64,000 nt of DNA. Origin: Nitrosopumilus sp. K4 (lineage in GTDB: Archaea > Thermoproteota > Nitrososphaeria > Nitrososphaerales > Nitrosopumilaceae). A model generated the notes under the pieces. That model was not told the DNA's origin. It was given only the letters and a program-made list of their open reading frames with translations, and did not search any database. Within the stretch, counting starts at the first letter, position 1; each line of letters opens with the position of its first letter. Where the stretch lies: the NCBI RefSeq assembly GCF_018128925.1, contig NZ_CP067007.1, positions 1,032,164 to 1,096,163 of the forward strand, given 5' to 3'. The position numbers and the translations under genes were made by a program. Below are positions 1 to 64,000 of this stretch, piece after piece.

Positions 1-53
1 TCTTTGATGTAATAAAATGAGCCTTTCTTCAAAACAGGAAGGTCTAGTAGCAT

Positions 54-900
54 TTACTTTTCCACTGGGTTTCCTATCATGTTACCCCATTCAGTCCAGG
101 AACCATCATAGTTTCGAACCTTTGGGTATCCTAGAAGATATTTTAGGACAAACCAGCTATGAGAAGAACGTTCTCCAATCCTACAATAACAAATCACATC
201 TTTGTCAGGGGTAACTCCTTTAGGATCATAATTCTGTTTTAGTTCTTCAACTGATTTGAAGGTCCCATCAGCATCATTTACAGCAGTTGCCCATGGAATG
301 TTGTTTGCACCGGGAATGTGTCCACCTCTTTGTGCATGCTCCATTGGATATTCTGGCGGTGCAGTGATTTCTCCTGTGAATTCTTTTGGAGAACGTACAT
401 CAACCATAACAGTATCTTCACGTCCAAGAGCACGACTCACATCAAATAGGTATGCACGAAGTCCATCATCAGGAGGAAGTGCTGCATATTGTGTTGGTGC
501 AATTTGTGGTTCTTCAGTTGTGTATTCTCTATTTTCTAATTCCCATTTCTTTCTGCCACCATTCATAATCTTTAGGTTTTCATGTCCATAGTATTTGAAA
601 ACCCAAAAAACAAATGCAGCAAACCAATTGTTAAAATCACCATAAAGAACCACTTCAGAATCTTTGGCGATTCCATTTTTAGCCATTAATTCTTCAAATT
701 GTTTTTTGTTAATGATATCTCTAGTAACAGGATCATTAATGTCGCGCTTCCACCAAATCAGACTAGCTCCTTTGATGTGACCCTTTTGATATCCATTTAC
801 TGGATCATAATCTACTTCAACTAATTTCCTATTTTCATTAGGAGGATTTTGAGATACCCATTCGGTATCAACTAACACTTCAGGATGTGCGTAACTCATG
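54..900 (-). CDS. Two-domain rhodanese-type sulfurtransferase
   Basis: About 281 aa, the usual length of a tandem rhodanese (thiosulfate/3-mercaptopyruvate sulfurtransferase), which moves sulfane sulfur through a cysteine persulfide. The C-terminal domain keeps the active-site loop C-R-I-G-E-R-S before a conserved G-S-W-x-E-W-G end. In the N-terminal domain the corresponding loop (Y-G-D-F-N-N-W) has no cysteine, so it is the non-catalytic half, as in the family. I chose the ATG at 900 (MSYAHPEVLVDTEW); the frame stays open further upstream but that stretch runs into the divergent NAD kinase gene. The sulfur donor and acceptor cannot be told from sequence. Confidence 0.9.
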
Positions 901-988
901 TTTTGTAAAATTTCGTTTTCATACTTAATTGTTTTCCGAAATGTGGCAAAAATATCATTTTTAAGTAAATGCCATCTACAAAAAATGA

Positions 989-1804
989 TTGAAACTAAAC
1001 AAAGTTGCAGTGGTATCAAAAGTAGGTTCCAAGGAATCTGAAGCTGCAGCAAAAGATGTTGCAAAAAAATTTCTAGCAAAAAAATCAAAGGTATTCACTA
1101 TTGCTCCAGTCGAAGTGGAAGGGGCAAAAAAGATGGAATCCCTAGAAGAATTAAAGAAAGAAACCCTTGATCTTATCGTATCTCTCGGAGGAGACGGCAC
1201 AACACTTCGAGTCTTTAGAAATATGATTAATGAGACACCGATTCTCACCATAAACGTAGGAGGAAATAGAGGGATCTTAGCGGAGATCACTATTGATGAA
1301 ATTGACAATGCAATTGAGAGTATTCAAAAAGGCAAGTTCTTTTTGGACAAGAGAACAAGGGTTGTTGCATCATGTGGAGGAAAAGAATTTCCACCAGCAT
1401 TAAATGAGATTTATGTTTGCAGAACTAATTTAACAAAAACTGCAGAAATCGAAATAAAATTCCAAAATGACACAGTAAAACAAAAAATGGATGGGGTAAT
1501 CATTGCAACACCAAGTGGTTCAACAGGCCATTCCTTTTCACTTGGAGGTCCAATCCTGCATGAGAGTTTAGATGTTTTAATAATCACGCCAGTTGCTCCA
1601 GTTTACAGACTAGAGTCAATTGTTGTTCCTGATGAGAAGATAGAAATTATCTCATCGCATGATTGCAGTATAGTGATGGATGCACAGGTTGTAAAATCTG
1701 CAGGATTTGGAGAGCCGATAATTATTAAAAAATACAAAAAACCAGCTGTCTTTATCAGATTAAAGAAGCGTGGTTTAAGACAGATGAGTAAACTTGGATT
1801 TTAG
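989..1804 (+). CDS. nadK: NAD kinase
   Basis: 271 aa. ATP-NAD kinase phosphorylates NAD to NADP in the cytoplasm. The diagnostic G-G-D-G-T motif is at residues 67-71, followed by N-V-G-G-N-R-G-I-L and the T-P-S-G-S-T-G-H-S segment of the C-terminal beta-sandwich domain. Start is TTG (MKLNKVAVVSK). It is divergent from the rhodanese gene, with about 90 bp between, and its stop overlaps the next gene, nob1, by 11 bp, suggesting coupled translation. Confidence 0.95.
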   Translation: MKLNKVAVVSKVGSKESEAAAKDVAKKFLAKKSKVFTIAPVEVEGAKKMESLEELKKETLDLIVSLGGDGTTLRVFRNMINETPILTINVGGNRGILAEITIDEIDNAIESIQKGKFFLDKRTRVVASCGGKEFPPALNEIYVCRTNLTKTAEIEIKFQNDTVKQKMDGVIIATPSGSTGHSFSLGGPILHESLDVLIITPVAPVYRLESIVVPDEKIEIISSHDCSIVMDAQVVKSAGFGEPIIIKKYKKPAVFIRLKKRGLRQMSKLGF

Positions 1805-2291
1805 AATTTTAGATGCTAGTGCATTTTATGCAGGGGTTCCATTTGGTTCAGAAGCTGATTGTTATACAACATCGTTAGTCTATGAAGAAATCAAACATAT
1901 CAAAAAAAATCATGACGCGCTAGGAACTTTGCTTGAAACAAACAGACTAAAAATCATGGATCCTGATCCAGAATCAACAAGTGCTGCAGTTGCATCTGCA
2001 AAAAAAACTGGAGATTATCAGCAGTTGTCAAAACAAGACATTTCAGTAATTGCTCTTTGCATAAGTCTTAACGGCCAGATAATCACCGATGATTTTGCAA
2101 TAACTAATGTTGCAAAAAATATCGGTTTGAAGACATCACCCATCATGACTGGAGGAATAAAAGATGTTGGGACATGGATACATTATTGCCCAGGATGCAG
2201 GACAAACCATACCAAAGGAAAAGAATGCCCAATGTGTGGCACTCCGCTAAAGAGAAAACTGCTCAAAGACGAATCTTCAGTTACACAATAA
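1794..2291 (+). CDS. nob1: Nob1-type PIN endonuclease with zinc ribbon
   Basis: 165 aa. An N-terminal PIN nuclease domain (acidic D in I-L-D-A-S-A-F, E in Y-E-E-I-K, D-D-F-A-I-T-N near residue 100) is followed by a zinc ribbon with two C-x2-C knuckles (C-P-G-C and C-P-M-C-G). This PIN plus ribbon order is Nob1, the endonuclease that matures the 3' end of 16S rRNA. The TTG start lies inside the end of nadK. Archaeal Nob1 proteins are about this length. Confidence 0.9.
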   Translation: MDFRILDASAFYAGVPFGSEADCYTTSLVYEEIKHIKKNHDALGTLLETNRLKIMDPDPESTSAAVASAKKTGDYQQLSKQDISVIALCISLNGQIITDDFAITNVAKNIGLKTSPIMTGGIKDVGTWIHYCPGCRTNHTKGKECPMCGTPLKRKLLKDESSVTQ

Positions 2292-2292
2292 A

Positions 2293-2982
2293 CTACAATT
2301 CGTGTAATGTTTTTTGATTTGAATTTTTTGAAAGACTGCTTTTTGATTCAAGAATTTTTTTAATTTTCTTTGCTCTCGTTTCTCCCAACCCCTCAACTTT
2401 TGCAAGTTCTGCAGTAGTTGCAGTGAATACTTTGAGTGGAGTTCCAAACTTTTCAAGCATTCTGACTGCAAACTTTTCGCCAATTCCAGGAAGACTGCAC
2501 AAAGATGAGAGTTGTTGTTTTTGCAGATCGTTTGATTTTTTTATTTTTTTCAGATAAGGTCCCTTTGGAGATTCTTTTCTTGAGCACATAGAAACCAAGA
2601 GTTTGGCAGTATGAGTTGCACTAGGGGTTGGAATTACTGGAATTTTAAAGTCAATAACAACTGTAGAAACGGCACCATAGAAAATCAAAGGATTTTCTGC
2701 AATCTCTTCTATCTCGTCAACATTTCCTTCCATCAAAATTATAGGGTATTCAAAATGTTCTTTGAGTCTGGAGCACTGATCAAAGAGCCTTCCATCAAAT
2801 ACTGATGACAATAAATCACGAATACTTTTTCGCTCAACTACAGTTTCAGGAGCTACAATATAATCGCCTACAGGCAGAGTTTTCATCTCCAAGTTAAGAC
2901 CAATGGATTTTAGAAGATCAGGAATTCCACTCTTTCTTTCCCTTTCATCTACAATAATTCTCAAATTTTCTAATTTCAACAA
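2293..2982 (-). CDS. xpf: XPF/Mus81-type structure-specific nuclease
   Basis: 229 aa. The N-terminal ERCC4 nuclease domain has G-D-Y at about residues 39-41 and E-R-K-S-I-R-D at 50-56, the catalytic core of the family. Two helix-hairpin-helix motifs follow (L-P-G-I-G-E-K near 170 and V-E-G-L-G-E-T-R near 195). There is no helicase domain, so it is the short crenarchaeal-like XPF rather than the euryarchaeal Hef. It would act on branched DNA in repair or fork processing, usually with PCNA. Start is TTG. It is tail-to-tail with nob1 with no spacer. Confidence 0.9.
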   Translation of the reverse strand: MLKLENLRIIVDERERKSGIPDLLKSIGLNLEMKTLPVGDYIVAPETVVERKSIRDLLSSVFDGRLFDQCSRLKEHFEYPIILMEGNVDEIEEIAENPLIFYGAVSTVVIDFKIPVIPTPSATHTAKLLVSMCSRKESPKGPYLKKIKKSNDLQKQQLSSLCSLPGIGEKFAVRMLEKFGTPLKVFTATTAELAKVEGLGETRAKKIKKILESKSSLSKNSNQKTLHEL

Positions 2983-3028
2983 TATTAGATAAACGAATTT
3001 GTTAATATCTTATTTGAAATTTTTAAAA

Positions 3029-3448
3029 TTATTTTCTTGGGTTGTCATCTGATGGTTGCTGCATTTTTGCACCACTACTTGCTGTTCCTGAACTGCCAGC
3101 ACCGCTTTTCATCATTTCAGTGATTTTAGTTTCTTGTTCCTTTAGAGTTTCTTTTAGTCTTGCCTCTTGTTTTTCTAAAACAGTAGAACGGGTTTTTGCC
3201 ATTTCTAATCTTTCTTCTAGATCATCAATCAAGTCTTTTTTTGTAGATTTTATCAGAATAGAGCCAGAGTGTTTATATACATTATCACCATCTCCTGCCT
3301 TTTTTAATTCTTCAAGTGCCTTTTCGGTCTCTACTTTTTCCATCTCAAGATGTTGTTTTTGAGTCATAACGGATTGTAGATTTTGTTGTGACTGTTGTAG
3401 TTTCATTAGTTGTTCTTGAAGCCATGGTGGCATTTGTCCTGATGACAT
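3029..3448 (-). CDS. pfdB: Prefoldin subunit beta
   Basis: 139 aa. Two long coiled-coil helices flank a short beta hairpin (V-Y-K-H-S-G-S-I-L-I), the beta-prefoldin layout. The complex (two alpha, four beta) passes unfolded chains to the thermosome. The C-terminal 25 residues are a Gly/Ser/Ala-rich tail. It is the last gene of the exosome superoperon; its alpha partner is at 54622-55044. Confidence 0.93.
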   Translation of the reverse strand: MSSGQMPPWLQEQLMKLQQSQQNLQSVMTQKQHLEMEKVETEKALEELKKAGDGDNVYKHSGSILIKSTKKDLIDDLEERLEMAKTRSTVLEKQEARLKETLKEQETKITEMMKSGAGSSGTASSGAKMQQPSDDNPRK

Positions 3449-3472
3449 GTTAATTCCTTGAATCGAGTTTAA

Positions 3473-3718
3473 TTATATCTTTACCGATTCTATTGAATCA
3501 TAGCTTGCCTGGACTAACCTCAGAGTAGAATTTAGATTTGCTCTAAGGTGAGGAATATGATCAGATTCTATGGAAATTTCAATTTTGTCATTTAGAGTCA
3601 TTTTGGTTTTGGTTGGATTTTCAGGATAGTATTCGTTATCAGTATTTACAGAGTCAAAAATTGCTTTTGTTTTCTCTTTTGCATCAATGATGATTTTTGC
3701 ATTAAAGCTTGATGTCAT
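3473..3718 (-). CDS. pcc1: KEOPS complex subunit Pcc1
   Basis: 81 aa, typical of Pcc1, the small dimerizing subunit of KEOPS, which makes t6A37 on ANN-reading tRNAs. Recognisable features are the I-x-I-E-S-D-H-I-P-H-L-R-A-N-L-N-S central segment and the C-terminal helix R-L-V-Q-A-S-Y-D-S-I. The start overlaps the end of the eL43 gene by 17 bp. The position between eL43 and prefoldin beta is the standard archaeal arrangement and supports the call. Confidence 0.88.
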   Translation of the reverse strand: MTSSFNAKIIIDAKEKTKAIFDSVNTDNEYYPENPTKTKMTLNDKIEISIESDHIPHLRANLNSTLRLVQASYDSIESVKI

Positions 3719-3911
3719 ATGCCGTTCCTGCTATTTTGAAACTGCATTTTTTGCATGACCAAATACCTACGGCATCTCTTGAGAATTTTTCAGAACCACA
3801 TTCAGGGCAGGTTCTCTTTTGTTTTAATTGTAGGTGAATCTTTGTGTATTCTTTTCTAATCTTAATGCCATATCTTGCACCTAGACCCTTTAGAGACTTT
3901 TTCTTTGCCAT
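3702..3911 (-). CDS. rpl37ae: Ribosomal protein eL43 (L37Ae)
   Basis: 69 aa. A basic N terminus (M-A-K-K-K-S-L-K-G-L-G-A-R-Y-G) is followed by a zinc ribbon with C-P-E-C and C-K-K-C knuckles. This is a large-subunit protein binding 23S rRNA. It lies 4 bp after rrp42 and overlaps pcc1. Confidence 0.97.
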   Translation of the reverse strand: MAKKKSLKGLGARYGIKIRKEYTKIHLQLKQKRTCPECGSEKFSRDAVGIWSCKKCSFKIAGTAYDIKL

Positions 3912-3915
3912 TTCA

Positions 3916-4731
3916 TTATGCCCCTCCTTGGACTTGTTTTAACTTTTCTCTGATTTGTGCTCCTACCTTAACTGAGATTTCGCCACATTTGACAATTTCA
4001 TCCAATGTGAATCCGTCAAAGCCACCTTTTTGCAATGCACAGATATTTCCATCAGAGTCTGAAGTAATAGTAATTCTAGCATCCATGCTTTCCCATTCAT
4101 CACCATTAGGATCAACTATGATATGGTTTCCAATTTTTCCCATTGTGACTGAAACTGGGATTGTTGTTACAGGAATTGGCATATCTTCTCCTTCAACTAG
4201 AGTTGGAACATCATCTACCATTTGCCATTTTGGAGTCTTTGATGACAAGATGGCTGCAGTTGCAGCATATGCACATGCATCAAAGAGATTCCCATCGTAA
4301 TCCACAACTACGCTGTCAGCAAATACACCAACAACTGATTTGTCTTTCTCAATAACCAACTGAGACAAATCAACCATGTGACTTTCTCTAATTCCTCTAT
4401 CAACTACTCTAGCTAATTCAATCACGTCAGGTCCTGGAGGTCCAGTTTCTACGCTTGGGTGAGATAATGGCAATAGTTCTGCAGTGCAAATGAAGATTCC
4501 CTTGTCACCCATATCTGGAAATGGTCTGTCTGGTTGAATCTTTACTCCACAAACAACTTCGGTATCACCAATTCTAACTCGTGCTGAGCCGTTTGCTTTT
4601 GGAATTGCATTTGTTTCAATTGTAATTTCTCTTGGTTCATCTAATGCTCTACCGTCGACTCTTTTTCCTTGTTCTAAGAGTTCAAGGATTTGTGATTTTT
4701 TTAGTTCATCAATTACAGATGTAGATGTCAA
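3916..4731 (-). CDS. rrp42: Archaeal exosome subunit Rrp42
   Basis: 271 aa RNase PH-fold subunit. Rrp42 pairs with Rrp41 in the hexameric exosome ring and is catalytically inert but needed for RNA binding. The family pattern R-V-D-G-R near residue 24 and the P-L-S-H-P-S-V-E-T-G-P-P-G-P-D segment are present; the catalytic Asp region of Rrp41 is not conserved. Start ATG at 4731 abuts the rrp41 stop. Confidence 0.97.
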   Translation of the reverse strand: MTSTSVIDELKKSQILELLEQGKRVDGRALDEPREITIETNAIPKANGSARVRIGDTEVVCGVKIQPDRPFPDMGDKGIFICTAELLPLSHPSVETGPPGPDVIELARVVDRGIRESHMVDLSQLVIEKDKSVVGVFADSVVVDYDGNLFDACAYAATAAILSSKTPKWQMVDDVPTLVEGEDMPIPVTTIPVSVTMGKIGNHIIVDPNGDEWESMDARITITSDSDGNICALQKGGFDGFTLDEIVKCGEISVKVGAQIREKLKQVQGGA

Positions 4732-5469
4732 TTATTGAGAACCTCCTTTGCCAAAGTATTTTTCGTGTAGTGCTTTCTTTTGTAGATCATAAACAATTTT
4801 GCATCCATCAATTCCAACTTGAACACATTTTTTGTATTCTTCTGGAGTTAGTACACCGTCTAATTGTAATAACGTGATTTTTTCAAGGCTTGGCATGTAG
4901 CCAATTGGCATGTCTGCTTGACCTGCTTGATCTTCTTCATTGTTAACATCTAAAATTACAGTATCTGCGACTTTTCCTGCAGCACATGCTGCAACCATAT
5001 CCCTCATAGGAATGCCTGCATCGGCCAACGCAACAGAAGCTGCTGATAATGCAGCACAACGAGTTCCGCCGTCTGCTTGCAAAACTTCGATAAACACATC
5101 AACAGCAGTTCTCGGGAATTTGTCTAGCATAACTGCTGGTTCTAATGCTTCTTTGATTACTTTGGAAATTTCAATTTCCCTTCTAGATGGGGCAGGATTC
5201 TTTCTTTCTCCAACAGAGAATGGTTCCATATGATATCTTACTCTTAAGATCCCAGTATCAGTATTTGACATGTGTTTTGGATGAACATCTCTTGGACCAA
5301 AAACACCAACTAGGATTTTGTTATCACCAAATTCAATATATGCAGAGCCGTCGGCGTTTTTTAATCCGCCAGCTTTTATCATGATTCGTCTTGGCTCATC
5401 TACTTTACGGCCATCACAACGAATTCCATTTTCGTCCAATAGGACCATTGTTGCGTCTCGTCCACCCAT
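4732..5469 (-). CDS. rrp41: Archaeal exosome catalytic subunit Rrp41
   Basis: 245 aa, the phosphorolytic 3'-5' exoribonuclease subunit. Visible elements are R-C-D-G-R near the N terminus, the phosphate-binding arginine pair (S-R-R-E-I-E-I), the Q-A-D-G-G-T-R-C-A-A-L-S-A-A segment, and Q-A-D-M-P-I-G-Y-M-P near residue 190, which carries the catalytic aspartate. Its start overlaps the rrp4 stop and its stop abuts the rrp42 start, so the ring subunits are tightly coupled. Confidence 0.97.
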   Translation of the reverse strand: MGGRDATMVLLDENGIRCDGRKVDEPRRIMIKAGGLKNADGSAYIEFGDNKILVGVFGPRDVHPKHMSNTDTGILRVRYHMEPFSVGERKNPAPSRREIEISKVIKEALEPAVMLDKFPRTAVDVFIEVLQADGGTRCAALSAASVALADAGIPMRDMVAACAAGKVADTVILDVNNEEDQAGQADMPIGYMPSLEKITLLQLDGVLTPEEYKKCVQVGIDGCKIVYDLQKKALHEKYFGKGGSQ

Positions 5470-6149
5470 TATGATTCACCTTTTGATTCTAACATTTCTT
5501 TTACCTGATCAGTCAAATTTGCAACGTGTGCTTGCTCATTTACCATTTGAATGGCTTTTTTAGCCTTTAATAATCCCTCGGGATTATCACATGAAACTAC
5601 TACCCACCCATTTTGTCCAATGGTGATTGCAGCATTTGTAGCCATTTCAATCGTTTGAATCATCGTACCACGCTTTCCAATCAATCTTGGGACTTTGCTT
5701 GGTGAGATTCGCACCAAGTCTCCAGAGTCAATCTTTCCCAAGTCTCTATCGGCAATGGTTACAAGAGGATCACGCGTTCTATCAAAATTAGCAATTCGGG
5801 CAGCTACTAGATCGCCTGCTTTTAGTTTAGAAGTAAGTTCATCAGCATGTGCCGAAAAATCCCTGCCAAAGACATCTTGTGCTGGTAAAAATCCAACATA
5901 GCATGAGTTGATATCCAATTCCCAGGACAGTGAAGTATGAGAAATCACCTTTCCAATTACCAAGTCATTGATTTTTGGAATATATTTTCCGGTTAATGGT
6001 ATTACTTTAACAGAGTCATCATAAATTTCTGAAATTCCTATAGTGGTAGATATGATCTTATTTCCTTCAAGGATAACATTTTGCTCAGGTCTGAAAGGAC
6101 CAGTAGTTACTACATCGCCAGGGATAACATATTTTCTCTTATTGTCCAT
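5469..6149 (-). CDS. rrp4: Exosome cap subunit Rrp4
   Basis: 226 aa. An N-terminal barrel with V-I-P-G-D-V-V, a central S1 domain (residues about 65-145) and a KH domain with the G-K-R-G loop (I-G-K-R-G-T-M-I) form the RNA-binding cap above the exosome ring. It overlaps both neighbours by about 1 bp (SBDS upstream, rrp41 downstream). Confidence 0.97.
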   Translation of the reverse strand: MDNKRKYVIPGDVVTTGPFRPEQNVILEGNKIISTTIGISEIYDDSVKVIPLTGKYIPKINDLVIGKVISHTSLSWELDINSCYVGFLPAQDVFGRDFSAHADELTSKLKAGDLVAARIANFDRTRDPLVTIADRDLGKIDSGDLVRISPSKVPRLIGKRGTMIQTIEMATNAAITIGQNGWVVVSCDNPEGLLKAKKAIQMVNEQAHVANLTDQVKEMLESKGES

Positions 6150-6835
6150 TACTTCATTACCTCAACTGTAGCAGAGCCTTTAGTTATAGAACCTAATCTG
6201 TCTATCACGTTTGGCCTTGCTGCAGCGGGTATTTCAAGTATTGCTTTTAGAGATCCATTATTTTGCCATTCTTCTTTTTTTAAAGAACCTACAGACTTTA
6301 ACACAGCATAAGATTGCGAAGCATATTGTGCAGGTACAAGAATCTCAAGTGAGAGATTCTCAGACTTTAGTGGAATTATTGAGCGAAGTTTTTCCACGAT
6401 GTCTTTGACCTGTTCATTTACTGATTTTTGCGGGTCTACAGAAACTCGTCCATCCTTGATTGCTTGTTCAATTCGAAGCGGAGGATGTGGCAAATGATTT
6501 CTAGGATCAACATAGGTCTTGGCAATATACTCTACAATCTGTTTTTTCTTTTCTTCAACCATCTTTCTTCTTTGATCAGTTGTAAGATTTAGATCACCTT
6601 TTTCAAGAATTTTTTGGGCAATCTCTGTTAGGTCCTCAGTCTTGAATGCCTTGAGGAGTTTTTCAGAAGATGGTTTTGTACCCTTTCCTGAATCAGTGTA
6701 AATATCATCTGAGACCAAGACTGCAGAAACATCCTTTTTCTTTCCCAGCTTATACTCCAATGCTGGGTCGGGCTTTACCAAAATCTCAAATTTTTCGCCC
6801 TCAAAGGAATATCTTACCACTGTTACGTCGGCCAT
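6149..6835 (-). CDS. sbds: Ribosome maturation factor SBDS
   Basis: 228 aa. The three-domain SBDS protein (FYSH N-terminal domain, helical middle with the conserved H-P-P-L-R-I-E-Q-A segment near residue 110, ferredoxin-like C-terminal domain) helps release the anti-association factor aIF6 from the large subunit. First gene of the exosome superoperon. In many archaea proteasome genes lie upstream; here a non-coding gap does. A TATA-like box about 30 bp upstream fits a nearly leaderless transcript. Confidence 0.95.
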   Translation of the reverse strand: MADVTVVRYSFEGEKFEILVKPDPALEYKLGKKKDVSAVLVSDDIYTDSGKGTKPSSEKLLKAFKTEDLTEIAQKILEKGDLNLTTDQRRKMVEEKKKQIVEYIAKTYVDPRNHLPHPPLRIEQAIKDGRVSVDPQKSVNEQVKDIVEKLRSIIPLKSENLSLEILVPAQYASQSYAVLKSVGSLKKEEWQNNGSLKAILEIPAAARPNVIDRLGSITKGSATVEVMK

Positions 6836-7119
6836 TGCTCTGAGATGTCTATGTTAATTTGTTATTTATCTATACGTTTTACAAATATTCAATGACATTA
6901 TCTTGATTGTTAAGTACCCAGAGACCAAAATATGAAGACATACAAGTCTAGATAGACAGAACAAAACACGACATTCAAAAAAAGGCGTGTACATCTCAGT
7001 CATACCACAAGAACATTTACGGAAATCCTATCAAAAAAATGTAGAATGTATTAAAATAGTTACAAACATCTAGAAAGAAAAATAGAACAAAAATAAAAAA
7101 AGAAGGTTGAGGACGATTC
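6836..7119. other. Intergenic region without recognised gene
   Basis: 284 bp between SBDS and the 3' end of the collagen-like gene. Apart from the SBDS promoter at its left edge it is A-rich, with several runs of six or seven A. No reading frame, tRNA-like fold or repeat was found. The A-runs at 7079-7102 are poly-T on the minus strand and could end transcription of the collagen-like gene. Confidence 0.4.
6859..6872 (-). promoter_or_regulatory. TATA box of the SBDS-exosome operon
   Basis: On the minus strand this reads AGATAAATAAC, centred about 30 bp before the SBDS ATG at 6835. An almost identical box lies before the collagen-like gene (8093-8105). Archaeal TATA boxes sit 26-27 bp before the transcription start, which predicts a very short leader. 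Confidence 0.55.
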
Positions 7120-8043
7120 TCAGTTTCTAGTTGGAAATATCCCTATCAACGCTATGATATGTCGTGGTCCATCTATAGGTTCTAGACATCTCAAGTCAGG
7201 AAGAGCAAAGGTAGTTCTTCCATCTCCACCATAGGTGGTTCCCAACAAAGAGAACAATGCGGTGTTTTGAGATATTGGTAGGAGTTGTCCTTCAGCAAAT
7301 GCCCAACCACGAGGTGCAAAGTTTCCTGCAAATAGCTGAACTTCTGCAAGTGTGGGTTCTGAAATTGATGCATATGCTAGGAATGGAAGGTCATTTGGCA
7401 AGTATTCAAAGTCAACCGGAGTTAGAACTTTTGAATTTGGATTAAAAGAATAGTCCACAGTGATGAAGGAATCTCCATTCAATCTACTGCATGGGAGTGC
7501 ATTGTACGTTATCCCTGCACGTCTTAATTTATCCAAAGTGTCTTGGTCTCCGTCTGCAATGTCAGCTGGAATATTGGTAAAGTTGTTCCAGTCATCAGTA
7601 CCTGCACCATCGGCACCTGGTGGGCCTTCTGGTCCTGGTGGGCCTTCTGGTCCTGGTGGGCCTTCTGGTCCTGGTGGGCCTTCTGGTCCTGGTGGGCCTT
7701 CTGGTCCTGGTGGGCCTTCTGGTCCTGGTGGGCCTTCTGGAATTGAATCAATTTGATTTTGAAGGTCGGCATCAGTGTTTCTTAGCTCTGTGAAGACGTC
7801 AAAAAATGAATCCACGTTAAAAGAAGCTGCAATTTCTGTAAAGATATCAAAGAATGAATCAATGTTTGCAGTGTTTTCATCTACTTGTGATTTGAGAGAG
7901 TTTGCATTAGAAGCTCCTTGTCCATTTCCATTATTTTGGGCAAATGCACTACCTGCTGCAAGAGGACTTGCAAAAAGAATAGCTGCAATTGCAACAAAGA
8001 AAAACAGATTTGTTGTTCTAGTCATTGAAGATATGAACTTCAT
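7120..8043 (-). CDS. Secreted protein with collagen-like stalk and phage tail-collar tip
   Basis: About 307 aa. A signal peptide ends near residue 35 (A-F-A before Q-N-N). Residues about 50-95 contain two similar heptad-like S-F-F-D-x-F-T-E segments that could trimerize. A collagen-like run follows (six perfect G-P-P-G-P-E units, residues about 101-137, then G-P-P-G-A-D). Near residue 235 begins a sequence very like the Tail_Collar domain of phage tail fibres and bacterial MdpB proteins ([33 protein letters not shown]). It then jumps to the family's usual C-terminal end (I-I-A-L-x-G-I-F-P-T-R-N), so the middle of that module seems deleted. Probably a trimeric surface fibre with a bacterial or phage-derived tip. 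ATG 8043 preferred over TTG 8046. Confidence 0.8.
7631..7738 (-). repeat. Six perfect 18-bp repeats encoding Gly-Pro-Pro-Gly-Pro-Glu
   Basis: Unit GGTCCTGGTGGGCCTTCT (plus strand) repeated six times without a mismatch; a partial unit precedes it at 7619. It encodes the collagen-like stalk. It is far more GC-rich than the flanking sequence, and perfect identity indicates recent slippage or expansion, so stalk length probably varies between strains. Confidence 0.95.
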
Positions 8044-8092
8044 CAATCTATTAAGTTTGATCTAGTTTTAGCGATCTCAATACAATATTGAA

Positions 8093-8105
8093 TTGTTATT
8101 TATCT
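8093..8105 (-). promoter_or_regulatory. TATA box of the collagen-like gene
   Basis: Minus-strand AGATAAATAACAA, nearly the same as the SBDS box. Centred about 55 bp before the ATG at 8043, it implies a 5' leader of roughly 25-30 nt. Confidence 0.5.
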
Positions 8106-8137
8106 CTACCACAAATCATTACAAAAGAATTCAAAAA

Positions 8138-10930
8138 CTAAGGATTGGAAATATGAGTAATTAACAATTCAGCATATTCGCTTAATGACTCAGTTTGTTC
8201 AGAAGTTAGTGTTTTTCCATCTTGAGCATTTACTTCATTAATGAATGCATGAAGTTGATTTGTAGCTGCTTTAATGTTGTCTCGGTCAAACGATGCAGAG
8301 GCAGCTTCTATCTTTTTGACAAGACTTGTTGTCAGTCCTTTCTGAAGATCAAATGAGTTTACAGTATCTTTTAGACTATCAAAGGTTATCTGTACTGTAA
8401 TACTAAACTCAGCATCAACTGAATTTCCAACCAAGTCAGTTGCAGTACATGAAACAGTATTCACACCAATTGCAAAAATAGAACCAGGTTGTGGTGTGCA
8501 AGAAACAGTTGGGTTTGGATCAATATTATCAGTTGCAGTAGGTAAAGGATAGTCCACGATTGCACCATCAACACTTGTTGCATCCACAACAATATCAGAG
8601 ATAGGATCAAATGTTGGAGGAATAATATCAATCTGTAATGTTTCACCAGGTCCAATGTGAAGCACAGTTCCTCCTATTGTTATTGTAGCACTTGTATCCA
8701 CAGATGTAATCTGTAGAGTTTCAGGATCAAATGTCAAAGAATCACCAGAATTCAATGTTGTTGTTGCAGGTTCCCCTCCAGTTACAAATTCAAGATCAAC
8801 AGATCCTGAAATTACCTCAATTGTCACACTTCCACAAAGAACATTTGCATTATCTCCGGAGCTAAATGTTGCAGATGCAGAACCGCCACATGTACTAACT
8901 GAAGCATCACCAGTAGAGACAATATTTACTCCTGATACACCAGCATTAGAAATAGTAAGAGAATTTTCTCCATATGTTATTTCACCAGACGTTGTTCCAT
9001 CGTTAAATTCAGTAGAAGGAATCAAAGGTTGGCTATCAACATCGTCTTCAATACCATCATTATCATCGTCTGGATCACCAACATCACATAATGAATCAGA
9101 GTCATTATCAGGGCCGTCATTTGCAACATTTGCAAATCCCAAGACAGAACAGTCATCACAAGAATCGGCATCTGAATCAGTACAGATGAATTGATTTAGA
9201 GGATCGAGATCAGATGGATCTGGCACACCGTCATTGTCATCGTCTGGATCACCAACATTACATAATCCATCAGTGTCCGTATCAGTTCCATCATCATTTG
9301 CGTTTGCATATCCTAAAACAGAACAGTCATCACAAGAATCGGCATCTGAATCAGTACAGATGAATTGATTTAGAGGATCGAGATCAGATGGATCTGGCAC
9401 ACCGTCATTGTCATCGTCTGGATCACCAACATTACATAATCCATCAGTGTCCGTATCAGTTCCATCATCATTTGCGTTTGCATATCCTAAAACAGAACAG
9501 TCATCACAAGAATCGGCATCTGAATCAGTACAGATGAATTGATTTAGAGGATCGAGATCAGATGGATCTGGCACACCGTCATTGTCATCGTCTGGATCAC
9601 CTATATCACATATTAAATCAGAGTCATAATCGGGTCCATCATTAGATGTATCAAATGTGCCAGATACACAATCATCACATGCATCTAAATCAGCATCACC
9701 GCAAGCAGTTGCATCAAGTGGGTACGGATCATCTACATCAGGAATAGTATCATTATCACTGTCAGGATCACATGCATCTCCATGCTGGTCTCCATCAATG
9801 TTTGCTTGGTCGGCATTTGCAATTGCAGGACAGTTATCTACATCAGCACAATAACCGTCATTGTCAGCATCATTGTCAGTATCAAGTGGACATAAATCAA
9901 CATCTCCACATATTCCATCACTGTCTTGATCATTGTAAGGGTCTAAGGGACATGCATCGTTAACATTTAACACACCATCATTGTCATCATCACGTTCTTC
10001 ATATGCAAGTTGTCCATCACAATTATTGTCTTTACCATCAATTAATTCTGGAGCTCCAGGATATACTGATGGATCGTTGTCATTACAATCACCTGTAGGG
10101 ATTCCTATACCACAATAAGAAACACAATAGCCATCATTGTCAGCATCGGGAGGAGGTAACACTTCAACTTGTAAAGGTCGGTTTACGTGAGTACCTTCAC
10201 TGGTACCAACTAAATTGAAATTATAAATCCCTAACGGAGTTCCAGATTGAAGAATATTCAAAAGAGTTGTAGGATGTTGCCAAAAAGGAGTCCAGGGGAA
10301 CGGAGGAAGAATATTCAAAGTATCACTATTTACAATACTTGAAGACAGATTGGGAGGTAATCCACTGGTAGAAAGTACAACAGGAAATCCTGAAAAATCA
10401 TAAGGAATGTCCATTGAGACACGAACCGAGAATGATGCGGCGCCAAATCCTTGCTGCATAGAATCATAAGATGCAGGATTTGTGGTTATTCTAAAATTTG
10501 GTGGAGGGCATGGAATATCTAGATTATAGTTTGACCAAGAGCCTTGTGTAGGTCCAAAATACCCACCTTGAAATTGATGTTGTTCCCAGGTGACAACACG
10601 ATAAGTACCAGGCGATAGATTGGATGGAATTTGTAAATGAATTGGAACACCGTTTACAGCAGTCGCCTCCCCAGTTCCATAGTGACGTTCTGTCATAGCA
10701 ACAGATGCAGCAGTCAATGATGCAATGTCATTTCCAAATGCTCCTGGAGGCAGTAAGAAAACCCAATAATGAACATTATGTAAGCTACTGCCAAAACTTC
10801 TAACCAGCACAAAACCTGGAGAATCACTGCAAAAATTTGATGTGGCAAAGGATTCTTGAGGTGGGATTGAAACCATACCAATTGTAATTACAAGAAGAAA
10901 TACTGCAAAAAAGGAAATTTTACTTAACAT
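8138..10930 (-). CDS. Large secreted MopE/thrombospondin type 3/HYR-domain surface protein
   Basis: 930 aa. Signal peptide (residues 1-29, F-A-T end), then a beta-rich N-terminal domain and an Ig-like part to about 260. Near 268-310 is a MopE-type metal-binding motif (D-C-N-D-N-D-P-S-V-Y-P-G-A-P-E ... N-N-C-D-G). Residues about 310-640 are Asp-rich thrombospondin type 3 repeats (D-x-D-x-D-G), expected to bind many Ca ions. About 640-760 is a beta-rich region, about 765-850 an HYR (hyalin repeat) domain with paired Cys, and about 855-930 a helical module like the FIMAH domain. No C-terminal membrane anchor is seen. Probably an S-layer-associated or released adhesin. A TATA-like box at 10956-10967 fits a leaderless start at ATG 10930. 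Confidence 0.85.
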   Translation of the reverse strand: MLSKISFFAVFLLVITIGMVSIPPQESFATSNFCSDSPGFVLVRSFGSSLHNVHYWVFLLPPGAFGNDIASLTAASVAMTERHYGTGEATAVNGVPIHLQIPSNLSPGTYRVVTWEQHQFQGGYFGPTQGSWSNYNLDIPCPPPNFRITTNPASYDSMQQGFGAASFSVRVSMDIPYDFSGFPVVLSTSGLPPNLSSSIVNSDTLNILPPFPWTPFWQHPTTLLNILQSGTPLGIYNFNLVGTSEGTHVNRPLQVEVLPPPDADNDGYCVSYCGIGIPTGDCNDNDPSVYPGAPELIDGKDNNCDGQLAYEERDDDNDGVLNVNDACPLDPYNDQDSDGICGDVDLCPLDTDNDADNDGYCADVDNCPAIANADQANIDGDQHGDACDPDSDNDTIPDVDDPYPLDATACGDADLDACDDCVSGTFDTSNDGPDYDSDLICDIGDPDDDNDGVPDPSDLDPLNQFICTDSDADSCDDCSVLGYANANDDGTDTDTDGLCNVGDPDDDNDGVPDPSDLDPLNQFICTDSDADSCDDCSVLGYANANDDGTDTDTDGLCNVGDPDDDNDGVPDPSDLDPLNQFICTDSDADSCDDCSVLGFANVANDGPDNDSDSLCDVGDPDDDNDGIEDDVDSQPLIPSTEFNDGTTSGEITYGENSLTISNAGVSGVNIVSTGDASVSTCGGSASATFSSGDNANVLCGSVTIEVISGSVDLEFVTGGEPATTTLNSGDSLTFDPETLQITSVDTSATITIGGTVLHIGPGETLQIDIIPPTFDPISDIVVDATSVDGAIVDYPLPTATDNIDPNPTVSCTPQPGSIFAIGVNTVSCTATDLVGNSVDAEFSITVQITFDSLKDTVNSFDLQKGLTTSLVKKIEAASASFDRDNIKAATNQLHAFINEVNAQDGKTLTSEQTESLSEYAELLITHISNP
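9182..9601 (-). repeat. 174-bp tandem repeat inside the TSP3 region
   Basis: Copies start at 9182, 9356 and 9530. The first two are identical over 174 bp and the third matches for about 70 bp before diverging. Each encodes 58 residues with D-D-D-N-D-G-V-P-D-P-S-D-L-D-P-L-N and a Cys-containing D-S-C-D-D-C loop. Perfect identity points to very recent duplication or gene conversion. Confidence 0.95.
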
Positions 10931-11049
10931 AAGTAAACATTGTGTTCAGTTAAATCATTTAAAGATATTCATGATTTTCATTGAGAATGTCATAATTTCA
11001 GATAACATATCAAAATTTTCACAAAAGAAATTTGTTGTAAAAAAAATTT

Positions 11050-11415
11050 CTATTTTTTGGAAATAGTATGGATCAGTTCAAGAACACCTTTAATGATTCT
11101 TGAATGATCAGATTCAACATCAGTTGTAATCATCAACAGGTGTTTTTCATCAATTGGAAATGAAATGCGTTTTATCTCATCATATTCTGCCATTGCATAT
11201 TTTGCAGGACCAATCTTGTGCTCTATGTTTTTTCTAGTCTGCCATCTTTGACTTGCATAGTAATGCATCATTTGAAGTTCATCATCACTAAGAATAGGAG
11301 TTACGTTATCTCGAAATCCGCCGGAGATTTTCACGCCAGTGTTATTTTGAATGGCAGCATAACGGATAGAAGAATCCAGATTCAAGACATTCCTATGCAG
11401 TTTATCAAAATCCAT
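11050..11415 (-). CDS. Lineage-type protein of unknown function
   Basis: 121 aa, soluble, no signal peptide. N-terminal amphipathic helix (M-D-F-D-K-L-H-R-N-V-L), central Q-M-M-H-Y-Y-A-S-Q-R-W, then an alternating strand region ending in a helix (G-V-L-E-L-I-H-T-I). The mixed alpha/beta layout with a long last helix loosely recalls small signalling folds such as roadblock, but I see no motif that proves this. Divergent from rpo3, sharing a 70-bp promoter region. Confidence 0.7.
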   Translation of the reverse strand: MDFDKLHRNVLNLDSSIRYAAIQNNTGVKISGGFRDNVTPILSDDELQMMHYYASQRWQTRKNIEHKIGPAKYAMAEYDEIKRISFPIDEKHLLMITTDVESDHSRIIKGVLELIHTISKK

Positions 11416-11484
11416 GTGGTTTTTAGAAAAAGTGCGGACTTAAGCATTTTTGGAGGTCATACGCAAAACTAGCTAGATTTTTAT

Positions 11485-12150
11485 GTGGACTTTGAAGATT
11501 TCACTCAAGATTTGTCTTCCTTAGAGGTAATTAGCAAAGATGATAAAAAAATGTCCGTCAAACTAAAGGGCATTCCACTGCAATATGCCAATGCCTTAAG
11601 ACGTGTTTGCCTTAACGGTGTTCCAGTATTTGCAATTGATACTGTAGATATTCTTGAAAATTCTTCAGTTTTGCCAGATGAAGGTTTGGCACATAGATTA
11701 GGACTTGTCCCGCTATTTACTGACTTGAAGCGATTCAATGAACCATCAAAGTGTGAATGCCAAAGCGAAACAGGCTGTTCAAACTGCAGAGTAATGTTGG
11801 TTTTAGACTCTGGAGACTCTGACACTACAAGAAGAATTCTTTCAAACGAACTTACATCTGAAGATGACTCTGTAAAACCAATTTCAGACAAGATCCCTAT
11901 CGTAGAATTGGCTCCAGGGCAAAAAATCAAAGTAGAATGCTATGCTCGTCTGGGCCGTGGTAGTGAACACGCAAAATGGAATTCATCAAACATTGCAGTC
12001 CTAACAGAGACTGACAAAGAAGACGAGAGAATACTAACAGTAGAATCAACAGGTGCATTAAAGCCAGAACAGATCATTTTGGCTGGAGTGGATGAAGTAA
12101 GCAACAGATTGGCCGAATTCAAAGAAATGATTGGCCAAATCGAAGAATAA
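11485..12150 (+). CDS. rpo3: RNA polymerase subunit Rpo3 (RpoD)
   Basis: 221 aa, homologue of bacterial alpha N-terminal domain and eukaryotic Rpb3. It nucleates polymerase assembly with Rpo11. Signature A-N-A-L-R-R-V-C near residue 35 and E-G-L-A-H-R-L-G-L-V-P. Residues about 88-98 hold four cysteines (C-E-C-Q-S-E-T-G-C-S-N-C), the iron-sulfur domain found in several archaeal Rpo3 proteins. GTG start. First gene of the rpo3-eL18-uL13-uS9 operon. Confidence 0.96.
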   Translation: MDFEDFTQDLSSLEVISKDDKKMSVKLKGIPLQYANALRRVCLNGVPVFAIDTVDILENSSVLPDEGLAHRLGLVPLFTDLKRFNEPSKCECQSETGCSNCRVMLVLDSGDSDTTRRILSNELTSEDDSVKPISDKIPIVELAPGQKIKVECYARLGRGSEHAKWNSSNIAVLTETDKEDERILTVESTGALKPEQIILAGVDEVSNRLAEFKEMIGQIEE

Positions 12151-12194
12151 ACCAAGCATACACATTATATTTGGGTTTTAAAGCGCAATATTAC

Positions 12195-12542
12195 ATGACT
12201 AATCAAGTCGTTATACGCATGGCAAAAGATCTCAAAAAAGCATCAGCCAAGAATGATGCTCCAATATGGGCAAAACTAGCTGAATATGCTACAAAGCCAT
12301 CAGTTGCCAGACGACATATCAATCTGTACAGAATTGGTCAATTAACAAAAGACAATGATACAATAGTCTTTCCAGGCAAAGTCCTAGGAACAGGAAACAT
12401 CCCTCACAAAGTTACATTATGTGCATTTTCAATTTCAAATGCTGCTGCATCAAAAATTATTGAAAACGGTGGCAAGGTGATTACCTATTCAGAACTAATT
12501 GAGAAAAACCCAACAGGAAAAGGAGTGGTATTACTTGGCTAG
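12195..12542 (+). CDS. rpl18e: Ribosomal protein eL18 (L18e)
   Basis: About 115 aa. The conserved V-F-P-G-K-V-L-G-T-G core and the R-R-H-I-N-L-Y-R-I segment identify eL18, a uL15-like large-subunit protein. I use ATG 12195 (MTNQVVIRM); an upstream in-frame start at 12171 would add eight residues lying in the apparent promoter. It overlaps uL13 by 8 bp. Confidence 0.95.
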   Translation: MTNQVVIRMAKDLKKASAKNDAPIWAKLAEYATKPSVARRHINLYRIGQLTKDNDTIVFPGKVLGTGNIPHKVTLCAFSISNAAASKIIENGGKVITYSELIEKNPTGKGVVLLG

Positions 12543-12993
12543 TCAGGAAACAATATCAATTGACAAACCAATAGTAATAGATGCTACTAATCACATTGCA
12601 GGCAGATTATCTTCACATGTTGCAAAATTATTACTCAAAGGCAATAGAGTATCTATCATTAATTGTGAAAAAATCATGCTCAGTGGAACACGTTCTAACA
12701 TCATAAAAGAATACAGAGAATTTCTAGAGATTTCATCAATATTGCATCCAAAGCACGGGCCATTCCATCCCAGAAGACCAGACACCATTATGAAAAAAAT
12801 GATCAGAGGAATGTTGCCAAGAGAAAAACCATCAGGAATATCTGCACATAAAAGATTAAGAACTTACATTGGATCTCCAAAAGAATTATCTTCTTTTGAA
12901 AAAATACAGTTTGAAAAAGCCAAGATTAAAAGAGCTGCTGCAAATTATACAACAATGGGAGAACTTGGCAGAGTAATAGGGTGGACTGAATGA
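12535..12993 (+). CDS. rpl13: Ribosomal protein uL13
   Basis: 152 aa from TTG 12535 (M-A-S-Q-E-T-I-S-I-D-K-P-I-V-I-D-A). Typical uL13 motifs: D-A-T-N-H-I-A-G-R-L-S-S and G-P-F-H-P-R-R-P-D. A GGAG sequence around 12523 precedes this start. An earlier ATG at 12499 would give an extension overlapping eL18 and without family similarity. Confidence 0.95.
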   Translation: MASQETISIDKPIVIDATNHIAGRLSSHVAKLLLKGNRVSIINCEKIMLSGTRSNIIKEYREFLEISSILHPKHGPFHPRRPDTIMKKMIRGMLPREKPSGISAHKRLRTYIGSPKELSSFEKIQFEKAKIKRAAANYTTMGELGRVIGWTE

Positions 12994-13439
12994 CAACTCC
13001 AAAAACTGAAATCTATTACGCAACTAGAAAAACATCTAGTGCACATGTTTACATTACAAAAGGACAAGGTAAAGTTAGAATCAATAATGTTCCAGTAGAG
13101 ATGATTCCACAAGAAACTGCAAGAGAAGTAATGCTTGCACCTTTAGAAATCACAGGTGACCTGAGAGACAAAATAGACATTTCTGTTAGAGTCAGAGGTG
13201 GAGGTTACATGGGTCAAGCAAGTGCTGCAGCAACAGGGATTTCAAGAGCATTAACTGGATGGACTAAAACAAAGAAAGAACCAAAAGACCATCCACTTCC
13301 AAAATCAGCAAGAGAAGACCTCAGAAAAAGAATTGCAGAATATGACAAATATCTGATTAGCGGCGATGCCAGAAGAAAAGAACCAAAGAAGTTTGGCGGA
13401 CCTGGCGCTAGAAGAAGAAAACAAAAATCATACCGTTAG
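12990..13439 (+). CDS. rps9: Ribosomal protein uS9
   Basis: 149 aa. Family features: T-R-K-T-S-S-A-x-V near the N terminus, G-G-G-Y-M-G-Q-A-x-A-A-x-x-G-I-S-R-A-L, and the basic C-terminal tail ending K-S-Y-R that reaches the P-site tRNA anticodon. The ATG overlaps the uL13 stop by 4 bp. Confidence 0.97.
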   Translation: MTTPKTEIYYATRKTSSAHVYITKGQGKVRINNVPVEMIPQETAREVMLAPLEITGDLRDKIDISVRVRGGGYMGQASAAATGISRALTGWTKTKKEPKDHPLPKSAREDLRKRIAEYDKYLISGDARRKEPKKFGGPGARRRKQKSYR

Positions 13440-13442
13440 GCT

Positions 13443-14171
13443 GTGAAGGCTGTAATTTTAGCCGGTGGCAAAGGAACCAGAGGCAAGCCATACACAGAAT
13501 ATTTTCCAAAAGCAATGACCCCAATTAACGGCAAACCGTTAATTGATTATATCGTGGATTATCTAAACTCGTTTAGTTTCATCAAAGAGATAATCATAAT
13601 CTCAAACTTTGAAGGGTTAGGAGGACAGATAAAGTCATACTATGAGCACCTACACAATAGAAAAAACCTAAAGTTTGTTCAGGACTCAGATAGCGGTACT
13701 GGCGGAGATCTCCTACATATTCAAAAGTATCTCAAAGGAGAATCAGAATTTGTATTATGGTTTGTGGACAATATGTGTGCAATAGACCTCAAAGAAATGA
13801 GAGATGTTTTCAAAAACAAAAAGAGTATGGCGTGCATTGCAACTAGAACAAAGAGGAGAGAAGAAACAGGATTTGCCAAAGTCAAAGACGGAATAATTAC
13901 AGAGTTTAAAGAAAAACCAATAATGAAATTACAATTATCTGAATGCCTTGGAATCTACATGTTAAGTACAGATATTCTCAAAAAGATTAAGACAAAATCA
14001 GAACAAAAACTAATCAATTTGTCATTTGATATTTTACAGCCATTGTCAAAAGAAAAAAAGATCAGTGCATATGATATTGGTGACAAAGAATGGATTGATG
14101 CAGAATCACCTACAATGCTTGAGCGAAATGAAAAAGCAGTAATGAAAATTACAAAACAGATGGGATTTTAG
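13443..14171 (+). CDS. NTP-dependent sugar-phosphate nucleotidyltransferase
   Basis: 242 aa from GTG. N-terminal A-V-I-L-A-G-G-K-G-T-R is the nucleotide-binding signature of glucose-1-phosphate thymidylyltransferase/GlmU-type enzymes, followed by the F-P-K-A-M lysine and F-V-D-N-M metal-binding Asp at about residue 107. No C-terminal hexapeptide-repeat domain, so it only makes the NDP-sugar. Likely feeds glycosylation of the S-layer or lipids. It starts 3 bp after uS9 and its 3' end overlaps leuD tail-to-tail by 23 bp. Sugar specificity is not deducible. Confidence 0.85.
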   Translation: MKAVILAGGKGTRGKPYTEYFPKAMTPINGKPLIDYIVDYLNSFSFIKEIIIISNFEGLGGQIKSYYEHLHNRKNLKFVQDSDSGTGGDLLHIQKYLKGESEFVLWFVDNMCAIDLKEMRDVFKNKKSMACIATRTKRREETGFAKVKDGIITEFKEKPIMKLQLSECLGIYMLSTDILKKIKTKSEQKLINLSFDILQPLSKEKKISAYDIGDKEWIDAESPTMLERNEKAVMKITKQMGF

Positions 14172-14733
14172 AAGTCTTTTCAAAATTAGAAATTTTATCT
14201 TCAAAATGTAGAGTTTGTGCAATATCATCTAGTCCTTCTAGAAGAATTTTCTTTTTGTGAGGATCAATGTCAAAAGATATTTTTTCGTCAGGTGTTGTAA
14301 TGGTTTGATTCTCTAAATCAATTTCAACCTCACCAGATATTTGTTGTAATTTTTCTACAGTTTTATCATCTAGTTTGATTGGCAAAATTCCATTTTTGAA
14401 GCAATTACTGTAAAAGATATCTGCAAAAGAAGGTGAGATTACTACAGAAAACCCATAGTCTTGCAGTGCCCATACTGCATGTTCACGACTAGAGCCGCAA
14501 CCAAAGTTGTCACCAGCAACTAGAATTTTAGAGTCTTTGTACTTGAGATTATTTAGCACAAAATCTTGCTTTTCTTTTTCATTTTCATCGTATCTCCAGT
14601 TGTAAAATAGGAATTTGCCAAATCCAGATTTTTGAACTAGTTTTAGAAATTGTTTTGGAACAATCTGATCAGTGTCTACATTAACCTTATCTAACGGAGT
14701 AATGATTGTCTTTACTTTTCTAAATGGTTCCAT
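14149..14733 (-). CDS. leuD: 3-isopropylmalate dehydratase small subunit, bacterial type
   Basis: 194 aa, the length of bacterial LeuD. N-D-T-D-Q-style motif (N-V-D-T-D-Q-I-V-P-K-Q-F-L-K), N-F-G-C-G-S-S-R-E-H and F-A-D-I-F-Y-S-N-C-x-K-N-G are all present. With LeuC it isomerizes 2-isopropylmalate to 3-isopropylmalate in leucine synthesis. It follows leuC by 1 bp. The bacterial-type specificity loop (Q-F-L-K-L-V) differs from that of the second small subunit at 16162. Confidence 0.93.
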   Translation of the reverse strand: MEPFRKVKTIITPLDKVNVDTDQIVPKQFLKLVQKSGFGKFLFYNWRYDENEKEKQDFVLNNLKYKDSKILVAGDNFGCGSSREHAVWALQDYGFSVVISPSFADIFYSNCFKNGILPIKLDDKTVEKLQQISGEVEIDLENQTITTPDEKISFDIDPHKKKILLEGLDDIAQTLHFEDKISNFEKTSKIPSVL

Positions 14734-14734
14734 C

Positions 14735-16150
14735 TTAATTCAAATCCATTTCCCTTACATCAACAAAATGTCCTTCAATTGCAGCAGCAGCTGCCATCAC
14801 TGGACTGACAAGATGAGTTCTTCCCCCAGTTCCTTGCCTTCCTTCAAAGTTTCTATTTGATGTGCTAGCACATCTTTCACCAGGTGACAAGATATCAGGA
14901 TTCATTCCAAGACACATACTGCACCCTGCTTCTCGCCATTCAAAATTTGCATCAGTGAAAATTTTATCAAGACCTATTTCCTCTGCTTGTCTTTTTACCA
15001 TTTGAGAGCCAGGAACAACCATTGCCCGAACATTTGGTGATACTTTGTGTCCTTTGACAACCTTTGATGCTTCAATAAGATCTTCTAGTCTTGCATTTGT
15101 GCAAGAGCCAATGAAAACTCGGTCAATCTGGATATCAGTGATTGGGGTTCCGGGTTTTAGGTCCATGTATTCAAGTGCCTTTTCAGCTCCTTTTTTCTGG
15201 TTTTGGTCACCTTTTGCAAAATCATCAGGAGACGGAATGGACTCTGTAACATCACAGGTCATTCCAGGATTTGTTCCCCAGCTTACCTGAGGTGCAATAT
15301 CATCAATGTGTAATGTAAATTGTTTTTCAAACTTTGCATCAGAATCTGTCTTTAGATTTTCTCTCCAATAATCTACAAGGGATTCGTAATTTTTTGGAGT
15401 GTATTGTCGTCCCCTGAGATATTCGTATGTCTTTTCATCAGGGGCAATCAATCCAGCACGGGCTCCAGCCTCAATGGACATGTTACATATGGTCATTCTC
15501 TGCTCCATGGAAAGATCAGTTATCCCCTCTCCGCGATATTCTACCACAGTTCCAGTACCACCACCGGTTCCAATATTTTTGATAATAGATAGTACAATGT
15601 CCTTTGCAGTTACAGCATGAGGGTTCTTCCTTTTTCCTTCTACTCTAATTTCAAAGGGTTTTGGTTTTTCAAGCCACAATGTTTGAGAGGCCAACACATG
15701 CTCTACTTCACTAGTTCCTATTCCAAACGCTAGTGCACCAAATGCGCCATGGGTAGATGTATGACTATCACCGCAAACAATCGTACTTCCAGGCAGAGTT
15801 ATCCCCAATTGAGGGCCAATCACATGTACAATTCCTTGATTAGGACTAGTAATATCAAATAGTTTGATTCCAAAATCTTTACAGTTTTTTTCCAATGTTT
15901 GAATTTGAATCGAAGATGTTTGATCCAATATCGGCAATCCTCTGTCAGTTGTTGGAACATTATGATCCATTGTTGCAATGGTAAGATCTGGTCGTCTTAC
16001 CTTTCGGTTATTCATTCGAAGACCATCAAAAGCCTGAGGAGAAGTTACCTCATGAACTAGGTGCCTATCAATGTAAATTAACGACGGACCTGACTGTTTT
16101 TCAACAACGACATGAGCATCCCAAATTTTTTCAAAGAGTGTTTTTCCCAT
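14735..16150 (-). CDS. leuC: 3-isopropylmalate dehydratase large subunit, bacterial type
   Basis: 471 aa. Aconitase fold; [4Fe-4S] ligands are the Cys of F-I-G-S-C-T-N-A-R and the pair in [25 protein letters not shown] and R-N-F-E-G-R-Q-G are further signatures. ATG 16150 (M-G-K-T-L-F-E-K) is preferred to TTG 16156. Same strand as three further dehydratase genes, so all four may be one transcript. Confidence 0.95.
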
Positions 16151-16161
16151 TTTCAATCATA

Positions 16162-16644
16162 CTATGGTTTGTAATTGAATAAACCACCAGCTTCAATAAT
16201 TTTTCCAATAATTTCCGAAAATGGTTTCATATTGTATGTCTGGTTTTTTGTTAGATTCTTTATTTCGTTTTTGTCAATGTCGATGTCAATTTCATCTCCT
16301 TCAGATATTCCCTTGTATGCATCCTCTTCAATTTCAATTGGAAGTAAAAATGCACCATCAACAGAATTTCGATAAAAAATCCTTGCAAAAGACAATGCCA
16401 ATACTGCCTTAACTCCAGAATGAGACAATGCAATGGGAGCATGTTCACGTGATGAGCCACAGCCAAAATTCTTGCCAGCAAGAATAAAATCACCTTCCTT
16501 TACCTTAGTGTGAAAGTCAGGATCAAGTCCTTCCATTGCATGTGTTGCAAGTTCGGCATAATCATGAACCTTGAGATACTGGCCAGGAATGATGACATCA
16601 GTATCAATATTGTCTCTTTCGTATTTTATGACGTTTCCTTTCAT
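16162..16644 (-). CDS. Second aconitase-family small subunit (archaeal IPMI/homoaconitase type)
   Basis: 160 aa, the shorter archaeal type. N-F-G-C-G-S-S-R-E-H-A and D-T-D-V-I-I-P-G-Q-Y-L-K-V are visible. In methanogens this loop sorts isopropylmalate isomerase (Y-L-V-Y) from homoaconitase (Y-L-R-T); here it is Y-L-K-V, matching neither exactly. Because a bacterial-type LeuCD pair lies next door, this pair may serve another 2-hydroxy-acid, such as homocitrate in LysW-dependent lysine synthesis. That is inference. The start overlaps the end of the large-subunit gene by 4 bp. Confidence 0.85.
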   Translation of the reverse strand: MKGNVIKYERDNIDTDVIIPGQYLKVHDYAELATHAMEGLDPDFHTKVKEGDFILAGKNFGCGSSREHAPIALSHSGVKAVLALSFARIFYRNSVDGAFLLPIEIEEDAYKGISEGDEIDIDIDKNEIKNLTKNQTYNMKPFSEIIGKIIEAGGLFNYKP

Positions 16645-17912
16645 TGCAAATCCCTCGGATCGGTAATTTTGCCAGTTACTGCAGAAGCTGCTGCCACCAT
16701 CGGAGATGAGAGATATGTTTGCGATTCCACATGTCCCATTCGTCCTGGGAAGTTTCTGTTTGTAGTACTGATACAGATTTCATCTTTTGCCAACACGCCC
16801 ATGTGTGCACCACAGCATGCTCCACAGGTGGGCGGACCAATAGTCACTCCTGAATCTAAGAATATCGTTAACAGTCCGTTTTCCATTGCACGTTTGTAAA
16901 TTGAGATTGATGCAGGCAATACTTCTGTTCTAATCTTTACTTTTCGCCCTTTGAGAATTTTTGCTGCAGCTTCCAAATCCTCATACTTTGCACCAGTACA
17001 AGAGCCAATGTATGATTTGTCTAATTCTACAGAGGGTGCCTCTCTGACTACTGCAATATTTTCAGGAGAAAATGGTTTTGCAACAAGAGGCTCCATCTCA
17101 GATGCCTCATATTCAAACACGTTTGCATATTCTGCATCGTCGTCACCTTTGAAGACATGTGCATTTGTTGCACCACGACTTGTAAGATAATCTACAACTT
17201 TTTGATCAGCTTCTACAATACCATTTTTTGCGCCAGCCTCAGTAGTCATATTACATAAAGTCAATCGGCTTTCAACGGACATCTCATCAATCCCAGTTCC
17301 GCCAAATTGCATTGTCCTATAGTTTCCACCATCAGTTCCAATATCGCCAATAATTTTGAGTATCAAGTCTTTTGCCATAACATGATCCGGTAGTTTTCCA
17401 TTTAGTTTGAAGTAATCAGTCTCAGGAACCTTAAACCAAATCTTTCCATTAAGCAAAACATATGCAACATCAGTATGACCCAGTCCGCAAGCAAATGCAC
17501 CTAAAGCGCCTGTTGTGTTTGTGTGAGAGTCACCACCAACATAAACATCGCCTGGCATCACTAATGCTTCCTCATGAGAGAGGGTGTGGCATATTCCATA
17601 CTGACCCATGCCATACTTGAAGTGTTTTTCAATTCCGTAATTCTTTGTGAAATTTGATAGTTTTACAATATTTTCAGCAGATATTTTTTCAGCAGAAGGG
17701 ACAAAGTGGTCTTCAGCTACCCATACCTTTGAAGGATCCCATAATTTGCTGACATCTACCCCTTTGTTCTTTAATTTGTCAAATACTTTGAGAACACCAG
17801 GCCCTGAAACATCATGGACCATTACCTTGTCAACATTTGCAAAAACTACATCATCAGGAGATACCTTATCTTTACCTGATGCACGTGCAAGAATCTTCTC
17901 GACAATATTCAT
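16641..17912 (-). CDS. Second aconitase-family large subunit (archaeal IPMI/homoaconitase type)
   Basis: 423 aa, the archaeal length (bacterial LeuC is about 470). Iron-sulfur ligands sit in Y-I-G-S-C-T-G-A-K and P-T-C-G-A-C-C-G, with N-R-N-F-P-G-R-M-G near the C terminus. Start ATG 17912 (M-N-I-V-E-K-I-L); TTG 17918 is an alternative. Paired with the small subunit at 16162. Substrate could be isopropylmalate, homocitrate or a related acid. Confidence 0.9.
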   Translation of the reverse strand: MNIVEKILARASGKDKVSPDDVVFANVDKVMVHDVSGPGVLKVFDKLKNKGVDVSKLWDPSKVWVAEDHFVPSAEKISAENIVKLSNFTKNYGIEKHFKYGMGQYGICHTLSHEEALVMPGDVYVGGDSHTNTTGALGAFACGLGHTDVAYVLLNGKIWFKVPETDYFKLNGKLPDHVMAKDLILKIIGDIGTDGGNYRTMQFGGTGIDEMSVESRLTLCNMTTEAGAKNGIVEADQKVVDYLTSRGATNAHVFKGDDDAEYANVFEYEASEMEPLVAKPFSPENIAVVREAPSVELDKSYIGSCTGAKYEDLEAAAKILKGRKVKIRTEVLPASISIYKRAMENGLLTIFLDSGVTIGPPTCGACCGAHMGVLAKDEICISTTNRNFPGRMGHVESQTYLSSPMVAAASAVTGKITDPRDLQ

Positions 17913-17984
17913 GATCAAAAACCCCTCTTTTAGAGATTAAAAGCTTTTCAGAACAATAAAAAAGAAAACATACATCAAAATATC

Positions 17985-18761
17985 ATGCCACTGACAGTTT
18001 TGCCTCTACTATCTGAAAGAAAAACAGAGCAATTTGACGTATTTGAGGCATTGTTAGAATCATTGGAAAAAAATAATGAAAAACTTGTAGACGGAGACAT
18101 AATAGTAATCTCTACAAAATACATCTCAAACGCTCAGGGTCGAATTATAGATTTGAGTAAAATAAAGACATCAAAGAAAGGAAAAGATGTGTCTGAGAAA
18201 TTCAAACTGAAATCAGAGATTGCCGAAGTTATTTTGAGAGAATCAGATAGTATTTTTGGAGGAATATCAGGATTTGTGATTACATCTGCAGACAACATAA
18301 TGGCTCCAAACGCAGGAATTGACAAATCAAATGCTAAAGAAAACCAAGTTATACTCTATCCAAAAGATCCATATCTTTTTGCAGAACAATTAAGAAGAAA
18401 GATTTTTTTGCGATTTCTAATTCATGTCGGAGTTATTTTGGTGGATAGCAGATTGATGCCAGCACGTGTTGGAACAACAGGTGTGGCAGTAGCATGTGCA
18501 GGAATGGAGCCAGTGCTTGATATGAGAGCAAAAAAAGATCTTGATGGAAAACCACTCAAGGTAACATTTCAAGCAGTAGCAGACAACATTGCAACAATTG
18601 CAAACCACAAGATGGGTGAGGGGGGAGAATCAAAACCGTTTGCGATAGTAAGGGATTCAGGGGCAAAACTAACAGATAGAAAAATAAGCCCAAACGAGAT
18701 GGCAATATCGCCAGATCAGTGCGTCTATGTGAGGGGGCTCTCAAGCGGGTTTGCCAACTAG
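17985..18761 (+). CDS. cofE: Coenzyme F420-0:L-glutamate ligase
   Basis: 258 aa. CofE adds gamma-linked glutamates to F420-0 using GTP. Recognised by V-I-S-T-K-Y-I-S-N-A-Q-G-R near residue 43, the central A-R-V-G-T-T-G-V-A-V-A-C-A-G segment and N-H-K-M-G-E-G-G-E. It indicates F420-dependent redox chemistry, as known for ammonia-oxidizing archaea. Divergent from the dehydratase genes with about 70 bp between. Confidence 0.93.
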   Translation: MPLTVLPLLSERKTEQFDVFEALLESLEKNNEKLVDGDIIVISTKYISNAQGRIIDLSKIKTSKKGKDVSEKFKLKSEIAEVILRESDSIFGGISGFVITSADNIMAPNAGIDKSNAKENQVILYPKDPYLFAEQLRRKIFLRFLIHVGVILVDSRLMPARVGTTGVAVACAGMEPVLDMRAKKDLDGKPLKVTFQAVADNIATIANHKMGEGGESKPFAIVRDSGAKLTDRKISPNEMAISPDQCVYVRGLSSGFAN

Positions 18762-18809
18762 ACAAAATGTTGTTCTGCTTTAAATAGAGGTATTTTTTTC
18801 TCAAGGTTA

Positions 18810-19361
18810 ATGGAGTACAAGACAACATACCCAAAGACAATTTCATTTTTTGATGGAATCAAACACAAAATTGATGTTGATAGTAAAGAGGGTGTTGAGC
18901 AATTACACATTGTAGTAAAGAAGAGTTTTGAGGAATTGATGAAAATTTTCACAGATGAAGGATTTACCAAAGTAAAATTTGAACACAAGCAACCAGACCA
19001 AATTGGTAATGGTTTGAATCTAAAACTCAAAAAACCATGGGAAATGCATGTAAGAATGGTTGACCTCAAAAAAGGATTGATTGGAATTCATGCCGAAGTG
19101 GAAGTGTCAAGAGATTACCTTCAACACTTGTTTTCGCAAAGGACCCCCGTAGTGTACGAGGTAGAAGAGATTCTAAAGAAATACCAAGTAGACTACAAGA
19201 TTTGGCATGACAAGGTCAAAAAAGACGTCAAGGCAATAATTGACAATTATAAAGTAAAACTAGCTACTCCAAGCATCCCAGTATTTGCATGGAAGCCAAT
19301 GTTGTTTGTAATAGCAACAATTGGCGCATTTTATGGCTGGAAATATTTCAATACAATTTAA
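18810..19361 (+). CDS. Tail-anchored protein of unknown function
   Basis: 183 aa. A charged alpha/beta N-terminal domain (residues 1-155) is followed by one hydrophobic C-terminal segment (P-M-L-F-V-I-A-T-I-G-A-F-Y-G-W), with almost nothing after it, which predicts a tail-anchored protein facing the cytoplasm. No family recognised. A T-rich stretch 25-30 bp upstream could be its promoter. Confidence 0.75.
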   Translation: MEYKTTYPKTISFFDGIKHKIDVDSKEGVEQLHIVVKKSFEELMKIFTDEGFTKVKFEHKQPDQIGNGLNLKLKKPWEMHVRMVDLKKGLIGIHAEVEVSRDYLQHLFSQRTPVVYEVEEILKKYQVDYKIWHDKVKKDVKAIIDNYKVKLATPSIPVFAWKPMLFVIATIGAFYGWKYFNTI

Positions 19362-19380
19362 GAAAAGAAGTTTTTGGAAG

Positions 19381-19710
19381 CTATACTCCAAGAGATTCTT
19401 CTTTAGTTAGCTCCAAGAAAACTTTGTCACCAACTGATAGGCCCATCTCTTTGTATTCATGCATTTCAAGTTTTAGCTGTGTGATGCCACTTTGCATTCC
19501 CATTCCTCCGCCCATACCAGAAAGCATCTTGTTTAGGTCCTTCATCATATCATTCATGTTTGTAAATCCCATTACTTTTGGGCTACCAAATGGTGATGGA
19601 GGAGCGTTTGTACCTTCTTTTAGATCTTTCAGGGAAGAAAGAGAAACTACTACGTATGGTGCGCCATCAGGAGCAGAATCAATGCTTCGAACTACAAATT
19701 CTTTCTTCAT
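19381..19710 (-). CDS. Small protein with Met/Gly-rich centre, unknown function
   Basis: 109 aa. Beta-strand-like ends (F-V-V-R-S-I and L-S-V-G-D-K-V-F-L-E-L) enclose a helix and a Met/Gly-rich stretch (N-K-M-L-S-G-M-G-G-G-M-G-M). The layout resembles small archaeal arcadin-1-like proteins, but I cannot support that from sequence alone. Convergent with the tail-anchored gene, 19 bp apart. Confidence 0.65.
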   Translation of the reverse strand: MKKEFVVRSIDSAPDGAPYVVVSLSSLKDLKEGTNAPPSPFGSPKVMGFTNMNDMMKDLNKMLSGMGGGMGMQSGITQLKLEMHEYKEMGLSVGDKVFLELTKEESLGV

Positions 19711-19801
19711 GGCTATACTAGAAAGTCTTTCCTTATAATTTTAAGGTAAAATTTGTCGCTGGTCTTGAAGCTTTAATTACAAAAATGACAGATTTGAAAA
19801 C

Positions 19802-20335
19802 GTGAGTGAGAATCTAAAGACTTCATTGAGGTATTATGGTATTTCACCTTGGGAGATCGAAGTAATCTACGGATTTCTCAATTCCAGATTTTCAATTTCA
19901 CAAGAAGAGATAGAACCTAACGATGAGAATTTTGTGAGTTTTTTGGATGTAGACATCCCTCTTGCATTTAATGAAGAATTTTTTCAATGGTTTGATTTTA
20001 GAAGATGGGAAAAGATCAAAGATGTATTCAAAGAGATGAAAAGAAGGAGAGGTTCAGGAAATGCGCTAAAAATACAATTGAATTTCCTAGGAGACCCAAA
20101 GATAGTATTTGTCATAGACATTGATGAAAAAAGATGGTACGACAATGCAATTGAAAAAATTGATTTTGTTTTGGAATTGCTCCCGTATCACTTGAATCCA
20201 GAAAAACTACCTTCAGATATTACAGAGATCATTTACAGATTTGACACAAATTCAATTAGATGGCGTCTGAACTCTGCAAGGTCTCAAAACAAAGAATATG
20301 TTTTCAGAGGGGATTCTTGGAAAGTATCTACTTGA
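19802..20335 (+). CDS. Conserved-looking cytoplasmic protein, unknown function
   Basis: 177 aa from GTG (M-S-E-N-L-K-T-S-L-R-Y-Y-G-I-S-P). Rich in aromatic residues and acidic patches, no Cys, no transmembrane segment. Contains F-F-Q-W-F-D-F-R-R-W and a strand-rich centre (K-I-V-F-V-I-D-I-D-E). Coding character is clear from the even codon use, but I recognise no domain. Its 3' end overlaps the opposing gene at 20328 by 8 bp. Confidence 0.7.
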   Translation: MSENLKTSLRYYGISPWEIEVIYGFLNSRFSISQEEIEPNDENFVSFLDVDIPLAFNEEFFQWFDFRRWEKIKDVFKEMKRRRGSGNALKIQLNFLGDPKIVFVIDIDEKRWYDNAIEKIDFVLELLPYHLNPEKLPSDITEIIYRFDTNSIRWRLNSARSQNKEYVFRGDSWKVST

Positions 20336-20768
20336 GATCCTTTTGCAGGGGTTCAAGTAATTCGTGTAGTTCTTTGTATTTTGATTCTAAAAAACCTAAA
20401 GAGTCTAGGAGTTTTTTTGACTTGCCATATTTGTAGCGGATCAATTCCCGATGATGCCAGAAAGTTTTTTCATCACCACTAGAAATGGTCGTAAAATAAT
20501 CAGTCCCTTTTAGATTGTCAGGCAGTTTAATGTCATATGGAAATAACATATCAACAATAAACCATTCATCACCATCAGGGTAATCCGAACCAGTATCTAT
20601 ATCAAAAAACACATGAAGTAAATCAGATTGCATTAGGCCATCATCAGTAATTGTCGGATGTTTGATTGAGGATTTTTTAAAATCAATGTTAACAAGTTCG
20701 GGTTCAAAGAAGCCTTTAATGATTGACTTTCGAAATATTTTGTTTGCATCGTTTACGTTCAACAGCAA
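20328..20768 (-). CDS. Conserved-looking cytoplasmic protein, unknown function
   Basis: 146 aa, no signal peptide. Acidic mid-section with the strand-like F-F-D-I-D-T-G-S-D-Y-P-D-G-D-E-W-F-I-V-D-M and a lysine-rich helical C terminus. Lies 45 bp upstream of the ferredoxin oxidoreductase beta gene on the same strand but downstream of it in transcription terms would not apply; it is the gene transcribed after korB. No function can be assigned. Confidence 0.65.
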   Translation of the reverse strand: MLLNVNDANKIFRKSIIKGFFEPELVNIDFKKSSIKHPTITDDGLMQSDLLHVFFDIDTGSDYPDGDEWFIVDMLFPYDIKLPDNLKGTDYFTTISSGDEKTFWHHRELIRYKYGKSKKLLDSLGFLESKYKELHELLEPLQKDLK

Positions 20769-20812
20769 AAGAACGTAGAAACAAACTAGACTATAACTTA
20801 TCTGGTCACAAT

Positions 20813-21775
20813 CTAGACTTTTAGCGAATCTAGAAGTTTTGAGACATCAGTTGTTGGAGAACCATTTTCCGAAATTTTTTGTTTTGAAGGAGGGTTTTCC
20901 ACATAATTTGGAATTTTATCAGTCAGTCTATCACGATACGGCGAAATTATTTCATTTTGATAAAATATTCCAATTGGTATTTTGTTTCCCCATTCAAGAG
21001 ACTTGATCAATGCCTGAGATAGTTTCTCATTAACTTCAGCTTCTTCTGCAAAGTGGACTCTTGGTTCATAATGGGATTCTTCTAGTTTATAGATTCTAGA
21101 ATGTCTGTCTTTTGCTTCTTTTGCCAAGTCAACTCCTGCATACCAATCTCTAGTGTTGATATCATTGTATGTTGGACAGGGTTGCAATACATCAAGAAAT
21201 GACAAACCCTTGTGGTTTACTGCCTTTACAATCATGTCTTTGAGATGTCTAACATCATAAGAATATGCACGTGCAACAAATGTAAAACCGCTTGCAACTG
21301 CTAATCCAATGGGATTTACGTTATAGTTTGTGTTTGGAGTTGGAAGGGATTTTGTTTTCTCACCAAGTTTGAGTGTAGGGGAGGCTTGACCTTTTGTTAA
21401 TCCATAAACGCCATTATCAAATACAATGTAAGTCATGTCGATGTTTCTTCTTCCTGCAGCAACAAAATGCCCTGCACCAATTCCTAAACCATCACCATCA
21501 CCACCAACTGCAACAACTGTAAGATTTGGATTTGCAAGTTTTGCACCCTGAGCAAACGTTAACACTCTGCCATGCAACGTGTGAATGCCATATGTGTTGA
21601 TATAGTGAGATGTTTTTCCAGAACATCCAACTCCAGAAAATATTGCTGCCTTGTCTCTTTGAATTCCCATCTCAGCTAGGGCCATCTGCAATGCATTAAC
21701 AATTCCAAAATCCCCACATCCAGGACACCAATCATTGTGAACATCAGTTTTGTAATCAGCTAGTTTAAGCGCCAT
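20813..21775 (-). CDS. korB: 2-oxoacid:ferredoxin oxidoreductase, beta subunit
   Basis: 320 aa. Thiamine diphosphate-binding G-D-G-D-G-L-G-I-G near residue 93 and N-x-x-Y-G-L-T-K-G-Q downstream. Cysteines for the [4Fe-4S] cluster: W-C-P-G-C-G, G-V-G-C-S-G and L-Q-P-C-P-T. With the alpha subunit it decarboxylates a 2-oxoacid (2-oxoglutarate or pyruvate) and reduces ferredoxin. It overlaps korA by 11 bp. Sequence alone does not settle the preferred substrate. Confidence 0.93.
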
Positions 21776-23675
21776 GACTTAGAATCTCCCTCTTGTCTGC
21801 TTTATTTTCTACTATCTTTTTTAACGAATCATAAACTTCAGTACACGTCATTCCTCTTCCCGTATACTTTAGAACATAGTAATCAATGTCTTGTAAGACA
21901 TTTTGTTTGAATAATTTTCCTAATTGAGCAGAATGATTTGCCTCAATGTCAATGATAGTTTTTGCGTCTTTTAGAAGAGATTTAACATAATCAGAGGGGA
22001 ATGGATGGATTAGCTTAATTTGAACAAATCCAATATCAATTCCTTCGCTTTTTAGCATCTCGATTGCATCAACGATTGGGCCCTTTGTAGAACCCCATGA
22101 AATGATAGTATAATCATAAATGCCAAACGATACTACCTGTTCGTCTTTTGGAATTTTTTCTAATGCCATGTCTAGCCTAGACATTCTTTTGTCCATCATT
22201 TTGATCCTAACTACAGGATCCTCTGTGATATGACCAGTCTCATCAGATTCATCACCAGTATTCCAAAACACACCATTATCAAGACCAAGCCTTGAACGTG
22301 GAGATATACCATCTTCTGTAAACTTGAATCTCTTGTACTCCCCTTCGATCTTGTCAAGTAGTTGCCCCCTATCGATGGTAATTTTTGAGGTATCAAATTT
22401 CTTACAGGTAACAACAGAGCTTGAGAGAAACTTATCCATCATGTGAATGACAGGTATTTGGAAAACGTCAGAATAGTTGAAAACACGTCCCGTGTCGTAA
22501 AAGCTTTCTTCAATATCGCCTGACGCATAAACAATTTTTGGAAAGTCGCCATGTCCTGCATGAACTGCAAATGATAAATCATCCTGACCATGTCTTGTTG
22601 GCAAACCAGTTGATGGTCCACTTCGTTGGTACAAAGTAAGGACTATGGGAACTTCGTTAATACCTGCCCAACCTAATGCTTCAGTCATCAGTGCAAATCC
22701 AGGACCAGAAGTAGAAGTAGACGAACGAGATCCTGTCAATGCAGCACCAATCATCATCCCAATTGCAGAAATTTCATCTTCTGTTTGAACAACCAAAGTT
22801 GAACCAGGCCTGTCATTTTGTATTTCTAGCAATTCATGAGATTCCAAGTAAACGCTTTCATCAGAAGCTGGAGTGATAGGATAGTATGATTGGAATCTGC
22901 ATCCGGCAACCATCTTTCCAATTGATGTTCCAAAATGACCCTGAACTAGTATAGTGTCAGGTTCTTTTTGAGTTCCAGGCAATGTATGTGTGAAGTCTGA
23001 AAACTTTGCAGATGCATAATTGTATGCAAAATTTGCTGCTTGCTTGTTAATTTCAGCAACCAAGGGTTTTTTTGCAAAAATAGAATCAATTGATTTTAAA
23101 AGAGAGTCAGGAGGCATTTTTAGCAAACCCAAAGATAATGAAACACCAAGTACGTTGTACATGCGTACCAGACCACGTAGTTTGGGGTTTGATGTATTTT
23201 CTGCTAATTCTTCAAGTAGTTTTGAAAACGATACAGGGTAAAGATGAACACCTTTTTCTTTAGCAATTTCTAGTACTCCAGGAATTGTAAAGGGTTTGTT
23301 TTTTGATTCTAGTTGTTTGTGTAGTCGCTCCTTAAAGTAATTATCAAGAGTGTGAACATCATCGATAGTTTTTTTCTCCAAATCAGTGTCATAAATAATT
23401 CCTCCACCAGGAGCAACTTCATCAAAATGTCTAAAGATCGTTTCAGCATCAAATGACGCCATCAAAGTAACATCATTTACGTTTGAATGGATTTGTTTAT
23501 CAGATATCCTTACTGCAAAATAGCTGTGCTCTCCTTTGATGTTTGAATAAAACTCCCTTTTTCCAAATACACTATACCCAAGTTCAGCACATACTTTGGA
23601 GAATACATTGGCACCAGACTCAACACCGCTACCCTGCGGACCACCAATTAACCAAGTAAAATCAATTGAACTCAT
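21765..23675 (-). CDS. korA: 2-oxoacid:ferredoxin oxidoreductase, fused gamma-alpha subunit
   Basis: 636 aa. The N-terminal gamma-type domain ([12 protein letters not shown] near residue 11, about residues 1-190) is fused to the alpha domain, which has the Y-P-I-T-P motif near residue 268 known from archaeal 2-oxoacid enzymes. [11 protein letters not shown] and the [10 protein letters not shown] segment are also typical. Upstream at 23711 is a small Cys-rich gene on the same strand. Confidence 0.93.
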
Positions 23676-23710
23676 ACCATTTCTCCATTTATTAAATCAC
23701 AAACAACCTG

Positions 23711-23863
23711 TTAACCACCTGTAGCTGCATCAAACAATGCACATTCACATTTATCACGTTCACCACAATAAGGACATACACAAACACATTTCTCAATAGA
23801 ATTACCACATTCTACACAAATAGCAAATTCTTCTTCCTCTTGAGTCTCAGAAGACATAGTCAT
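23711..23863 (-). CDS. Cys-rich 50-aa protein upstream of korA
   Basis: Translated directly: 50 aa with an acidic N terminus (S-E-T-Q-E-E-E-E-F) and eight Cys arranged C-x2-C, then C-x-C-x-C-x2-C, then C-x-C. Two knuckles could form a zinc ribbon, or the set could hold an iron-sulfur cluster. It ends 35 bp before korA on the same strand. A second in-frame ATG at 23857 is possible. Too short for ordinary gene finders. Confidence 0.65.
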   Translation of the reverse strand: MTMSSETQEEEEFAICVECGNSIEKCVCVCPYCGERDKCECALFDAATGG

Positions 23864-23909
23864 CCTAGAAAGAAATCGTATAAATGGTTTGAGATGAATC
23901 TCATCAATA

Positions 23910-24881
23910 ATGAAAAAAATGAAAGTTTTTCTAACAAGAAGACTGCATGATTTTGCATTAAAGGAGTTAAAGAAAAAATATCAAGTTGAAGTTCATTCAG
24001 GAAAAATCCCAATTCCAAAAACAAAACTGCGATCTAAAATTAAAGACATTGATGGTTTGATTTGCTTTCCATATGACATAATTGACAAAGAATTAATCGA
24101 TTTGGGTAAAAACCTCAAAGTAATCAGCACATACAGTGTTGGTTTTGATCATATTGATGTAGAATATGCAAGAAAAAAGAAAATCCGAGTAGGGTATACG
24201 CCTGAAGTTTTGACTGATGCCACTGCAGATCTTGCTTTTTCGCTGATGATTGATGTAATGCGTAGAGTCTCAGAAGGTGATAGAACGATTCGCGCAGGAA
24301 AATGGAAGGAGATTTACGGTGCGTATGATTATGTCGGAGTAGACCTGCAAAGAAAAACACTTGGGATTTTAGGCCTTGGAAGAATAGGAGGTACCCTTGC
24401 AAAAAGAGCTAAAGCATTTGACATGAAAATAATTTATCACAACAGAAAACCAGTTTCAAAAACCAGAGAAAAAAGATTAGGGGCAAAATACGTCTCATTT
24501 GAGAAACTAATTTCTCAAAGTGATGTGATTTCACTGCACGTTCCACATACAAAACAAACTGATCAACTATTTGACAAAAAATTATTTGCAAAAATGAAAA
24601 AGACAGCTTTTTTGATAAACACGGCACGTGGAAAAATAATTAATGAAAAAGATCTGGCCAGTGCACTTAAGAAAAAAACAATTGCAGGGGCAGGTCTTGA
24701 CGTTTTTGCACAAGAACCAATCAACAAAAATCACACATTCATAAAGATTTCAAACGTGGTACTTGCACCGCACATTGGAAGCTCAACTGATGAGACAAGG
24801 GCAAAGATGGCAGAGATCACAGTAAAAAATCTAGATCATGGGATCAAAGGTAAAAAGCCCACTTATTCTGTCGGATTCTAG
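23910..24881 (+). CDS. D-isomer-specific 2-hydroxyacid dehydrogenase (glyoxylate/hydroxypyruvate reductase-like)
   Basis: 323 aa. Rossmann motif G-L-G-R-I-G-G near residue 155 and the catalytic triad: Arg in N-T-A-R-G-K, Glu in A-Q-E-P, His in A-P-H-I-G-S. D-x4-T-A-D-L-A-F is the family's helix preceding the NAD domain. Reduces 2-oxoacids such as glyoxylate or hydroxypyruvate with NAD(P)H; no ACT or ASB domain, so not the long form of SerA. Confidence 0.88.
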   Translation: MKKMKVFLTRRLHDFALKELKKKYQVEVHSGKIPIPKTKLRSKIKDIDGLICFPYDIIDKELIDLGKNLKVISTYSVGFDHIDVEYARKKKIRVGYTPEVLTDATADLAFSLMIDVMRRVSEGDRTIRAGKWKEIYGAYDYVGVDLQRKTLGILGLGRIGGTLAKRAKAFDMKIIYHNRKPVSKTREKRLGAKYVSFEKLISQSDVISLHVPHTKQTDQLFDKKLFAKMKKTAFLINTARGKIINEKDLASALKKKTIAGAGLDVFAQEPINKNHTFIKISNVVLAPHIGSSTDETRAKMAEITVKNLDHGIKGKKPTYSVGF

Positions 24882-24950
24882 AAAACAGGCATGGTTTGAA
24901 TCTCAAAATACTGTGCAGTTTTTATATCTAAAATGTAATCTAAAACTAGA

Positions 24951-25037
24951 TTGAAAAAATTCAAACATACTAATGAAGAATTAGAATTCGCTAAATTACA
25001 ATCTGAAAAAGAAAAGAAGAAAAAATTAGAACAATAA
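24951..25037 (+). CDS. Predicted 28-aa charged microprotein
   Basis: TTG start; 28 residues, nearly all charged or polar helix formers (K-K-F-K-H-T-N-E-E-L-E-F then a lysine/glutamate helix). A TATA-like TTTATATCTA at 24921-24930 lies about 26 bp before the TTG, as for a leaderless gene, and a hairpin terminator follows 10 bp after the stop. Promoter, frame and terminator together form a small self-contained unit. Confidence 0.45.
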   Translation: MKKFKHTNEELEFAKLQSEKEKKKKLEQ

Positions 25038-25046
25038 TATTTTTCT

Positions 25047-25075
25047 CCTTGTCTTTTTCAGACAAGGTTTTTTTT
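25047..25075 (+). terminator. Hairpin plus T-tract terminator
   Basis: CCTTGTCT at 25047-25054 pairs with AGACAAGG at 25060-25067 around a 5-nt loop, followed by eight T (25068-25075). This is a textbook intrinsic terminator for the plus strand, notable because archaeal terminators are usually just T-tracts. The T run reaches the stop region of the opposite-strand gene at 25074. Confidence 0.75.
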
Positions 25076-25448
25076 ACAATTTAATTTCTGAACCAAATTT
25101 TTGTTCCAGTCTGTTGTAGATTTGTTCCCTGCTTGAATTGAGAGTTTTATTTTCATCATACATTTTTGTAAAAAACGCGCCCAATACACGCTCATCATTA
25201 TCATCAAAGAATCTCACACTATAACTTGTTCTATCAGGTTTTTCTTCCTTGATGAATCTACAGTACTTTATCAATTCTGAATCAACATGCATGTGTGCAG
25301 GCCCATCATTTTCTCCTAAAGTAATCCACCTTTCTTTTTGTTTAATATTCAGAGAATTGCTTCTAACCTCACTTATTGCAGCATTGTTTCGAATAATTAT
25401 CAAGATATCATCAATCTTGACAATTTCAGACAAGATATCAAATAGCAT
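25074..25448 (-). CDS. HutX/ChuX-like putative heme-handling protein
   Basis: 124 aa. The C-terminal half, with G-P-A-H-M-H-V-D then F-I-K-E-E and Y-S-V-R-F-F-D-D-N-D-E-R-V-L-G-A-F-F, aligns by eye with HutX/ChuX-family intracellular heme carriers, where a similar H-x-H/L-x-L-D segment precedes the S-x-x-F-F-D-x-x-G strand. The histidines of H-M-H are possible ligands. The protein is shorter than bacterial members (about 160 aa). Function is inference. Confidence 0.5.
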   Translation of the reverse strand: MLFDILSEIVKIDDILIIIRNNAAISEVRSNSLNIKQKERWITLGENDGPAHMHVDSELIKYCRFIKEEKPDRTSYSVRFFDDNDERVLGAFFTKMYDENKTLNSSREQIYNRLEQKFGSEIKL

Positions 25449-25480
25449 AAAACTTGTAGTTTATGAAATTATTTCAATTT

Positions 25481-25750
25481 TTAGGACTTGTCTAATTGAA
25501 TAAAGTCATCTGAATCACCATGAATACAATCAGTCCCAACTGCCTTTACAGGAGAAAATGTAACTTTTCCTTCATGTAATTTTCCTTGATTTTGCAAAAT
25601 ACCAATCTTACCTGAAACAATCTGCTTGTGTTTTGTACATGTAACTCCAACCATGTATTCGTCTTTGCCTGCAACAATTGAAACTATGAATTCTGGAGGA
25701 TTGACACATTGCTTTCCTTCTTCACTAACAGAACATTTGTCAGGTAACAC
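25481..25750 (-). CDS. Small Cys/His-containing protein, unknown function
   Basis: 89 aa from GTG. Contains C-S-V-x5-Q-C near the N terminus, T-C-T-K-H in the middle and D-C-I-H-G near the end, a set that could bind a metal. Strand-rich centre (E-F-I-V-S-I-V-A-G and Y-M-V-G-V). Same strand as the HutX-like gene, 32 bp upstream of it, so possibly cotranscribed. Confidence 0.6.
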   Translation of the reverse strand: MLPDKCSVSEEGKQCVNPPEFIVSIVAGKDEYMVGVTCTKHKQIVSGKIGILQNQGKLHEGKVTFSPVKAVGTDCIHGDSDDFIQLDKS

Positions 25751-25838
25751 AAAATCAATTCAAAAGTTATTCGATATTAATCTTGGTTGTCACACATTCA
25801 GTTTATTATTGATTAGAAAATAAATAAAACAGTAGGCA

Positions 25839-27146
25839 TTGGTTCATAATTTTGATGTTGTTATTATAGGAGGAGGGATTCTAGGAACATCTCTATCATA
25901 TTTTCTGTCATTTATCAATAAATCAAAAAGCATTGCAGTAATAGAGCAAGCACACAAGGTTGCATTTCACACCAGTGGAAGAAATACAGGAAAGGTTCAT
26001 GCACCATATCTTTACAACCCTGAAAAAAAGAAGTTGTTTGCAAAATCTGCATTTCACGGTTATGACATGTGGGAAAAATATGCAGCCCTAAAGCAACTCC
26101 CATTCAAAAAAGACGGAGTAATCGAGGTAGCCCTAAACAAGAAAGGAATCAAGGTATTAGAAAAATATCTCAAATGGGGCAAACAGAATGGATTGGAAGA
26201 AAAAGACATCGAGATATTAGATAAAGAACAAATCAAAAAGATAGAACCTGAGATAAAATGTGAGTCTGCACTATACGTGTATAAAGACGGTTCTGCTGAT
26301 TATGCAAAATTTACAGAGTCATTAATGAATGACAGCAAAGAAAGTGGAACAAAATTTTTGCTAGACACTAAAGCTACTAAAATACAAAAGGAAAATGGAA
26401 AGTGGAAGATCACACTAAATGATCAACACGAAGTTTTTGCAGAGTTTTTGATAAATGCTGCAGGCGGTGAGGCAATAAACATTGCACATGATGTTGGACT
26501 AGGTAGAAATTACACGGATGTTCATTTTAGAGGAGAATATTGGAAGGCACCAAAAGAATACCACAACTTGACAAAGACCAGCATTTATTCTGTGCCGGAC
26601 TTTCCAGATTATCCATTTTTGGATCCACATTGGATCATAAGAGTAGATGGAACATGCGAGATAGGTCCAAATGCAGTTCCAGTGTTTAGTCCGTATGGAT
26701 ATAACAAGACTGAAAACATCAAGGAGTTTTTTCCAAAGATGTTAGAGATGCTAAGTTCTGGTGCAAGAAAGGCAATATTTGATAAACAATTTCAAGAGCT
26801 TGCAATGAATGAGATTCAGTCATCAATGTCAAAATCTTCAATGATAGACAGAGTAAAGAGATTCTTGCCAAAAATTGATGCAGATAAAATTACAGAAAAA
26901 GGCACTGCGGGAATTAGATCATCAGTTATTGATGAAAAAGGAAAGTTTGTTCCAGACGTGATACTGATTGACGAGGACACATCATTTCACATACTAAACT
27001 ACAACTCTCCAGGAGCTACAGGTGCTTTACCATTTTCAGCTCATATTATCAATCATCTAAATGAATCAGGCTTGTTGAGAAGTCAAGATACTGACGCACA
27101 ATGTGGACCATGGAAGTTTGACGACATTGTCTCTAGAATTGAATAA
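25839..27146 (+). CDS. lhgO: FAD-dependent L-2-hydroxyglutarate oxidase-like enzyme
   Basis: 435 aa from TTG. N-terminal FAD motif V-I-I-G-G-G-I-L-G-T-S near residue 8, then H-T-S-G-R-N-T-G-K-V-H-A, the DAO-family segment typical of L-2-hydroxyglutarate dehydrogenase/oxidase (LhgO, YgaF). A-A-G-G-E-A and the C-terminal N-S-P-G-A-T-G-A-L-P dinucleotide-binding segment fit. Would return L-2-hydroxyglutarate to 2-oxoglutarate. Other 2-hydroxyacid substrates are possible. Confidence 0.8.
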   Translation: MVHNFDVVIIGGGILGTSLSYFLSFINKSKSIAVIEQAHKVAFHTSGRNTGKVHAPYLYNPEKKKLFAKSAFHGYDMWEKYAALKQLPFKKDGVIEVALNKKGIKVLEKYLKWGKQNGLEEKDIEILDKEQIKKIEPEIKCESALYVYKDGSADYAKFTESLMNDSKESGTKFLLDTKATKIQKENGKWKITLNDQHEVFAEFLINAAGGEAINIAHDVGLGRNYTDVHFRGEYWKAPKEYHNLTKTSIYSVPDFPDYPFLDPHWIIRVDGTCEIGPNAVPVFSPYGYNKTENIKEFFPKMLEMLSSGARKAIFDKQFQELAMNEIQSSMSKSSMIDRVKRFLPKIDADKITEKGTAGIRSSVIDEKGKFVPDVILIDEDTSFHILNYNSPGATGALPFSAHIINHLNESGLLRSQDTDAQCGPWKFDDIVSRIE

Positions 27147-27189
27147 CATCCAATAATCCTTTAGGTTACAATAACGATTAAGATATCAT

Positions 27190-27282
27190 ATGTGGAAACC
27201 AGTTTTAATTATCCTGATTTTTCCAGTAATTGCTACAAATATTGCATTTGCCCAAGAAACTAATTTTGTTTTATTCTTTTAA
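27190..27282 (+). CDS. 30-codon frame consisting almost only of a signal peptide
   Basis: M-W-K-P-V-L-I-I-L-I-F-P-V-I-A-T-N-I-A-F-A then Q-E-T-N-F and a stop. The first 21 residues are a clean signal peptide with an A-F-A cleavage site, but only nine residues would be released. It runs into the 3' end of the opposite regulator gene. May be the broken start of a secreted protein or a real small membrane peptide. Confidence 0.35.
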   Translation: MWKPVLIILIFPVIATNIAFAQETNFVLFF

Positions 27283-28071
27283 TTTACTTTCTTTGAAAAC
27301 ATCAGAGCCATACCAACAATACCTAAAGTAATCAAGACACCACTCATGAAACATAGGATCATTACTGTAAAGCATCTCAGTAATATCAGCCTCACCATCT
27401 GTATTGGGAAACATCAGACATGACTCCTTTTCGTTAATCACTAAAACAGTCTGTATGTTTTTTGCCATCTTTCGTTCAACCAATCCGTTTTCTATAAGAT
27501 TGTCAAATCCAAGTTTTTTCAATAGTGCTTTTCTTCCCTTTGGCACCACAACATTTTCATCAAAAATATATGAAAACCTAATCCCTTTTTTGACTCGTTT
27601 AACTAGAGGTTCAATTAAATCCAGAGGAACTTCAGATAAAATTTCATAAACATACTCATCGGCATTTTTGTAGATTGATTTCCACTGCTCCAAAGTTTTT
27701 GAGACACCCTTGATATGAGTTCCAGATGCTAGTTGTCCTGCCCGCATGATAAATTTGGTTGGTAGATCACCAAATGTATGATCTTCAAAGTATTTTCTAT
27801 TTTGAGACAAAAATACAAGTGATGGAACTTGCGTGCACATTGTCTTACCAAATGTTGTCAATCCATATTTTCCATTTTTGTCTTTTTCAATCAATCCGCT
27901 TTCTTCCAATCGTGTAAAATTTCTATGAACTTCCTGCTTTGTTGCACCAATATCTTTTGCAAGAAATGTTGCAGTGGTGCGTTTTTGCAATAATTTGAAT
28001 AAAATTTCTAGTCTTTGAGAACTTGCTAGCTCCAAAAAGTTTTCAGATGCATTATCATACAAATCGCTCAT
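27271..28071 (-). CDS. Winged-helix regulator with FilR1/DUF1724-like domain (copy 1)
   Basis: About 266 aa. N-terminal winged helix (residues about 8-75; helix-turn-helix in F-L-A-K-D-I-G-A-T-K-Q-E-V-H-R-N) and a C-terminal domain like the FilR1/DUF1724 effector domain of archaeal regulators. Ends with F-H-E-W-C-L-D-Y-F-R-Y-C-W, shared with its paralog at 33746. Start ATG 28071 (M-S-D-L-Y-D-N) preferred to TTG 28092. A DNA-binding transcription factor; ligand and targets unknown. Confidence 0.85.
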   Translation of the reverse strand: MSDLYDNASENFLELASSQRLEILFKLLQKRTTATFLAKDIGATKQEVHRNFTRLEESGLIEKDKNGKYGLTTFGKTMCTQVPSLVFLSQNRKYFEDHTFGDLPTKFIMRAGQLASGTHIKGVSKTLEQWKSIYKNADEYVYEILSEVPLDLIEPLVKRVKKGIRFSYIFDENVVVPKGRKALLKKLGFDNLIENGLVERKMAKNIQTVLVINEKESCLMFPNTDGEADITEMLYSNDPMFHEWCLDYFRYCWYGSDVFKESKLKE

Positions 28072-28118
28072 AGCATTTCCTCTTTTCCTCAATATAAAAA
28101 AGAAATTGAGTCAGGGAT

Positions 28119-28253
28119 TTAGAATCCACTAATCAAGTAGGCACCTACACCCATTCCCATTACTGCACCTAAGGCCATGCAGATAAGATCAAACTTGATG
28201 ACCTTTTTGAACGGGGCATGAACCATTGTGTCCCAAGTGTTTTGTGTTTTCAT
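28119..28253 (-). CDS. 44-aa single-span membrane protein
   Basis: Read directly: M-K-T-Q-N-T-W-D-T-M-V-H-A-P-F-K-K-V-I-K-F-style N-terminal half followed by a glycine-rich transmembrane helix (A-L-G-A-V-M-G-M-G-V-G-A-Y) and a short G-F end. The GxxxG-like spacing suggests helix packing in a larger complex. It lies 47 bp upstream of the regulator gene on the same strand. No family recognised. Confidence 0.6.
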   Translation of the reverse strand: MKTQNTWDTMVHAPFKKVIKFDLICMALGAVMGMGVGAYLISGF

Positions 28254-28356
28254 GATAATAGATACTCATAGTAATTCATCAAACATGGTAAAATCAAAAA
28301 ATGACCAGTCAGCTATAGTGTTGACTTTTTGAGCACATCCAAGTATAAAATATAAC

Positions 28357-28560
28357 CTATATTCGAATTACCGGTGCTTCTTTTTCTTTGATTTTCAAAT
28401 ATCGTGATGAGCCCCGTAGCCTAATGTTACAACATGGGCAATACAAGCCATCAAAATACACATAGATGTTACAAGTTTGACATCTTTTTTGTCCTGCAGC
28501 ATATCTACCACCGTTTGGTTTGGTTGCTTTGTATTGATCGCAAATCCCATTACATGACAT
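28357..28560 (-). CDS. Small zinc-ribbon protein
   Basis: 67 aa from ATG 28560 (M-S-C-N-G-I-C-D-Q-Y). Cysteines: C-x3-C near the start, then R-C-Q-T-C and Y-C-P-C-C, giving a zinc ribbon with a basic tail (L-R-G-S-S-R-Y-L-K). A TATA-like TTAAAATATG centred near 28588 is 27 bp before this ATG and supports it over the upstream ATG 28575. Function unknown; nucleic-acid or protein binding is plausible. Confidence 0.7.
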   Translation of the reverse strand: MSCNGICDQYKATKPNGGRYAAGQKRCQTCNIYVYFDGLYCPCCNIRLRGSSRYLKIKEKEAPVIRI

Positions 28561-28685
28561 GCTAAATAAAAGCAAAAAGAATTCATATTTTAATTTTAAG
28601 AAGATTGCACAGTTATGAAAATATGATTAGAGTATTTGCAGAATCATGATCCAGTTTAAATTGGAGAAATTTGGGCAGAAAAATA

Positions 28686-29195
28686 ATGCTGAAAAAAGCT
28701 TCAACAATTTTTCTAGCAATAACTCTAGTTGCAGTAATGGTAGTTGGATTCGATATGGAATCAGCAGATGCAAAAAAAGCATCAGGAACATTCAATCCAA
28801 AATATGGCAGTGCAACTGCAGGAATAGTATGTGGTGACAGATTGTGTTCAGAACCAGAGATGCCAAAACCAATCAGTACACCAAAAACTGAAAAACATCC
28901 AGAGCCAAAATCAACAAACACCTGTGGCAACAATGCAATTCAAACAGAATCAGGTTGCTCAAATCTTAGAATCAACGGTGCAAAGATAACAAAGTCTTAC
29001 TATCATGCATCAACAGGTGTTACAACGATCAAGATTACTGCTCAAAATGATGGAAAACTAACAATAAATGCTCCGCTAAATAATGCATTCATTCTAGTTG
29101 ATGGTGAAGAATGGAACGATGTATTGTTAGATGGAAAGCAAACTGTAATTGAGTTCTTTGCTGGAACAGAAAAAATAGAAATATTTGGAAACTAA
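28686..29195 (+). CDS. Secreted protein with cysteine pairs, unknown function
   Basis: 169 aa from ATG 28686. Signal peptide (L-K-K-A-S-T-I-F-L-A ... A-D-A), a linker rich in Pro/Lys, Cys pairs C-G-D-R-L-C and C-G-N-N-x6-G-C that could form disulfides, then a beta-rich C-terminal domain (V-T-T-I-K-I-T-A, L-T-I-N-A-P, T-V-I-E-F-F-A-G). A TATA-like TTTAAATT centred near 28657 supports the start. Looks like a small surface or exported Ig-like protein. Confidence 0.7.
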   Translation: MLKKASTIFLAITLVAVMVVGFDMESADAKKASGTFNPKYGSATAGIVCGDRLCSEPEMPKPISTPKTEKHPEPKSTNTCGNNAIQTESGCSNLRINGAKITKSYYHASTGVTTIKITAQNDGKLTINAPLNNAFILVDGEEWNDVLLDGKQTVIEFFAGTEKIEIFGN

Positions 29196-29346
29196 TTCCA
29201 ATCTTTTCAATTTTTATTTTTGTAATAATTTAGAAAAAAATTATTTTTTATTAAATTAGAATAAATCAGTAGGTTTCCTAGTGCTAACTGTATGAATTTC
29301 CTAGTTCCCTTTTATCTTAAAACCACCCATAGAATAGTGAGTAAAA

Positions 29347-29661
29347 ATGGAAACAAAACAGACAAAGAAAACACCTAGGCTAGCAATCATATCTTTGATG
29401 GCAGCAGGATTAGCTGTTGTTTTAGTATTCACGCTAACACCTTGGAACTTCATCCCTGTCTCAGTGACTGAAGATGTGACAGTTATTGCAATAACAGAGC
29501 ATGGTTGTGTAGGCGAATCACAATACGGCACTAGTGTAGTTGTCGAAGAATGTGATGCAAAAGTAGGTGACATCGTATCTGCTACATTTAATGTTCCTTC
29601 AATGGAAGTAAACGGATACTATGAAAAAATTCAAGAAAGGGTGCAGGCAGTTCAGCCATAA
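29347..29661 (+). CDS. Membrane-anchored extracellular small protein
   Basis: 104 aa. One N-terminal transmembrane helix (I-I-S-L-M-A-A-G-L-A-V-V-L-V-F) after a basic start, then a beta-rich outside domain with two cysteines about 20 residues apart (H-G-C-V and E-E-C-D) likely in a disulfide. TTTTATCTTA near 29313 is a possible TATA box giving a short leader. Family unknown. Confidence 0.65.
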   Translation: METKQTKKTPRLAIISLMAAGLAVVLVFTLTPWNFIPVSVTEDVTVIAITEHGCVGESQYGTSVVVEECDAKVGDIVSATFNVPSMEVNGYYEKIQERVQAVQP

Positions 29662-29685
29662 CCCTCCAATTTTTATTTGTAATCA

Positions 29686-31380
29686 CTATGGTTTTTTCTC
29701 ATGCAATGAGTTAACATATGGCCCAAAATCATCATTTAGTAAAACAGCATTTCTTGAATAATCCACATCAACTGCAATAATTACAGGCCTGTCAATTACA
29801 GATTTTGCAGCATCTAGTTTTTCAGAAAATTCTTGCGTTGATTTTACATAATATCCCACCGCACCAAAACTTTCTGCTAGTTTTACAAATTCAGGATTTC
29901 CAAAATTAGTATAGACACTTTTTCCAAATTCATTTGTCTCCTTTAGTGAGATTAGATTTAGATCATTATCCACCCATATTACTACAATAATTGGGAGTTT
30001 TAGTCTAACAGCAGTCTCAATTTCCTGCACATTCATCAAAAACCCACCATCCCCAGTCATGGCCACAATATTTTTTTGAGGATGAATAATTTTGGCAGCA
30101 ATTGCACCAGGCAATGCAAATCCCATAGAGGCAAATCCGTTTGCAATAAGACAAGTGTTTGGCTCATATGTCTGATATATTTTTGAAATCCAAAGCTTGT
30201 GAGAGCCTACATCAGATAATAAAATATCATCATGATCTAGTTTGTTTCGTACATCGTTGACCAATTTTTCAGGTTTTATGGGATAGGAATTGTCATCTTT
30301 GAATGCGTTGATTCTGTCAAGCACTTCAGAGCGAACCTTTGGAAAAACTTCAGATATTTCTTTTCTAGGATATGATTCGTAAGAAGAATCACCGTTTTGG
30401 AGTTTTTCAATATCATCAGATATCGCATCTATTGCAAGTCCAATATCAGATACAATTTCAACATCAGGGCGATAATATGTGTAAACTTCTGACGGTGTAA
30501 AGTCTATGTGAATAATTTTTTTATCTAAATTCGAATTCCAGTTTTTTGGAGTATATTCTACAAGATCATATCCAACTGAAATTACAACATCTGCCTCTAG
30601 GACTGCCTTTAATGCATGATCTGCATCTTTTATTCCAATTGTTTGCAGATGTGTCTCATAGTTGTCTGGAATTACGCCCTTTCCCATGAATGTGTTTATT
30701 GAGAAGATTTTTGTTTTCTTTACAAAATTTCTAATTTGTTTACTTGCATCTTCTCTTGCACAACCATTACCAACAATAATTATTGGTTTTTTTGCTTTGA
30801 GGATTAGTTCTGATGCTTCACGAATATCCTCAGGGTTTGCCTCAGACCGAACAATTTTTTGAGGAGTAATGGGAGGAATAAGCGAGTCTTTTTTTGCAAT
30901 ATCTTGCGGTAGTTCAATGTGGGCAGCTCCTGGTTTTTCAGTCAATGCAATTTTGAATGCACGTCTAACTATCTCGGGGATATTTTGAGGGTTTCGTATT
31001 GACCAGCTCCACTTTGTGATTGGCTCAAACATCTTTACGACATTGAGGTTTTGATGAGACTCTTTGTGCAATAGATGAGAATCAGTTTGACCCGTAATTG
31101 CAATCAGTCTTGAGCGGTCCATGTTTGCATTTGCCACACCAGTTGCAAGATTTGTTGCACCAGGTCCAAGAGTTGCAAGACACACTCCAGACTTGTTTGT
31201 TAGTCGTCCATAGACATCTGCCATAAATGCAGCACCTTGCTCATGTCTTGTCAGAATAAATTTAATTTTTGAATTTACTAATGACATCATTAAATCAATG
31301 TTTTCCTCGCCTGGAATTCCAAAAATGTATTCTACGCCTTCATTTTCAAGACACTTTACCAGCAGATCAGATGCTTTCAT
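29686..31380 (-). CDS. Acetolactate synthase-like thiamine diphosphate enzyme
   Basis: 564 aa. Full three-domain TPP enzyme: catalytic Glu in T-R-H-E-Q-G-A near residue 47, A-T-L-G-P-G-A-T-N-L and G-D-G-G-F-L-M-N TPP motif near residue 435. The G-I-P-G-E-E-N start and single-gene context (no ilvN regulatory subunit nearby) suggest a catabolic AlsS-like or related 2-oxoacid-metabolizing enzyme rather than the biosynthetic IlvB, but this cannot be proven from sequence. Confidence 0.8.
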   Translation of the reverse strand: MKASDLLVKCLENEGVEYIFGIPGEENIDLMMSLVNSKIKFILTRHEQGAAFMADVYGRLTNKSGVCLATLGPGATNLATGVANANMDRSRLIAITGQTDSHLLHKESHQNLNVVKMFEPITKWSWSIRNPQNIPEIVRRAFKIALTEKPGAAHIELPQDIAKKDSLIPPITPQKIVRSEANPEDIREASELILKAKKPIIIVGNGCAREDASKQIRNFVKKTKIFSINTFMGKGVIPDNYETHLQTIGIKDADHALKAVLEADVVISVGYDLVEYTPKNWNSNLDKKIIHIDFTPSEVYTYYRPDVEIVSDIGLAIDAISDDIEKLQNGDSSYESYPRKEISEVFPKVRSEVLDRINAFKDDNSYPIKPEKLVNDVRNKLDHDDILLSDVGSHKLWISKIYQTYEPNTCLIANGFASMGFALPGAIAAKIIHPQKNIVAMTGDGGFLMNVQEIETAVRLKLPIIVVIWVDNDLNLISLKETNEFGKSVYTNFGNPEFVKLAESFGAVGYYVKSTQEFSEKLDAAKSVIDRPVIIAVDVDYSRNAVLLNDDFGPYVNSLHEKKP

Positions 31381-31485
31381 GGTAATTCCATTGTTTTTCT
31401 AGCTAATAAAACAATCAGATAAAAAATAAAGAAACATTTTGAATGTTTAATTGAAATTTATAGAATAAATATTTTAGAAAAGCAA

Positions 31486-32226
31486 TTGTCTGACGATAAA
31501 AAAACACTTCCAATTGATTTTGATTCGGATTACAGCCTTCCAGGTCGTTATGAGGAAAGCAATGCAATACATTTTGAAGAAACACGCATTCCCAAGCAAA
31601 AAAGCAAGGGAATTTGGATCATGATAATAGGATTAGTCATTGTATCATCAGTGTTTTTTTCATACTATTTTTTGAATCAAAACGAGATAGATTCCAATAT
31701 TATTCAAAATGCAATAGTTTTGGATCCTGAAGAGATATTGGTGGAAAAATTCAACGTGGGGGAGTACGGAAGCGACCACGCCCATGCTGCAATTTTGCTG
31801 GTAATTGATGGAGAACAACTGAACTTTGGGTTACCTCAATTCCAACTTACAAGCAAATACATTCATTTTGAGAACAACAACCCAGTGACAATTCACAAAC
31901 ATGCAACAAATGTTCCACTTGAAATGTTGTTTGCATCAATTGGAATAACAATTTCTGATGACTGTGTCACCATAGAAGATTACGGAACAAGAGGAACAAT
32001 CAGAGACATATGTACAAGACAAGGTGAAGAATTGGTAGTTTTTGTAAATAGGAAAAAATACGATTCAGATATTTCAGGGTACGAAATCAAGCATAATGAT
32101 AGGATATTGATTGCCATAGGGCACAATGAGTCAATACCAAAGTATCTGGCATATCTTGATGCATTTAAGATTCCAGATGTTCCAAAGAAAAAGCCAGATT
32201 TTTCTGAAAAAGATGTTTTAATTTGA
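31486..32226 (+). CDS. Membrane-anchored protein with His-rich external domain
   Basis: 246 aa from TTG. Cytoplasmic N terminus of about 45 residues, one transmembrane helix (I-W-I-M-I-I-G-L-V-I-V-S-S-V), then an external domain with S-D-H-A-H-A-A near residue 98 and T-I-H-K-H-A-T near 140. The two H-x-H sites on neighbouring strands could bind a metal. Cys pair (D-D-C and D-I-C) may be oxidized. Looks lineage-specific; function unknown. Confidence 0.65.
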   Translation: MSDDKKTLPIDFDSDYSLPGRYEESNAIHFEETRIPKQKSKGIWIMIIGLVIVSSVFFSYYFLNQNEIDSNIIQNAIVLDPEEILVEKFNVGEYGSDHAHAAILLVIDGEQLNFGLPQFQLTSKYIHFENNNPVTIHKHATNVPLEMLFASIGITISDDCVTIEDYGTRGTIRDICTRQGEELVVFVNRKKYDSDISGYEIKHNDRILIAIGHNESIPKYLAYLDAFKIPDVPKKKPDFSEKDVLI

Positions 32227-32481
32227 CTGGTCAGATTTTTAGTGAATAGATGGTGTGAGGGCGGTCTGGGATAATTCCCCCCACCTACCTATTTGATTTT
32301 AATTGTATAATTTTAGATAAAAGGAAAACGAATGATTCGTTCATATCAATCATTAGAATTCCCTAAATAGCAAATTATGAAAACAGGAGTAATTGGAACT
32401 GTCACCAAGTAACTAACCGTTTTTGGTCTTAAGTTTCAAGTACTCATTAGAACACAAGGTAGTGGTTATAAAAAAAGAGAA
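32227..32481. other. Intergenic region with a GC-rich hairpin
   Basis: 255 bp without a convincing gene. At 32252-32285 there is a GC-rich stretch, unusual here, where GGTG (32252-32255) can pair with CACC (32282-32285) around a GGG-ATAATT-CCC inner stem. The rest is AT-rich. The hairpin could be the end of the 31486 transcript or part of a small RNA. Confidence 0.3.
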
Positions 32482-32661
32482 TTATTCAGTAACCTTGATT
32501 TCAGATGAGGGTGCTTTGAATCCTATTTTGGCATGAGTCCCATCACAACTAGGTTGAGTTTGTGATCTTCCACATCTGCACAATGTTACTGTGGTCTTTC
32601 CATCCACTTCTACGAGCAGAGGTCCGTTCTCTGTTGCTATGATTTTAACATTTGTCATCAT
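32482..32661 (-). CDS. CDGSH-type iron-sulfur protein
   Basis: 59 aa, found by direct translation. Contains C-R-C-G followed by C-D-G-T-H, i.e. the three Cys and one His that hold the [2Fe-2S] cluster of mitoNEET/CDGSH proteins. Single-motif bacterial and archaeal members are this small and soluble. Role probably in redox or cluster transfer. Weak TATA-like sequence 26-30 bp upstream. First of two adjacent ATG codons used. Confidence 0.85.
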   Translation of the reverse strand: MMTNVKIIATENGPLLVEVDGKTTVTLCRCGRSQTQPSCDGTHAKIGFKAPSSEIKVTE

Positions 32662-32689
32662 AATAGAAATTCAGAAAGAAAAAATTAGA

Positions 32690-32896
32690 TTATGGAGTGT
32701 ATGCACCTTCATGTTTTTCAAGCTGGCCATAATCTAATTCAGTATTTTCAAGATCTTTTGAAAAATCTGAAATCAGATTCTTTGCATCTATCTGGGTAGG
32801 CACATCAACACCAGATTCAAAGGATGCATATGCTGCAAGACCACCTGTAACTGCAAGGGTCGCTGCAATTCCAACCAGCAATGCAAATTTGTTCAT
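32690..32896 (-). CDS. Small exported or membrane-anchored protein
   Basis: 68 aa from ATG 32896. Hydrophobic N-terminal segment (A-L-L-V-G-I-A-A-T-L-A-V-T-G-G-L-A-A-Y-A) that could be a signal peptide or anchor, then an acidic 45-residue tail with no Cys. 28 bp upstream of the CDGSH gene on the same strand. Unknown function. Confidence 0.6.
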   Translation of the reverse strand: MNKFALLVGIAATLAVTGGLAAYASFESGVDVPTQIDAKNLISDFSKDLENTELDYGQLEKHEGAYTP

Positions 32897-33001
32897 AAGT
32901 AAATTCAGCAATCATGAATAATAACATCTCATAAACTAAGGTGTTTAATTTCAGCTAGATTATGTATTAGGATTAAAGTGATTTTACGTCTAAATTACAG
33001 T

Positions 33002-33217
33002 ATGACAAAATTACAACAACTTCAACAACTAGTTGAAGAAAAAGGTGAGTTGATGGTAATGTCAGATACTGGTGAAAAGTTTGAGCTTCATAAACACAAT
33101 ACAAAGTTTGATGATTCATCAGATCTGGTAGAAATTGATGGAGGATCTAAGAAATTTTGGTTAATTCCATCAAAAATCGCATATTATTGGACTCACGACA
33201 AAGCAAGAGAAGAATAG
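33002..33217 (+). CDS. Small soluble protein, unknown function
   Basis: 71 aa from ATG 33002 (M-T-K-L-Q-Q-L-Q-Q-L-V-E-E-K-G-E). Strand-rich: L-M-V-M-S-D-T-G-E, E-L-H-K-H-N-T, V-E-I-D-G-G-S and W-L-I-P-S-K-I-A-Y-Y-W. The upstream start at 32978 would add residues without clear coding character. No motif recognised. Confidence 0.65.
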   Translation: MTKLQQLQQLVEEKGELMVMSDTGEKFELHKHNTKFDDSSDLVEIDGGSKKFWLIPSKIAYYWTHDKAREE

Positions 33218-33238
33218 CAATCTAATTTTCTGATTGCT
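33216..33238 (+). terminator. Hairpin at the end of the 33002 gene
   Basis: AGCAATC (33216-33222) and GATTGCT (33232-33238) form a 7-bp stem with a 9-nt loop starting in the stop codon, followed by a T-rich stretch. Second hairpin-type terminator candidate in the window, weaker than the one at 25047. Confidence 0.45.
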
Positions 33239-33302
33239 TTACTTTTCAAAAAAACTTTTTACAATATTTTAAAATACAAAAATCACTCATATTTAGGCGG
33301 CA

Positions 33303-33377
33303 TCATTCAGAATCGCCTTCATCGCCATCAGGATCAATATTCAAATGGCGTAAAATTTCTTTTCTCTTTGACATCAT
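33303..33377 (-). CDS. Possible 24-aa microprotein
   Basis: Two ATG codons open a frame of 24 residues with a basic start (S-K-R-K-E-I-L-R-H-L) and an acidic end (D-P-D-G-D-E-G-D-S-E). No promoter evidence beyond AT-rich flanks. Listed as a possibility only. Confidence 0.25.
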   Translation of the reverse strand: MMSKRKEILRHLNIDPDGDEGDSE

Positions 33378-33506
33378 GTGCAATCAATTCTCTTTGTATT
33401 TGAACAATTCCTATAATTTCTCAGTGAATTCGTAGGAGATGTTATGGATGTTGTTCCAGATCTAGACAGTTTAGATTCTACCAAAAATCTGCAATACAAA
33501 ATTACT

Positions 33507-33740
33507 TTATTTACTTTTTTTCTTGAATCTTCTCTTGTATTCTTTATTCAACAGTATTGGAAAGGGCGTATATTCTATGTTATCAAAGAAAATCTTCAGT
33601 TGAGAATCAGATAGGGATTGAAGGTATTTTTTGATGTTTCTTTCACATGAGAGATACGATTTATCAGGTTCGAATAGTTTTTCCACATACCATATAGAAG
33701 GGCAGACAATATAGCACCTATTCAGCTTTGGAATTGATTT
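33507..33740 (-). pseudogene. Open frame without proper start, possibly a degraded gene
   Basis: About 77 codons open on the minus strand between stops at 33741-33743 and 33507-33509, with a protein-like composition (C-P-S-I-W-Y-V-E-K-L-F-E-P, F-F-D-N-I-E-Y-T-P-F-P-I-L-L) and a basic end. The only usable start inside is GTG 33686 (59 aa). An ATG lies just upstream in another frame (M-K-I-N-S-K-A-E then stop), as if a frameshift had occurred. A 56-codon plus-strand frame overlaps (33444-33614) and looks less protein-like. Confidence 0.3.
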
Positions 33741-33745
33741 TCATC

Positions 33746-34543
33746 TTATTCTTTTAATTTAAATTCCTTAAATGGGTCAGAGATATTCCAACAGTGCTTA
33801 AAGTAATCCAAACACCATTCATGAAATGACTCGTCTTTACTGTAAAACATTGAACGAAGATCGGGTTTTCCAGTCAGGTCAGGAAACATCAATGCAGCAG
33901 AATTTTCATTAAGAATTACAGATACTTGCACAGAATTTAGCATACGTCTCTGGATTTTTTCAGATTCAAGTAGTGGGTAAAATCCAGATTTTTCAAGTAG
34001 TTTCTTTCTTCCCTTTGGGATAGAAGCATTTTCAGATATTATATGGCGGTATTTAGTGCCTCGTTTTACGCGTTTTATCATCAATTCAATAAGATCAAGA
34101 GGAGTCTCATCTAATACATTGAAGATGTATTCGTCTGCTGAGCGATATATTTTCTTCCAAGTTTCAAGCACTTTGGCCACACCTGTGATTTCTTCAGAGT
34201 TGCTAAGATCACCTATCCTTCTAAGAAATTTTGGCGAAAGGTTTCCAAATCCATGATTTGAGAAGTATTTTTTATTTTGAGAAAGATAAGATACGGAATG
34301 AATTTGAGTGCACATTGCTCTTCCAAAAGTTGTTAAACCATAATTGTTGTCTTTTTGTTTTGATATTAAGCCAGTATTTACCATACGTTCAAAATTTCGA
34401 TGAATTTCTTGTGCAGACACATTAAATTTTTTTGCAAGAGTAGTTATCCTAGAGGGTTTTTCAACAAGTTCAAACAAAATCTTAAGCCTGACCTCACTTG
34501 CTAATTCTAGAAATTCTGCAGAAGTATTTTCAAAATTAATCAT
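33746..34543 (-). CDS. Winged-helix regulator with FilR1/DUF1724-like domain (copy 2)
   Basis: About 265 aa from ATG 34543 (M-I-N-F-E-N-T-S). Clear paralog of the gene at 27271: same winged helix (L-A-K-K-F-N-V-S-A-Q-E-I-H-R-N), same Y-G-L-T-T-F-G-x-A-M-C-T-Q segment and same F-H-E-W-C-L-D-Y-F-K-H-C-W C terminus. The two copies bracket a 5.7-kb stretch of small, mostly lineage-type genes. Targets unknown; the ectoine operon begins to its right, transcribed the same way. Confidence 0.85.
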   Translation of the reverse strand: MINFENTSAEFLELASEVRLKILFELVEKPSRITTLAKKFNVSAQEIHRNFERMVNTGLISKQKDNNYGLTTFGRAMCTQIHSVSYLSQNKKYFSNHGFGNLSPKFLRRIGDLSNSEEITGVAKVLETWKKIYRSADEYIFNVLDETPLDLIELMIKRVKRGTKYRHIISENASIPKGRKKLLEKSGFYPLLESEKIQRRMLNSVQVSVILNENSAALMFPDLTGKPDLRSMFYSKDESFHEWCLDYFKHCWNISDPFKEFKLKE

Positions 34544-34702
34544 ACTTACCAACTGTCCTCACCATTAAAAACACTTTAGAAAAAATTTCTTTCAATATTT
34601 TTGATTTTTTGGATTATATTATTGCAAAGTTTATTGATTTTATATTATTTTTGTGATTGTATAGAAGTTTAATGTGAATTTTTGGAAGTTTTACACATCA
34701 GG

Positions 34703-35620
34703 CTATGAATCCAAAAAATTTTCAACAGGATCTAGAGGAACAGGTTCTCTTTCTGCAATATAGTCAGGTCTCGGATTCAAGCCACAGAAGGGTTCAACTA
34801 GTTTATTGTGAATGCTATTGTAAACAAAAAATGCGTTGCTTCTGGGATACGGAGTGATGTTTCCGTTAGAGCCATGCATAATATTACAATCAAAAAAGAT
34901 CACAGAGCCTGCACCGCCTTTTGCAGATATAATCTCACTTTTGTCAACCATTTTTTGCAATATTTCCTTATCAGGGGTGCCTATCTCTTGCCTTTTCAGT
35001 GATTGTTTGTAATGCTCATCAGGGGTTTTACCACTACACGATACAAACTCCTTGTGAGAACCTGGAATTACCATCAAAGGTCCATTAAACTCGTAATTTT
35101 TAGTAAGGCTAATTGAGCACGATACGGCACGCATGTTAGGCATACCATCTTCAGAGTGCCAGGTTTCAAAGTCTGAATGCCAGTAGAACTCTTTGCCGTC
35201 AAATCCGGGCTTTAGATTTACTCGCGATTGGTGAATGTAGACTCTGCTTCCCAAGAGTTGTTGGGTTATCTTTAAAATTCTCTTGTCTCTGCAAAGTCTA
35301 CCATAAAGTTTACTGATTTTATGAATTTCAAAAATTGAACGTACATCTCGTTGTGTCTCTTCTAAGATAAATTGAGGCATATTCTTTTTTGTGTCATCGC
35401 TAGACAACGATAAAAGTTCGTTAAATAAAGCATCTACCTCATCAGAAGAAAACAAATCCTCGAAGATCAGATAACCATTCTTTTCAAAAAATTCCACTTG
35501 TTCTTTGGAAAGAGGATCATAAGAGTCATCATACACAACAGGATCAGTTCTTGAGATTATTTTGGATTCAGAGTTTGTCCTTGTTGGATAAAAATCCATT
35601 TCAAATTTACTTTTAGACAT
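34703..35620 (-). CDS. ectD: Ectoine hydroxylase
   Basis: 305 aa from ATG 35620. Fe(II)/2-oxoglutarate dioxygenase that turns ectoine into 5-hydroxyectoine. It carries the EctD signature F-x-W-H-S-D-F-E-T-W-H-x-E-D-G-M-P near residues 150-166, which includes the iron-binding His and Asp, and a second iron His in M-H-G-S-N-G-N. Last gene of the ectABCD operon, overlapping ectC by 8 bp. A longer frame start at 35680 lies inside ectC. Confidence 0.96.
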   Translation of the reverse strand: MSKSKFEMDFYPTRTNSESKIISRTDPVVYDDSYDPLSKEQVEFFEKNGYLIFEDLFSSDEVDALFNELLSLSSDDTKKNMPQFILEETQRDVRSIFEIHKISKLYGRLCRDKRILKITQQLLGSRVYIHQSRVNLKPGFDGKEFYWHSDFETWHSEDGMPNMRAVSCSISLTKNYEFNGPLMVIPGSHKEFVSCSGKTPDEHYKQSLKRQEIGTPDKEILQKMVDKSEIISAKGGAGSVIFFDCNIMHGSNGNITPYPRSNAFFVYNSIHNKLVEPFCGLNPRPDYIAEREPVPLDPVENFLDS

Positions 35621-36011
35621 TTTTATCCCTTGTTGTAAGTAACGGATACACTCCTTCTTGATCATGAGTTTCAGGCCCAACCAATGCAGGATTGAATACG
35701 CAAATCATCCTCATTTTTGAAAACGCTCTAAGAATGTGTTTGTCATGTTTGTTCAATGCATAAACGGTACCAGGAGTTATCTTGTGTTTTGTTCCGTCAT
35801 CTTCTTCTATCTCGCCAATACCTTCAATACAATATACTGCTTCAAGATGGTTTTTGTACCAAATTTTTGTTTCAGTGTCAGGATGAAGAATTGTTTCATG
35901 AAATGAAAAACCCATATTGTCATCATTGAGAATGAGTCTGGTGCTGGACCAGTTTTTAGAGTCCACTTGTCGTTCTGTTCCACGAAGGGACTCAATATTT
36001 CTTACAATCAT
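35613..36011 (-). CDS. ectC: Ectoine synthase
   Basis: 132 aa cupin. Cyclizes N-gamma-acetyl-2,4-diaminobutyrate to ectoine. Family start M-I-V-R-N-I-E-S-L-x-G-T-E-R, G-F-S-F-H-E-T-I and C-I-E-G-I-G-E-I-E are visible. Overlaps ectB by 4 bp and ectD by 8 bp. Confidence 0.97.
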   Translation of the reverse strand: MIVRNIESLRGTERQVDSKNWSSTRLILNDDNMGFSFHETILHPDTETKIWYKNHLEAVYCIEGIGEIEEDDGTKHKITPGTVYALNKHDKHILRAFSKMRMICVFNPALVGPETHDQEGVYPLLTTRDKNV

Positions 36012-37303
36012 TTTTCAACAATCTCATTTTCTAGTTTTTTCTGAAAGTCAGACTGGTTCATTACCTGTTTGACACTTTTCTCTAAGAGATCCAGTCCTTC
36101 CTGCAATTCATTTTCTGTAATTGTAAGTGCAGGAAGGAGTTTTACAACTTGGTCATCAGAGCCGCATGTCTCAAGAATCAATCCATTTTCAAAACATTTT
36201 TGTTTTATTGCACCTGCCAAATCCTCTAAAATACAATCAATTCCATAAACCATGCCTTTTCCACGCACTTCAACCTCAGAGGAAATGTATTCCTTGGCAA
36301 TATTTTCCAGCCTATCTTTTAGGATATTTGATTTTAGGGCAATTCCTGCCTCTAACTCTTGAGTTGTCCAAAAGTAATCAATTGCAGTCTTGGCTGTAAG
36401 AAAAGCCATGTTATTTCCTCTAAAGGTTCCATTATGCTCACCAGGTTTCCATTTGTCAAGATTCGGTTTTAGCAAAAGCAGAGAGAAAGGCAATCCAAAA
36501 CCACTCAGAGATTTAGACAATACCACCATGTCAGGCTCCAGTCCTGCATTTTCAAAGCTGAAAAATGTACCCGTTCGGCCACATCCAACTTGGATATCAT
36601 CTATAATTATTAAAATTCCAAACTCATGGCAAAGGTCTTGTAATGATTTTAGCCATTTATCACTAGCAATATTAATACCTCCTTCACCTTGAACTGTTTC
36701 TAAAATAACAGCTGCAGGAAGATCAACGCCACTACTATTGTCCTCAAGAACACGTCTTAGATAATCAATTGTGTTTGTTTTTTTACCCATATAACCGTCA
36801 TAGGGCATAAAAGTCACATCATTTAGCGATGTTCCTGCACCGCCTCTATGATGACTGTTTCCTGTGGCAGCAACTGAACCTAACGTAACACCATGAAAAC
36901 CGTTTGTAAATGAGATTATGTTTGTTCTTCCAGTTACCTTTCTTGCAATCTTTAATGCAGCTTCAACTGCATTGGTTCCAGTAGGCCCAGTAAACTGTAC
37001 TTTGTAATTTAGATTTCTTGGAGCCAGAATAATTTTTGAAAAGGAATCTAGAAATTCTTCTTTTGATTTTGTTGCAAGATCCAGACTATGTGTTATTCCA
37101 TCCTCATTCAAATAGTCAATAATCTCTTTTTTGAGTATTGGATTGTTATGTCCATAATTTAGGGATCCAGCACCACAAAGAAAGTCATAATACTTTTTCC
37201 CATCCTTGTCAATCAAGAAAGGGCCTTTAGCTTTATCAAACATCACAGGATATGCTCTGCAATAAGATCTTACCTGAGATTCAATTGCGTTGATTTGTTT
37301 CAT
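36008..37303 (-). CDS. ectB: Diaminobutyrate-2-oxoglutarate aminotransferase
   Basis: 431 aa class III PLP aminotransferase. Converts aspartate semialdehyde to 2,4-diaminobutyrate with glutamate as donor. PLP-binding Lys is in L-S-K-S-L-S-G-F-G; Q-F-T-G-P-T-G-T-N-A-V-E-A-A and D-D-I-Q-V-G-C-G-R-T-G are typical of EctB. Overlaps ectA and ectC by 4 bp each. Confidence 0.97.
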   Translation of the reverse strand: MKQINAIESQVRSYCRAYPVMFDKAKGPFLIDKDGKKYYDFLCGAGSLNYGHNNPILKKEIIDYLNEDGITHSLDLATKSKEEFLDSFSKIILAPRNLNYKVQFTGPTGTNAVEAALKIARKVTGRTNIISFTNGFHGVTLGSVAATGNSHHRGGAGTSLNDVTFMPYDGYMGKKTNTIDYLRRVLEDNSSGVDLPAAVILETVQGEGGINIASDKWLKSLQDLCHEFGILIIIDDIQVGCGRTGTFFSFENAGLEPDMVVLSKSLSGFGLPFSLLLLKPNLDKWKPGEHNGTFRGNNMAFLTAKTAIDYFWTTQELEAGIALKSNILKDRLENIAKEYISSEVEVRGKGMVYGIDCILEDLAGAIKQKCFENGLILETCGSDDQVVKLLPALTITENELQEGLDLLEKSVKQVMNQSDFQKKLENEIVEK

Positions 37304-37803
37304 GCTGTAACCTCCAAGAGATTTTTTTGAATAGGACCAATCCTAACTAGATCCTCAGGTTCATGTCCATCACCTAAAATCTCAGTTGAGAATAAAGGAG
37401 ATTTTGTAAAGTTGGCATCGAGTTGAGATGCAAAATTTTGTAAAAATTTCAATGATGCCTTGTTAGAAGGAGTGACAGTAGCCTCTACAAATCTAATATG
37501 AGGTTCTGTCTGGGACAAGGCCTTAAAGACAAGCTCCTTTGCAATCCCTTTATTTCTAAACTTGTCATCAACTGCGGCCTGCCAAACAAAGAGTGTATCT
37601 GGTTTTTTTGGAGAGATAAATCCTGAAAGAAATCCAATGATTTTAGAATCAGACTCTGCCACTACGCATGTATCTGAAAACTGATCACACAATAGAACAT
37701 AGAGGTATTTTGAGTTCTCATCAAGAGGTTTGTTGGATTTTACCAGTTTCCATATTGAATCAGCATCAGTAACTAATGGTTCTCTAAACGTGATTGAAGA
37801 CAT
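37300..37803 (-). CDS. ectA: Diaminobutyrate acetyltransferase
   Basis: 167 aa GNAT enzyme that acetylates the gamma-amino group of diaminobutyrate. Opening F-R-E-P-x-x-x-D and the acetyl-CoA segment D-D-K-F-R-N-K-G-I-A-K-E-L near residue 85 fit EctA. It starts only 4 bp after the unknown gene at 37808, so that gene heads the operon. Confidence 0.95.
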   Translation of the reverse strand: MSSITFREPLVTDADSIWKLVKSNKPLDENSKYLYVLLCDQFSDTCVVAESDSKIIGFLSGFISPKKPDTLFVWQAAVDDKFRNKGIAKELVFKALSQTEPHIRFVEATVTPSNKASLKFLQNFASQLDANFTKSPLFSTEILGDGHEPEDLVRIGPIQKNLLEVTA

Positions 37804-37807
37804 GTCC

Positions 37808-38185
37808 TTAAACTAGAATTTTTTCGATGTTTCCCTGTGAAATCAGATTATTTTCTTGTAATTTTTTATCAGTAATAGTACTTGCTTCTTTGGTGACTCC
37901 GACGTAGAACGGTAATCGCTCTCCTTCTGAAGTTCCAACGCCCATCATCATTTTTGCTAGAGTATTTATTTTTTCTTTGGTAGAGTCATAGGTGATTGTT
38001 TCAGAATCTGCAACTATTCCCAAATGATATAGTTCATTTTGAGGATCCCATCCAACAACATCAGGCTTTACACCTTGAACATCTGTTGGATCTGGAAATC
38101 CATTGCATTTTGCATATAGTACTTCAAGTCCTTTATCTTGAAAATTTTCTGCCATGTTTTTTACCATGCCTTCATTTTTTGTCAT
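37808..38185 (-). CDS. Unknown gene heading the ectABCD operon
   Basis: 125 aa, soluble. Contains K-P-D-V-V-G-W-D-P-x-N-E-L-Y-H-L-G-I-V-A-D, whose strand-turn-strand pattern after P-D recalls PD-(D/E)xK-fold proteins, but the usual E-x-K is replaced by V-A-D, so an active nuclease is doubtful. Several Met codons near the start (38185, 38167, 38155) are candidates. Four bases separate it from ectA, so it is likely cotranscribed with ectoine synthesis. Confidence 0.65.
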   Translation of the reverse strand: MTKNEGMVKNMAENFQDKGLEVLYAKCNGFPDPTDVQGVKPDVVGWDPQNELYHLGIVADSETITYDSTKEKINTLAKMMMGVGTSEGERLPFYVGVTKEASTITDKKLQENNLISQGNIEKILV

Positions 38186-38256
38186 TGATGATTTTTGTAA
38201 AAATAATTAGTTAATCTTTTGTCAACAAAGATATTGAAATTCAGCTTTTGTACGGA

Positions 38257-38418
38257 TTAAACAAGTTCGTTGAGTTCTCCTTTTTTTGCCATGTCAAGTA
38301 CAAACATTTCCACATCAGTTATTCCGCAACGGGGGAATTTCTTTTCTTTGCCATTGTGATTTTTTATAAGAATGGTGTCATCATAGATGTACACACTAAT
38401 CTTGTTTTTGGTAAACAT
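38257..38418 (-). CDS. Small protein, unknown function
   Basis: 53 aa from ATG 38418 (M-F-T-K-N-K-I-S-V-Y-I-Y). Beta-strand start, one Cys, acidic helical C terminus (V-E-M-F-V-L-D-M-A-K-K-G-E-L). Its ATG overlaps the stop of the frame at 38418-38504 as TAATG, suggesting coupled translation. Confidence 0.5.
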   Translation of the reverse strand: MFTKNKISVYIYDDTILIKNHNGKEKKFPRCGITDVEMFVLDMAKKGELNELV

Positions 38419-38504
38419 TATGAATAATTTTTTCTGCCTATGTGCCACTTTTCTAATCGTTTTCGTTCATAATCTTCGAGATCCCTGTTCTTTGTCATGA
38501 ACAT
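38418..38504 (-). CDS. Predicted 28-aa basic microprotein
   Basis: M-F-M-T-K-N-R-D-L-E-D-Y-E-R-K-R-L-E-K-W-H-I-G-style helix with strong positive charge; stops at TAA sharing two bases with the next ATG. The overlap and composition argue for a real two-gene unit, but the length keeps confidence low. Confidence 0.4.
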   Translation of the reverse strand: MFMTKNRDLEDYERKRLEKWHIGRKNYS

Positions 38505-38843
38505 ACTACACCTGCAAAGAGTATAACAAATCATCAATAATGGCATTGAAAATCAACAAGAAATGGGAAATCAGGAACGATTTTTTCTAAAAATTAACAG
38601 GTTTTTATGAATTTGTAAGAGATTTTATTTTCCTGTTTTCATCATAATCAAAAAACCCTAATCTCTGACAATATTTGCAAGGAGAGAAGTTATGACAGTC
38701 TTTTCTAAAACAAGGCATAATTAAATTTGGGTTCAACCAATAAAATCAATTTTTTAAATTAAGATTTGAAAATAAGCTTGTAGAATGAAATTCAAGTTAG
38801 AGTGATAAAGAGGGTTTTATTGTTTTTTTATATAGATTAAGAA
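38505..38843. other. Intergenic region without recognised gene
   Basis: About 340 bp between the divergent 38418 microgene and the MscS-like gene. Very AT-rich, with several T and A runs (38752-38757, 38822-38829). No frame above 25 codons with protein-like composition, no tRNA and no clear repeat was found. Confidence 0.4.
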
Positions 38844-39323
38844 ATGGAAGCAAACATAATTTATGCGATAATTTCAATTCTCATCACAGCATCAATTTTC
38901 ATCATAATCAAAATAGTAGAATTCACAAAATTCAGAACGTTGTTAGGCTCAGGAAAAGCAACAGGAGTAATTTTCATAATAATTGCAATAGCTGAAGTAA
39001 TGTACCTCGCAGTAACATTGAAAATGCTTTCACCTGCAATTGAGGTAGTTACATCACTTAGTGCCATCTTGTTATTCTTTACATTCGTTTATCTAAACAA
39101 ACTGCAAAATGCAATATCAGGAATGAGTATTGCACTAGGTAGAAGAATTAACGTGGGAAGTGATATAGAATTTGAAGGAAAGCACGGAAAAATAATTCAA
39201 ATAGGACTTACAAAGACAATGGTGGAGTTAAATGATTCAAGAGTAATGTTAATTCCAAACAAAAAATTTGATGAAGAGGTTTCAATAATTAGCAATTCAA
39301 AAATTCAGAAAGTATCAACATAA
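38844..39323 (+). CDS. Small MscS-like mechanosensitive channel protein
   Basis: 159 aa. Three hydrophobic N-terminal helices (residues about 5-90), then a helix rich in Ala/Gly/Ser (N-A-I-S-G-M-S-I-A-L-G-R-R-I) and a beta domain with I-N-V-G-S-D-I-E-F-E-G-K-H-G-K-I-x-Q-I-G-L-T-K-T, like the MscS pore helix and beta domain. The MscS cytoplasmic alpha/beta cage is missing (family about 280 aa), so this is a minimal form. Near the ectoine operon, a role in osmotic downshock is plausible. Confidence 0.75.
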   Translation: MEANIIYAIISILITASIFIIIKIVEFTKFRTLLGSGKATGVIFIIIAIAEVMYLAVTLKMLSPAIEVVTSLSAILLFFTFVYLNKLQNAISGMSIALGRRINVGSDIEFEGKHGKIIQIGLTKTMVELNDSRVMLIPNKKFDEEVSIISNSKIQKVST

Positions 39324-39369
39324 AAACTATCAGTAAGCTATGCTATTGATTTTAAGCTTGTATTGTTAC

Positions 39370-39380
39370 AAATTATAATA
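39370..39380 (+). promoter_or_regulatory. TATA box before the usp-tfb operon
   Basis: AAATTATAATA centred near 39375, 28 bp before the GTG at 39404, consistent with a leaderless transcript and with choosing this GTG as start. Confidence 0.5.
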
Positions 39381-39403
39381 TCATTTTCAACGTAAATTAT
39401 ATT

Positions 39404-39844
39404 GTGAAACAGGACATTAAACAAATTTTATTGCCATATGATGGAACTAAAAGTAGTGAAAGAGCGTTTAGATATGCACTACAACTAGCAAAAGTGCATC
39501 AAGCAAAATTACTTACTCTTACATGCATAAAAGATCAGGCAGCATTTGGATTTTTTAAACTAGAATCAGATAAAAGAAAAATGGAAAAACAGAAAAAAAA
39601 TGCAGAAAAAAGAATCGAAAATTTGAAAAAAGAAGCAGAAAAACTTGAAGTTCCAATAAAATCAAAAATTGTAAAGTGTGATGTTATTTCAAAAGGAATT
39701 GTAGATTATGCAAAAAAGCAAGATGTGGACATTATAACTATGAGTAAAACCAAGCATGGGACAGCAGCAGAAAAAATGTATAGCGAAAGCACCGTCGACA
39801 AAGTTTTTGATAACGCACCATGTACGTTTGTGCATGTCAAATGA
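39404..39844 (+). CDS. Universal stress protein, UspA family
   Basis: 146 aa from GTG. Begins I-L-L-P-Y-D-G-T-K-S-S-E-R-A-F-R-Y-A, the family's first strand and helix, with a lysine-rich central helix. The C-terminal G-x2-G-x9-G-(S/T) ATP-binding signature is not clear (M-S-K-T-K-H-G-T-A-A-E), so it may belong to the non-ATP-binding class. Its stop overlaps the tfb start by 4 bp. Confidence 0.85.
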   Translation: MKQDIKQILLPYDGTKSSERAFRYALQLAKVHQAKLLTLTCIKDQAAFGFFKLESDKRKMEKQKKNAEKRIENLKKEAEKLEVPIKSKIVKCDVISKGIVDYAKKQDVDIITMSKTKHGTAAEKMYSESTVDKVFDNAPCTFVHVK

Positions 39845-40767
39845 GCATGAATCAAATTTTACACAAATGTAATGAAAACAAAGTTGTTTTGATTACAGAT
39901 GAGATCACAGGGGAGATTTTTTGTAGTTCTTGTGGTGAAGTTCTAAGAGACAAAATAGAAGATAGAGCAAACGAATCAAGAATATACACAAAAGAGCAGT
40001 ATTTTAGTAAATCAAGAACAGGCACACCATCAAAAATTTCAATGTTTGACATGGGAAATTCATCGATAATTAACAAGCAAAACATAGATTCGACAGGCAG
40101 ATTTATCCCATCAAAAAACAAGTCACATTTTTCGCGTTTGCGTTTATGGGATTCTAGAAGTAAGAAAAATTACAAGGAGAGGAACCTAGTCGAGGCATTC
40201 ACAATTCTAGATTCAATTACAACCAAACTAAACATTCCTGAAAATACAAAAGAACAATCAGCGTACATTTACAGGAAGGCATTAGAAAAAAAAATCATTC
40301 GTGGAAATTCAATCAATTCTATGTTGTCAGCTTCAATCTATGTTTCTTGTAAGCAATCAGGAATACCAAGAAGTATTGACGAAGTTGCAAAGGCAGCAAA
40401 TCTCAAGAGAAAGACTCTTTCACGAACCATCAGGCGCATAATCCAGAAATTGGAGTTAGATACAACATCAACAAAATTAAACTATATTTCCAAAATAGCA
40501 AATGCAGTAGAACTAAGTGAAAAAACTGCAAGGTTGTCAAACAGAATATTTGAAGACGCAAAAAAAGAAAAAATACATGTTGGAAAAAATCCCATTGGAA
40601 TGTCTGTGGCTTCAGTTTACATTTCAGCATTAGGATGTGGCGAAAATGTTTCAATGGCCAAACTGTCAAAGAAGAACAACATTAGCACTGTAACAATCAG
40701 AAAACTTGTAAAATTGTTAAGACCATTTGCTGCAAAATACATTGAAACTATAGAGATCACAAAATAA
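39841..40767 (+). CDS. tfb: Transcription initiation factor TFB paralog
   Basis: 308 aa from ATG 39841. Two cyclin folds (residues about 115-205 and 215-305; K-Q-S-G-I-P-R-S-I-D-E-V-A-K and V-A-S-V-Y-I-S-A-L-G) identify TFB. The N-terminal zinc ribbon keeps the second knuckle (C-S-S-C-G) but its first knuckle is only H-K-C, so one Cys appears replaced or shifted. Thaumarchaea have several TFBs; this one, coupled to a stress protein, may be a specialised one. Confidence 0.93.
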   Translation: MSMNQILHKCNENKVVLITDEITGEIFCSSCGEVLRDKIEDRANESRIYTKEQYFSKSRTGTPSKISMFDMGNSSIINKQNIDSTGRFIPSKNKSHFSRLRLWDSRSKKNYKERNLVEAFTILDSITTKLNIPENTKEQSAYIYRKALEKKIIRGNSINSMLSASIYVSCKQSGIPRSIDEVAKAANLKRKTLSRTIRRIIQKLELDTTSTKLNYISKIANAVELSEKTARLSNRIFEDAKKEKIHVGKNPIGMSVASVYISALGCGENVSMAKLSKKNNISTVTIRKLVKLLRPFAAKYIETIEITK

Positions 40768-40817
40768 CAATCAAAATAGTTTCAAATCTTTTTAAATCAA
40801 AAATGTGAGTTAGTAAC

Positions 40818-40934
40818 ATGGTAAGAGTAGACGAATGTTTCAAATGCGGGGCAAAAGAAAAAGACTGTAAATTGATCTTTAGAACAAATGAACCCGTATT
40901 ATGTGAGAATTGTGATAAGAAATCAAAACAATAG
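40818..40934 (+). CDS. 38-aa zinc-ribbon protein
   Basis: Read directly: M-V-R-V-D-E-C-F-K-C-G-A-K then D-C-K-L-I and L-C-E-N-C-D-K-K. Two C-x2-C knuckles about 20 residues apart make a minimal zinc ribbon. 50 bp downstream of tfb on the same strand. Function unknown. Confidence 0.65.
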   Translation: MVRVDECFKCGAKEKDCKLIFRTNEPVLCENCDKKSKQ

Positions 40935-40942
40935 ATCTTTTC

Positions 40943-41104
40943 CTAGTTGTTTATTTGATAGTTTTTTAGAATAACTAGTATCACTTTTACATCGTCTTTG
41001 TTGGTTTTTCGAGGGTTTTCAGCAGAAATATCAAATTGGGCAAAGGCATCAATTGCAGGTACAAATACAATTGTCAAGGCTGAAAATAGTTTTACATTTT
41101 TCAT
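40943..41104 (-). CDS. Possible short exported protein
   Basis: 53 aa from ATG 41104: M-K-N-V-K-L-F-S-A-L-T-I-V-F-V-P-A-I-D-A-F-A then Q-F-D-I-S-A-E-N. Signal peptide with A-F-A cleavage site; only about 30 mature residues. Could be a real small protein or the remains of a longer one. Confidence 0.4.
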   Translation of the reverse strand: MKNVKLFSALTIVFVPAIDAFAQFDISAENPRKTNKDDVKVILVILKNYQINN

Positions 41105-41187
41105 TATGGCGTAATTTCCAGCAAAAAGCAATTACGAACCCCTGTTATGGATAATTTCTTCGTGTCAAGAAAACCTGTTACAAGTTT

Positions 41188-42171
41188 TCAATCTGCACTG
41201 ATTCTATTTCTAAGTACAAAGAGTCCAAACATAACACTTCCAGCAGATACAATATTCAAAATTGTTATGCTTTCAGACAAGACCAATACAGAATAAACAA
41301 TACTAAAGACAGTTGTTGTAGAATATATCAAAACAGTTCTTACAGCACCAATCAACCTCAAGGCCATAACAAAAAACACCATAGTTATACCAATACCTAA
41401 AAATCCAACAACAGACATTAATGAAAACTCTTCAAGTGAAATATCAAACGGGATTTGGAATAACAGCATCAATCCCAATGTCATTACTGCTCCTGTACAA
41501 GACATCACATGGACAAGATGTCGAGTCTTTATGGAATCATCAAGTTTTTTTGCAATAAAAGTATCAAGACAATAAAAAAATCCCGAGAGAGCAATTAGAA
41601 AATCACCCATCATAAAATCAGACAACTGCCAATCATTATTGTAGATATCAGTTGTAACAGGAATCAGGATAGAACCAATTACAATTAGAAAAAGGGGGAA
41701 CATCTCTTGTCTTCCGATTTTTTCACGAAAAATCATAACTCCGAGCAATATTGCAAAGACGGTTTCAGAGTTTACAAGAATTGATGCATTAGTTGCAGTT
41801 GTCTCCTCAAGTCCCACTGTGTAACTGAGGGTACCTGAAGCTTCAGCTAGTCCCAGCAATATCAATAAAACAAAAGTAGTTTTTCCGGTTTTCTTGTCAG
41901 TTTTTCTCGAAGATTTTCTAAAAGGGGCAAAAAGCAAGCTGTTTGCAACATAGATTACAAATACCAGCATCATAGGATTTGGTATTATTGTATCATCAAC
42001 CGAATGTTCAATCAAAATTGATTTTGGAAGTACGTTAGGTAAAGCAGAAAATGCTGCTGCAAATATTGCAAAAATAAATCCAGCCCCTACAGTTTTATTT
42101 CTAAATTTTGATAATACGGTAAATTTCTGTTTTAAATAAGTCCGATGTTTGGATTCAAGATTATTAGACAA
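41188..42171 (-). CDS. EamA/DMT-family transporter
   Basis: 327 aa, about ten transmembrane helices in two similar halves, the drug/metabolite transporter layout. E-A-S-G-T-L-S-Y-T-V-G-L near residue 112 matches the first EamA repeat. TTG start. Substrate unknown; members move amino acids, nucleotides or amines. Confidence 0.85.
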   Translation of the reverse strand: MSNNLESKHRTYLKQKFTVLSKFRNKTVGAGFIFAIFAAAFSALPNVLPKSILIEHSVDDTIIPNPMMLVFVIYVANSLLFAPFRKSSRKTDKKTGKTTFVLLILLGLAEASGTLSYTVGLEETTATNASILVNSETVFAILLGVMIFREKIGRQEMFPLFLIVIGSILIPVTTDIYNNDWQLSDFMMGDFLIALSGFFYCLDTFIAKKLDDSIKTRHLVHVMSCTGAVMTLGLMLLFQIPFDISLEEFSLMSVVGFLGIGITMVFFVMALRLIGAVRTVLIYSTTTVFSIVYSVLVLSESITILNIVSAGSVMFGLFVLRNRISAD

Positions 42172-42287
42172 TAGTGATCATTACTAGTAAAGGATCCTAA
42201 TACCAGTTTTGGAAATAATACAAATTTCATACTTGATATGTTTCCAAAAATTGAAATAATATGAGAATATCATCATAATAGATTAAG

Positions 42288-42797
42288 ATGAGTACGGTAA
42301 ATATTCCAGACGAGTTTGACAAGACGATAAAAAAGCTACCACTAGAAGAGAGATTCAGGAAACTTGAAGAGATTTTCAAGACGTCAAAGGATGAATCTGA
42401 AAGATGGGATGCAGTTTGGCTAGGAGGGGAAATTCCTGTCGAAGTTAACCTACAGGGACCATTGTTTGAAAAAATGACCGATTTGTTTGCATGGGTTTTA
42501 AAAAACGATCCAAATGATGTTGTGCGTCACGAAGTATGCTATCAAATTGCAGCTAGAAACATGAGGAGGATAATCCCAGAGTTAGCGCATGCTGCAAATT
42601 ATGATCCAAGTCCCCTTGTGCGCCATGAGGCAACAGAGTGTTTGATGATCATCAGGGCAACTGATCAAATATCAGCAATCGAGAGATCCCTTAAAGATGA
42701 AAACGAAAGTGTCAGAAATACAGCTGAGCTTGTCCTAAAAAGAATGAAGAGATACAAATCACAGTTTGATGCAAAATCTGAATGGGTTTCAATCTAG
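42288..42797 (+). CDS. HEAT-repeat protein with two His-Glu pairs
   Basis: 169 aa. Three to four HEAT-like helical pairs. Two of them carry His-Glu: R-H-E-V-C-Y (H81-E82) and R-H-E-A-T-E (H113-E114), 32 residues apart. Eukaryotic deoxyhypusine hydroxylase (DOHH) uses four such pairs, two per half with 33-residue spacing, to hold a diiron centre, so this protein looks like one DOHH half. An alternative is a scaffold of the PBS-lyase HEAT family. Its stop overlaps the opposing membrane gene by 4 bp. Confidence 0.75.
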   Translation: MSTVNIPDEFDKTIKKLPLEERFRKLEEIFKTSKDESERWDAVWLGGEIPVEVNLQGPLFEKMTDLFAWVLKNDPNDVVRHEVCYQIAARNMRRIIPELAHAANYDPSPLVRHEATECLMIIRATDQISAIERSLKDENESVRNTAELVLKRMKRYKSQFDAKSEWVSI

Positions 42798-43570
42798 ATT
42801 GTCTTTATGTGCTTACATAGTGCATAGATGACAAACATGTTTGCTACAAACCATACTGTGGTTACAGGATGTGCATCAGAATATTCTCCAAATATCTCCA
42901 GGTGATAGTACCATACATCTCCTGCAGCGTTTATCATCAGACCAATCACCAAAAGCAACCACACAGTACCCAACGTTCCTTGGCGAAATGTCAATGCGCC
43001 AACAATAGTAAAAGACAAGGTAACTGATGCACCACTAACAAAAATCAGTCCATAGTAAAAGTCAAAATTTGCCTCAGCATCTGGAACACCAAGAGACATT
43101 GTAACATAGACTACAATTGCAAAAACAGGAATTGCAGGAATCCAAAGTTTTTGTGTTTTTGAAAATCCCGAATTAAAGAAGCGGATGTTTAGCAACAAAT
43201 GTCCTAAAACTAAAGGGTATAAAGCAAAAAAGAAAACATCGGCAATTGAAGGGTATGGTTCTATATTGAAAACCAATTCAAATGAATAATACAACAACTC
43301 AGCTGTTACATAAGAGGTAAATCCTAAGCCCAGAAACAAGTAGGCTTTTGCCAGCACGCCTGTTTGATACTGTTTAGATACAAAAAATGCAACAACTGCT
43401 GCACCTCCAGCAAAAACCACAGAAAGTGAGAATGCAAAGATTCCAACATCATCCTCAGACAAAAATTGCATTGATGTAAATATCGCAGCACCTGCCACCA
43501 AAATTGCTATTATTACATAGAGATTAAGCGGGTTTGAAAGAATTTCAGGAACTACATCAGGTTCGCCCAT
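42794..43570 (-). CDS. Multi-span membrane protein, unknown function
   Basis: 258 aa with about eight hydrophobic helices and very short loops. An acidic motif (N-I-E-P-Y-P-S-I-A-D-V-F-F-F) lies between helices 3 and 4, and W-Y-Y-H-L-E-I-F near the end. This pattern occurs in archaeal integral membrane proteins sometimes linked to sensor kinases, but no kinase domain is attached here. Confidence 0.7.
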   Translation of the reverse strand: MGEPDVVPEILSNPLNLYVIIAILVAGAAIFTSMQFLSEDDVGIFAFSLSVVFAGGAAVVAFFVSKQYQTGVLAKAYLFLGLGFTSYVTAELLYYSFELVFNIEPYPSIADVFFFALYPLVLGHLLLNIRFFNSGFSKTQKLWIPAIPVFAIVVYVTMSLGVPDAEANFDFYYGLIFVSGASVTLSFTIVGALTFRQGTLGTVWLLLVIGLMINAAGDVWYYHLEIFGEYSDAHPVTTVWFVANMFVIYALCKHIKTI

Positions 43571-43643
43571 AAAAATCTCACAAATTACTCATTGATGTAT
43601 GTTTCTTTAATGTTCAATAAAACATAGTTTGTGAAAAATTTTG

Positions 43644-44252
43644 TTATAACTGTTGAATGGTTTGAAGTATGGAACTGTTTTGTTGCTGATGTTCTGTTAA
43701 CTGCAATTCAACGACAACATTGTTTTTCTCTATGTTAATCTTGACATTGTTTATTACAGAAACATACTTGTTGATTTTTTTATTGTCTTTTATTATCTGG
43801 CCCACACTTACCAGTAACCCATCATCAATTAGACTGTTAATCTTCCTATATCCCGAAGTTTGAGGTAAATTGCAATCATCTAAAATATCTGCAATTATTT
43901 TTGGTTTGTCTAAAACAGATTCTATAATTTTCTTTTTTTCAGGATCGCCAAAATTTTGCAAGATCGTAGAGCTGATTTGTGAGGACTTTATTGTATGCCA
44001 ATTGCCTTTGGATTTTTTTGAGTTGGTTTGAAAAATATCTTCAAAGATTTTTCTTTCAACACCATCTGCACCCTTTCCAAAAAATTCTCGTAATACAAGA
44101 TCAAACTTTTCAAATTGTTCAATTGACTGGGTAAGAGAAATTCCAAATTTTTCAAATAACCTATCTTCAATTTTTTTTATGGCCTTATCTCCAAGATGAG
44201 TTCTTATTACTTCATTTAATGACTTTGCAAGAAGATGATCAAAACCGACCAT
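43644..44252 (-). CDS. Winged-helix regulator with thaumarchaeal-type N-terminal domain
   Basis: 202 aa from ATG 44252 (M-V-G-F-D-H-L-L-A-K-S). N-terminal helical domain (about residues 1-75), then a winged helix near 105-160 (I-L-D-D-C-N-L-P-Q-T-S-G-Y-R-K-I-N-S-L-I-D-D-G-L-L) and a short beta C-terminal part. A TATA-like ACATATATTAAT centred about 30 bp upstream supports this start over the longer frame. Divergent from the receiver gene at 44478, which has a palindrome at its promoter. Confidence 0.75.
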   Translation of the reverse strand: MVGFDHLLAKSLNEVIRTHLGDKAIKKIEDRLFEKFGISLTQSIEQFEKFDLVLREFFGKGADGVERKIFEDIFQTNSKKSKGNWHTIKSSQISSTILQNFGDPEKKKIIESVLDKPKIIADILDDCNLPQTSGYRKINSLIDDGLLVSVGQIIKDNKKINKYVSVINNVKINIEKNNVVVELQLTEHQQQNSSILQTIQQL

Positions 44253-44461
44253 GTTTTTTGTATCTAGTAATAGTTTATTAATATATGTAAAATCAAGGTA
44301 ATACAACTAAAAGTAACAGTTTATTCCCAATTTTGGCAATATAGTTTTCAGCATCATAGTAAAATAGGAAATTCATGCGTAAATGACAGACAAAATCAAT
44401 TCTTTCTCTGATTGTGTCATTTTATTCAGGATACACGAAGATAATAATTTTAAATACTATT

Positions 44462-44479
44462 ATTTCCAAATTTGGAAAT
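44462..44479. promoter_or_regulatory. 18-bp perfect palindrome at the receiver-gene start
   Basis: ATTTCCAAATTTGGAAAT is its own reverse complement. It sits between a TATA-like TTTAAATA (44448-44456) and the ATG at 44478, exactly where a repressor would block initiation. A looser copy with the same CCAA-N2-TTGG core is at 44324-44339 in the same intergenic region. Confidence 0.65.
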
Positions 44480-44870
44480 GATGATGCAGGGAACTGCAAT
44501 TGTGATAGACGATGATCCAGATATTGCAGATGTATTTTCAGAATTGCTTAGTTTACAGGGAATAGAAATACTCGGAATAGGATACAACGGAGTAGACGCA
44601 ATTAACCTGTTTTCTCAAAAATCACCATCTATTGTTTTCATGGATGTACACATGCCAAAACTTAACGGGATTGAAGCACTTAAAAGAATCAAAAAAGAAT
44701 CACCAGAATCCACAGTAGTCATGGTTACAGGAGATCTTTCATCAGACTTGGTGACCACTTTAGAAGATATCGGGGCAAATACAATTATTCACAAGCCATT
44801 TAACATGGACAAAATTCTAAACGTGTTAAGAGAGATTCAAAAATCAAACAAGATGGTCACTCAAATATAA
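44478..44870 (+). CDS. Single-domain response regulator (CheY-like receiver)
   Basis: 130 aa. Receiver fold with acidic D-D-D-P near the N terminus, phospho-acceptor Asp in V-F-M-D-V-H-M-P, Thr in V-M-V-T-G-D and Lys in I-H-K-P-F. No output domain, so it acts by protein contact. ATG 44478 fits the TATA spacing; two more in-frame ATG codons follow directly. No histidine kinase is encoded nearby. Confidence 0.92.
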   Translation: MMMQGTAIVIDDDPDIADVFSELLSLQGIEILGIGYNGVDAINLFSQKSPSIVFMDVHMPKLNGIEALKRIKKESPESTVVMVTGDLSSDLVTTLEDIGANTIIHKPFNMDKILNVLREIQKSNKMVTQI

Positions 44871-44946
44871 TTTGTCCATTACATGTTTGAAAATTCTTCT
44901 TTATATGTGATAAAGAATTTATAGTAATACTTTCATAAAATCACAT

Positions 44947-45195
44947 ATGGTGAAACATAAATCTCTTTCTTCAGTTTTAGTAAGATTTCGATTTGATGGA
45001 GATAAAAAATCAGAAATTGCAAATTTAACTTATGAGCAATATTCGAATCTAAAAGAACTTCCAATTACAGTTGAATGTAAGATAGTCACAAATCAAAAAC
45101 CCACATTATCTAAATCAGACGTGAAAAGACTAGAAAAAAAACTTGCAGATGCAATTGCAAAATCAAAATCACACACGCAGAGATTGGCCGAATAG
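44947..45195 (+). CDS. Small basic protein, unknown function
   Basis: 82 aa. Strand-rich N-terminal half (S-S-V-L-V-R-F-R-F-D-G, I-T-V-E-C-K-I-V) and a lysine-rich C-terminal helix (K-S-D-V-K-R-L-E-K-K-L-A-D-A-I-A-K). A possible TATA (CTTTATATGTG) lies about 45 bp upstream. Looks lineage-specific; nucleic-acid binding is possible from charge only. Confidence 0.6.
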   Translation: MVKHKSLSSVLVRFRFDGDKKSEIANLTYEQYSNLKELPITVECKIVTNQKPTLSKSDVKRLEKKLADAIAKSKSHTQRLAE

Positions 45196-45321
45196 CACCC
45201 TGCCTGTTTGATCATTTACGTGCGATATTGCTTTACATCCTGAAAATTTCACTATGGTGTATTTTGCATTATGATGATTCATCCCACGTGTTTTGATGGA
45301 ATTTACAATATGAGTATAAAA

Positions 45322-45422
45322 TGGCGCCGGGAGGGAGATTTGAACTCCCGTTCCCTTGCGAGAACGCGCTTTATGGTTAATTATTTCCAGGCGCGCGCCC
45401 TACCAGGCTAGGCGACCCCGGC
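45322..45422 (-). tRNA. tRNA-Ser(GGA) with 14-nt intron and encoded CCA
   Basis: Acceptor GCCGGGG (5' end at 45422) pairs with TCCCGGC (45326-45332), discriminator G, then genome-encoded CCA at 45322-45324. D stem GCCT/GGGC, anticodon stem CGCGC/GCGCG, long variable arm (TTCTC-GCAA-GGGAA) and T arm GGGAG/CTCCC with loop TTCAAAT. Long arm plus G73 mean tRNA-Ser. The anticodon loop is 21 nt instead of 7, so an intron of about 14 nt sits after C-T-G-G-A-A; the anticodon is then GGA. TGG of the loop can pair with CCA in the intron, as in archaeal splicing motifs. Confidence 0.92.
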
Positions 45423-45455
45423 ACAGTCTTACGACAAAGTAACTCGGGGAAATTT

Positions 45456-45469
45456 GATTATATATTATG
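45456..45469 (-). promoter_or_regulatory. TATA box of tRNA-Ser
   Basis: Minus-strand ATAATATATAATC, centred about 40 bp upstream of the mature 5' end, which would leave a short 5' leader for RNase P. Confidence 0.5.
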
Positions 45470-45484
45470 TTACATAAAATGAGA

Positions 45485-45931
45485 TCATTTCCATATGTTG
45501 ATTGGTATTGATCTTTCTATCTTGCTTCCTTGATCATCAATTCCTCCTGCATGAATTTTGTACAATCCCTCCAATGCAGCATCCCCATCATTTTTTATTT
45601 GATCCCAAACAAATTCAACTTCTTCGTAAGGCTCAAGAGTAGAAATGACCTGAGTAGATGTTGGAGAATACATCAACATGCCAGAAAGTCCAGTAACCCT
45701 TAGGCCATATGACGCGTCTGAAAATATCAGTGGAACAGTTCCAGAATTTACAATTCTTATTTTGATTTGTTCGCCTTTTTTGTAATCAGATTTTTCAGTC
45801 AATACAGAAAGAGAAGGTCCGATTTCATATTCTAGTTGATTAGGATCTTTAATATCAATCAGATAAATCCCATAAAAGAATCCCGATAAGATACCTACGC
45901 CAATAAAGATTACAAGACTTTTTGCTAGCAT
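45485..45931 (-). CDS. Membrane-anchored Ig-like protein
   Basis: 148 aa. N-terminal hydrophobic segment (L-V-I-F-I-G-V-G-I-L-S-G-F-F-Y-G-I-Y) then one beta-sandwich domain (E-Q-I-K-I-R-I-V-N-S-G-T-V-P-L-I-F-S-D and L-E-P-Y-E-E-V-E-F-V-W) resembling intracellular-proteinase-inhibitor (BsuPI)-like or other Ig-like extracellular domains. Follows cbf5 by 13 bp; probably the last gene of that transcript. Confidence 0.7.
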   Translation of the reverse strand: MLAKSLVIFIGVGILSGFFYGIYLIDIKDPNQLEYEIGPSLSVLTEKSDYKKGEQIKIRIVNSGTVPLIFSDASYGLRVTGLSGMLMYSPTSTQVISTLEPYEEVEFVWDQIKNDGDAALEGLYKIHAGGIDDQGSKIERSIPINIWK

Positions 45932-45944
45932 TTTTCAAATAAGA

Positions 45945-46943
45945 TTATTCTTTTTGGGTAGGTTTTGTTCTCCATTTTTTTGGATATGTGTTGGGAGCCA
46001 TGATTATTCGTCTAGTCTCAAATGCATAGCCTTTTGTTGCCTCTTTGATTTCTTCTTCATACATTTGAGATTCAGCTAGTGCAACTGCCTCTCCTTTTTG
46101 AGTATAGATTGCAACAATGTCACCTTTTTTCAAATTAGGGGAAATTTTCAAGATTCCAGGTATTGCAAGCTGTGCACCATGACACAATGCATCAACGGCA
46201 GAATCTCGAATTACAACTGATTTTAATTCGCTTAGTGCAACCTCAACTGGTTTTATCATCGTCATTAGTTTAGAGTCGTCTTTTTTCTCTTCCCACTGAG
46301 CATATGCATCTGCAAGCTCATGCATCGTAACGAGTCCATCAGTCTCTCGGAATTGATCAACCCTAGTTCTCCTCAGCTCAATCATTGTGCCTCCCGGGCC
46401 TAAAATTTCACCAATGTCGTAGTATAATTTTCGAATGTACGTTCCTGCCTCACACAAAACTCTCATCAGGAGCAGTCTCTCTTTTTGCTCTAATACTTCT
46501 AGTTCATAGATAGTTCTTGTTCTTGTTTTTCTAACAACAGCAGAACGTTGTGGTGGTTTTTGATATATTTCTCCAACAAACATGTCTAAAACTTCTTTGA
46601 GTTTTTCTTTTGATGGAAGAGAATGGATTCTGCCAAGTGCATGATATTCCTTTGGACCATACAGTAAGACGCCTAAGGCTTTTGTTGCCTCGCCTAATCC
46701 GAGCGGCAATACTCCAGACACCTGAGGATCAAGTGTTCCGCTGTGACCAATCTTTGGAATTTTCAAAATTCGTTTTGCCCAAGCAACCGTTTCATGACTA
46801 GTAGGGCCCGGAGGTTTGTCAAGAAGGATGATTCCATAGTTCAGAAGCTGTTCTAATGTTCTTTTGTCATAGTATGTGCCATATGCATCATCTGTGATGT
46901 CTTGATCAATTTCTATTAGGTTTTCTAATTGTTTTAGCGTCAT
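45945..46943 (-). CDS. cbf5: tRNA/rRNA pseudouridine synthase Cbf5 (TruB family)
   Basis: 332 aa. Catalytic Asp in G-H-S-G-T-L-D-P near residue 70, L-D-K-P-P-G-P-T-S-H-E near 40, then a C-terminal PUA domain (about 255-330). Archaeal Cbf5 is the catalytic subunit of H/ACA RNPs guiding rRNA pseudouridylation and can act on tRNA U55. Overlaps cmk by 4 bp. Confidence 0.96.
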   Translation of the reverse strand: MTLKQLENLIEIDQDITDDAYGTYYDKRTLEQLLNYGIILLDKPPGPTSHETVAWAKRILKIPKIGHSGTLDPQVSGVLPLGLGEATKALGVLLYGPKEYHALGRIHSLPSKEKLKEVLDMFVGEIYQKPPQRSAVVRKTRTRTIYELEVLEQKERLLLMRVLCEAGTYIRKLYYDIGEILGPGGTMIELRRTRVDQFRETDGLVTMHELADAYAQWEEKKDDSKLMTMIKPVEVALSELKSVVIRDSAVDALCHGAQLAIPGILKISPNLKKGDIVAIYTQKGEAVALAESQMYEEEIKEATKGYAFETRRIIMAPNTYPKKWRTKPTQKE

Positions 46944-47500
46944 AGTAGTTTTCTCACAGTTTCTTTTGCAACATCAATTACTTGTTGTGCTGTAAGATGA
47001 TCAGTATTAATAATTACATCAAAAACTGACTTGTCATCACCAAAATCAAAATCATATAGTTTTTTGTACAATGCTTTGTTTTTGTCAAATCTTTCCTTTG
47101 TTACCTCATATGCCTCCTCTGAGCTCATGTTGTCTCTGGTCTGCATTCTTTTTGTGCTGCTTGCATGAGAGCCTTCAAGCCATATTTTGATGCCATCTGT
47201 GATAAGCCAGGGCAATGTGTAACTTGTAATTACCATCCCACCTTCATTGAAAAGATTGGTTAATTTCTCATCTAGTTTTTTGTCAAACTCATCGTTTTGT
47301 TCTCTTTGAGATAAAAACTGCATACCTTCTTTTGTATCCCACCAGTCATCACCATCAGAATTGAATCCGTGTTCTTTTGCCATCTCCTTTAGGACATCAC
47401 CACCACTAAGATACTTGAGGTTGAATTCTTCGGCTAGTCCTTTGGCAACAGTGGTTTTTCCGACTGCAGGAGGGCCAGAAATTACAATTGATTTTGTCAA
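46940..47500 (-). CDS. cmk: Cytidylate kinase
   Basis: 186 aa from TTG. P-loop G-P-P-A-V-G-K-T-T near residue 8, then A-E-E-F-N-L-K-Y-L-S-G-G-D-V. Archaeal CMK-type proteins of this size convert CMP to CDP. Sits between the EMC3-like gene and cbf5 in the usual spc-operon tail; overlaps both by 4 bp. Confidence 0.9.
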   Translation of the reverse strand: MTKSIVISGPPAVGKTTVAKGLAEEFNLKYLSGGDVLKEMAKEHGFNSDGDDWWDTKEGMQFLSQREQNDEFDKKLDEKLTNLFNEGGMVITSYTLPWLITDGIKIWLEGSHASSTKRMQTRDNMSSEEAYEVTKERFDKNKALYKKLYDFDFGDDKSVFDVIINTDHLTAQQVIDVAKETVRKLL

Positions 47501-48141
47501 CCTAGATCCATTGAAGTTTTGGTTAGTTTCATAATTATACCGCTAAAAGCGATTGATGAAAGAAAATACCAAGCCCAAAGGAATAATGCATTTTCTTGTT
47601 GGCAGACATGTTCAGGATCTGCTGCCTGTTCAGCAGTACAAGTTAGTTGGAAAAAGTCACCAGGTATGACATTTAATGGAATTGGAGAAACTGCAACTGT
47701 GTATGCAAACAGATGTGGCAACACAAAATAGAAAATCAAAATTAAAGGAACAAATGTAATCATCATTGGTCTCATATTCATCTGCATCATTTCCATTGAC
47801 ATCTTGTTCATGTATGCAGATTTTTTGTTGAGTTCATTGATCTTTGATTGGTCTTTTGCTCTCATTGCTGCCATTCTTTCTTTTTGGAATGCGCGTGTCT
47901 CTTTCATGATTCTTTTTAGCTTGACTTGATCTACCATCTTCTTTCTAACAGCAGAGTTAAACAAGTTCAGCATTATTCCAAACCCGGCAACTGCAAATAG
48001 TGTTGGAACCATTCCTTTCACTATAGGGTCGTCGCTTCCAAGTGCCCCTCTATCTCCTCCAAAAAAGTCAAACTGGAGGACTAGAGAGTCCAGGTTGTAA
48101 AAGAAAGAATCAAGAAATAAGAAGATAAAATTAACGTCCAT
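47497..48141 (-). CDS. EMC3/TMCO1/YidC-superfamily membrane protein (DUF106)
   Basis: 214 aa. Three transmembrane helices with a charged coiled-coil between the first two (K-L-K-R-I-M-K-E-T-R-A-F-Q-K-E-R), the Oxa1/Get1/EMC3/TMCO1 plan. Archaeal DUF106 proteins help insert membrane proteins; the gene sits between adkA and cmk beside secY as usual. The extra loop with two Cys (L-T-C-T-A-E and H-V-C-Q) is outside and may be disulfide bonded. Confidence 0.9.
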   Translation of the reverse strand: MDVNFIFLFLDSFFYNLDSLVLQFDFFGGDRGALGSDDPIVKGMVPTLFAVAGFGIMLNLFNSAVRKKMVDQVKLKRIMKETRAFQKERMAAMRAKDQSKINELNKKSAYMNKMSMEMMQMNMRPMMITFVPLILIFYFVLPHLFAYTVAVSPIPLNVIPGDFFQLTCTAEQAADPEHVCQQENALFLWAWYFLSSIAFSGIIMKLTKTSMDLG

Positions 48142-48144
48142 TTT

Positions 48145-48723
48145 TTACAGTCCTAATGAATTAATGATCTTTTCTGCTGCTTCATCAATCTTTCCCTCCC
48201 TATTGAGCACGTATTTGATTGGAGCACCACAAATCACCGCACATGCTGAGATTATTCCAGATTGAAAGTCAAGTTCTTTTTTGACATTTGCAAGGGTGAT
48301 TTTGTCTCTGTTTCTAGTAAAATCTTTGATTCTTCTGCTATAGATCTCTTCAGGTTTTGCTGAAACAGATACAAAGTTTGTGGGTTTGATAATTTTTAAA
48401 ACATGTTCTGGCAATCCCGGATAGTATCCTTCAGGGGAGCTGATGAATGCATGAGTGTCAATGATTACCACATCATCAGTCATGCTTGCAAGTTTCTCAG
48501 CTGCAATCTTTTGCAGTTTTTGTTGTTCTGTAACTGCTAGTTTTCTTAGATCATCGCGGTCTTCTAGTCCATTTTCTTTGGCAACATCAAACATCAAAGT
48601 ACCAAAGCTGTAAACGTTAACTGTTTTGTTTTGTTCTTTTAGCATTTCAACTACTCGTTTTAGTAAAGAGGTCTTTCCTACGCCAGGAATTCCTACCATT
48701 ACAACCTTCTTATTTTCTACCAA
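48145..48723 (-). CDS. adkA: Archaeal adenylate kinase
   Basis: 192 aa from TTG 48723 (V-E-N-K-K-V-V-M-V-G-I-P-G). P-loop G-I-P-G-V-G-K-T near residue 10; length and sequence are of the archaeal trimeric AdkA rather than bacterial Adk. The longer frame start at 48750 lies wholly inside secY. Overlaps the end of secY by 14 bp. Confidence 0.93.
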   Translation of the reverse strand: MVENKKVVMVGIPGVGKTSLLKRVVEMLKEQNKTVNVYSFGTLMFDVAKENGLEDRDDLRKLAVTEQQKLQKIAAEKLASMTDDVVIIDTHAFISSPEGYYPGLPEHVLKIIKPTNFVSVSAKPEEIYSRRIKDFTRNRDKITLANVKKELDFQSGIISACAVICGAPIKYVLNREGKIDEAAEKIINSLGL

Positions 48724-50140
48724 GTAAAGCACCCAGCCGTGGCATAACAACTTCGACTTGTTCTCTTACTAGTTGAGTGTAATAGTTGATGAGAATATCC
48801 ACCATAAGTAAAATTCCGATACCAGAACCAAATACTCCCAGTACATCAGAGACACCTGCTAATGCACCCAAAATCATTGAACCAATTATCGTTACAGATG
48901 GAATGTACTTGTTTAGCAGTGCTTCAACAGGTTTGTTTGATCTTCTGAATCCTGGAATTTGTACATCTGCATCAAGTAAGTTTTGAGCAGCACTCTTTGG
49001 GGACAAACCACCAAGCTCGACCCAAAGTCTACCAAAGACAACAACAATTCCAATCATAAACAAAACATATCCTACAGCTCTTCCAGGATCTAGTGCTGCA
49101 ACATCAAGACCTCTTGGAGGAGTGATGTAGTAGATAAGACCTCCAATTGGAGTCGAAGGACTTGTCGGGTCAAACTGCCCTATAATGTTCATAAACGCAT
49201 TATTGTTTCGCGGGTTAAAGTTTGCCCAGAACATCTGTCCAATGAATACAGCATTTGCAGTAAGTGCAGATGCCAAGATAACTGGAATGTTAGAGACATA
49301 CATCATTTTGATTGGGTAAACTGCAGAGAATCCTCTATACTTTGTAGATACGATTGGAATCTCAATTTTCATACCTTGTGTGAATACCAGTATCAGCAAG
49401 ATACCCGCCGTAAGACAAAGCCCGAATATGCTAGGAAGTTGGTTTGAACGGAATAAGATGTTGGATAGATCACCGCCCATAATTGACTGGCCAATATATG
49501 GAATAATACCAATTGTTCCACCATCACCTGCAGGCAACGGGCTGAACATACTCCATAGAATCTGCTGAGCAACACCTGCCATGATAAACAGACTGATGCC
49601 AGAGCCTAGACCCCATCCCTTCTGTATCAGCTCGTCTAAGAACATGATAATTATCGATGCAGCCATCAACTGACCAATCATCACATACAAGACGTATGGT
49701 TCAGGAACTCCTGGGCCATAGACTGCTGCTGCGTATACGATTGATTCGGCAACAATTACAACATAAGTTACTAATTTAGTAGCAGTTTGAAAGATGCCTC
49801 TTTCTTCTGGTTTTTTGAAGTCAAATCTCAAAATCTCAGAACCCCTAAGCAATTGCATCAAGAGACCAGCAGTTACTATCGGCCCTATTCCTAGCTCCAC
49901 TAGAGTTCCTTGTTGTGATGCAAAGATGACTCTTGCAAACTGCAAAAAGTCAAACTCTGGTGCTGTTGCTCCAAACAGCGGAGTCTGTCCCATTACCATA
50001 TAGATCAAAAGTGCGATTCCACACCAAAGCAATCTAGTCGATAAGGGGATTTTCTTTTTTGGTTTAGGAACTTGAGGAAGGTATGGTTCTGCTTTGAAAA
50101 CGACCTTTCTGATAATGTTAGTTAGTGTACCCTCAGCCAT
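48710..50140 (-). CDS. secY: Preprotein translocase SecY (Sec61 alpha)
   Basis: 476 aa, ten transmembrane helices; plug region (P-L-F-G-A-T-A) and G-S-E-I-L-R-F-D-F loop near residue 95 are recognisable. Forms the protein-conducting channel with SecE (61609 in this window). Overlaps uL15 by 8 bp and is followed by adkA. Confidence 0.97.
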   Translation of the reverse strand: MAEGTLTNIIRKVVFKAEPYLPQVPKPKKKIPLSTRLLWCGIALLIYMVMGQTPLFGATAPEFDFLQFARVIFASQQGTLVELGIGPIVTAGLLMQLLRGSEILRFDFKKPEERGIFQTATKLVTYVVIVAESIVYAAAVYGPGVPEPYVLYVMIGQLMAASIIIMFLDELIQKGWGLGSGISLFIMAGVAQQILWSMFSPLPAGDGGTIGIIPYIGQSIMGGDLSNILFRSNQLPSIFGLCLTAGILLILVFTQGMKIEIPIVSTKYRGFSAVYPIKMMYVSNIPVILASALTANAVFIGQMFWANFNPRNNNAFMNIIGQFDPTSPSTPIGGLIYYITPPRGLDVAALDPGRAVGYVLFMIGIVVVFGRLWVELGGLSPKSAAQNLLDADVQIPGFRRSNKPVEALLNKYIPSVTIIGSMILGALAGVSDVLGVFGSGIGILLMVDILINYYTQLVREQVEVVMPRLGALLGRK

Positions 50141-50558
50141 TGTTATCTAACACCTCTCCTCCTACGGCTTTGATTTTCTCTTCGGCTGATGCGGTAAATC
50201 GGTTCACTTTGACAGTATAAGCAGTTGATGCCTTACCGCCACCAAGAAGCTTTTCAATACCTGCAGCTTCTAGGTCAATGACTTTTTTGCCTCCATCTTC
50301 TTTTCCGAATTTTGAGAATAGATCATCTAGATCGCGGACACTAGCCCATTTTTTGGTAATGTTTGGATGAGGTGGGTGAGTAGATTCATGGCCAAAATGA
50401 TTTGGTTCATCTTTTAACAAAGTACTATAATGATGCTTCATCATACCAGCAACTCCAAGACCACCTTTGTGACCGCTTGCACGGTGTTGAGCAACTTGGC
50501 CCCATCCCATGTTACGTCCGCCTCTGAGTTTTCTTGTTTTTCTTAGTCGAGTTGCCAT
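50133..50558 (-). CDS. rpl15: Ribosomal protein uL15
   Basis: 141 aa. Gly/Arg/Lys-rich N terminus (R-K-T-R-K-L-R-G-G-R-N-M-G-W-G and G-H-K-G-G-L-G-V-A-G-M) that penetrates 23S rRNA, then the globular domain with G-x-E-K-L-L-G-G-G. Last ribosomal gene before secY. Confidence 0.96.
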   Translation of the reverse strand: MATRLRKTRKLRGGRNMGWGQVAQHRASGHKGGLGVAGMMKHHYSTLLKDEPNHFGHESTHPPHPNITKKWASVRDLDDLFSKFGKEDGGKKVIDLEAAGIEKLLGGGKASTAYTVKVNRFTASAEEKIKAVGGEVLDNNG

Positions 50559-50559
50559 C

Positions 50560-51027
50560 TTACATCATGTTCCTCACTAAAGTTCCAAGATCTTTGTTTT
50601 CTCCAAGAACACCCTTCTGACCATACAGTCTTTTGGTACTGCGTTTGAATCCATATCGTGGTGGAGCCAATGCAAACCAGGGTTTCAGAGGTTTCAATTT
50701 TGAAAGAGTTGCTTTGCCTTCAGATAGAGCCTTTCCAAGCTCATCAGTACTTGCAAATCCTAATTCTTTAAGATCATCAGATGTAATTTTTTGATATCCA
50801 GACTTTCTTCCTTTTTTGTCCAAGAGTTCTTTTGCCAATCCTGCATCAAGTTCAATCCAGGAGATGTAGTGCTTGATTTTGTTTAGCATTCCTAGTGTGT
50901 TGTCCTTGGCAGGAAGAATTGTTGCACGGTATTTCTTTTCTAGTTTGAGTAGTTCCATAGTAGTTGTTGCCCAGTGAGGAACATCTGCTTGCCCTTTGAT
51001 TCTAACTACGAGGTATGCACTTGCCAT
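50560..51027 (-). CDS. rpl30: Ribosomal protein uL30
   Basis: 155 aa, the long archaeal/eukaryotic uL30 (L7-type). Y-L-V-V-R-I-K-G at the start and H-Y-I-S-W-I-E-L-D near residue 52 with a C-terminal archaeal extension (P-P-R-Y-G-F-K-R-S). 1-bp gap to uL15. Confidence 0.95.
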   Translation of the reverse strand: MASAYLVVRIKGQADVPHWATTTMELLKLEKKYRATILPAKDNTLGMLNKIKHYISWIELDAGLAKELLDKKGRKSGYQKITSDDLKELGFASTDELGKALSEGKATLSKLKPLKPWFALAPPRYGFKRSTKRLYGQKGVLGENKDLGTLVRNMM

Positions 51028-51034
51028 TTCCCAT

Positions 51035-51715
51035 TCATCCCTGACTGAATGTCTGTCGTAGACATGCCAAAATTGCTTTTGAAGTTGAGTTCATTGTAGG
51101 AGTAGAGCCCTTTGCTGTAGTCCAGGCATCCTTTAGTCCTGCTAATTCCAATAATCGTTTAATCTTACCACCAGCTACCAAACCTAATCCACGTGGTGCT
51201 GGAATAATTTCAATTGTAACACTTCCACCCTTTCCTTTAATCTTGAATGGAACAGAATGTTTTTGATCACATCTGCATTCCCAACTGCCGCACCCTAACT
51301 TGATTGGATTGACATTAAGCATTGCTTGGTTTGTTGCTTTTTCAATTGCAATTCTCATTTGTTTTGATTTACCTTGGCCAATTCCCAAATAGCCGTTTTC
51401 GTTTCCTGCAGCTACGATTGCTTTGAATCTAGTTGATTGTCCGTTTGATGTCATCTTTTGAATAATTCCAACATCAACTACTTCGCTTTTCAAGTCTGGG
51501 AGCAGTTTTTTGATAATTCCTGCTTCTTGAATTCTAAGACCTTGTGAGATTATATCTTCAATAGAAGTAATTTCACCTGCTGCTACTTTTTTACCTAAAA
51601 TTGTTTTTGGAATCCAAACCTCTTCTTCTGGTTCTCTTCTTGGTCTTCTCTGACCTCCGCCACCACGGCCTTGCCCTCCAGGACCTCCTGTACGACTTTG
51701 TGTTGCTTGACTCAT
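51035..51715 (-). CDS. rps5: Ribosomal protein uS5
   Basis: 226 aa. Arg/Gly-rich N-terminal extension (G-G-P-G-G-Q-G-R-G-G-G-G) then W-I-P-K-T-I-L-G-K, the dsRBD-like part (A-G-N-E-N-G-Y-L-G-I-G-Q-G-K) and A-P-R-G-L-G-L-V-A-G in the C-terminal half. Small-subunit decoding fidelity protein. Confidence 0.97.
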   Translation of the reverse strand: MSQATQSRTGGPGGQGRGGGGQRRPRREPEEEVWIPKTILGKKVAAGEITSIEDIISQGLRIQEAGIIKKLLPDLKSEVVDVGIIQKMTSNGQSTRFKAIVAAGNENGYLGIGQGKSKQMRIAIEKATNQAMLNVNPIKLGCGSWECRCDQKHSVPFKIKGKGGSVTIEIIPAPRGLGLVAGGKIKRLLELAGLKDAWTTAKGSTPTMNSTSKAILACLRQTFSQG

Positions 51716-51717
51716 AT

Positions 51718-52200
51718 CTACTTGACCTCGCCATCAATTGCGGATTTTATTTTTGATACGTCGTTTTTTACTGTAAGATGTTCACCGTTGATTCTCTCCT
51801 CAGGTGGAAATGTTTCTTCATCTGCAGGTACCTCAACACCGGCATCAACTACCCCTTTGAGTGCTGCTGCCATTCGTTGGGTGTATTTTCTAGTACCAGT
51901 ATACAAGATAGCATCCTTTGCTCCTTGTCCCAGTGCCTTCTTTCCTGCAATATAACCAGTAAGATATGCGGCTGGGACGTTCTTTCTTGAACCCTTCCAG
52001 CCTTTATCAAGTAAATAACGTGAATGTGCTGATGCGATAACCTTGTCTCCTGCCATTCCAGGCTTGAGTATTTGGACTTGGGTGTTTTCATTAGTAATAT
52101 TTACAGTGATAAAGTCACGCTTGCCCATTAGCATTGTGCCTCTTTTCTTGTAATTGGTCTTCTCTTCCCTAAGTCTTCTCAATATTTTTGAATAGGCCAT
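51718..52200 (-). CDS. rpl18: Ribosomal protein uL18
   Basis: 160 aa. R-R-L-R-E-x-K-T-N-Y-K-K-R near the N terminus and A-A-Y-L-T-G-Y-I-A-G-K-K-A match archaeal uL18, which binds 5S rRNA. It is the most upstream spc gene seen here; eL32 and eL19, its usual upstream neighbours, lie separately at 59.6 kb. Confidence 0.96.
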   Translation of the reverse strand: MAYSKILRRLREEKTNYKKRGTMLMGKRDFITVNITNENTQVQILKPGMAGDKVIASAHSRYLLDKGWKGSRKNVPAAYLTGYIAGKKALGQGAKDAILYTGTRKYTQRMAAALKGVVDAGVEVPADEETFPPEERINGEHLTVKNDVSKIKSAIDGEVK

Positions 52201-52236
52201 CTATAGGATTCGAGTTTGAATCTGCTCTTATATACG

Positions 52237-53148
52237 TTAAGCGCGAATTAGCGATACCAATAATGCTTTTTGCGAATGCAGACGGTTTTCTGCTTCATCC
52301 CAAACAACAGACTGAGGTCCATCAATTACAGATGCAGTGACTTCACTTCCCCGTTTTGCTGGAAGGCAATGCATGAAGATAGAATTCTTTTTTGCTTTTT
52401 TCATCAATGCAGAGTTTACTTGGTATTTTGGAAGGAATTTTTTAGTTCGTTTTGGATCGCGGTTATGAATTGATGTGAACGTATCAGTTACAACAACATC
52501 TGCATTAGAAACTGCTTTGATCGGATCGGTAGTCAACACTACCTTGATGGATTTGTTTGCCTCATTTACAACGGTTTTGTCTGGTTCAAAGCCCTTTGGC
52601 GTTGCAACTGAGATGTCCGAACCTGCCAAAGCGCAACCAATAATCATAGAATTACAAACATTGTTTCCATCGCCAATCCATGCAATTTTTAGATTTTTGA
52701 TTTTTCCTTTCTTTTCTTTTATTGTAACAAAATCAGCTAGAATCTGACACGGGTGAAACGTATCTGAGAGTCCGTTGATCACAGGAACTGTCGCATGTTC
52801 AGATAATTTTTCTAGCAAGTCATGATCATATACACGTGCCATGATACAATTTGTGTATCTAGATAAAGTCTTTGCAGTGTCTTCGACAGATTCCCCACGA
52901 GACAGTTGCGTATCATCAGATGAGAGATTGATTGCATAACCACCTAGTTGAAACATTCCGACCTCAAAACTTACGCGAGTTCGAGTTGACGGTTTTTGAA
53001 AAATCATTGCAAGTGTTTTGTTTTTCAGAACGGGTTTGTTTCCTTTTTTTAGTTCTTTTTTTAGTTTGATTGAAAGATCAATTAACTGCGCAAATTCTTT
53101 TGGGGATAGTTCCGCCAAAGTGAGTAAATTTTTTGTTTTGAGTTTCAT
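52237..53148 (-). CDS. argF: Ornithine carbamoyltransferase
   Basis: 303 aa. Carbamoyl-phosphate motif S-T-R-T-R near residue 55, H-P-C-Q near 133 and H-C-L-P-A-K-R near 263 identify OTCase, which makes citrulline in arginine synthesis. ATG overlaps the ftsY stop by 4 bp. Confidence 0.96.
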
Positions 53149-54617
53149 TTCTTGAAGAATCCAAATAAGCCCCGTTTCTTTTTAGGTTTTTCTTCTTCTT
53201 TATCTTGTTTTTGCTCTTCAATCTCTTCTTTGTCAGGTTCTGATTTTTCTGGTTCGGGTTCTGGTTTTGGTGACTCGCCAGGTTCTGGTCTTCCTTGTTC
53301 AATCCATTTTCTAATTTTTCCACCTAGATTGAATGCTTCATCATCAGTTTCAGGGGGAGGAATATCATATAGGTCTGAAAAAGTTGCAATGTCATTATCA
53401 CTGATTCCCTCAAACGGATCATCACTTTTTGCAACAACTTTTGCAGGTTCTGGTTCCTTGGTTGGTTCTGGTTCTGGTTCCTTGGTTGGTTCTGGTTCCT
53501 TGGTTGGTTCTGGTTCCTTGGTTGGTTCTGGTTCCTTGGTTGGTTCTGGTTCCTTGGTTGGTTCTGGTTCCTTGGTTGGTTCTGGTTCCTTGGTTGGTTC
53601 TGGTTCCTTGGTTGGTTCTGGTTCCTTGGTTGGTTCTGGTTCCTTGGTTGGTTCTGGTTCCTTGGTTGGTTCTGGTTCCTTGGAGGGAGTTTGTTTGATT
53701 TCAACATCCTCTAGTGAACCAAATACAGTTTCTAGGAATGTTTCTTTGTTAAACGGTTTAAGGTCAGGATATTCTTGGCCAACTCCAACATAGAGAACAG
53801 GAGTAGAGGTAATTTTTACAATAGACAGTGCTGCACCACCACGGGCATCAGCATCACTCTTTGTTAGAATGGAACCATCAAATTTCACATGTTCAAAAAA
53901 CTCTCTTGCTTGATTGACAGTATCATTTCCAGCCAATGAATCGCCAACAAAAATTTTGAAATCAGGATTTACAACTTTGGTAATCTTTGCAATTTGTTCC
54001 ATCAGATTTTTGCTTGTTTGCATTCTTCCAGCAGTATCAATCAAAACACAGTCAGTTTTGTGGGATTTTGCATACAATACAGCATCTCTTGCTACTGCAG
54101 CAGGATCTGAATTGTAATTTTGTGCAACTAGTTTTAGATTTAGTCTATTTGTGTGCCCACGTAGTTGTTCAATTGCACCTGCTCTAAATGTGTCAGCTGC
54201 TGCAACCACTACTGAATACTTTGCTTGTGATAACATATATGCAACTTTGGCAAGTGAGGTTGTTTTTCCAGTTCCATTAATTCCAACAAACAAAACAACA
54301 AAAGGCTGACCTGCATCTTTTTTCTCATCAATTTTTGCAAAAAGGTCTATCGTTCCTGCTTCATCAAACAGATCAGATATGCTTGAAATTAAACTGTCTT
54401 TGACAAATTTTTCAATTTCATTTTTTGGTACCTTAGAACCAATTAATTTCTCTTTTAGGTCTGATTTTATAGAATCAATTACCTCACTTGCAACATCAGA
54501 TTCCATAAGAGAAATTTCTAATTCAAATAAAATATCCTCAATATCTTTTTCATTGAGTTCTTTTTCACCAAGACTTTTTGCAGCATTAGAAAATGCATTG
54601 CGTAATTTATCAAACAT
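53145..54617 (-). CDS. ftsY: SRP receptor FtsY with C-terminal acidic repeat region
   Basis: 490 aa. N domain (1-95), G domain with P-loop G-I-N-G-T-G-K-T-T (112-120), D-T-A-G-R-M and D-A-R-G-G-A (about 260), ending near 305. Then, unusually, an extra 185 residues: twelve T-K-E-P units in an E/P/K-rich repeat (about 308-390), an acidic linker, and a basic end R-G-L-F-G-F-F-K-K. Bacterial FtsY proteins carry their acidic region and a similar G-F-F-K-K-type membrane-binding tip at the N terminus, so the order is inverted here. GTPase that docks ribosome-SRP at SecY. Confidence 0.95.
53449..53691 (-). repeat. 18-bp repeat array encoding Glu-Pro-Thr-Lys-Glu-Pro
   Basis: Twelve T-K-E-P codon units plus one S-K-E-P, nearly all in perfect 18-bp copies (GGTTCTGGTTCCTTGGTT on the plus strand); one unit carries an extra E-P. 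Lies in ftsY. Near identity indicates recent expansion, so length likely varies between relatives. Confidence 0.95.
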
Positions 54618-54621
54618 TGTT

Positions 54622-55044
54622 TTAACCTGAAGATGATCTAGATGCCATCATCAACTGATTCATCTGTTCTTTTCCTTGTTCAAGTCTCATTGATGCATCT
54701 TGTTTCTTTGCAGATGTATCTTGTAGTGCAACTTCAATTTCTTTTAGTCGTGCTTCAAGATAGTTTATTGCAGAATCAACATCCTTTTCCATAGAAATGC
54801 CAGCACCAATGTTCAAAACAATTTTGTCAGCAGATGAAATCTTTGTCTGAGCAAAAGTCCCCATCCCAAGTGGAACAAGTGTCTCAGAGGTCGGTTTTTC
54901 TTTTAATGATTTAAGAGACTCTATTGCAGATGTTGCTTCTCGAAGAATATTGTACAGTGTTCCTTCTCTTTGGGATAATTCACCAAAATAAGATTCAAGC
55001 ATTTGCATCTGTTGCAATAATTGCTGGGCCTGTTCTTCACTCAT
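54622..55044 (-). CDS. pfdA: Prefoldin subunit alpha
   Basis: 140 aa. Long N- and C-terminal coiled-coil helices around a Gly/Val-rich beta part ([12 protein letters not shown] and I-G-A-G-I-S-M-E-K), the alpha-prefoldin layout. Directly upstream of ftsY, as in most archaea. Partner of the beta subunit at 3029. Confidence 0.94.
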
Positions 55045-55143
55045 TTACAACAAACCTCTCTCAGATGGTTATAAATTCATTCATGGGATTAGTGAAATCA
55101 ATAGTCAAAATGAAAAGTGAATAAAAAAATAAAGGTTTGATCT

Positions 55144-55764
55144 TTATTTTGCTTTGGAGAATCTTGATTCTACCTCATCCCAGTTTACCACATTCCACCA
55201 ATTTGAAATGTAGTCTGGTCTCTTGTTTTGATATTTGAGATAGTATGCATGTTCCCAAACATCACAACCAAGTAACGGAATCAATCCTTCAGTTCTTGGG
55301 CTAGTCTGATTTGGCATAGCTTTGTACTCAACCTTTCCTGAAGAAGGATTGTATACTAACCATCCCCAACCACTGCCTTGAATAACTGCAGAACTTGATG
55401 AGAACTTCTCCTTGAAGTCTGAAAAGCTTCCAAAGGATGCATTAATTGCATCAGCAATTGATCCTCCTGGCTCTCCACCTCCATTTGGTTTCATGTTGTT
55501 CCAAAATAGCCTATGGTTATCAAATCCACCACCGTTGAAGTTGATTGCACCTCTTTGAGCTTCCGGCACAGAATTGATATCAGACAAGATATCTACAATA
55601 TCCTTATCTTGAATTTCTGCAGGACAACTCTCAAGAGCTGCATTTAGTTTGTCAGTGTATGTTTGATGATGCTTTGTGTGATGAATCTCCATTGTTTTTG
55701 CATCAATGTGAGGCTCTAGTGCATCATAAGCATAGGGCATTTCAGGAAGTGTGTATTTTCCCAT
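55144..55764 (-). CDS. sod: Superoxide dismutase, Fe/Mn type
   Basis: 206 aa. Metal ligands: His in E-I-H-H-T-K-H-H near residue 28, His in F-N-G-G-G-F-D-N-H near 81, and Asp/His in D-V-W-E-H-A-Y-Y near 168-172. Fe versus Mn cannot be decided safely. Start ATG 55764; a possible TATA (GCAATAAATGG) lies about 26 bp upstream. Protects against superoxide made during aerobic ammonia oxidation. Confidence 0.97.
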
Positions 55765-55841
55765 AAAAGCAACAGTGTGTTTATGCCATTTATTGCTTTA
55801 CTAGACAATTGGTTTTTACTTGCTGAAATATTTCACAAATC

Positions 55842-57887
55842 ATGAAACAAGTTGTAATTTTTTCTTTAATCATACTGGTTTCATCAATTTTACTTGTTTC
55901 ACAATTTTTAGAATCAGAACATATTGGAGTTTATCTTGACAAGAGCGTCCCATTTGTCGGAACAGAGATTCCAAGAAACCAAGGAATATTCGGAGAAGGA
56001 GTAAAGATTGCAGTGATTGATACAGGCGTAGACTTTAACCATCCTGATCTTTTAGGATGGGGCCCTGATGGCAAAGTGATTGGAGGATACAACTTTATCA
56101 ACGAAGATCAGCTGCCGTTGGACACAAACGGTCACGGTACCCAGGTTGCAGGAATAATTGCAGCAGATGGAAAAGTGAAAGGAGTTGCACCAAAGGCAAA
56201 GATTCTAGCTTACAAGGTTTCAGAAGACGGAGAAGGAGTGTCTTCGGATTTGATCATACAGGCAATAGATATGGCAATTGAAGATGGCGCAGACATAATC
56301 AACATAAGTTTAGGAGTCAATAAAACAAATGCAAGTATTGACAGTGCAGTAAGTAGGGCTTTAGATAGAGAGATTTTTGTAGTAGCTGCTGCAGGAAACG
56401 ATGGACCATCATACAAAACAATTGGAAGTCCAGGAAAAACTTTAGGTTCTGTAACTGTTGGGGCAACATACAACAACTTGACATCAAGTTTGGTTGCGAC
56501 ACTTGATGTTGGAGAAAAACCATACACTGTAATTCCAATGGTGGGATCCACAAAACTTGATGATCCTGTCCAGGGAAAGATAATCTTCGGAGGATACGGA
56601 AAAGAATCAGACCTCAAAGACAAAGACGTAAAGGATTCCATCTTGTTGGTAGAAAGAGGAAGCGACGTCAAAGGAGAGTTGTTGTATTTTTCAATTAAAG
56701 AAGAAAATGCTGCAAACGCAGGGGCAAAAGCAATGATTGTGTACAACAACGAACCAGGAATCTTTCTTGGCGAATTAACTCATAACTTTACAAAACCAGG
56801 ATACACACCAAGAATTCCAGTAGTATCAATTGACAGAGATGACGGACTAGAAATCAAAGAATCAAAAGACAAAGATGCCAGCCTTCACTTGTTTTACAAT
56901 CCAGACTTTGTTGCTCATTTTAGCTCAAGGGGGCCAGTATCGCCATTTTTCATAAAGCCCGACATGGTAGCTCCGGGGGCATACATTAACACTACACAAA
57001 GCAATTCTGCTTACAACTTTACAAGCGGTACTAGCTACGCAGCACCACATGTTAGCGGAGCAGCTGCATTACTTTTAGAAAAGAATCCGCAAATCCATCA
57101 TCATGAGATAAGGTCGCTTTTAATGACCACATCAGAGCCTGTTTCAGATGCATATGGGAAGCAGTTCTCCCTTAGTGATGCAGGCTCAGGCAGGCTAAAC
57201 ATAGCAAAGGCCTTTGAGGCAGACTTGGTTATTTTGCCACCAAATTTTGTGGTAAATGTATCATCAGACAACCCTACTGCAAAGCAAGAGTTTGATCTAA
57301 AGTTGCTTGGGGGATCAGACACAATATTTGATAAAATAGATGTGGCATTTGAGGGACCAGAATTTATCCAGTTTGCACATGTGATTGAAGGAAACACCTT
57401 GCAGGCAAAACTCAACGTAAATGGAGAAGAGTACGGAGACCATGAAGGAAAAATGATAATCAAACATAATGGAATTACATATGTTGTTCCATTTTTGATG
57501 CATTACACTTTGGGTTCTGTTTCTGTAACTCAGCAGGACGGCAAGTTGAGTTTTGATGTGTACCATCCAGAAGAATGGAACTTTGCAAAGATTTCAATTA
57601 CAAACAGCAGAGATGGACGTATCGATGTGACAACTGCAACACCAACAAGAGATGCATTAATTGATGTGTTTGAGAATGCGGAATATTGGGTCGATGCAAA
57701 AATCAGAGTAAACGGTGAAACATTTGATGCGTTTAATGTAATTCAAGTAAATTCAGTTACAAATGAAAAACAACAGTTTGAACTTTTTAAAATTCCTCAA
57801 AAACAAGTTGGAATCATTGCAGTGATTGTTGCAATTGTAGGGGTTGTAGGATTAGCTATTAGAAGAAAGTCTATTGTGGAAGTTTAG
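55842..57887 (+). CDS. Membrane-anchored subtilisin-like serine protease
   Basis: 681 aa S8 protease. N-terminal signal/anchor helix (residues 6-23), then Asp in V-I-D-T-G-V-D-F, His in N-G-H-G-T-Q-V-A-G, oxyanion Asn in A-A-G-N-D-G-P and Ser in S-G-T-S-Y-A-A-P-H. A PA-type domain is inserted between His and Ser (about 235-350). A beta-rich C-terminal part precedes one transmembrane helix and a basic end (R-R-K-S). No long propeptide, so activation is unclear. Acts outside the cell. 3' end overlaps pckA by 17 bp, tail to tail. Confidence 0.92.
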   Translation: MKQVVIFSLIILVSSILLVSQFLESEHIGVYLDKSVPFVGTEIPRNQGIFGEGVKIAVIDTGVDFNHPDLLGWGPDGKVIGGYNFINEDQLPLDTNGHGTQVAGIIAADGKVKGVAPKAKILAYKVSEDGEGVSSDLIIQAIDMAIEDGADIINISLGVNKTNASIDSAVSRALDREIFVVAAAGNDGPSYKTIGSPGKTLGSVTVGATYNNLTSSLVATLDVGEKPYTVIPMVGSTKLDDPVQGKIIFGGYGKESDLKDKDVKDSILLVERGSDVKGELLYFSIKEENAANAGAKAMIVYNNEPGIFLGELTHNFTKPGYTPRIPVVSIDRDDGLEIKESKDKDASLHLFYNPDFVAHFSSRGPVSPFFIKPDMVAPGAYINTTQSNSAYNFTSGTSYAAPHVSGAAALLLEKNPQIHHHEIRSLLMTTSEPVSDAYGKQFSLSDAGSGRLNIAKAFEADLVILPPNFVVNVSSDNPTAKQEFDLKLLGGSDTIFDKIDVAFEGPEFIQFAHVIEGNTLQAKLNVNGEEYGDHEGKMIIKHNGITYVVPFLMHYTLGSVSVTQQDGKLSFDVYHPEEWNFAKISITNSRDGRIDVTTATPTRDALIDVFENAEYWVDAKIRVNGETFDAFNVIQVNSVTNEKQQFELFKIPQKQVGIIAVIVAIVGVVGLAIRRKSIVEV

Positions 57888-59475
57888 GACCTGCTTGAGT
57901 GATTTCAGGATTCACATCGTCAAACTTCTTAAAGTTCTCAATGAACATCTGTGCAAGTTTCTTTGCAGACAAGTCATAGGCATCTTTATCAATCCATGTG
58001 TTTTTTGGATCCAAAACCTCTGAAGGCACATCGGGTACTTCAGTTGGGATATCCAAGTTAAACAAATCATTGTGCTCATACTTTACAATGTCTAGTGCAC
58101 CAGTTAGTGCTGCAGTTACCATTGCCCTGCTGTACTTTATCTTGATTCTCTTTCCCACCCCGTATGGGCCACCAGACCAACCGGTGTTTACAAGATAAAC
58201 CACAGTGTTGTGTTTGTTGATTTTTTCACCAAGCAACTTGGCATAAACGGATGCAGGTCTAGGCATGAATGGTGCTCCAAAACACTCAGAGAAAACTGAT
58301 TTTGGTTCCTTGATCCCACGCTCTGTTCCAGCTAGTTTGCTTGTATATCCAGACATGAAATGAAACATTGCACCTTCTTTTGTCAATCTAGAGATAGGTG
58401 GCAAGACTCCCAATGCATCGGCAGTCAAAAAGACAATTACTTTTGGATGTCCACCAACACTTGGAATCACAGCACCAGGAATAAAGTCAAGAGGATATGC
58501 AACACGTGTGTTTTCTGTAATGGTGTTATCATCATAATCAGGTTTGTTATCATTTAGTACAACATTTTCTAATACGGCACCGGGTTTGATTGCGTTCCAG
58601 ATTTCTGGTTCTGCCTCTTGGCTAAGGTTGATACATTTTGCATAACATCCACCTTCAAAGTTAAAAGTTCCATCATCAGACCAACCATGCTCATCATCAC
58701 CAATCAATTGTCTGTTAGGATCTGCTGAAAGAGTTGTCTTTCCAGTACCGGACAATCCAAAGAACAATGCAGTGTCGCCGTCTTTGCCGATGTTTGCAGA
58801 GCAGTGCATCGGAAATATTCCCTTATCAGGCAAAATGAAGTTCATTACTCCAAACATTGACTTTTTCATTTCACCTGCATATTGTGTTCCGCCAATCAAG
58901 ACAATTTTTCTTGTCAAGTCAATAAGGATGAAAACATCAGATGAGGTTCCATCTTCGCTAGGAACTGCTTCAAAGTCATTAATGCACATTACAGTAAATT
59001 CTGGCTCGTGGTTTTCTAGCTCATCTTGTGTGGGACGAATAAACAGATTTCTTGCAAATAGGTTTTGCCAAACATGATCATTGATAACTCTAATTGGTAA
59101 GCGATTATTCTTGTCAGCTCCTACAAAGCCATCAAAGACAAAGAGTTCCTTGTTTTCTACAAATGCCTTCATCTTTTCAAGCAATTTCTCAAACTTGCCA
59201 GATGGAAATTGGTGATTAACCTTTCCCCAGTCTATTGTATCATGGGTCTTGTCGTCATATACGATGAATCTATCATCAGGAGAACGGCCAGTATACTTTC
59301 CGGTATTTACAGAAAGCGAACCTGTAGAGTTTATGACTCCTTCTTTTCTCTCAACTGCTAGTTTGACCATCTCATCGACGCTCAAGTTTCTGTGGATTTT
59401 TGATGGGTTTATTCCAAAGTCTTTGAGTTGAGAGGCAAATTTCTCAGTAGTAGATGTGCCTACCACTTGAGTCAT
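57871..59475 (-). CDS. pckA: Phosphoenolpyruvate carboxykinase (ATP)
   Basis: 534 aa. Kinase-1a motif G-L-S-G-T-G-K-T-T near residue 245, metal motif G-D-D-E-H-G-W-S-D-D and F-N-F-E-G-G-C-Y. ATP type by length and P-loop. Links oxaloacetate and PEP, important for sugar synthesis in an autotroph. A 16-codon frame ends over its ATG (see 59472). Confidence 0.97.
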   Translation of the reverse strand: MTQVVGTSTTEKFASQLKDFGINPSKIHRNLSVDEMVKLAVERKEGVINSTGSLSVNTGKYTGRSPDDRFIVYDDKTHDTIDWGKVNHQFPSGKFEKLLEKMKAFVENKELFVFDGFVGADKNNRLPIRVINDHVWQNLFARNLFIRPTQDELENHEPEFTVMCINDFEAVPSEDGTSSDVFILIDLTRKIVLIGGTQYAGEMKKSMFGVMNFILPDKGIFPMHCSANIGKDGDTALFFGLSGTGKTTLSADPNRQLIGDDEHGWSDDGTFNFEGGCYAKCINLSQEAEPEIWNAIKPGAVLENVVLNDNKPDYDDNTITENTRVAYPLDFIPGAVIPSVGGHPKVIVFLTADALGVLPPISRLTKEGAMFHFMSGYTSKLAGTERGIKEPKSVFSECFGAPFMPRPASVYAKLLGEKINKHNTVVYLVNTGWSGGPYGVGKRIKIKYSRAMVTAALTGALDIVKYEHNDLFNLDIPTEVPDVPSEVLDPKNTWIDKDAYDLSAKKLAQMFIENFKKFDDVNPEITQAGPKLPQ

Positions 59476-59522
59476 ACAGAAAATCCTCCAATTGTGTATT
59501 GATAAATCCCAAATGCAGTCAT
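59472..59522 (-). CDS. Possible leader peptide coupled to pckA
   Basis: ATG 59522 opens M-T-A-F-G-I-Y-Q-Y-T-I-G-G-F-S-V, then TGA overlapping the pckA ATG by 3 bp (ATGA-like). The frame continues open upstream with a protein-like stretch (N-L-W-Q-R-D-N-K-E-N-Q-G-G-S-K-Y-L) but no ATG/GTG/TTG, so the true start may be longer or non-standard. Low confidence. Confidence 0.35.
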   Translation of the reverse strand: MTAFGIYQYTIGGFSV

Positions 59523-59595
59523 GAGATATTTCGATCCGCCTTGATTTTCCTTATTATCTCTTTGCCAGAGATTAGAAATTTTTTCTCTAGGAACG

Positions 59596-59605
59596 TATTT
59601 ATGTA
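59596..59605 (+). promoter_or_regulatory. TATA box of eL32-eL19
   Basis: TATTTATGTA centred 26 bp before the ATG at 59626, predicting a leaderless transcript and supporting that ATG over GTG 59617. Confidence 0.55.
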
Positions 59606-59625
59606 AAATTTCAAGAGTGAATTTG

Positions 59626-60030
59626 ATGCCGATCAACAAAGAAAAGCTAGCAAAGAGAAAAGAAGCTAAAGAACACAACCCAGAATTTATCAGACAAGAG
59701 AGCTGGCGTTATGTTAGACTCCAAACAACATGGAGAAAACCAAAAGGTATCGATAATCATCAGAGAAAACAAAAGAGCAGAGGTCGTCCCGGACTCGTCA
59801 AAGTAGGATACGGAGGACCAAAAGAAGCAAGAGGACTGCACCCATCAGGATTTACAGATAACTTAGTTTATTCATTAAGTGATTTAGAGAAACTAGATCC
59901 AAAGAAAGACGGAATCAGATTTGGTCATAGTGTTGGTACTAAAAAGAGAAAAGAGATTGTTGCAAAGGCAGTCGAAAACAAGTTCAAAATTTTCAATGCA
60001 AGAGTGAGTGCAAGTGGTAGTAAATCTTAA
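59626..60030 (+). CDS. rpl32e: Ribosomal protein eL32
   Basis: 134 aa from ATG 59626 (M-P-I-N-K-E-K-L-A-K). Typical W-R-K-P-K-G-I-D-N-x-x-R and Y-G-G-P-K-E-A-R-G-L-H-P-S-G segments. Overlaps eL19. In most archaea this pair sits inside the spc operon; here it is apart. Confidence 0.95.
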   Translation: MPINKEKLAKRKEAKEHNPEFIRQESWRYVRLQTTWRKPKGIDNHQRKQKSRGRPGLVKVGYGGPKEARGLHPSGFTDNLVYSLSDLEKLDPKKDGIRFGHSVGTKKRKEIVAKAVENKFKIFNARVSASGSKS

Positions 60031-60469
60031 AGCTAAAAAAAGACTCGTCTCACGAGTTACAGGAGTAGGCGTTCACAGAATTAAATTTGATTCTGATCAT
60101 CTAGATGATATTGCAGATGCAATCACTAGAGAAAACATCAGAAGCCTAATCACTGCAAACACAATCAAGTTCAAGCCAATTGTTGGAACTTCTAAAGGCC
60201 GTTCAAACACAAAGAAAGCCCAGAGGAACAAAAGAGGAACAAAACAAGGTTCCAAGCAAGGACGAAAAGGTGCAAGAGAAGGCAAAAAGGAAGTCTATGT
60301 TGCAAAGGTTCGCTCACTTAGAAGACTCTTAAAGATTGCAAAAGACAGAAAGGACTTGACAAACCCAGAATTTTGGTCTCTCTACAAGAAAGTAGGTGGT
60401 AACACAGTCAGAAACAAGGCCCACCTCAGGCAATTAATGGATGAGATTAAAGAAAAGAGAAACAAGTAG
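60014..60469 (+). CDS. rpl19e: Ribosomal protein eL19
   Basis: About 151 aa from GTG 60014 (V-V-N-L-K-A-K-K-R-L-V-S-R). R-N-K-R-G-T-K-Q-G-S-K-Q-G-R-K-G-A and the V-R-S-L-R-R-L-L-K helix identify eL19. GTG 60008 is an alternative start. The gene starts inside eL32, 17 bp before its stop. Confidence 0.94.
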   Translation: MVVNLKAKKRLVSRVTGVGVHRIKFDSDHLDDIADAITRENIRSLITANTIKFKPIVGTSKGRSNTKKAQRNKRGTKQGSKQGRKGAREGKKEVYVAKVRSLRRLLKIAKDRKDLTNPEFWSLYKKVGGNTVRNKAHLRQLMDEIKEKRNK

Positions 60470-60496
60470 AAAAATCTCTAATAATTTTCTGCAGAA

Positions 60497-60796
60497 TTAA
60501 AATCGATAAACTCTATCTTCCCAGTCTAAGATTTTACCATCTTTGATTTTGATTCCTTCTTGAGACAACATATTTGATTTTATTTTCTGGCCATATGCAT
60601 ATCCACCGACTTGGCCATCAGACTTTACAACACGGTGACAAGGAATGATCACAGGGTAGGGATTCTTGTTCATAATTTTTCCGACTGCACGTTGTCCATT
60701 TTTCATTCCAACGGCCTTTGCAAGCTCACCATAAGTTGTAACTTTGCCTTTTGGAACCTGGCACAGTTTTTTGAAAATTTCTTTGTCAACACTCAA
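60497..60796 (-). CDS. ogt: O6-alkylguanine-DNA alkyltransferase (MGMT) domain protein
   Basis: 99 aa from TTG. Only the C-terminal catalytic domain: V-P-x-G-K-V-T-T-Y-G-E-L-A, Q-R-A-V-G and the P-C-H-R-V acceptor cysteine at about residue 53. The Cys is present, so it is not an Atl1-type non-enzymatic form. Repairs O6-alkylguanine by suicidal transfer. Starts in the end of dtdA with a 4-bp overlap. Confidence 0.93.
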   Translation of the reverse strand: MSVDKEIFKKLCQVPKGKVTTYGELAKAVGMKNGQRAVGKIMNKNPYPVIIPCHRVVKSDGQVGGYAYGQKIKSNMLSQEGIKIKDGKILDWEDRVYRF

Positions 60797-61569
60797 AGCT
60801 TGATTACCTCAAGATCTGTTTTTTCTAAAAGATCAAGAACTTTCTGTTTGTTTGGTCCAAGCCCTGCCCAATCAAGCAGTGCGACAGTTGCCGTTTTGTT
60901 TTGCCCTAAGATATGCGAGAATAACTCATCATCGAGACTGTCAAGTGCATGTTTTGGCATTACAGTTCCAAGTGCATGTTTTCCATGCAGTAATTCTTTT
61001 GTGAATTTTTCTGGATAGTGGGTTCCGCCAAAGCAGATTGCAACAGGATTTGATTCCAATTTTGTCTGCATTACATCATCTACCAATTTTGCAACAGACA
61101 CACATAATGACTCATCGGTCCACTGTTTTTCAGTAGTTCCAATCTCAATGAAGATGCAAGGCTTTTTCAGGGCAGTAGGCCCGTGATGTGTTGCCTCTAT
61201 AGTAATATCAAATTCAGAGAACTGTTCTTTGTTTTCATATAATTTTTGGAGGTATGCCTTTTGTAGATCAGGATAAGGTATTGCCAGTTGTCTTTTGTTT
61301 CCGCCAAACTTTGCATCTGCAAAATTTCCGGTACTGTGGCATGTTAATGCCAAGACACCAGATTCAGCTGCATGTTTTGAGAGAAAGACAAATCCATCAT
61401 AATCATATTTCTCTTCTAACCAATCTGCAGATATTGCAGGAGTCGGAATTATTATCAGGTCATAGTTTTCTCCACGGTAAATATCACCGTCTTTTTTCAT
61501 TTTTTCAGAAAGGAACTTTGCCATGTTGTACCCAGCAGGGTCATCACGATAAGCAACTAGCAGATCCAT
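60793..61569 (-). CDS. dtdA: Archaeal D-aminoacyl-tRNA deacylase (DTD2)
   Basis: 258 aa. Archaeal/plant DTD2 frees tRNA from D-amino acids. Opening A-Y-R-D-D-P-A-G-Y-N-M-A, the central S-K-H-A-x-E-S-G-V-L-A-L-T-C-H and E-A-T-H-H-G-P-T-A-L, and C-F-G-G-T-H-Y-P-E-K-F-T match the family. Divergent from secE with a 40-bp gap. Confidence 0.92.
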   Translation of the reverse strand: MDLLVAYRDDPAGYNMAKFLSEKMKKDGDIYRGENYDLIIIPTPAISADWLEEKYDYDGFVFLSKHAAESGVLALTCHSTGNFADAKFGGNKRQLAIPYPDLQKAYLQKLYENKEQFSEFDITIEATHHGPTALKKPCIFIEIGTTEKQWTDESLCVSVAKLVDDVMQTKLESNPVAICFGGTHYPEKFTKELLHGKHALGTVMPKHALDSLDDELFSHILGQNKTATVALLDWAGLGPNKQKVLDLLEKTDLEVIKL

Positions 61570-61608
61570 GAGATAAGAGATATAAGGACACCCTATTAAT
61601 TTTGAGCA

Positions 61609-61782
61609 ATGAACCCAAGACAGACTTTGAAGAACATGGCCAATACCTTAAAGATGGCAAAAAAGCCAGACAAAGATGAATATCAACAACATCTTAGATT
61701 GGTACTGTTAGGTATAGCAGGAGTAGGAGCTATAGGATTTACTATCCAGTTTGTCTTTTCGGTAATTACATTTGGTAGGTAA
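61609..61782 (+). CDS. secE: Preprotein translocase SecE (Sec61 gamma)
   Basis: 57 aa, found by direct translation. Helix with K-M-A-K-K-P-D-K-D-E-Y, then one transmembrane span (V-L-L-G-I-A-G-V-G-A-I-G-F-T-I-Q-F), the archaeal SecE/Sec61gamma pattern. It sits 3 bp before spt5, the standard archaeal secE-spt5-uL11 order. Clamps the two halves of SecY. Confidence 0.93.
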   Translation: MNPRQTLKNMANTLKMAKKPDKDEYQQHLRLVLLGIAGVGAIGFTIQFVFSVITFGR

Positions 61783-61785
61783 AAA

Positions 61786-62244
61786 TTGTCTGAAGAAGTA
61801 AAATCACATCTATTTGCAATAAGAACCACAGGAGGTCAAGAGAAAGTAGTCATGAGACTATTAGAACAAAAGGCAAATGCCGGTCAGCTTAACATTCAAT
61901 CAGTTTTACTTGTAGATAATCTCAAAGGATATGTAGTAATTGAGGCAATCGATCCAAGCGCTGCATACATGGCAGTAGAAGGAGTCAGACACATTCGCGG
62001 TCAACTACGAGGAGAGTTAGAATTCAAAGACATTGAAGGATACCTAATAAAGAAATCCACAGTATCACAATTAGCAGTAGATAACGTAGTAGAAATCACA
62101 GGCGGTCCATTTAAGGGAATGAAAGCCACAATCACCAGAATTGATGCAGAAAAAGAAGAAGCAACAGTTGTTCTTTTGGATGCATCATACCAATTGCCAG
62201 TCACAGTAGATGCAAACTATCTCAAACTATCAACTGAGGCTTAG
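61786..62244 (+). CDS. spt5: Transcription elongation factor Spt5 (NusG)
   Basis: 152 aa from TTG. NGN domain (residues about 5-90: F-A-I-R-T-T-G-G-Q-E-K and G-V-R-H-I-R-G) and KOW domain (V-E-I-T-G-G-P-F-K-G-M-K-A near 105). Binds the RNA polymerase clamp with Spt4 to aid processivity. Confidence 0.96.
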   Translation: MSEEVKSHLFAIRTTGGQEKVVMRLLEQKANAGQLNIQSVLLVDNLKGYVVIEAIDPSAAYMAVEGVRHIRGQLRGELEFKDIEGYLIKKSTVSQLAVDNVVEITGGPFKGMKATITRIDAEKEEATVVLLDASYQLPVTVDANYLKLSTEA

Positions 62245-62279
62245 GAAGGATTAAATTTTTCATATAGAGACGAATCAAC

Positions 62280-62759
62280 ATGGGAGAACAAAAAATTTCA
62301 TCATTGGTAACAGGAGGAGCAGCATCTGCAGGTCCACCTTTGGGTCCAGCACTAGGTCCTCTTGGCGTCAACATCATGGAAGTAATCAACGCAATCAATG
62401 ACAAGACAAAAGACTTTGAGGGAATGAAAGTTCCAGTTACAGTAATTGTAGATAGCGATACCAAGAAATATGAAATCGAGATTGGTATCCCATCAGCTGC
62501 TGCACTAATCATGAAGGAGGCTGGAATCCAGAAAGGCTCTGGCGCTTCCGGTACAGAGTGGGCAGGAGATGTATCAATGGATGCAATAGTCAAAGTAGCA
62601 AACACCAAACTAGAAAAATCATATGCAACATCACTAAAGTCAGTTGCAAAGACAATCATTGGAACCTGTCTTGCACTTGGAGTCAAAGTAGAAGGAAAGA
62701 CTCCAAAAGAGATCACTGCCGAGGTAAACGAAGGCAAGTGGGACGAAAAATTCCAATAG
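62280..62759 (+). CDS. rpl11: Ribosomal protein uL11
   Basis: 159 aa. G-P-P-L-G-P-A-L-G-P-L-G-V-N near residue 20 and the RNA-binding C-terminal half (A-K-T-I-I-G-T-C-L-A-L-G-V-K-V-E-G). Stalk-base protein at the GTPase centre. Follows spt5 by 35 bp. Confidence 0.97.
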   Translation: MGEQKISSLVTGGAASAGPPLGPALGPLGVNIMEVINAINDKTKDFEGMKVPVTVIVDSDTKKYEIEIGIPSAAALIMKEAGIQKGSGASGTEWAGDVSMDAIVKVANTKLEKSYATSLKSVAKTIIGTCLALGVKVEGKTPKEITAEVNEGKWDEKFQ

Positions 62760-62787
62760 AATTTTCAATCTTTTCTCAATTTTATAA

Positions 62788-63276
62788 CTACTCTACAATG
62801 GTTATGATTCCCTTCATGTCAGGATGAATGGAACAATAGTAATCAAAAGTACCAGTTTGGTTTGCCAAAAAAATTATCGAGTCAGACTGGAAATAGCTCA
62901 GATCTTTTGTGTGTACATTGAATGCATCGATGTTTAGATTGTGTTTGGAGAGTTTGTTTGGTAAATTTTTCTCCTCATTGATAAGATGAATCTGGACAAG
63001 GTTTCCTTTAGCTGCAGTAAGTTCAGGAGACAGGCCTTCAGAGAACGGAAGAGACTTTCCTCCCCTGGTAGTTTGATAGTGATAATTCCCTTGAGATGAT
63101 TTTACTGCCTTTAGAGATATGTTAGTAGATGGTGCAAACACAAGCCCCTCTGAATTGACGGGACTAAATGATTTTAACGCAAAAAAGCCTATCAAGACAA
63201 AGACACAAAACACCACACCAATAGAAATAACATTTCCTTTAGAATATTTGGAAGTTTTTTTGCGTTTTTTGTTCAC
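62788..63276 (-). CDS. Membrane-anchored cupredoxin-like copper protein
   Basis: About 162 aa from GTG 63276 (167 from ATG 63291). Basic start, one transmembrane helix (I-S-I-G-V-V-F-C-V-F-V-L-I-G-F-F-A-L), then a plastocyanin-like beta domain. Type 1 copper ligands: His in L-N-I-D-A-F-N-V-H and the C-terminal Y-Y-C-S-I-H-P-D-M (Cys, His, Met). Sits outside the membrane, likely an electron carrier; such proteins abound in ammonia-oxidizing archaea. TATA (TCTATATAT) centred near 63303 favours the GTG as a leaderless start. Palindrome just upstream. Confidence 0.88.
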   Translation of the reverse strand: MNKKRKKTSKYSKGNVISIGVVFCVFVLIGFFALKSFSPVNSEGLVFAPSTNISLKAVKSSQGNYHYQTTRGGKSLPFSEGLSPELTAAKGNLVQIHLINEEKNLPNKLSKHNLNIDAFNVHTKDLSYFQSDSIIFLANQTGTFDYYCSIHPDMKGIITIVE

Positions 63277-63311
63277 GTAAAAAAAATGCATTTAGTGGAT
63301 ATATAGAATAA

Positions 63312-63324
63312 TTAACATTGTTAA
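63312..63324. promoter_or_regulatory. 13-bp palindrome, copy 1
   Basis: TTAACATTGTTAA, a perfect 6-1-6 dyad. It ends 4 bp before the TATA box of the cupredoxin gene (minus strand) and also lies upstream of the plus-strand zinc-finger gene at 63360. Confidence 0.65.
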
Positions 63325-63359
63325 GGTACTTCTAATACAAGTAATTTCCAAGTACAATC

Positions 63360-63515
63360 ATGGCATTTTCCAAAACATGTCCAGTTTGCAAGCAGGACTT
63401 TTCCTCACTTTTAGATTATACGTTACACATCAAGGATAGCCACAGCAAAGCACATCCTGAAGAATTTGTAAGCAATAAAGAAGAGATCAAGTGGTCATTT
63501 CGCCAACAAGATTAA
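63360..63515 (+). CDS. 51-aa zinc-finger protein
   Basis: Read directly: A-F-S-K-T-C-P-V-C-K-Q-D-F-S-S-L-L-D-Y-T-L-H-I-K-D-S-H. This is a C2H2-type finger (Cys-x2-Cys, then His-x4-His) near the N terminus, followed by a charged tail. DNA or RNA binding is plausible. Shares its upstream region, with the palindrome, with the cupredoxin gene. Its stop lies 1 bp from that of the opposing DUF1059 gene. Confidence 0.75.
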   Translation: MAFSKTCPVCKQDFSSLLDYTLHIKDSHSKAHPEEFVSNKEEIKWSFRQQD

Positions 63516-63516
63516 G

Positions 63517-63681
63517 TTACTGGGTCTTTCGCAGAATAAACTGCATTAGAGCTTCTCTTTGATATTCAATTCCATGTTCATCTTCGGTGTGTTTGCCAAA
63601 ATCTTGAATGACTTGGTCAACTTCACCTTCTGCTTCAAAGTCACACTCAAAACCATAGTCATTGCAACGTAATTTTATCAA
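63517..63681 (-). CDS. DUF1059-family small protein
   Basis: 54 aa from TTG 63681 (M-I-K-L-R-C-N-D-Y-G-F-E-C-D). Family pattern: two Cys near the N terminus and two His in the C-terminal helix (K-H-T-E-D-E-H), likely a zinc site. The TATA-like ACTATATTAG at 63707-63716 is 27-30 bp before this TTG, which supports it over the upstream TTG 63699. A palindrome copy lies just upstream of that TATA. Confidence 0.8.
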   Translation of the reverse strand: MIKLRCNDYGFECDFEAEGEVDQVIQDFGKHTEDEHGIEYQREALMQFILRKTQ

Positions 63682-63719
63682 GTCTAATTTTTTTCCCAAA
63701 TTCCGGCTAATATAGTTCA

Positions 63720-63734
63720 GTTAACATTGTTAAC
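63720..63734. promoter_or_regulatory. Palindrome, copy 2 (extended to 15 bp)
   Basis: GTTAACATTGTTAAC, a perfect 7-1-7 dyad containing the same 13-bp core. It begins 4 bp upstream of the DUF1059 TATA box, the same relation as copy 1 to the cupredoxin TATA. Confidence 0.65.
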
Positions 63735-63757
63735 TAAAGTTTCAGTGGCAATTCAAT

Positions 63758-63876
63758 TAATGCAGAAGCAAAGGAAATATGCCAAGCGTCTATTGGCAGA
63801 AAATGAAACCTAGGATGACTTGAAAACGTAAGATGTGTATCCATATTTCCTATTGGAGTAGATTGCTTCTGCATTA
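63758..63876. repeat. Two-part inverted repeat, intergenic
   Basis: TAATGCAGAAGCAA (63758-63771) and TTGCTTCTGCATTA (63863-63876) are perfect reverse complements. Next to them, AGGAAATATG (63772-63781) and CATATTTCCT (63842-63851) also match, with an 11-nt interruption on the right arm only. The RNA could form a 24-bp stem with a side bulge. No frame inside looks coding. Confidence 0.6.
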
Positions 63877-63910
63877 CGTAATCAGAGTATTTTTGGTATT
63901 TAGGAGAAAC

Positions 63911-63923
63911 TTAACAATGTTCA
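63911..63923. promoter_or_regulatory. 13-bp palindrome, copy 3 (one mismatch)
   Basis: TTAACAATGTTCA: reverse complement TGAACATTGTTAA, differing from copy 1 at one base. It ends 5 bp before a TATA-like TTTTATTAG (63929-63937), itself 26 bp before the ATG at 63959. Confidence 0.55.
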
Positions 63924-63958
63924 TTTAGTTTTATTAGAAATTCAACGGGTCTGATCTC

Positions 63959-64000
63959 ATGAAGAAGAAGAAAGAGGAGAAAGAAGATGAGAATCTTGCA
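63959..64000 (+). CDS. Start of a gene cut by the window edge
   Basis: ATG 63959 opens M-K-K-K-K-E-E-K-E-D-E-N-L-A and stays open to the end. The TATA box 26 bp upstream and the palindrome before it argue that this is a real leaderless start. Nothing can be said of the product beyond its highly charged N terminus. Confidence 0.45.
   Translation, partial: MKKKKEEKEDENLA

Follow-up and report, generated by a model that had tools for sequence, protein, structure and literature searches.

Putative half-size archaeal relatives of deoxyhypusine hydroxylase and a divergent paralogue in Nitrosopumilus sp. K4

Introduction

Human deoxyhypusine hydroxylase (DOHH; PDB 4D4Z and 4D50) is a HEAT-repeat protein with His-Glu pairs on successive repeats, and each chain of eight repeats is made of two symmetrical halves that together carry four such pairs. 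The positions given for them in the accessible part of PMC9117371 (H56, H89, H207 and H240) agree with the spacing of 33 residues that an earlier reading of the DNA studied here (the original prediction) had ascribed to the enzyme, and the same part of that source describes G214 as a substrate-contacting glycine and names G65 as well. In archaea, as far as the available portions of four reports go (PMC3306375, PMC5178350, PMC6105217, PMC8153317), DHS is present, an orthologue of DOHH is unrecognised, and some species contain hypusine. Sulfolobus acidocaldarius is reported to be one of these (PMC5178350, in part), and aIF5A of S. solfataricus was found by mass spectrometry to be hypusinated (PMC6105217, in part). 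Within the open-licence PMC literature the full name of DOHH never appears together with Poseidoniales or Thermoplasmatota, hypusine never appears together with Nitrosopumilus, and among the other papers listed an archaeal DOHH is claimed in no title or abstract start.

The original prediction proposed that a small HEAT protein of Nitrosopumilus sp. K4 resembles one half of DOHH and that it could rebuild the enzyme's diiron site as a homodimer. Here we compare this protein and its archaeal relatives with DOHH and weigh the explanations that might account for them.

Results

The stretch of DNA analysed (the window) comprises 64,000 nucleotides of the Nitrosopumilus sp. K4 genome, which is one contig of 1,645,909 bases. 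An ORF with an ATG start at 42288..42797 on the forward strand encodes 169 amino acids plus stop, and the Pfam model HEAT_2 (PF13646) matches residues 66-150 of its product (42483..42737, forward strand) with an E value of 2.6e-14. The ORF and this match together confirm that a HEAT protein is encoded that carries two His-Glu pairs 32 residues apart: H81-E82 (42528..42533, forward strand), which aligns with human H56-E57 and H207-E208, and H113-E114 (42624..42629, forward strand), which aligns with human H89-E90 and H240-E241. The window protein therefore shares with DOHH its HEAT repeats and the placement of the pairs on successive repeats, and differs in having two pairs and a single half where DOHH has four pairs and two halves, and in a spacing of 32 rather than 33. 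Its AlphaFold2 model is a confident HEAT fold (mean pLDDT 91.7) with nine predicted helices, so that in the model the 169 residues would amount to about one half of DOHH.

HE pairs spaced 31-34 residues apart arose in 285 of 200,000 shuffles of the window protein, and one of the 76 ATG-started ORFs of at least 100 amino acids in the window, presumably that of the window protein, has HE pairs at such spacing. The shuffles and the conservation described below rule out a chance origin of the motif, the conservation in homologues being what decides the matter. The genes flanking the window gene and its closest relatives, an EamA transporter gene and a gene for a protein without a Pfam match, are uninformative on function. 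Elsewhere in the window, at 39820-40767 on the forward strand, lies a 315-codon ORF whose product looks, on visual inspection, like a transcription factor of the TFB type.

Relatives of the window protein were sought in 300 genomes of the phylum and matched in 56; the proteins found fall into two groups that are about 36% identical to one another over their core. Group A, to which the window protein belongs, has 24 loci spread over 23 genomes of the window organism's family, with one further divergent protein in a genome of another family (G278); one genome (G126) has two A genes 31 kb apart (C2:136606-137052 and 167811-168254). A profile of group B found one B protein in each of the same 56 genomes with E values of 2e-72 or lower, cleanly separated from the A proteins, which scored between 2e-18 and 7e-16. 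B is present in all 44 genomes listed of the window organism's own family and in three each of two further families of the order, which makes 50 genomes listed. Because unmatched genomes sort after matched ones and the first unmatched genome is related only at the level of the phylum, we take B to be present in every genome sampled from these three families. Group A is present in 23 of the 44 family genomes and always alongside B (23/23). The B protein of the window genome is encoded at G000:C1:306782-307267 (L001:1336-1821), and its AlphaFold2 model has a mean pLDDT of 92.6. Redoxin and cupredoxin genes flank B and say little about its function.

For residue-level counts we read 44 of the 56 B proteins. 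A third HEAT_2 protein of the window genome (L003) was excluded from the A and B sets, as were two duplicates (L002 and L038). The original prediction had staked itself on conservation of the pairs in archaeal homologues, and it survived, since both pairs, exactly 32 residues apart, are kept in all 25 distinct A proteins and in all 44 B proteins read. When 21 A and 23 B proteins were aligned, 12 columns proved invariant, those of the His and Glu residues among them. L003 is without His-Glu pairs. The 44 B proteins also end in an invariant TGG, like a ubiquitin-type tail.

When the window protein was compared with all solved chains by phmmer, human DOHH was the top match (E = 6.2e-11, the next chain at 2.2e-05), and the alignment spans both DOHH halves with the His-Glu pairs in register, so similarity to each half is observed directly. 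A profile of group A likewise placed DOHH first (1.1e-20, next 1.8e-13). Designed alphaRep proteins, which have many repeats, outscored DOHH when B was searched, and the best natural match of B was again DOHH, at 2.2e-35 with a profile (proteasome Rpn2-type chains followed at 7e-12) and at 4.3e-25 and 92 bits with a single sequence. Structure comparison was more equivocal. Foldseek ranked DOHH first for the window model, as its sole match at E <= 0.001, whereas for the B model DOHH came at rank 31, after designed HEAT proteins, and in VIA-align 2 with the window protein DOHH was absent from the top 50 entries; given these last two results, the modelled fold by itself does not single out DOHH.

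Half-size relatives far closer to DOHH emerged when genome contigs from 84,980 species were scanned with an alignment headed by a fragment of the human N-half; 457 stretches matched, 425 of them confirmed. The best 80 of the 425 form what we call the marine group II set, a term covering sequences labelled Poseidoniales, Thalassarchaeaceae or marine group II, or labelled just as Euryarchaeota or Thermoplasmatota archaea. All 80 ORFs, mostly of about 159 amino acids, contain one set of two His-Glu pairs 33 residues apart. One of these proteins matched human DOHH with an E value of 1.2e-75 and 256 bits, above all designed proteins, and aligned with the N-half at 119.6 bits and with the C-half, including the linker SVDPAPP, at 136.1 bits. 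Viral carriers were considered too and rejected, since ten stretches fitted the search pattern and none was confirmed as a relative.

For the core alignment we took 69 of the 80 marine group II ORFs, having dropped ten shorter than 150 amino acids as called and one open at a contig end. Over its 127 core columns, mean identity to the human N- and C-half was 23% and 19% in group A (25 proteins), 31% and 33% in group B (44) and 46% and 48% in marine group II (69), as against 39% between the two human halves over the same columns. Each of the 138 archaeal proteins in the alignment has the full set of metal-binding His and Glu residues. Together with the phmmer, profile and Foldseek results, the core identities rule out a plain HEAT protein unrelated to DOHH.

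Half-size proteins also occur in other Thermoplasmatota. Matches were found in 59 of 243 Thermoplasmatota genomes, or 57 once two plain HEAT proteins without a His-Glu pair (G490 and G540) were removed; 58 of the 59 have one copy and G303 has two. Among 17 further half-proteins read from this phylum the spacing is 32 in seven and the linker motif is present in 15. One locus (L200, in G407) has internal stops and yielded no ORF. In-frame stops were seen in two half-DOHH matches, G399:C36:95378-95845 (one TGA) and G407:C122:4338-4772 (one TAG and one TAA), which are either decayed genes or assembly errors. The Thermoplasmatota proteins resemble the window protein in consisting of a single half with two His-Glu pairs, mostly in one copy per genome, and those of marine group II differ from it in being far closer to DOHH, in having the linker and in their spacing of 33. 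On these sequences, relatives of DOHH of half its size are widespread in two archaeal phyla.

Among the marine group II loci, the best 80 of the 425 stretches, the half-DOHH gene lies directly behind an mqnD-like menaquinone gene (PF02621) on the same strand in 78, with a gap of only one or two bases in 36 of these 78, and a second, mqnA-like PF02621 gene is nearby in 62 of the 80. As this neighbour is common to 78 of the 80 loci, and as the copy in G319 sits on a contig of 2.06 Mb, contamination with eukaryotic DNA is an unlikely source of the half-proteins.

Residues beyond the metal ligands distinguish the groups. By our own alignment the pocket glycine column corresponds to human G63 and G214, while the pair given in the accessible part of PMC9117371 is G65 and G214. 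This column holds Gly in all 44 B and all 69 marine group II proteins and Ala in 24 of the 25 A proteins, in which the two positions that follow (Q and M in DOHH) are altered too; B retains the Gly-Gln. The R26 column is Asp in every A protein (25/25). The B pocket departs from DOHH at M86, which is Phe or Ile, and at E93, which is Ile or Val; E93 is retained in all 25 A proteins. The linker pattern [ST][VT]DP[AP]P occurs in every marine group II protein aligned (69/69) and in none of the 25 A or 44 B proteins, and SVDPAPP as printed for human DOHH is absent from A. With the His and Glu columns complete, and with Ala for the pocket glycine and changes at its neighbours and at R26, group A appears from its sequences to have kept the metal site and altered the pocket.

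Trees, in which human DOHH was the sole eukaryotic representative and from which L194, L202 and L203 were omitted, recovered A (support 100/99) and B (96/91) each as a single group and placed both human halves inside the Thermoplasmatota group (99/95); the branches are long, and a warning of long-branch attraction was raised. Neither an arrangement with the human halves as sisters (p-AU 0.221) nor one with Thermoplasmatota as one clade (p-AU 0.205) was rejected. From A to human DOHH the sequences form a bridge by way of B, other Thermoplasmatota proteins that have the 32-residue spacing of A and B, and the marine group II halves. The marine group II proteins lie at about the same distance from either human half, a distance smaller than that separating the two halves, so half-proteins of this sort would suit a pre-duplication form of DOHH; transfer from eukaryotes followed by loss of one half is a possible alternative origin.

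The window genome encodes an aIF5A with the motif GKHGAAK (the loop with the modifiable Lys) and two DHS-family genes (G000:C1:848971-849825 and 544483-545376), one of which may make a polyamine instead. Most Thermoplasmatota carriers of a half-DOHH likewise list two DHS-family genes. DHS-family genes are present in 236 of the 243 Thermoplasmatota genomes and none of the seven without them carries a half-DOHH, which says little. Genes for aIF5A or DHS were absent from flanks of up to 3 kb at the 80 marine group II loci (best 80 of 425), from about 1 kb around 20 further Thermoplasmatota loci, and from flanks of 0.4 to 1.5 kb around A and B. The window genome also encodes COX1, a mark of O2 respiration. 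Of the 56 B carriers 55 have COX1, against 58 of the 244 other genomes of the phylum; in Thermoplasmatota the figures are 54 of 57 half-DOHH carriers and 53 of 186 others. The association follows kinship in both cases, and it fits an O2-dependent enzyme all the same.

Discussion

The marine group II half-proteins, with 46-48% identity to DOHH and an SVDPAPP-type motif like that of the human enzyme, provide good support for regarding the superfamily as half of DOHH, and the window protein appears to be its most derived branch. We give about even credence to the reading that the window gene is a paralogue in an archaeal half-DOHH family of diiron HEAT dimers, in which B is the likelier aIF5A(deoxyhypusine) hydroxylase and A serves another substrate or forms a heterodimer with B. 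Each chain, some 160 residues long, would form a single HEAT solenoid in which two consecutive repeats bear a His-Glu pair each. Two chains would face each other like the halves of human DOHH, and the four pairs would bind a diiron centre for O2 activation and hydroxylation of a substrate; such a diiron dimer is likely. B, the universal paralogue in ammonia-oxidising archaea, would be the likelier hydroxylase of aIF5A(deoxyhypusine). The window protein keeps the metal ligands and has a changed pocket, and for this reason most probably acts on another substrate or together with B as a heterodimer. Similarity to both DOHH halves, the invariant pairs, the bridging intermediates, the aIF5A, DHS-family and COX1 genes of the window genome and the constant company of B speak for this reading. 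Against it stand the changed pocket of A, the departures of B from DOHH, the equivocal structure comparisons, designed proteins outscoring DOHH for B, flanks free of aIF5A and DHS genes, and the want of a HEAT_2 match in S. acidocaldarius.

A broader proposal, to which we give somewhat less than even credence, is that the homodimeric half-DOHH is an archaeal form found in two phyla, that in Thermoplasmatota it is a working deoxyhypusine hydroxylase, that a half of this kind, duplicated and fused, gave rise to the eukaryotic enzyme, that B has the same function, and that A has diverged as a paralogue acting on a substrate of its own. By their sequences the marine group II proteins are half-size DOHH candidates, for which hypusine formation seems probable.

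HEAT folds are mostly scaffolds, and the window protein and its relatives might be scaffolds too, bound to no metal and catalysing nothing, with the His-Glu pairs retained for structural reasons or to bind a partner. The failure of structure comparison alone to single out DOHH is in keeping with this. Yet the exact metal residues of DOHH are invariant across groups whose identity to the human halves is no more than about 20-48%, and a paralogous HEAT protein of the same genome (L003) does without the pairs; we regard a pure scaffold as unlikely, if well worth bearing in mind.

As the original prediction envisaged, this archaeon's deoxyhypusine hydroxylase might be the window protein itself, acting as a homodimer. 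The full His-Glu set in every A protein, DOHH as the best match of the A profile, and the retention of E93, which B has lost, speak for this. Its group, however, is the most divergent from DOHH, has exchanged the pocket Gly for Ala in 24 of 25 proteins and occurs in only 23 of the family's 44 listed genomes, all of which, the window genome included, have B, a paralogue closer to DOHH. We therefore think this identity improbable and hypusine formation by A unlikely. The resemblance to both halves of DOHH thus stood up, and the role on aIF5A has so far found no support; B and the Thermoplasmatota proteins look like better hydroxylase candidates than the window protein.

The mqnD-like and mqnA-like neighbours raise the question of whether the half-size proteins, at least in marine group II, serve quinone metabolism rather than aIF5A, these neighbours being present at 78 and 62 of the best 80 loci, respectively. 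The PF02621 neighbour is nevertheless absent from the A and B flanks and present at only 8 of 20 further Thermoplasmatota loci (within about 1 kb), and a DOHH-like linker in 69 of 69 proteins with 46-48% identity argues for DOHH chemistry, so that a quinone role strikes us as quite improbable. Finally, phycobilin lyases and NblB have HEAT-like repeats in common with these proteins. Among NCBIfam models NblB fits B best, at 40.5 bits, and likewise two Thermoplasmatota proteins, at 35.9 and 35.8 bits. These weak matches fall far short of the 300-bit cut-off and below the DOHH scores of B (92 bits) and of a marine group II protein (256 bits), and a search with the window protein gave no match to NblB at E <= 1, which rules such an identity out for practical purposes.

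The family is not the general archaeal answer to hypusine, since S. acidocaldarius, in whose genome we found no HEAT_2 match, is reported to contain it, as is aIF5A of S. solfataricus, on the accessible portions of those two reports. If the proposed role is true, it would name the missing hypusine enzyme for some archaeal lineages. Half-size candidates so near to human DOHH make the archaeal hypusine question directly testable in laboratory strains, and they suggest a route by which the two-half diiron enzyme of eukaryotes may have come about.

Follow-up and report, generated by a model that had tools for sequence, protein, structure and literature searches.

The palindrome TTAACAWTGTTAA, found near the end of a 64,000-nt stretch of the Nitrosopumilus sp. 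K4 genome (the window), is probably the operator of a small winged-helix regulator encoded in the same gene cluster, with a regulon that includes a cupredoxin. In ammonia-oxidizing archaea (AOA), whose energy metabolism depends on copper, very few pairs of regulator and operator have to our knowledge been described. Within about 2.5 kb the locus provides a testable operator, a named candidate regulator and an exact leaderless promoter geometry, together with a cupredoxin target conserved across the class Nitrososphaeria and a previously undescribed putative small RNA gene. No paper describing the operator motif or the hairpin RNA was found in the open-licence literature.

Operators in the window genome

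An initial, sequence-only reading of the window reported a 13-bp palindrome, or a near copy of it, at three positions, and proposed that one regulator controls a small set of genes including that of a copper protein. All three copies are present, two exact and one with a single mismatch (Table 1), and the proposal of a shared regulator is supported by the promoter geometry, by co-occurrence with a winged-helix gene and by the cupredoxin promoters described below. The AAT or ATT centre completes the palindrome as TTAACA-W-TGTTAA. The genome has five operators, all within 1.8 kb: the three in the window and two just outside its edge, at genome positions 1096426 and 1097257. Four exact copies of TTAACAWTGTTAA and the near copy of the window make up this cluster, which spans genome positions 1095475-1097269.

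The earlier reading also raised the prospect that the motif occurs genome-wide at the rate expected by chance. This is the case for the loose pattern TTAAC-N3-GTTAA, which has 5 matches with at most 1 mismatch in the window against 3.2 expected and, in its exact form (TTAACNNNGTTAA), occurs at 7 places in the whole genome, close to chance and neither rarer nor commoner. It is not the case for TTAACAWTGTTAA, which is clustered and occurs exactly at 5 places in the closed 1,645,909-bp genome, compared to 1 for the reversed control. The unusual features of the motif are its exact ATT/AAT centre and its clustering; the evidence presented here rests on the AWT-centred form and on clustering, and the loose pattern was left out. 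Motif copies at 99296, 100982 and 360030 lie within coding sequences and were dropped as operators. The exact copy at 1539205 (TTAACAATGTTAA, C1:1539205, L020:7206) was likewise rejected: it adjoins orc1/cdc6, is flanked by GGAAATAAAGGGGTC repeats that resemble origin recognition boxes, and is also found in the sister species G004, which lacks the gene cluster. The arrangement recurs in G001, G003, G004, G025 and G103 and is probably the replication origin, unrelated to the regulon.

Table 1. Features of the operator cluster (window positions unless marked as genome positions).
Feature	Position	Strand	Description
Cupredoxin	62788..63276	-	162 aa from GTG 63276; N-terminal membrane segment; YCSIHPDM copper-site motif
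Operator 1, TTAACATTGTTAA	63312..63324	no strand	exact; separates divergent cupredoxin and C2H2 microprotein promoters
C2H2-type microprotein	63360..63515	+	51 aa; weak Pfam zf-C2H2 match
DUF1059 small protein	63517..63681	-	start TTG 63681; Pfam DUF1059 32 bits, above cut-off
Operator 2, TTAACATTGTTAA	63721..63733	no strand	exact; serves DUF1059 (left), closes RNA gene at its 3' side
Probable hairpin RNA gene	63760-63874	-	~115 nt; 5' AUGCAGAAGCAAUCUACUCCAAUAGGAAAUAUG ... CAUAUUUCCUUUGCUUCUGCAU 3'
Predicted RNA gene promoter with CTAAATACC	63885..63902	-	commonest TATA form of the regulon
Operator 3, TTAACAATGTTCA	63911..63923	no strand	1 mismatch; hairpin RNA left, 35-aa microprotein right
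35-aa microprotein, first part	63959..64000	+	ATG 63959, start MKKKKEEKEDENLADKKNEDWWRLEKSQIGRRKFS; full reading in L019; zinc-ribbon gene next, beyond the window
Winged-helix protein	genome 1096875-1097207	-	110 aa; HTH_45; about 0.7-1 kb past the window edge

Promoter geometry

Read toward the gene, each copy in the window consists of TTAACAATGTTMA, a short spacer and a TATA-like box (CTATATAT, CTATATTA or TTTTATTA), with a spacer of 5 bp to the 8-base box of the CTATATAT type and ~8 bp to its TATA core. Three start codons, GTG 63276, ATG 63360 and ATG 63959, lie 35 nt from their operator, and the TTG of the DUF1059 gene at 63681 lies 39 nt away. These distances fit the geometry found in relatives, and the start codons of the earlier reading were correct. 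Operator 1 is flanked on each side by a TATA box, with start codons 35 nt away in both directions; the zinc-finger (C2H2) gene at 63360 occupies the flank opposite the cupredoxin, as the earlier reading had noted, and the operator likewise precedes C2H2 genes in relatives.

The TATA-like box that had been noted 4-5 bp from the palindrome proved to be part of a fixed geometry when 121 distinct exact sites from ~25 relatives were aligned on the palindrome. Downstream positions 9-13 of these sites are 86-94% A/T, with T the commonest base at position 9 and A at positions 10-11, and correspond to the predicted TATA box. The opposite flank has a similar profile, each side having its TATA-like box at offset 9-14, suggesting that the operator often stands between two divergent promoters. 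Exactly 35 nt, the modal distance among conserved ORFs, separates operator and start in 46 cases, and 68 cases fall at 34-38 nt; together with the position of the TATA box, this distance predicts leaderless mRNAs. Because the spacing is fixed, an activator is favoured over a factor that competes with TFB, and activation from a site just upstream of BRE/TATA appears likelier than repression. The alternative is a repressor that blocks TFB, which fixed spacing could also suit; that the regulator mainly activates, by helping TFB/TBP, is moderately likely.

Operator-linked genes

The cupredoxin of the window matches Pfam Cupredoxin_1 with an E value of 1.5e-5, slightly below the family cut-off. Beyond the close relatives, 17 of 52 cupredoxin promoters have an operator with at most 1 mismatch, compared to 10 of 520 controls; these promoters mostly carry CTAAATA or a similar box, with the start codon at 36-38 nt in most. 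The search of related genomes suggested by the sequence-only reading has located the operator both at TATA-linked sites and at cupredoxin promoters in several genera of the class Nitrososphaeria, and the cupredoxin appears to be the most widespread operator target seen. The cupredoxin and winged-helix genes are adjacent in many genera, and in related genomes the operator lies upstream of both cupredoxin and C2H2 genes. In Nitrosotalea-type genomes the winged-helix protein is present and exact operators are absent nearby; there the place of the operator in the cupredoxin promoter is taken by a shifted palindrome, TAAACTTTGGTAA, or by a site related to it, and it is possible that operator and protein changed together. 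Such a site is accompanied by a cupredoxin start at 38 nt in L060-L068 and L145-L165.

Past the window edge the cluster continues with the zinc-ribbon gene, a 122-aa membrane protein, the winged-helix protein, a second C2H2 microprotein (57 aa) and a double AsnC-type ligand-domain protein, with the same operator motif between the winged-helix and second C2H2 genes. C2H2 microproteins are operator-linked in 24 genomes (32 proteins, of which 27 have exactly 35 nt between operator and start), the membrane protein in 16, DUF1059 in 15 (operator 21-38 nt before the start) and the zinc ribbon in 8. The 35-aa microprotein, with a start 34-36 nt from the operator and a RLEKFQIGRKKF tail, is conserved in 9 genomes. 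An HtrA-like serine protease, named from sequence motifs, is operator-linked in 3 genomes; at L069:701, L093:2508 and L111:2502 the operator or a near copy lies 56-79 nt ahead of the protease gene. A ~145-aa family with no Pfam match is operator-linked in 9 genomes, mostly at 35 nt (L077, L080, L092, L119, L120). In G079, two overlapping operators (L076:8520 and 8541) lie between a DtxR/Fe_dep_repress regulator and a putative carbonic anhydrase (Pro_CA_2).

In the window genome this module fills ~4.6 kb between rpl11 and an lrp gene (L019:4924-9568, window 62760 onward). G004 (L222), a sister species without the module, represents the empty site, with rpl11 and lrp ~22 bp apart. The module is far from rpl11 in G032, G079 and G034, and no rpl11 was present in the module loci read from G001-G003.

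A probable hairpin RNA gene between operators 2 and 3

The second flanks of operators 2 and 3 face an inverted repeat that does not figure in the earlier reading. Leftward from operator 3 it runs through ATGCAGAAGCA, a conserved CTACTCCAA, an inner arm, a loop, the other inner arm and GCTTCTGCAT. Its 5' end lies 36 nt from operator 3, the position taken by the start codon in protein-coding genes of the regulon, and CTAAATA stands at a constant offset in nearly all copies. A covariance model detected the RNA in 23 of 151 genomes of the family and in 25 of 300 genomes of the class, in three genera only; it occurs in genomes having operators. Of 12 copies lying outside the model, all 12 have an operator 36-37 nt upstream (9 exact, 3 with 1 mismatch), and in 11 another operator closely follows the 3' arm. 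An Rfam search of the cluster region gave no meaningful match, placing the hairpin in no known family. Several dispersed copies, each with its operator, are found in G104 (L103, L105, L106) and G239 (L232-L234).

The RNA has a folding z-score of -4.0 on average. The inner arms vary among copies yet pair with their own partners, with a mean duplex energy of -10.1 for cognate arms and -7.6 for non-cognate arms; with repeats removed, 1 in 5000 permutations of the partners was as low. RNAalifold on a MAFFT alignment recovered the terminal helix only and no covariation; as the terminal arms barely vary, the evidence for covariation is confined to the inner helix. It is fairly likely that the hairpin RNA, which has a conserved unpaired CUCCAA segment, is transcribed and acts as an sRNA. 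A leaderless ORF beginning at ATGCAGAAGC was considered and rejected: the frame of the conserved CTACTCC differs between copies, most of which reach a stop after 14-34 codons. Inspection by eye of Shine-Dalgarno leaders as partners of the CUCC segment gave no convincing pattern.

The inverted repeat might instead be a MITE-like DNA element with terminal inverted repeats, a reading compatible with the preferred reading of the operator. The near-invariant terminal arms ATGCAGAAGC/GCTTCTGCAT, the dispersed copies and the differing chromosomal places of the whole module would all suit such an element. The operator and promoter that the copies carry lie outside the repeat. A MITE is nevertheless unlikely: in nearly every copy the 5' end keeps a distance of 35-37 nt from an operator that has CTAAATA, whereas the 3' arm is variably spaced, the dispersed copies retain the operator, the variable inner arms match their own partners, and no transposase of its own was seen. 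Under the RNA gene reading, the operator-bracketed hairpins may tentatively be assigned to a new AOA family, co-controlled with the cupredoxin by the winged-helix regulator in a module that changes place, and forming the sRNA arm of a copper/redox response.

The candidate regulator

The winged-helix protein scores 27.6 bits against Pfam HTH_45 (PF14947), above the 25.5 cut-off; its scores of 20.3 bits against Pfam MarR and 27.8 bits against NCBIfam Sso10a_fam are below the respective cut-offs of 24.6 and 60. The AlphaFold model of a close orthologue (pLDDT 85) is a winged helix with a long C-terminal helix, whose nearest folds are MarR, PadR and Sso10a-2, mostly MarR at TM 0.5-0.6; the comparison with Sso10a-2 gives TM 0.62 and rmsd 1.7. 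No relative of the protein was found in viral contigs.

Enrichment of the motif in a set of 151 Nitrosopumilaceae genomes is confined to those that have the winged-helix gene. The 20 genomes with a close orthologue (at least 75% identity) average 5.4 exact motifs and the other 131 average 0.80, against 0.95 and 0.77 for the reversed control; part of the background is the palindrome beside orc1/cdc6. In genus g11, the mean number of motifs is 5.9 in the 9 genomes that have the gene and 0.08 in the 12 that lack it (control 1.1 and 1.9; p 2e-5, a guide only since the genomes are related). Presence and absence alone cannot single out the winged-helix gene, because all cluster genes co-occur, and related genomes are not independent. 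A wider survey of winged-helix relatives at 80 class loci in named genomes found exact TTAAC-N3-GTTAA within 200 bp upstream in 14, compared to 1 in 800 for ten permuted palindromes together at the same loci. Nitrososphaera and Nitrosocaldus are represented among the 14 loci, and in these genera the TATA offset is constant even though the spacer can vary; some orthologues in genus g14 have no operator within 150 bp upstream. Taken together, these patterns suggest that the winged-helix protein is most probably the binder of the operator.

The operator could instead be bound by a different trans factor encoded in the cluster, namely one or more of the C2H2 microproteins: C2H2 fingers are able to bind DNA, and the C2H2 genes are the commonest operator-linked genes and have the strictest geometry. 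A single finger is nevertheless unlikely to read a 13-bp palindrome alone, and g11 genomes without operators still hold C2H2 relatives of 55-59% identity. At L216-L219, where operators are found at the cupredoxin and DUF1059 genes, the operator-linked genes include the winged-helix gene and no C2H2 gene. The class-wide association of the operator is also with the winged-helix gene, though these loci were fetched by that gene. Binding by C2H2 proteins is improbable on this evidence. More improbable still is an extended core-promoter element recognised by a special TFB paralogue, with no regulator site involved. AOA have many TFBs, the spacing to TATA is constant at 8 bp and BRE is adjacent, but the element, a perfect palindrome flanked by TATA in either direction, vanishes from genomes that lack the module. 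A TRASH-domain regulator of the CopR type (Lrp class) is the least credible binder, despite the closeness of the Pyrococcus furiosus CopR motif to TTAACA-W-TGTTAA (PMC7830388), as Arc_trans_TRASH (PF08394) has zero matches in the closed window genome and in G032, which has 9 motif copies, while TRASH genes are present in the operator-free genomes G047, G059 and G073.

Proposed mechanism and comparison with known systems

In the mechanism favoured here, the winged-helix regulator, HTH_45/MarR-like and probably dimeric, would dock on TTAACAWTGTTAA directly upstream of BRE/TATA at short, mostly leaderless and often divergent promoters, and would aid TFB/TBP at one or both of the flanking promoters. 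The genes under its control would be those of the cupredoxin, the C2H2 and zinc-ribbon microproteins, DUF1059, a small membrane protein and the hairpin RNA, and very likely its own. The signal may be copper or redox state, as a cupredoxin is among the targets.

CopR of Pyrococcus appears to be the nearest working parallel. Its motif in P. furiosus, TTNNCAWWWTGNNAA, immediately precedes BRE at promoters that are regulated by copper, some of them divergent (PMC7830388). Both systems have a semi-palindromic site in this position (TTnnCA...TGnnAA for CopR; TTAACAWTGTTAA, 8 bp before TATA, in the window genome), a single site that can serve two divergent promoters, and copper-linked targets, here the cupredoxin. 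They differ in the spacer between half-sites (1 here, 3 in CopR), in the candidate regulator, a single winged helix in which a Pfam search found no TRASH metal-binding domain, and in the targets, which are a cupredoxin and microproteins and not copA. TFB-RF1 of P. furiosus also uses a palindrome just upstream of BRE/TATA and has its gene within its own small regulon; its TCTG-N5-CAGA site and its targets are unrelated, and recruitment of TFB has been shown for TFB-RF1 (PMC5937170), whereas it is only inferred here. The HTH_45 match and Sso10a-2-like fold recall the Sso10a/HTH_45 proteins, although the winged-helix protein looks like a sequence-specific local regulator and not an abundant chromatin protein. 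Promoter motifs tied to copper have also been reported in another ammonia-oxidizing archaeon, Nitrososphaera viennensis, where TTCSGSMTTTGWACYANT and RATTTAAABATAGATTTAAATAATAAS are associated with copper limitation (PMC7785015); their sequences are unrelated to TTAACAWTGTTAA.
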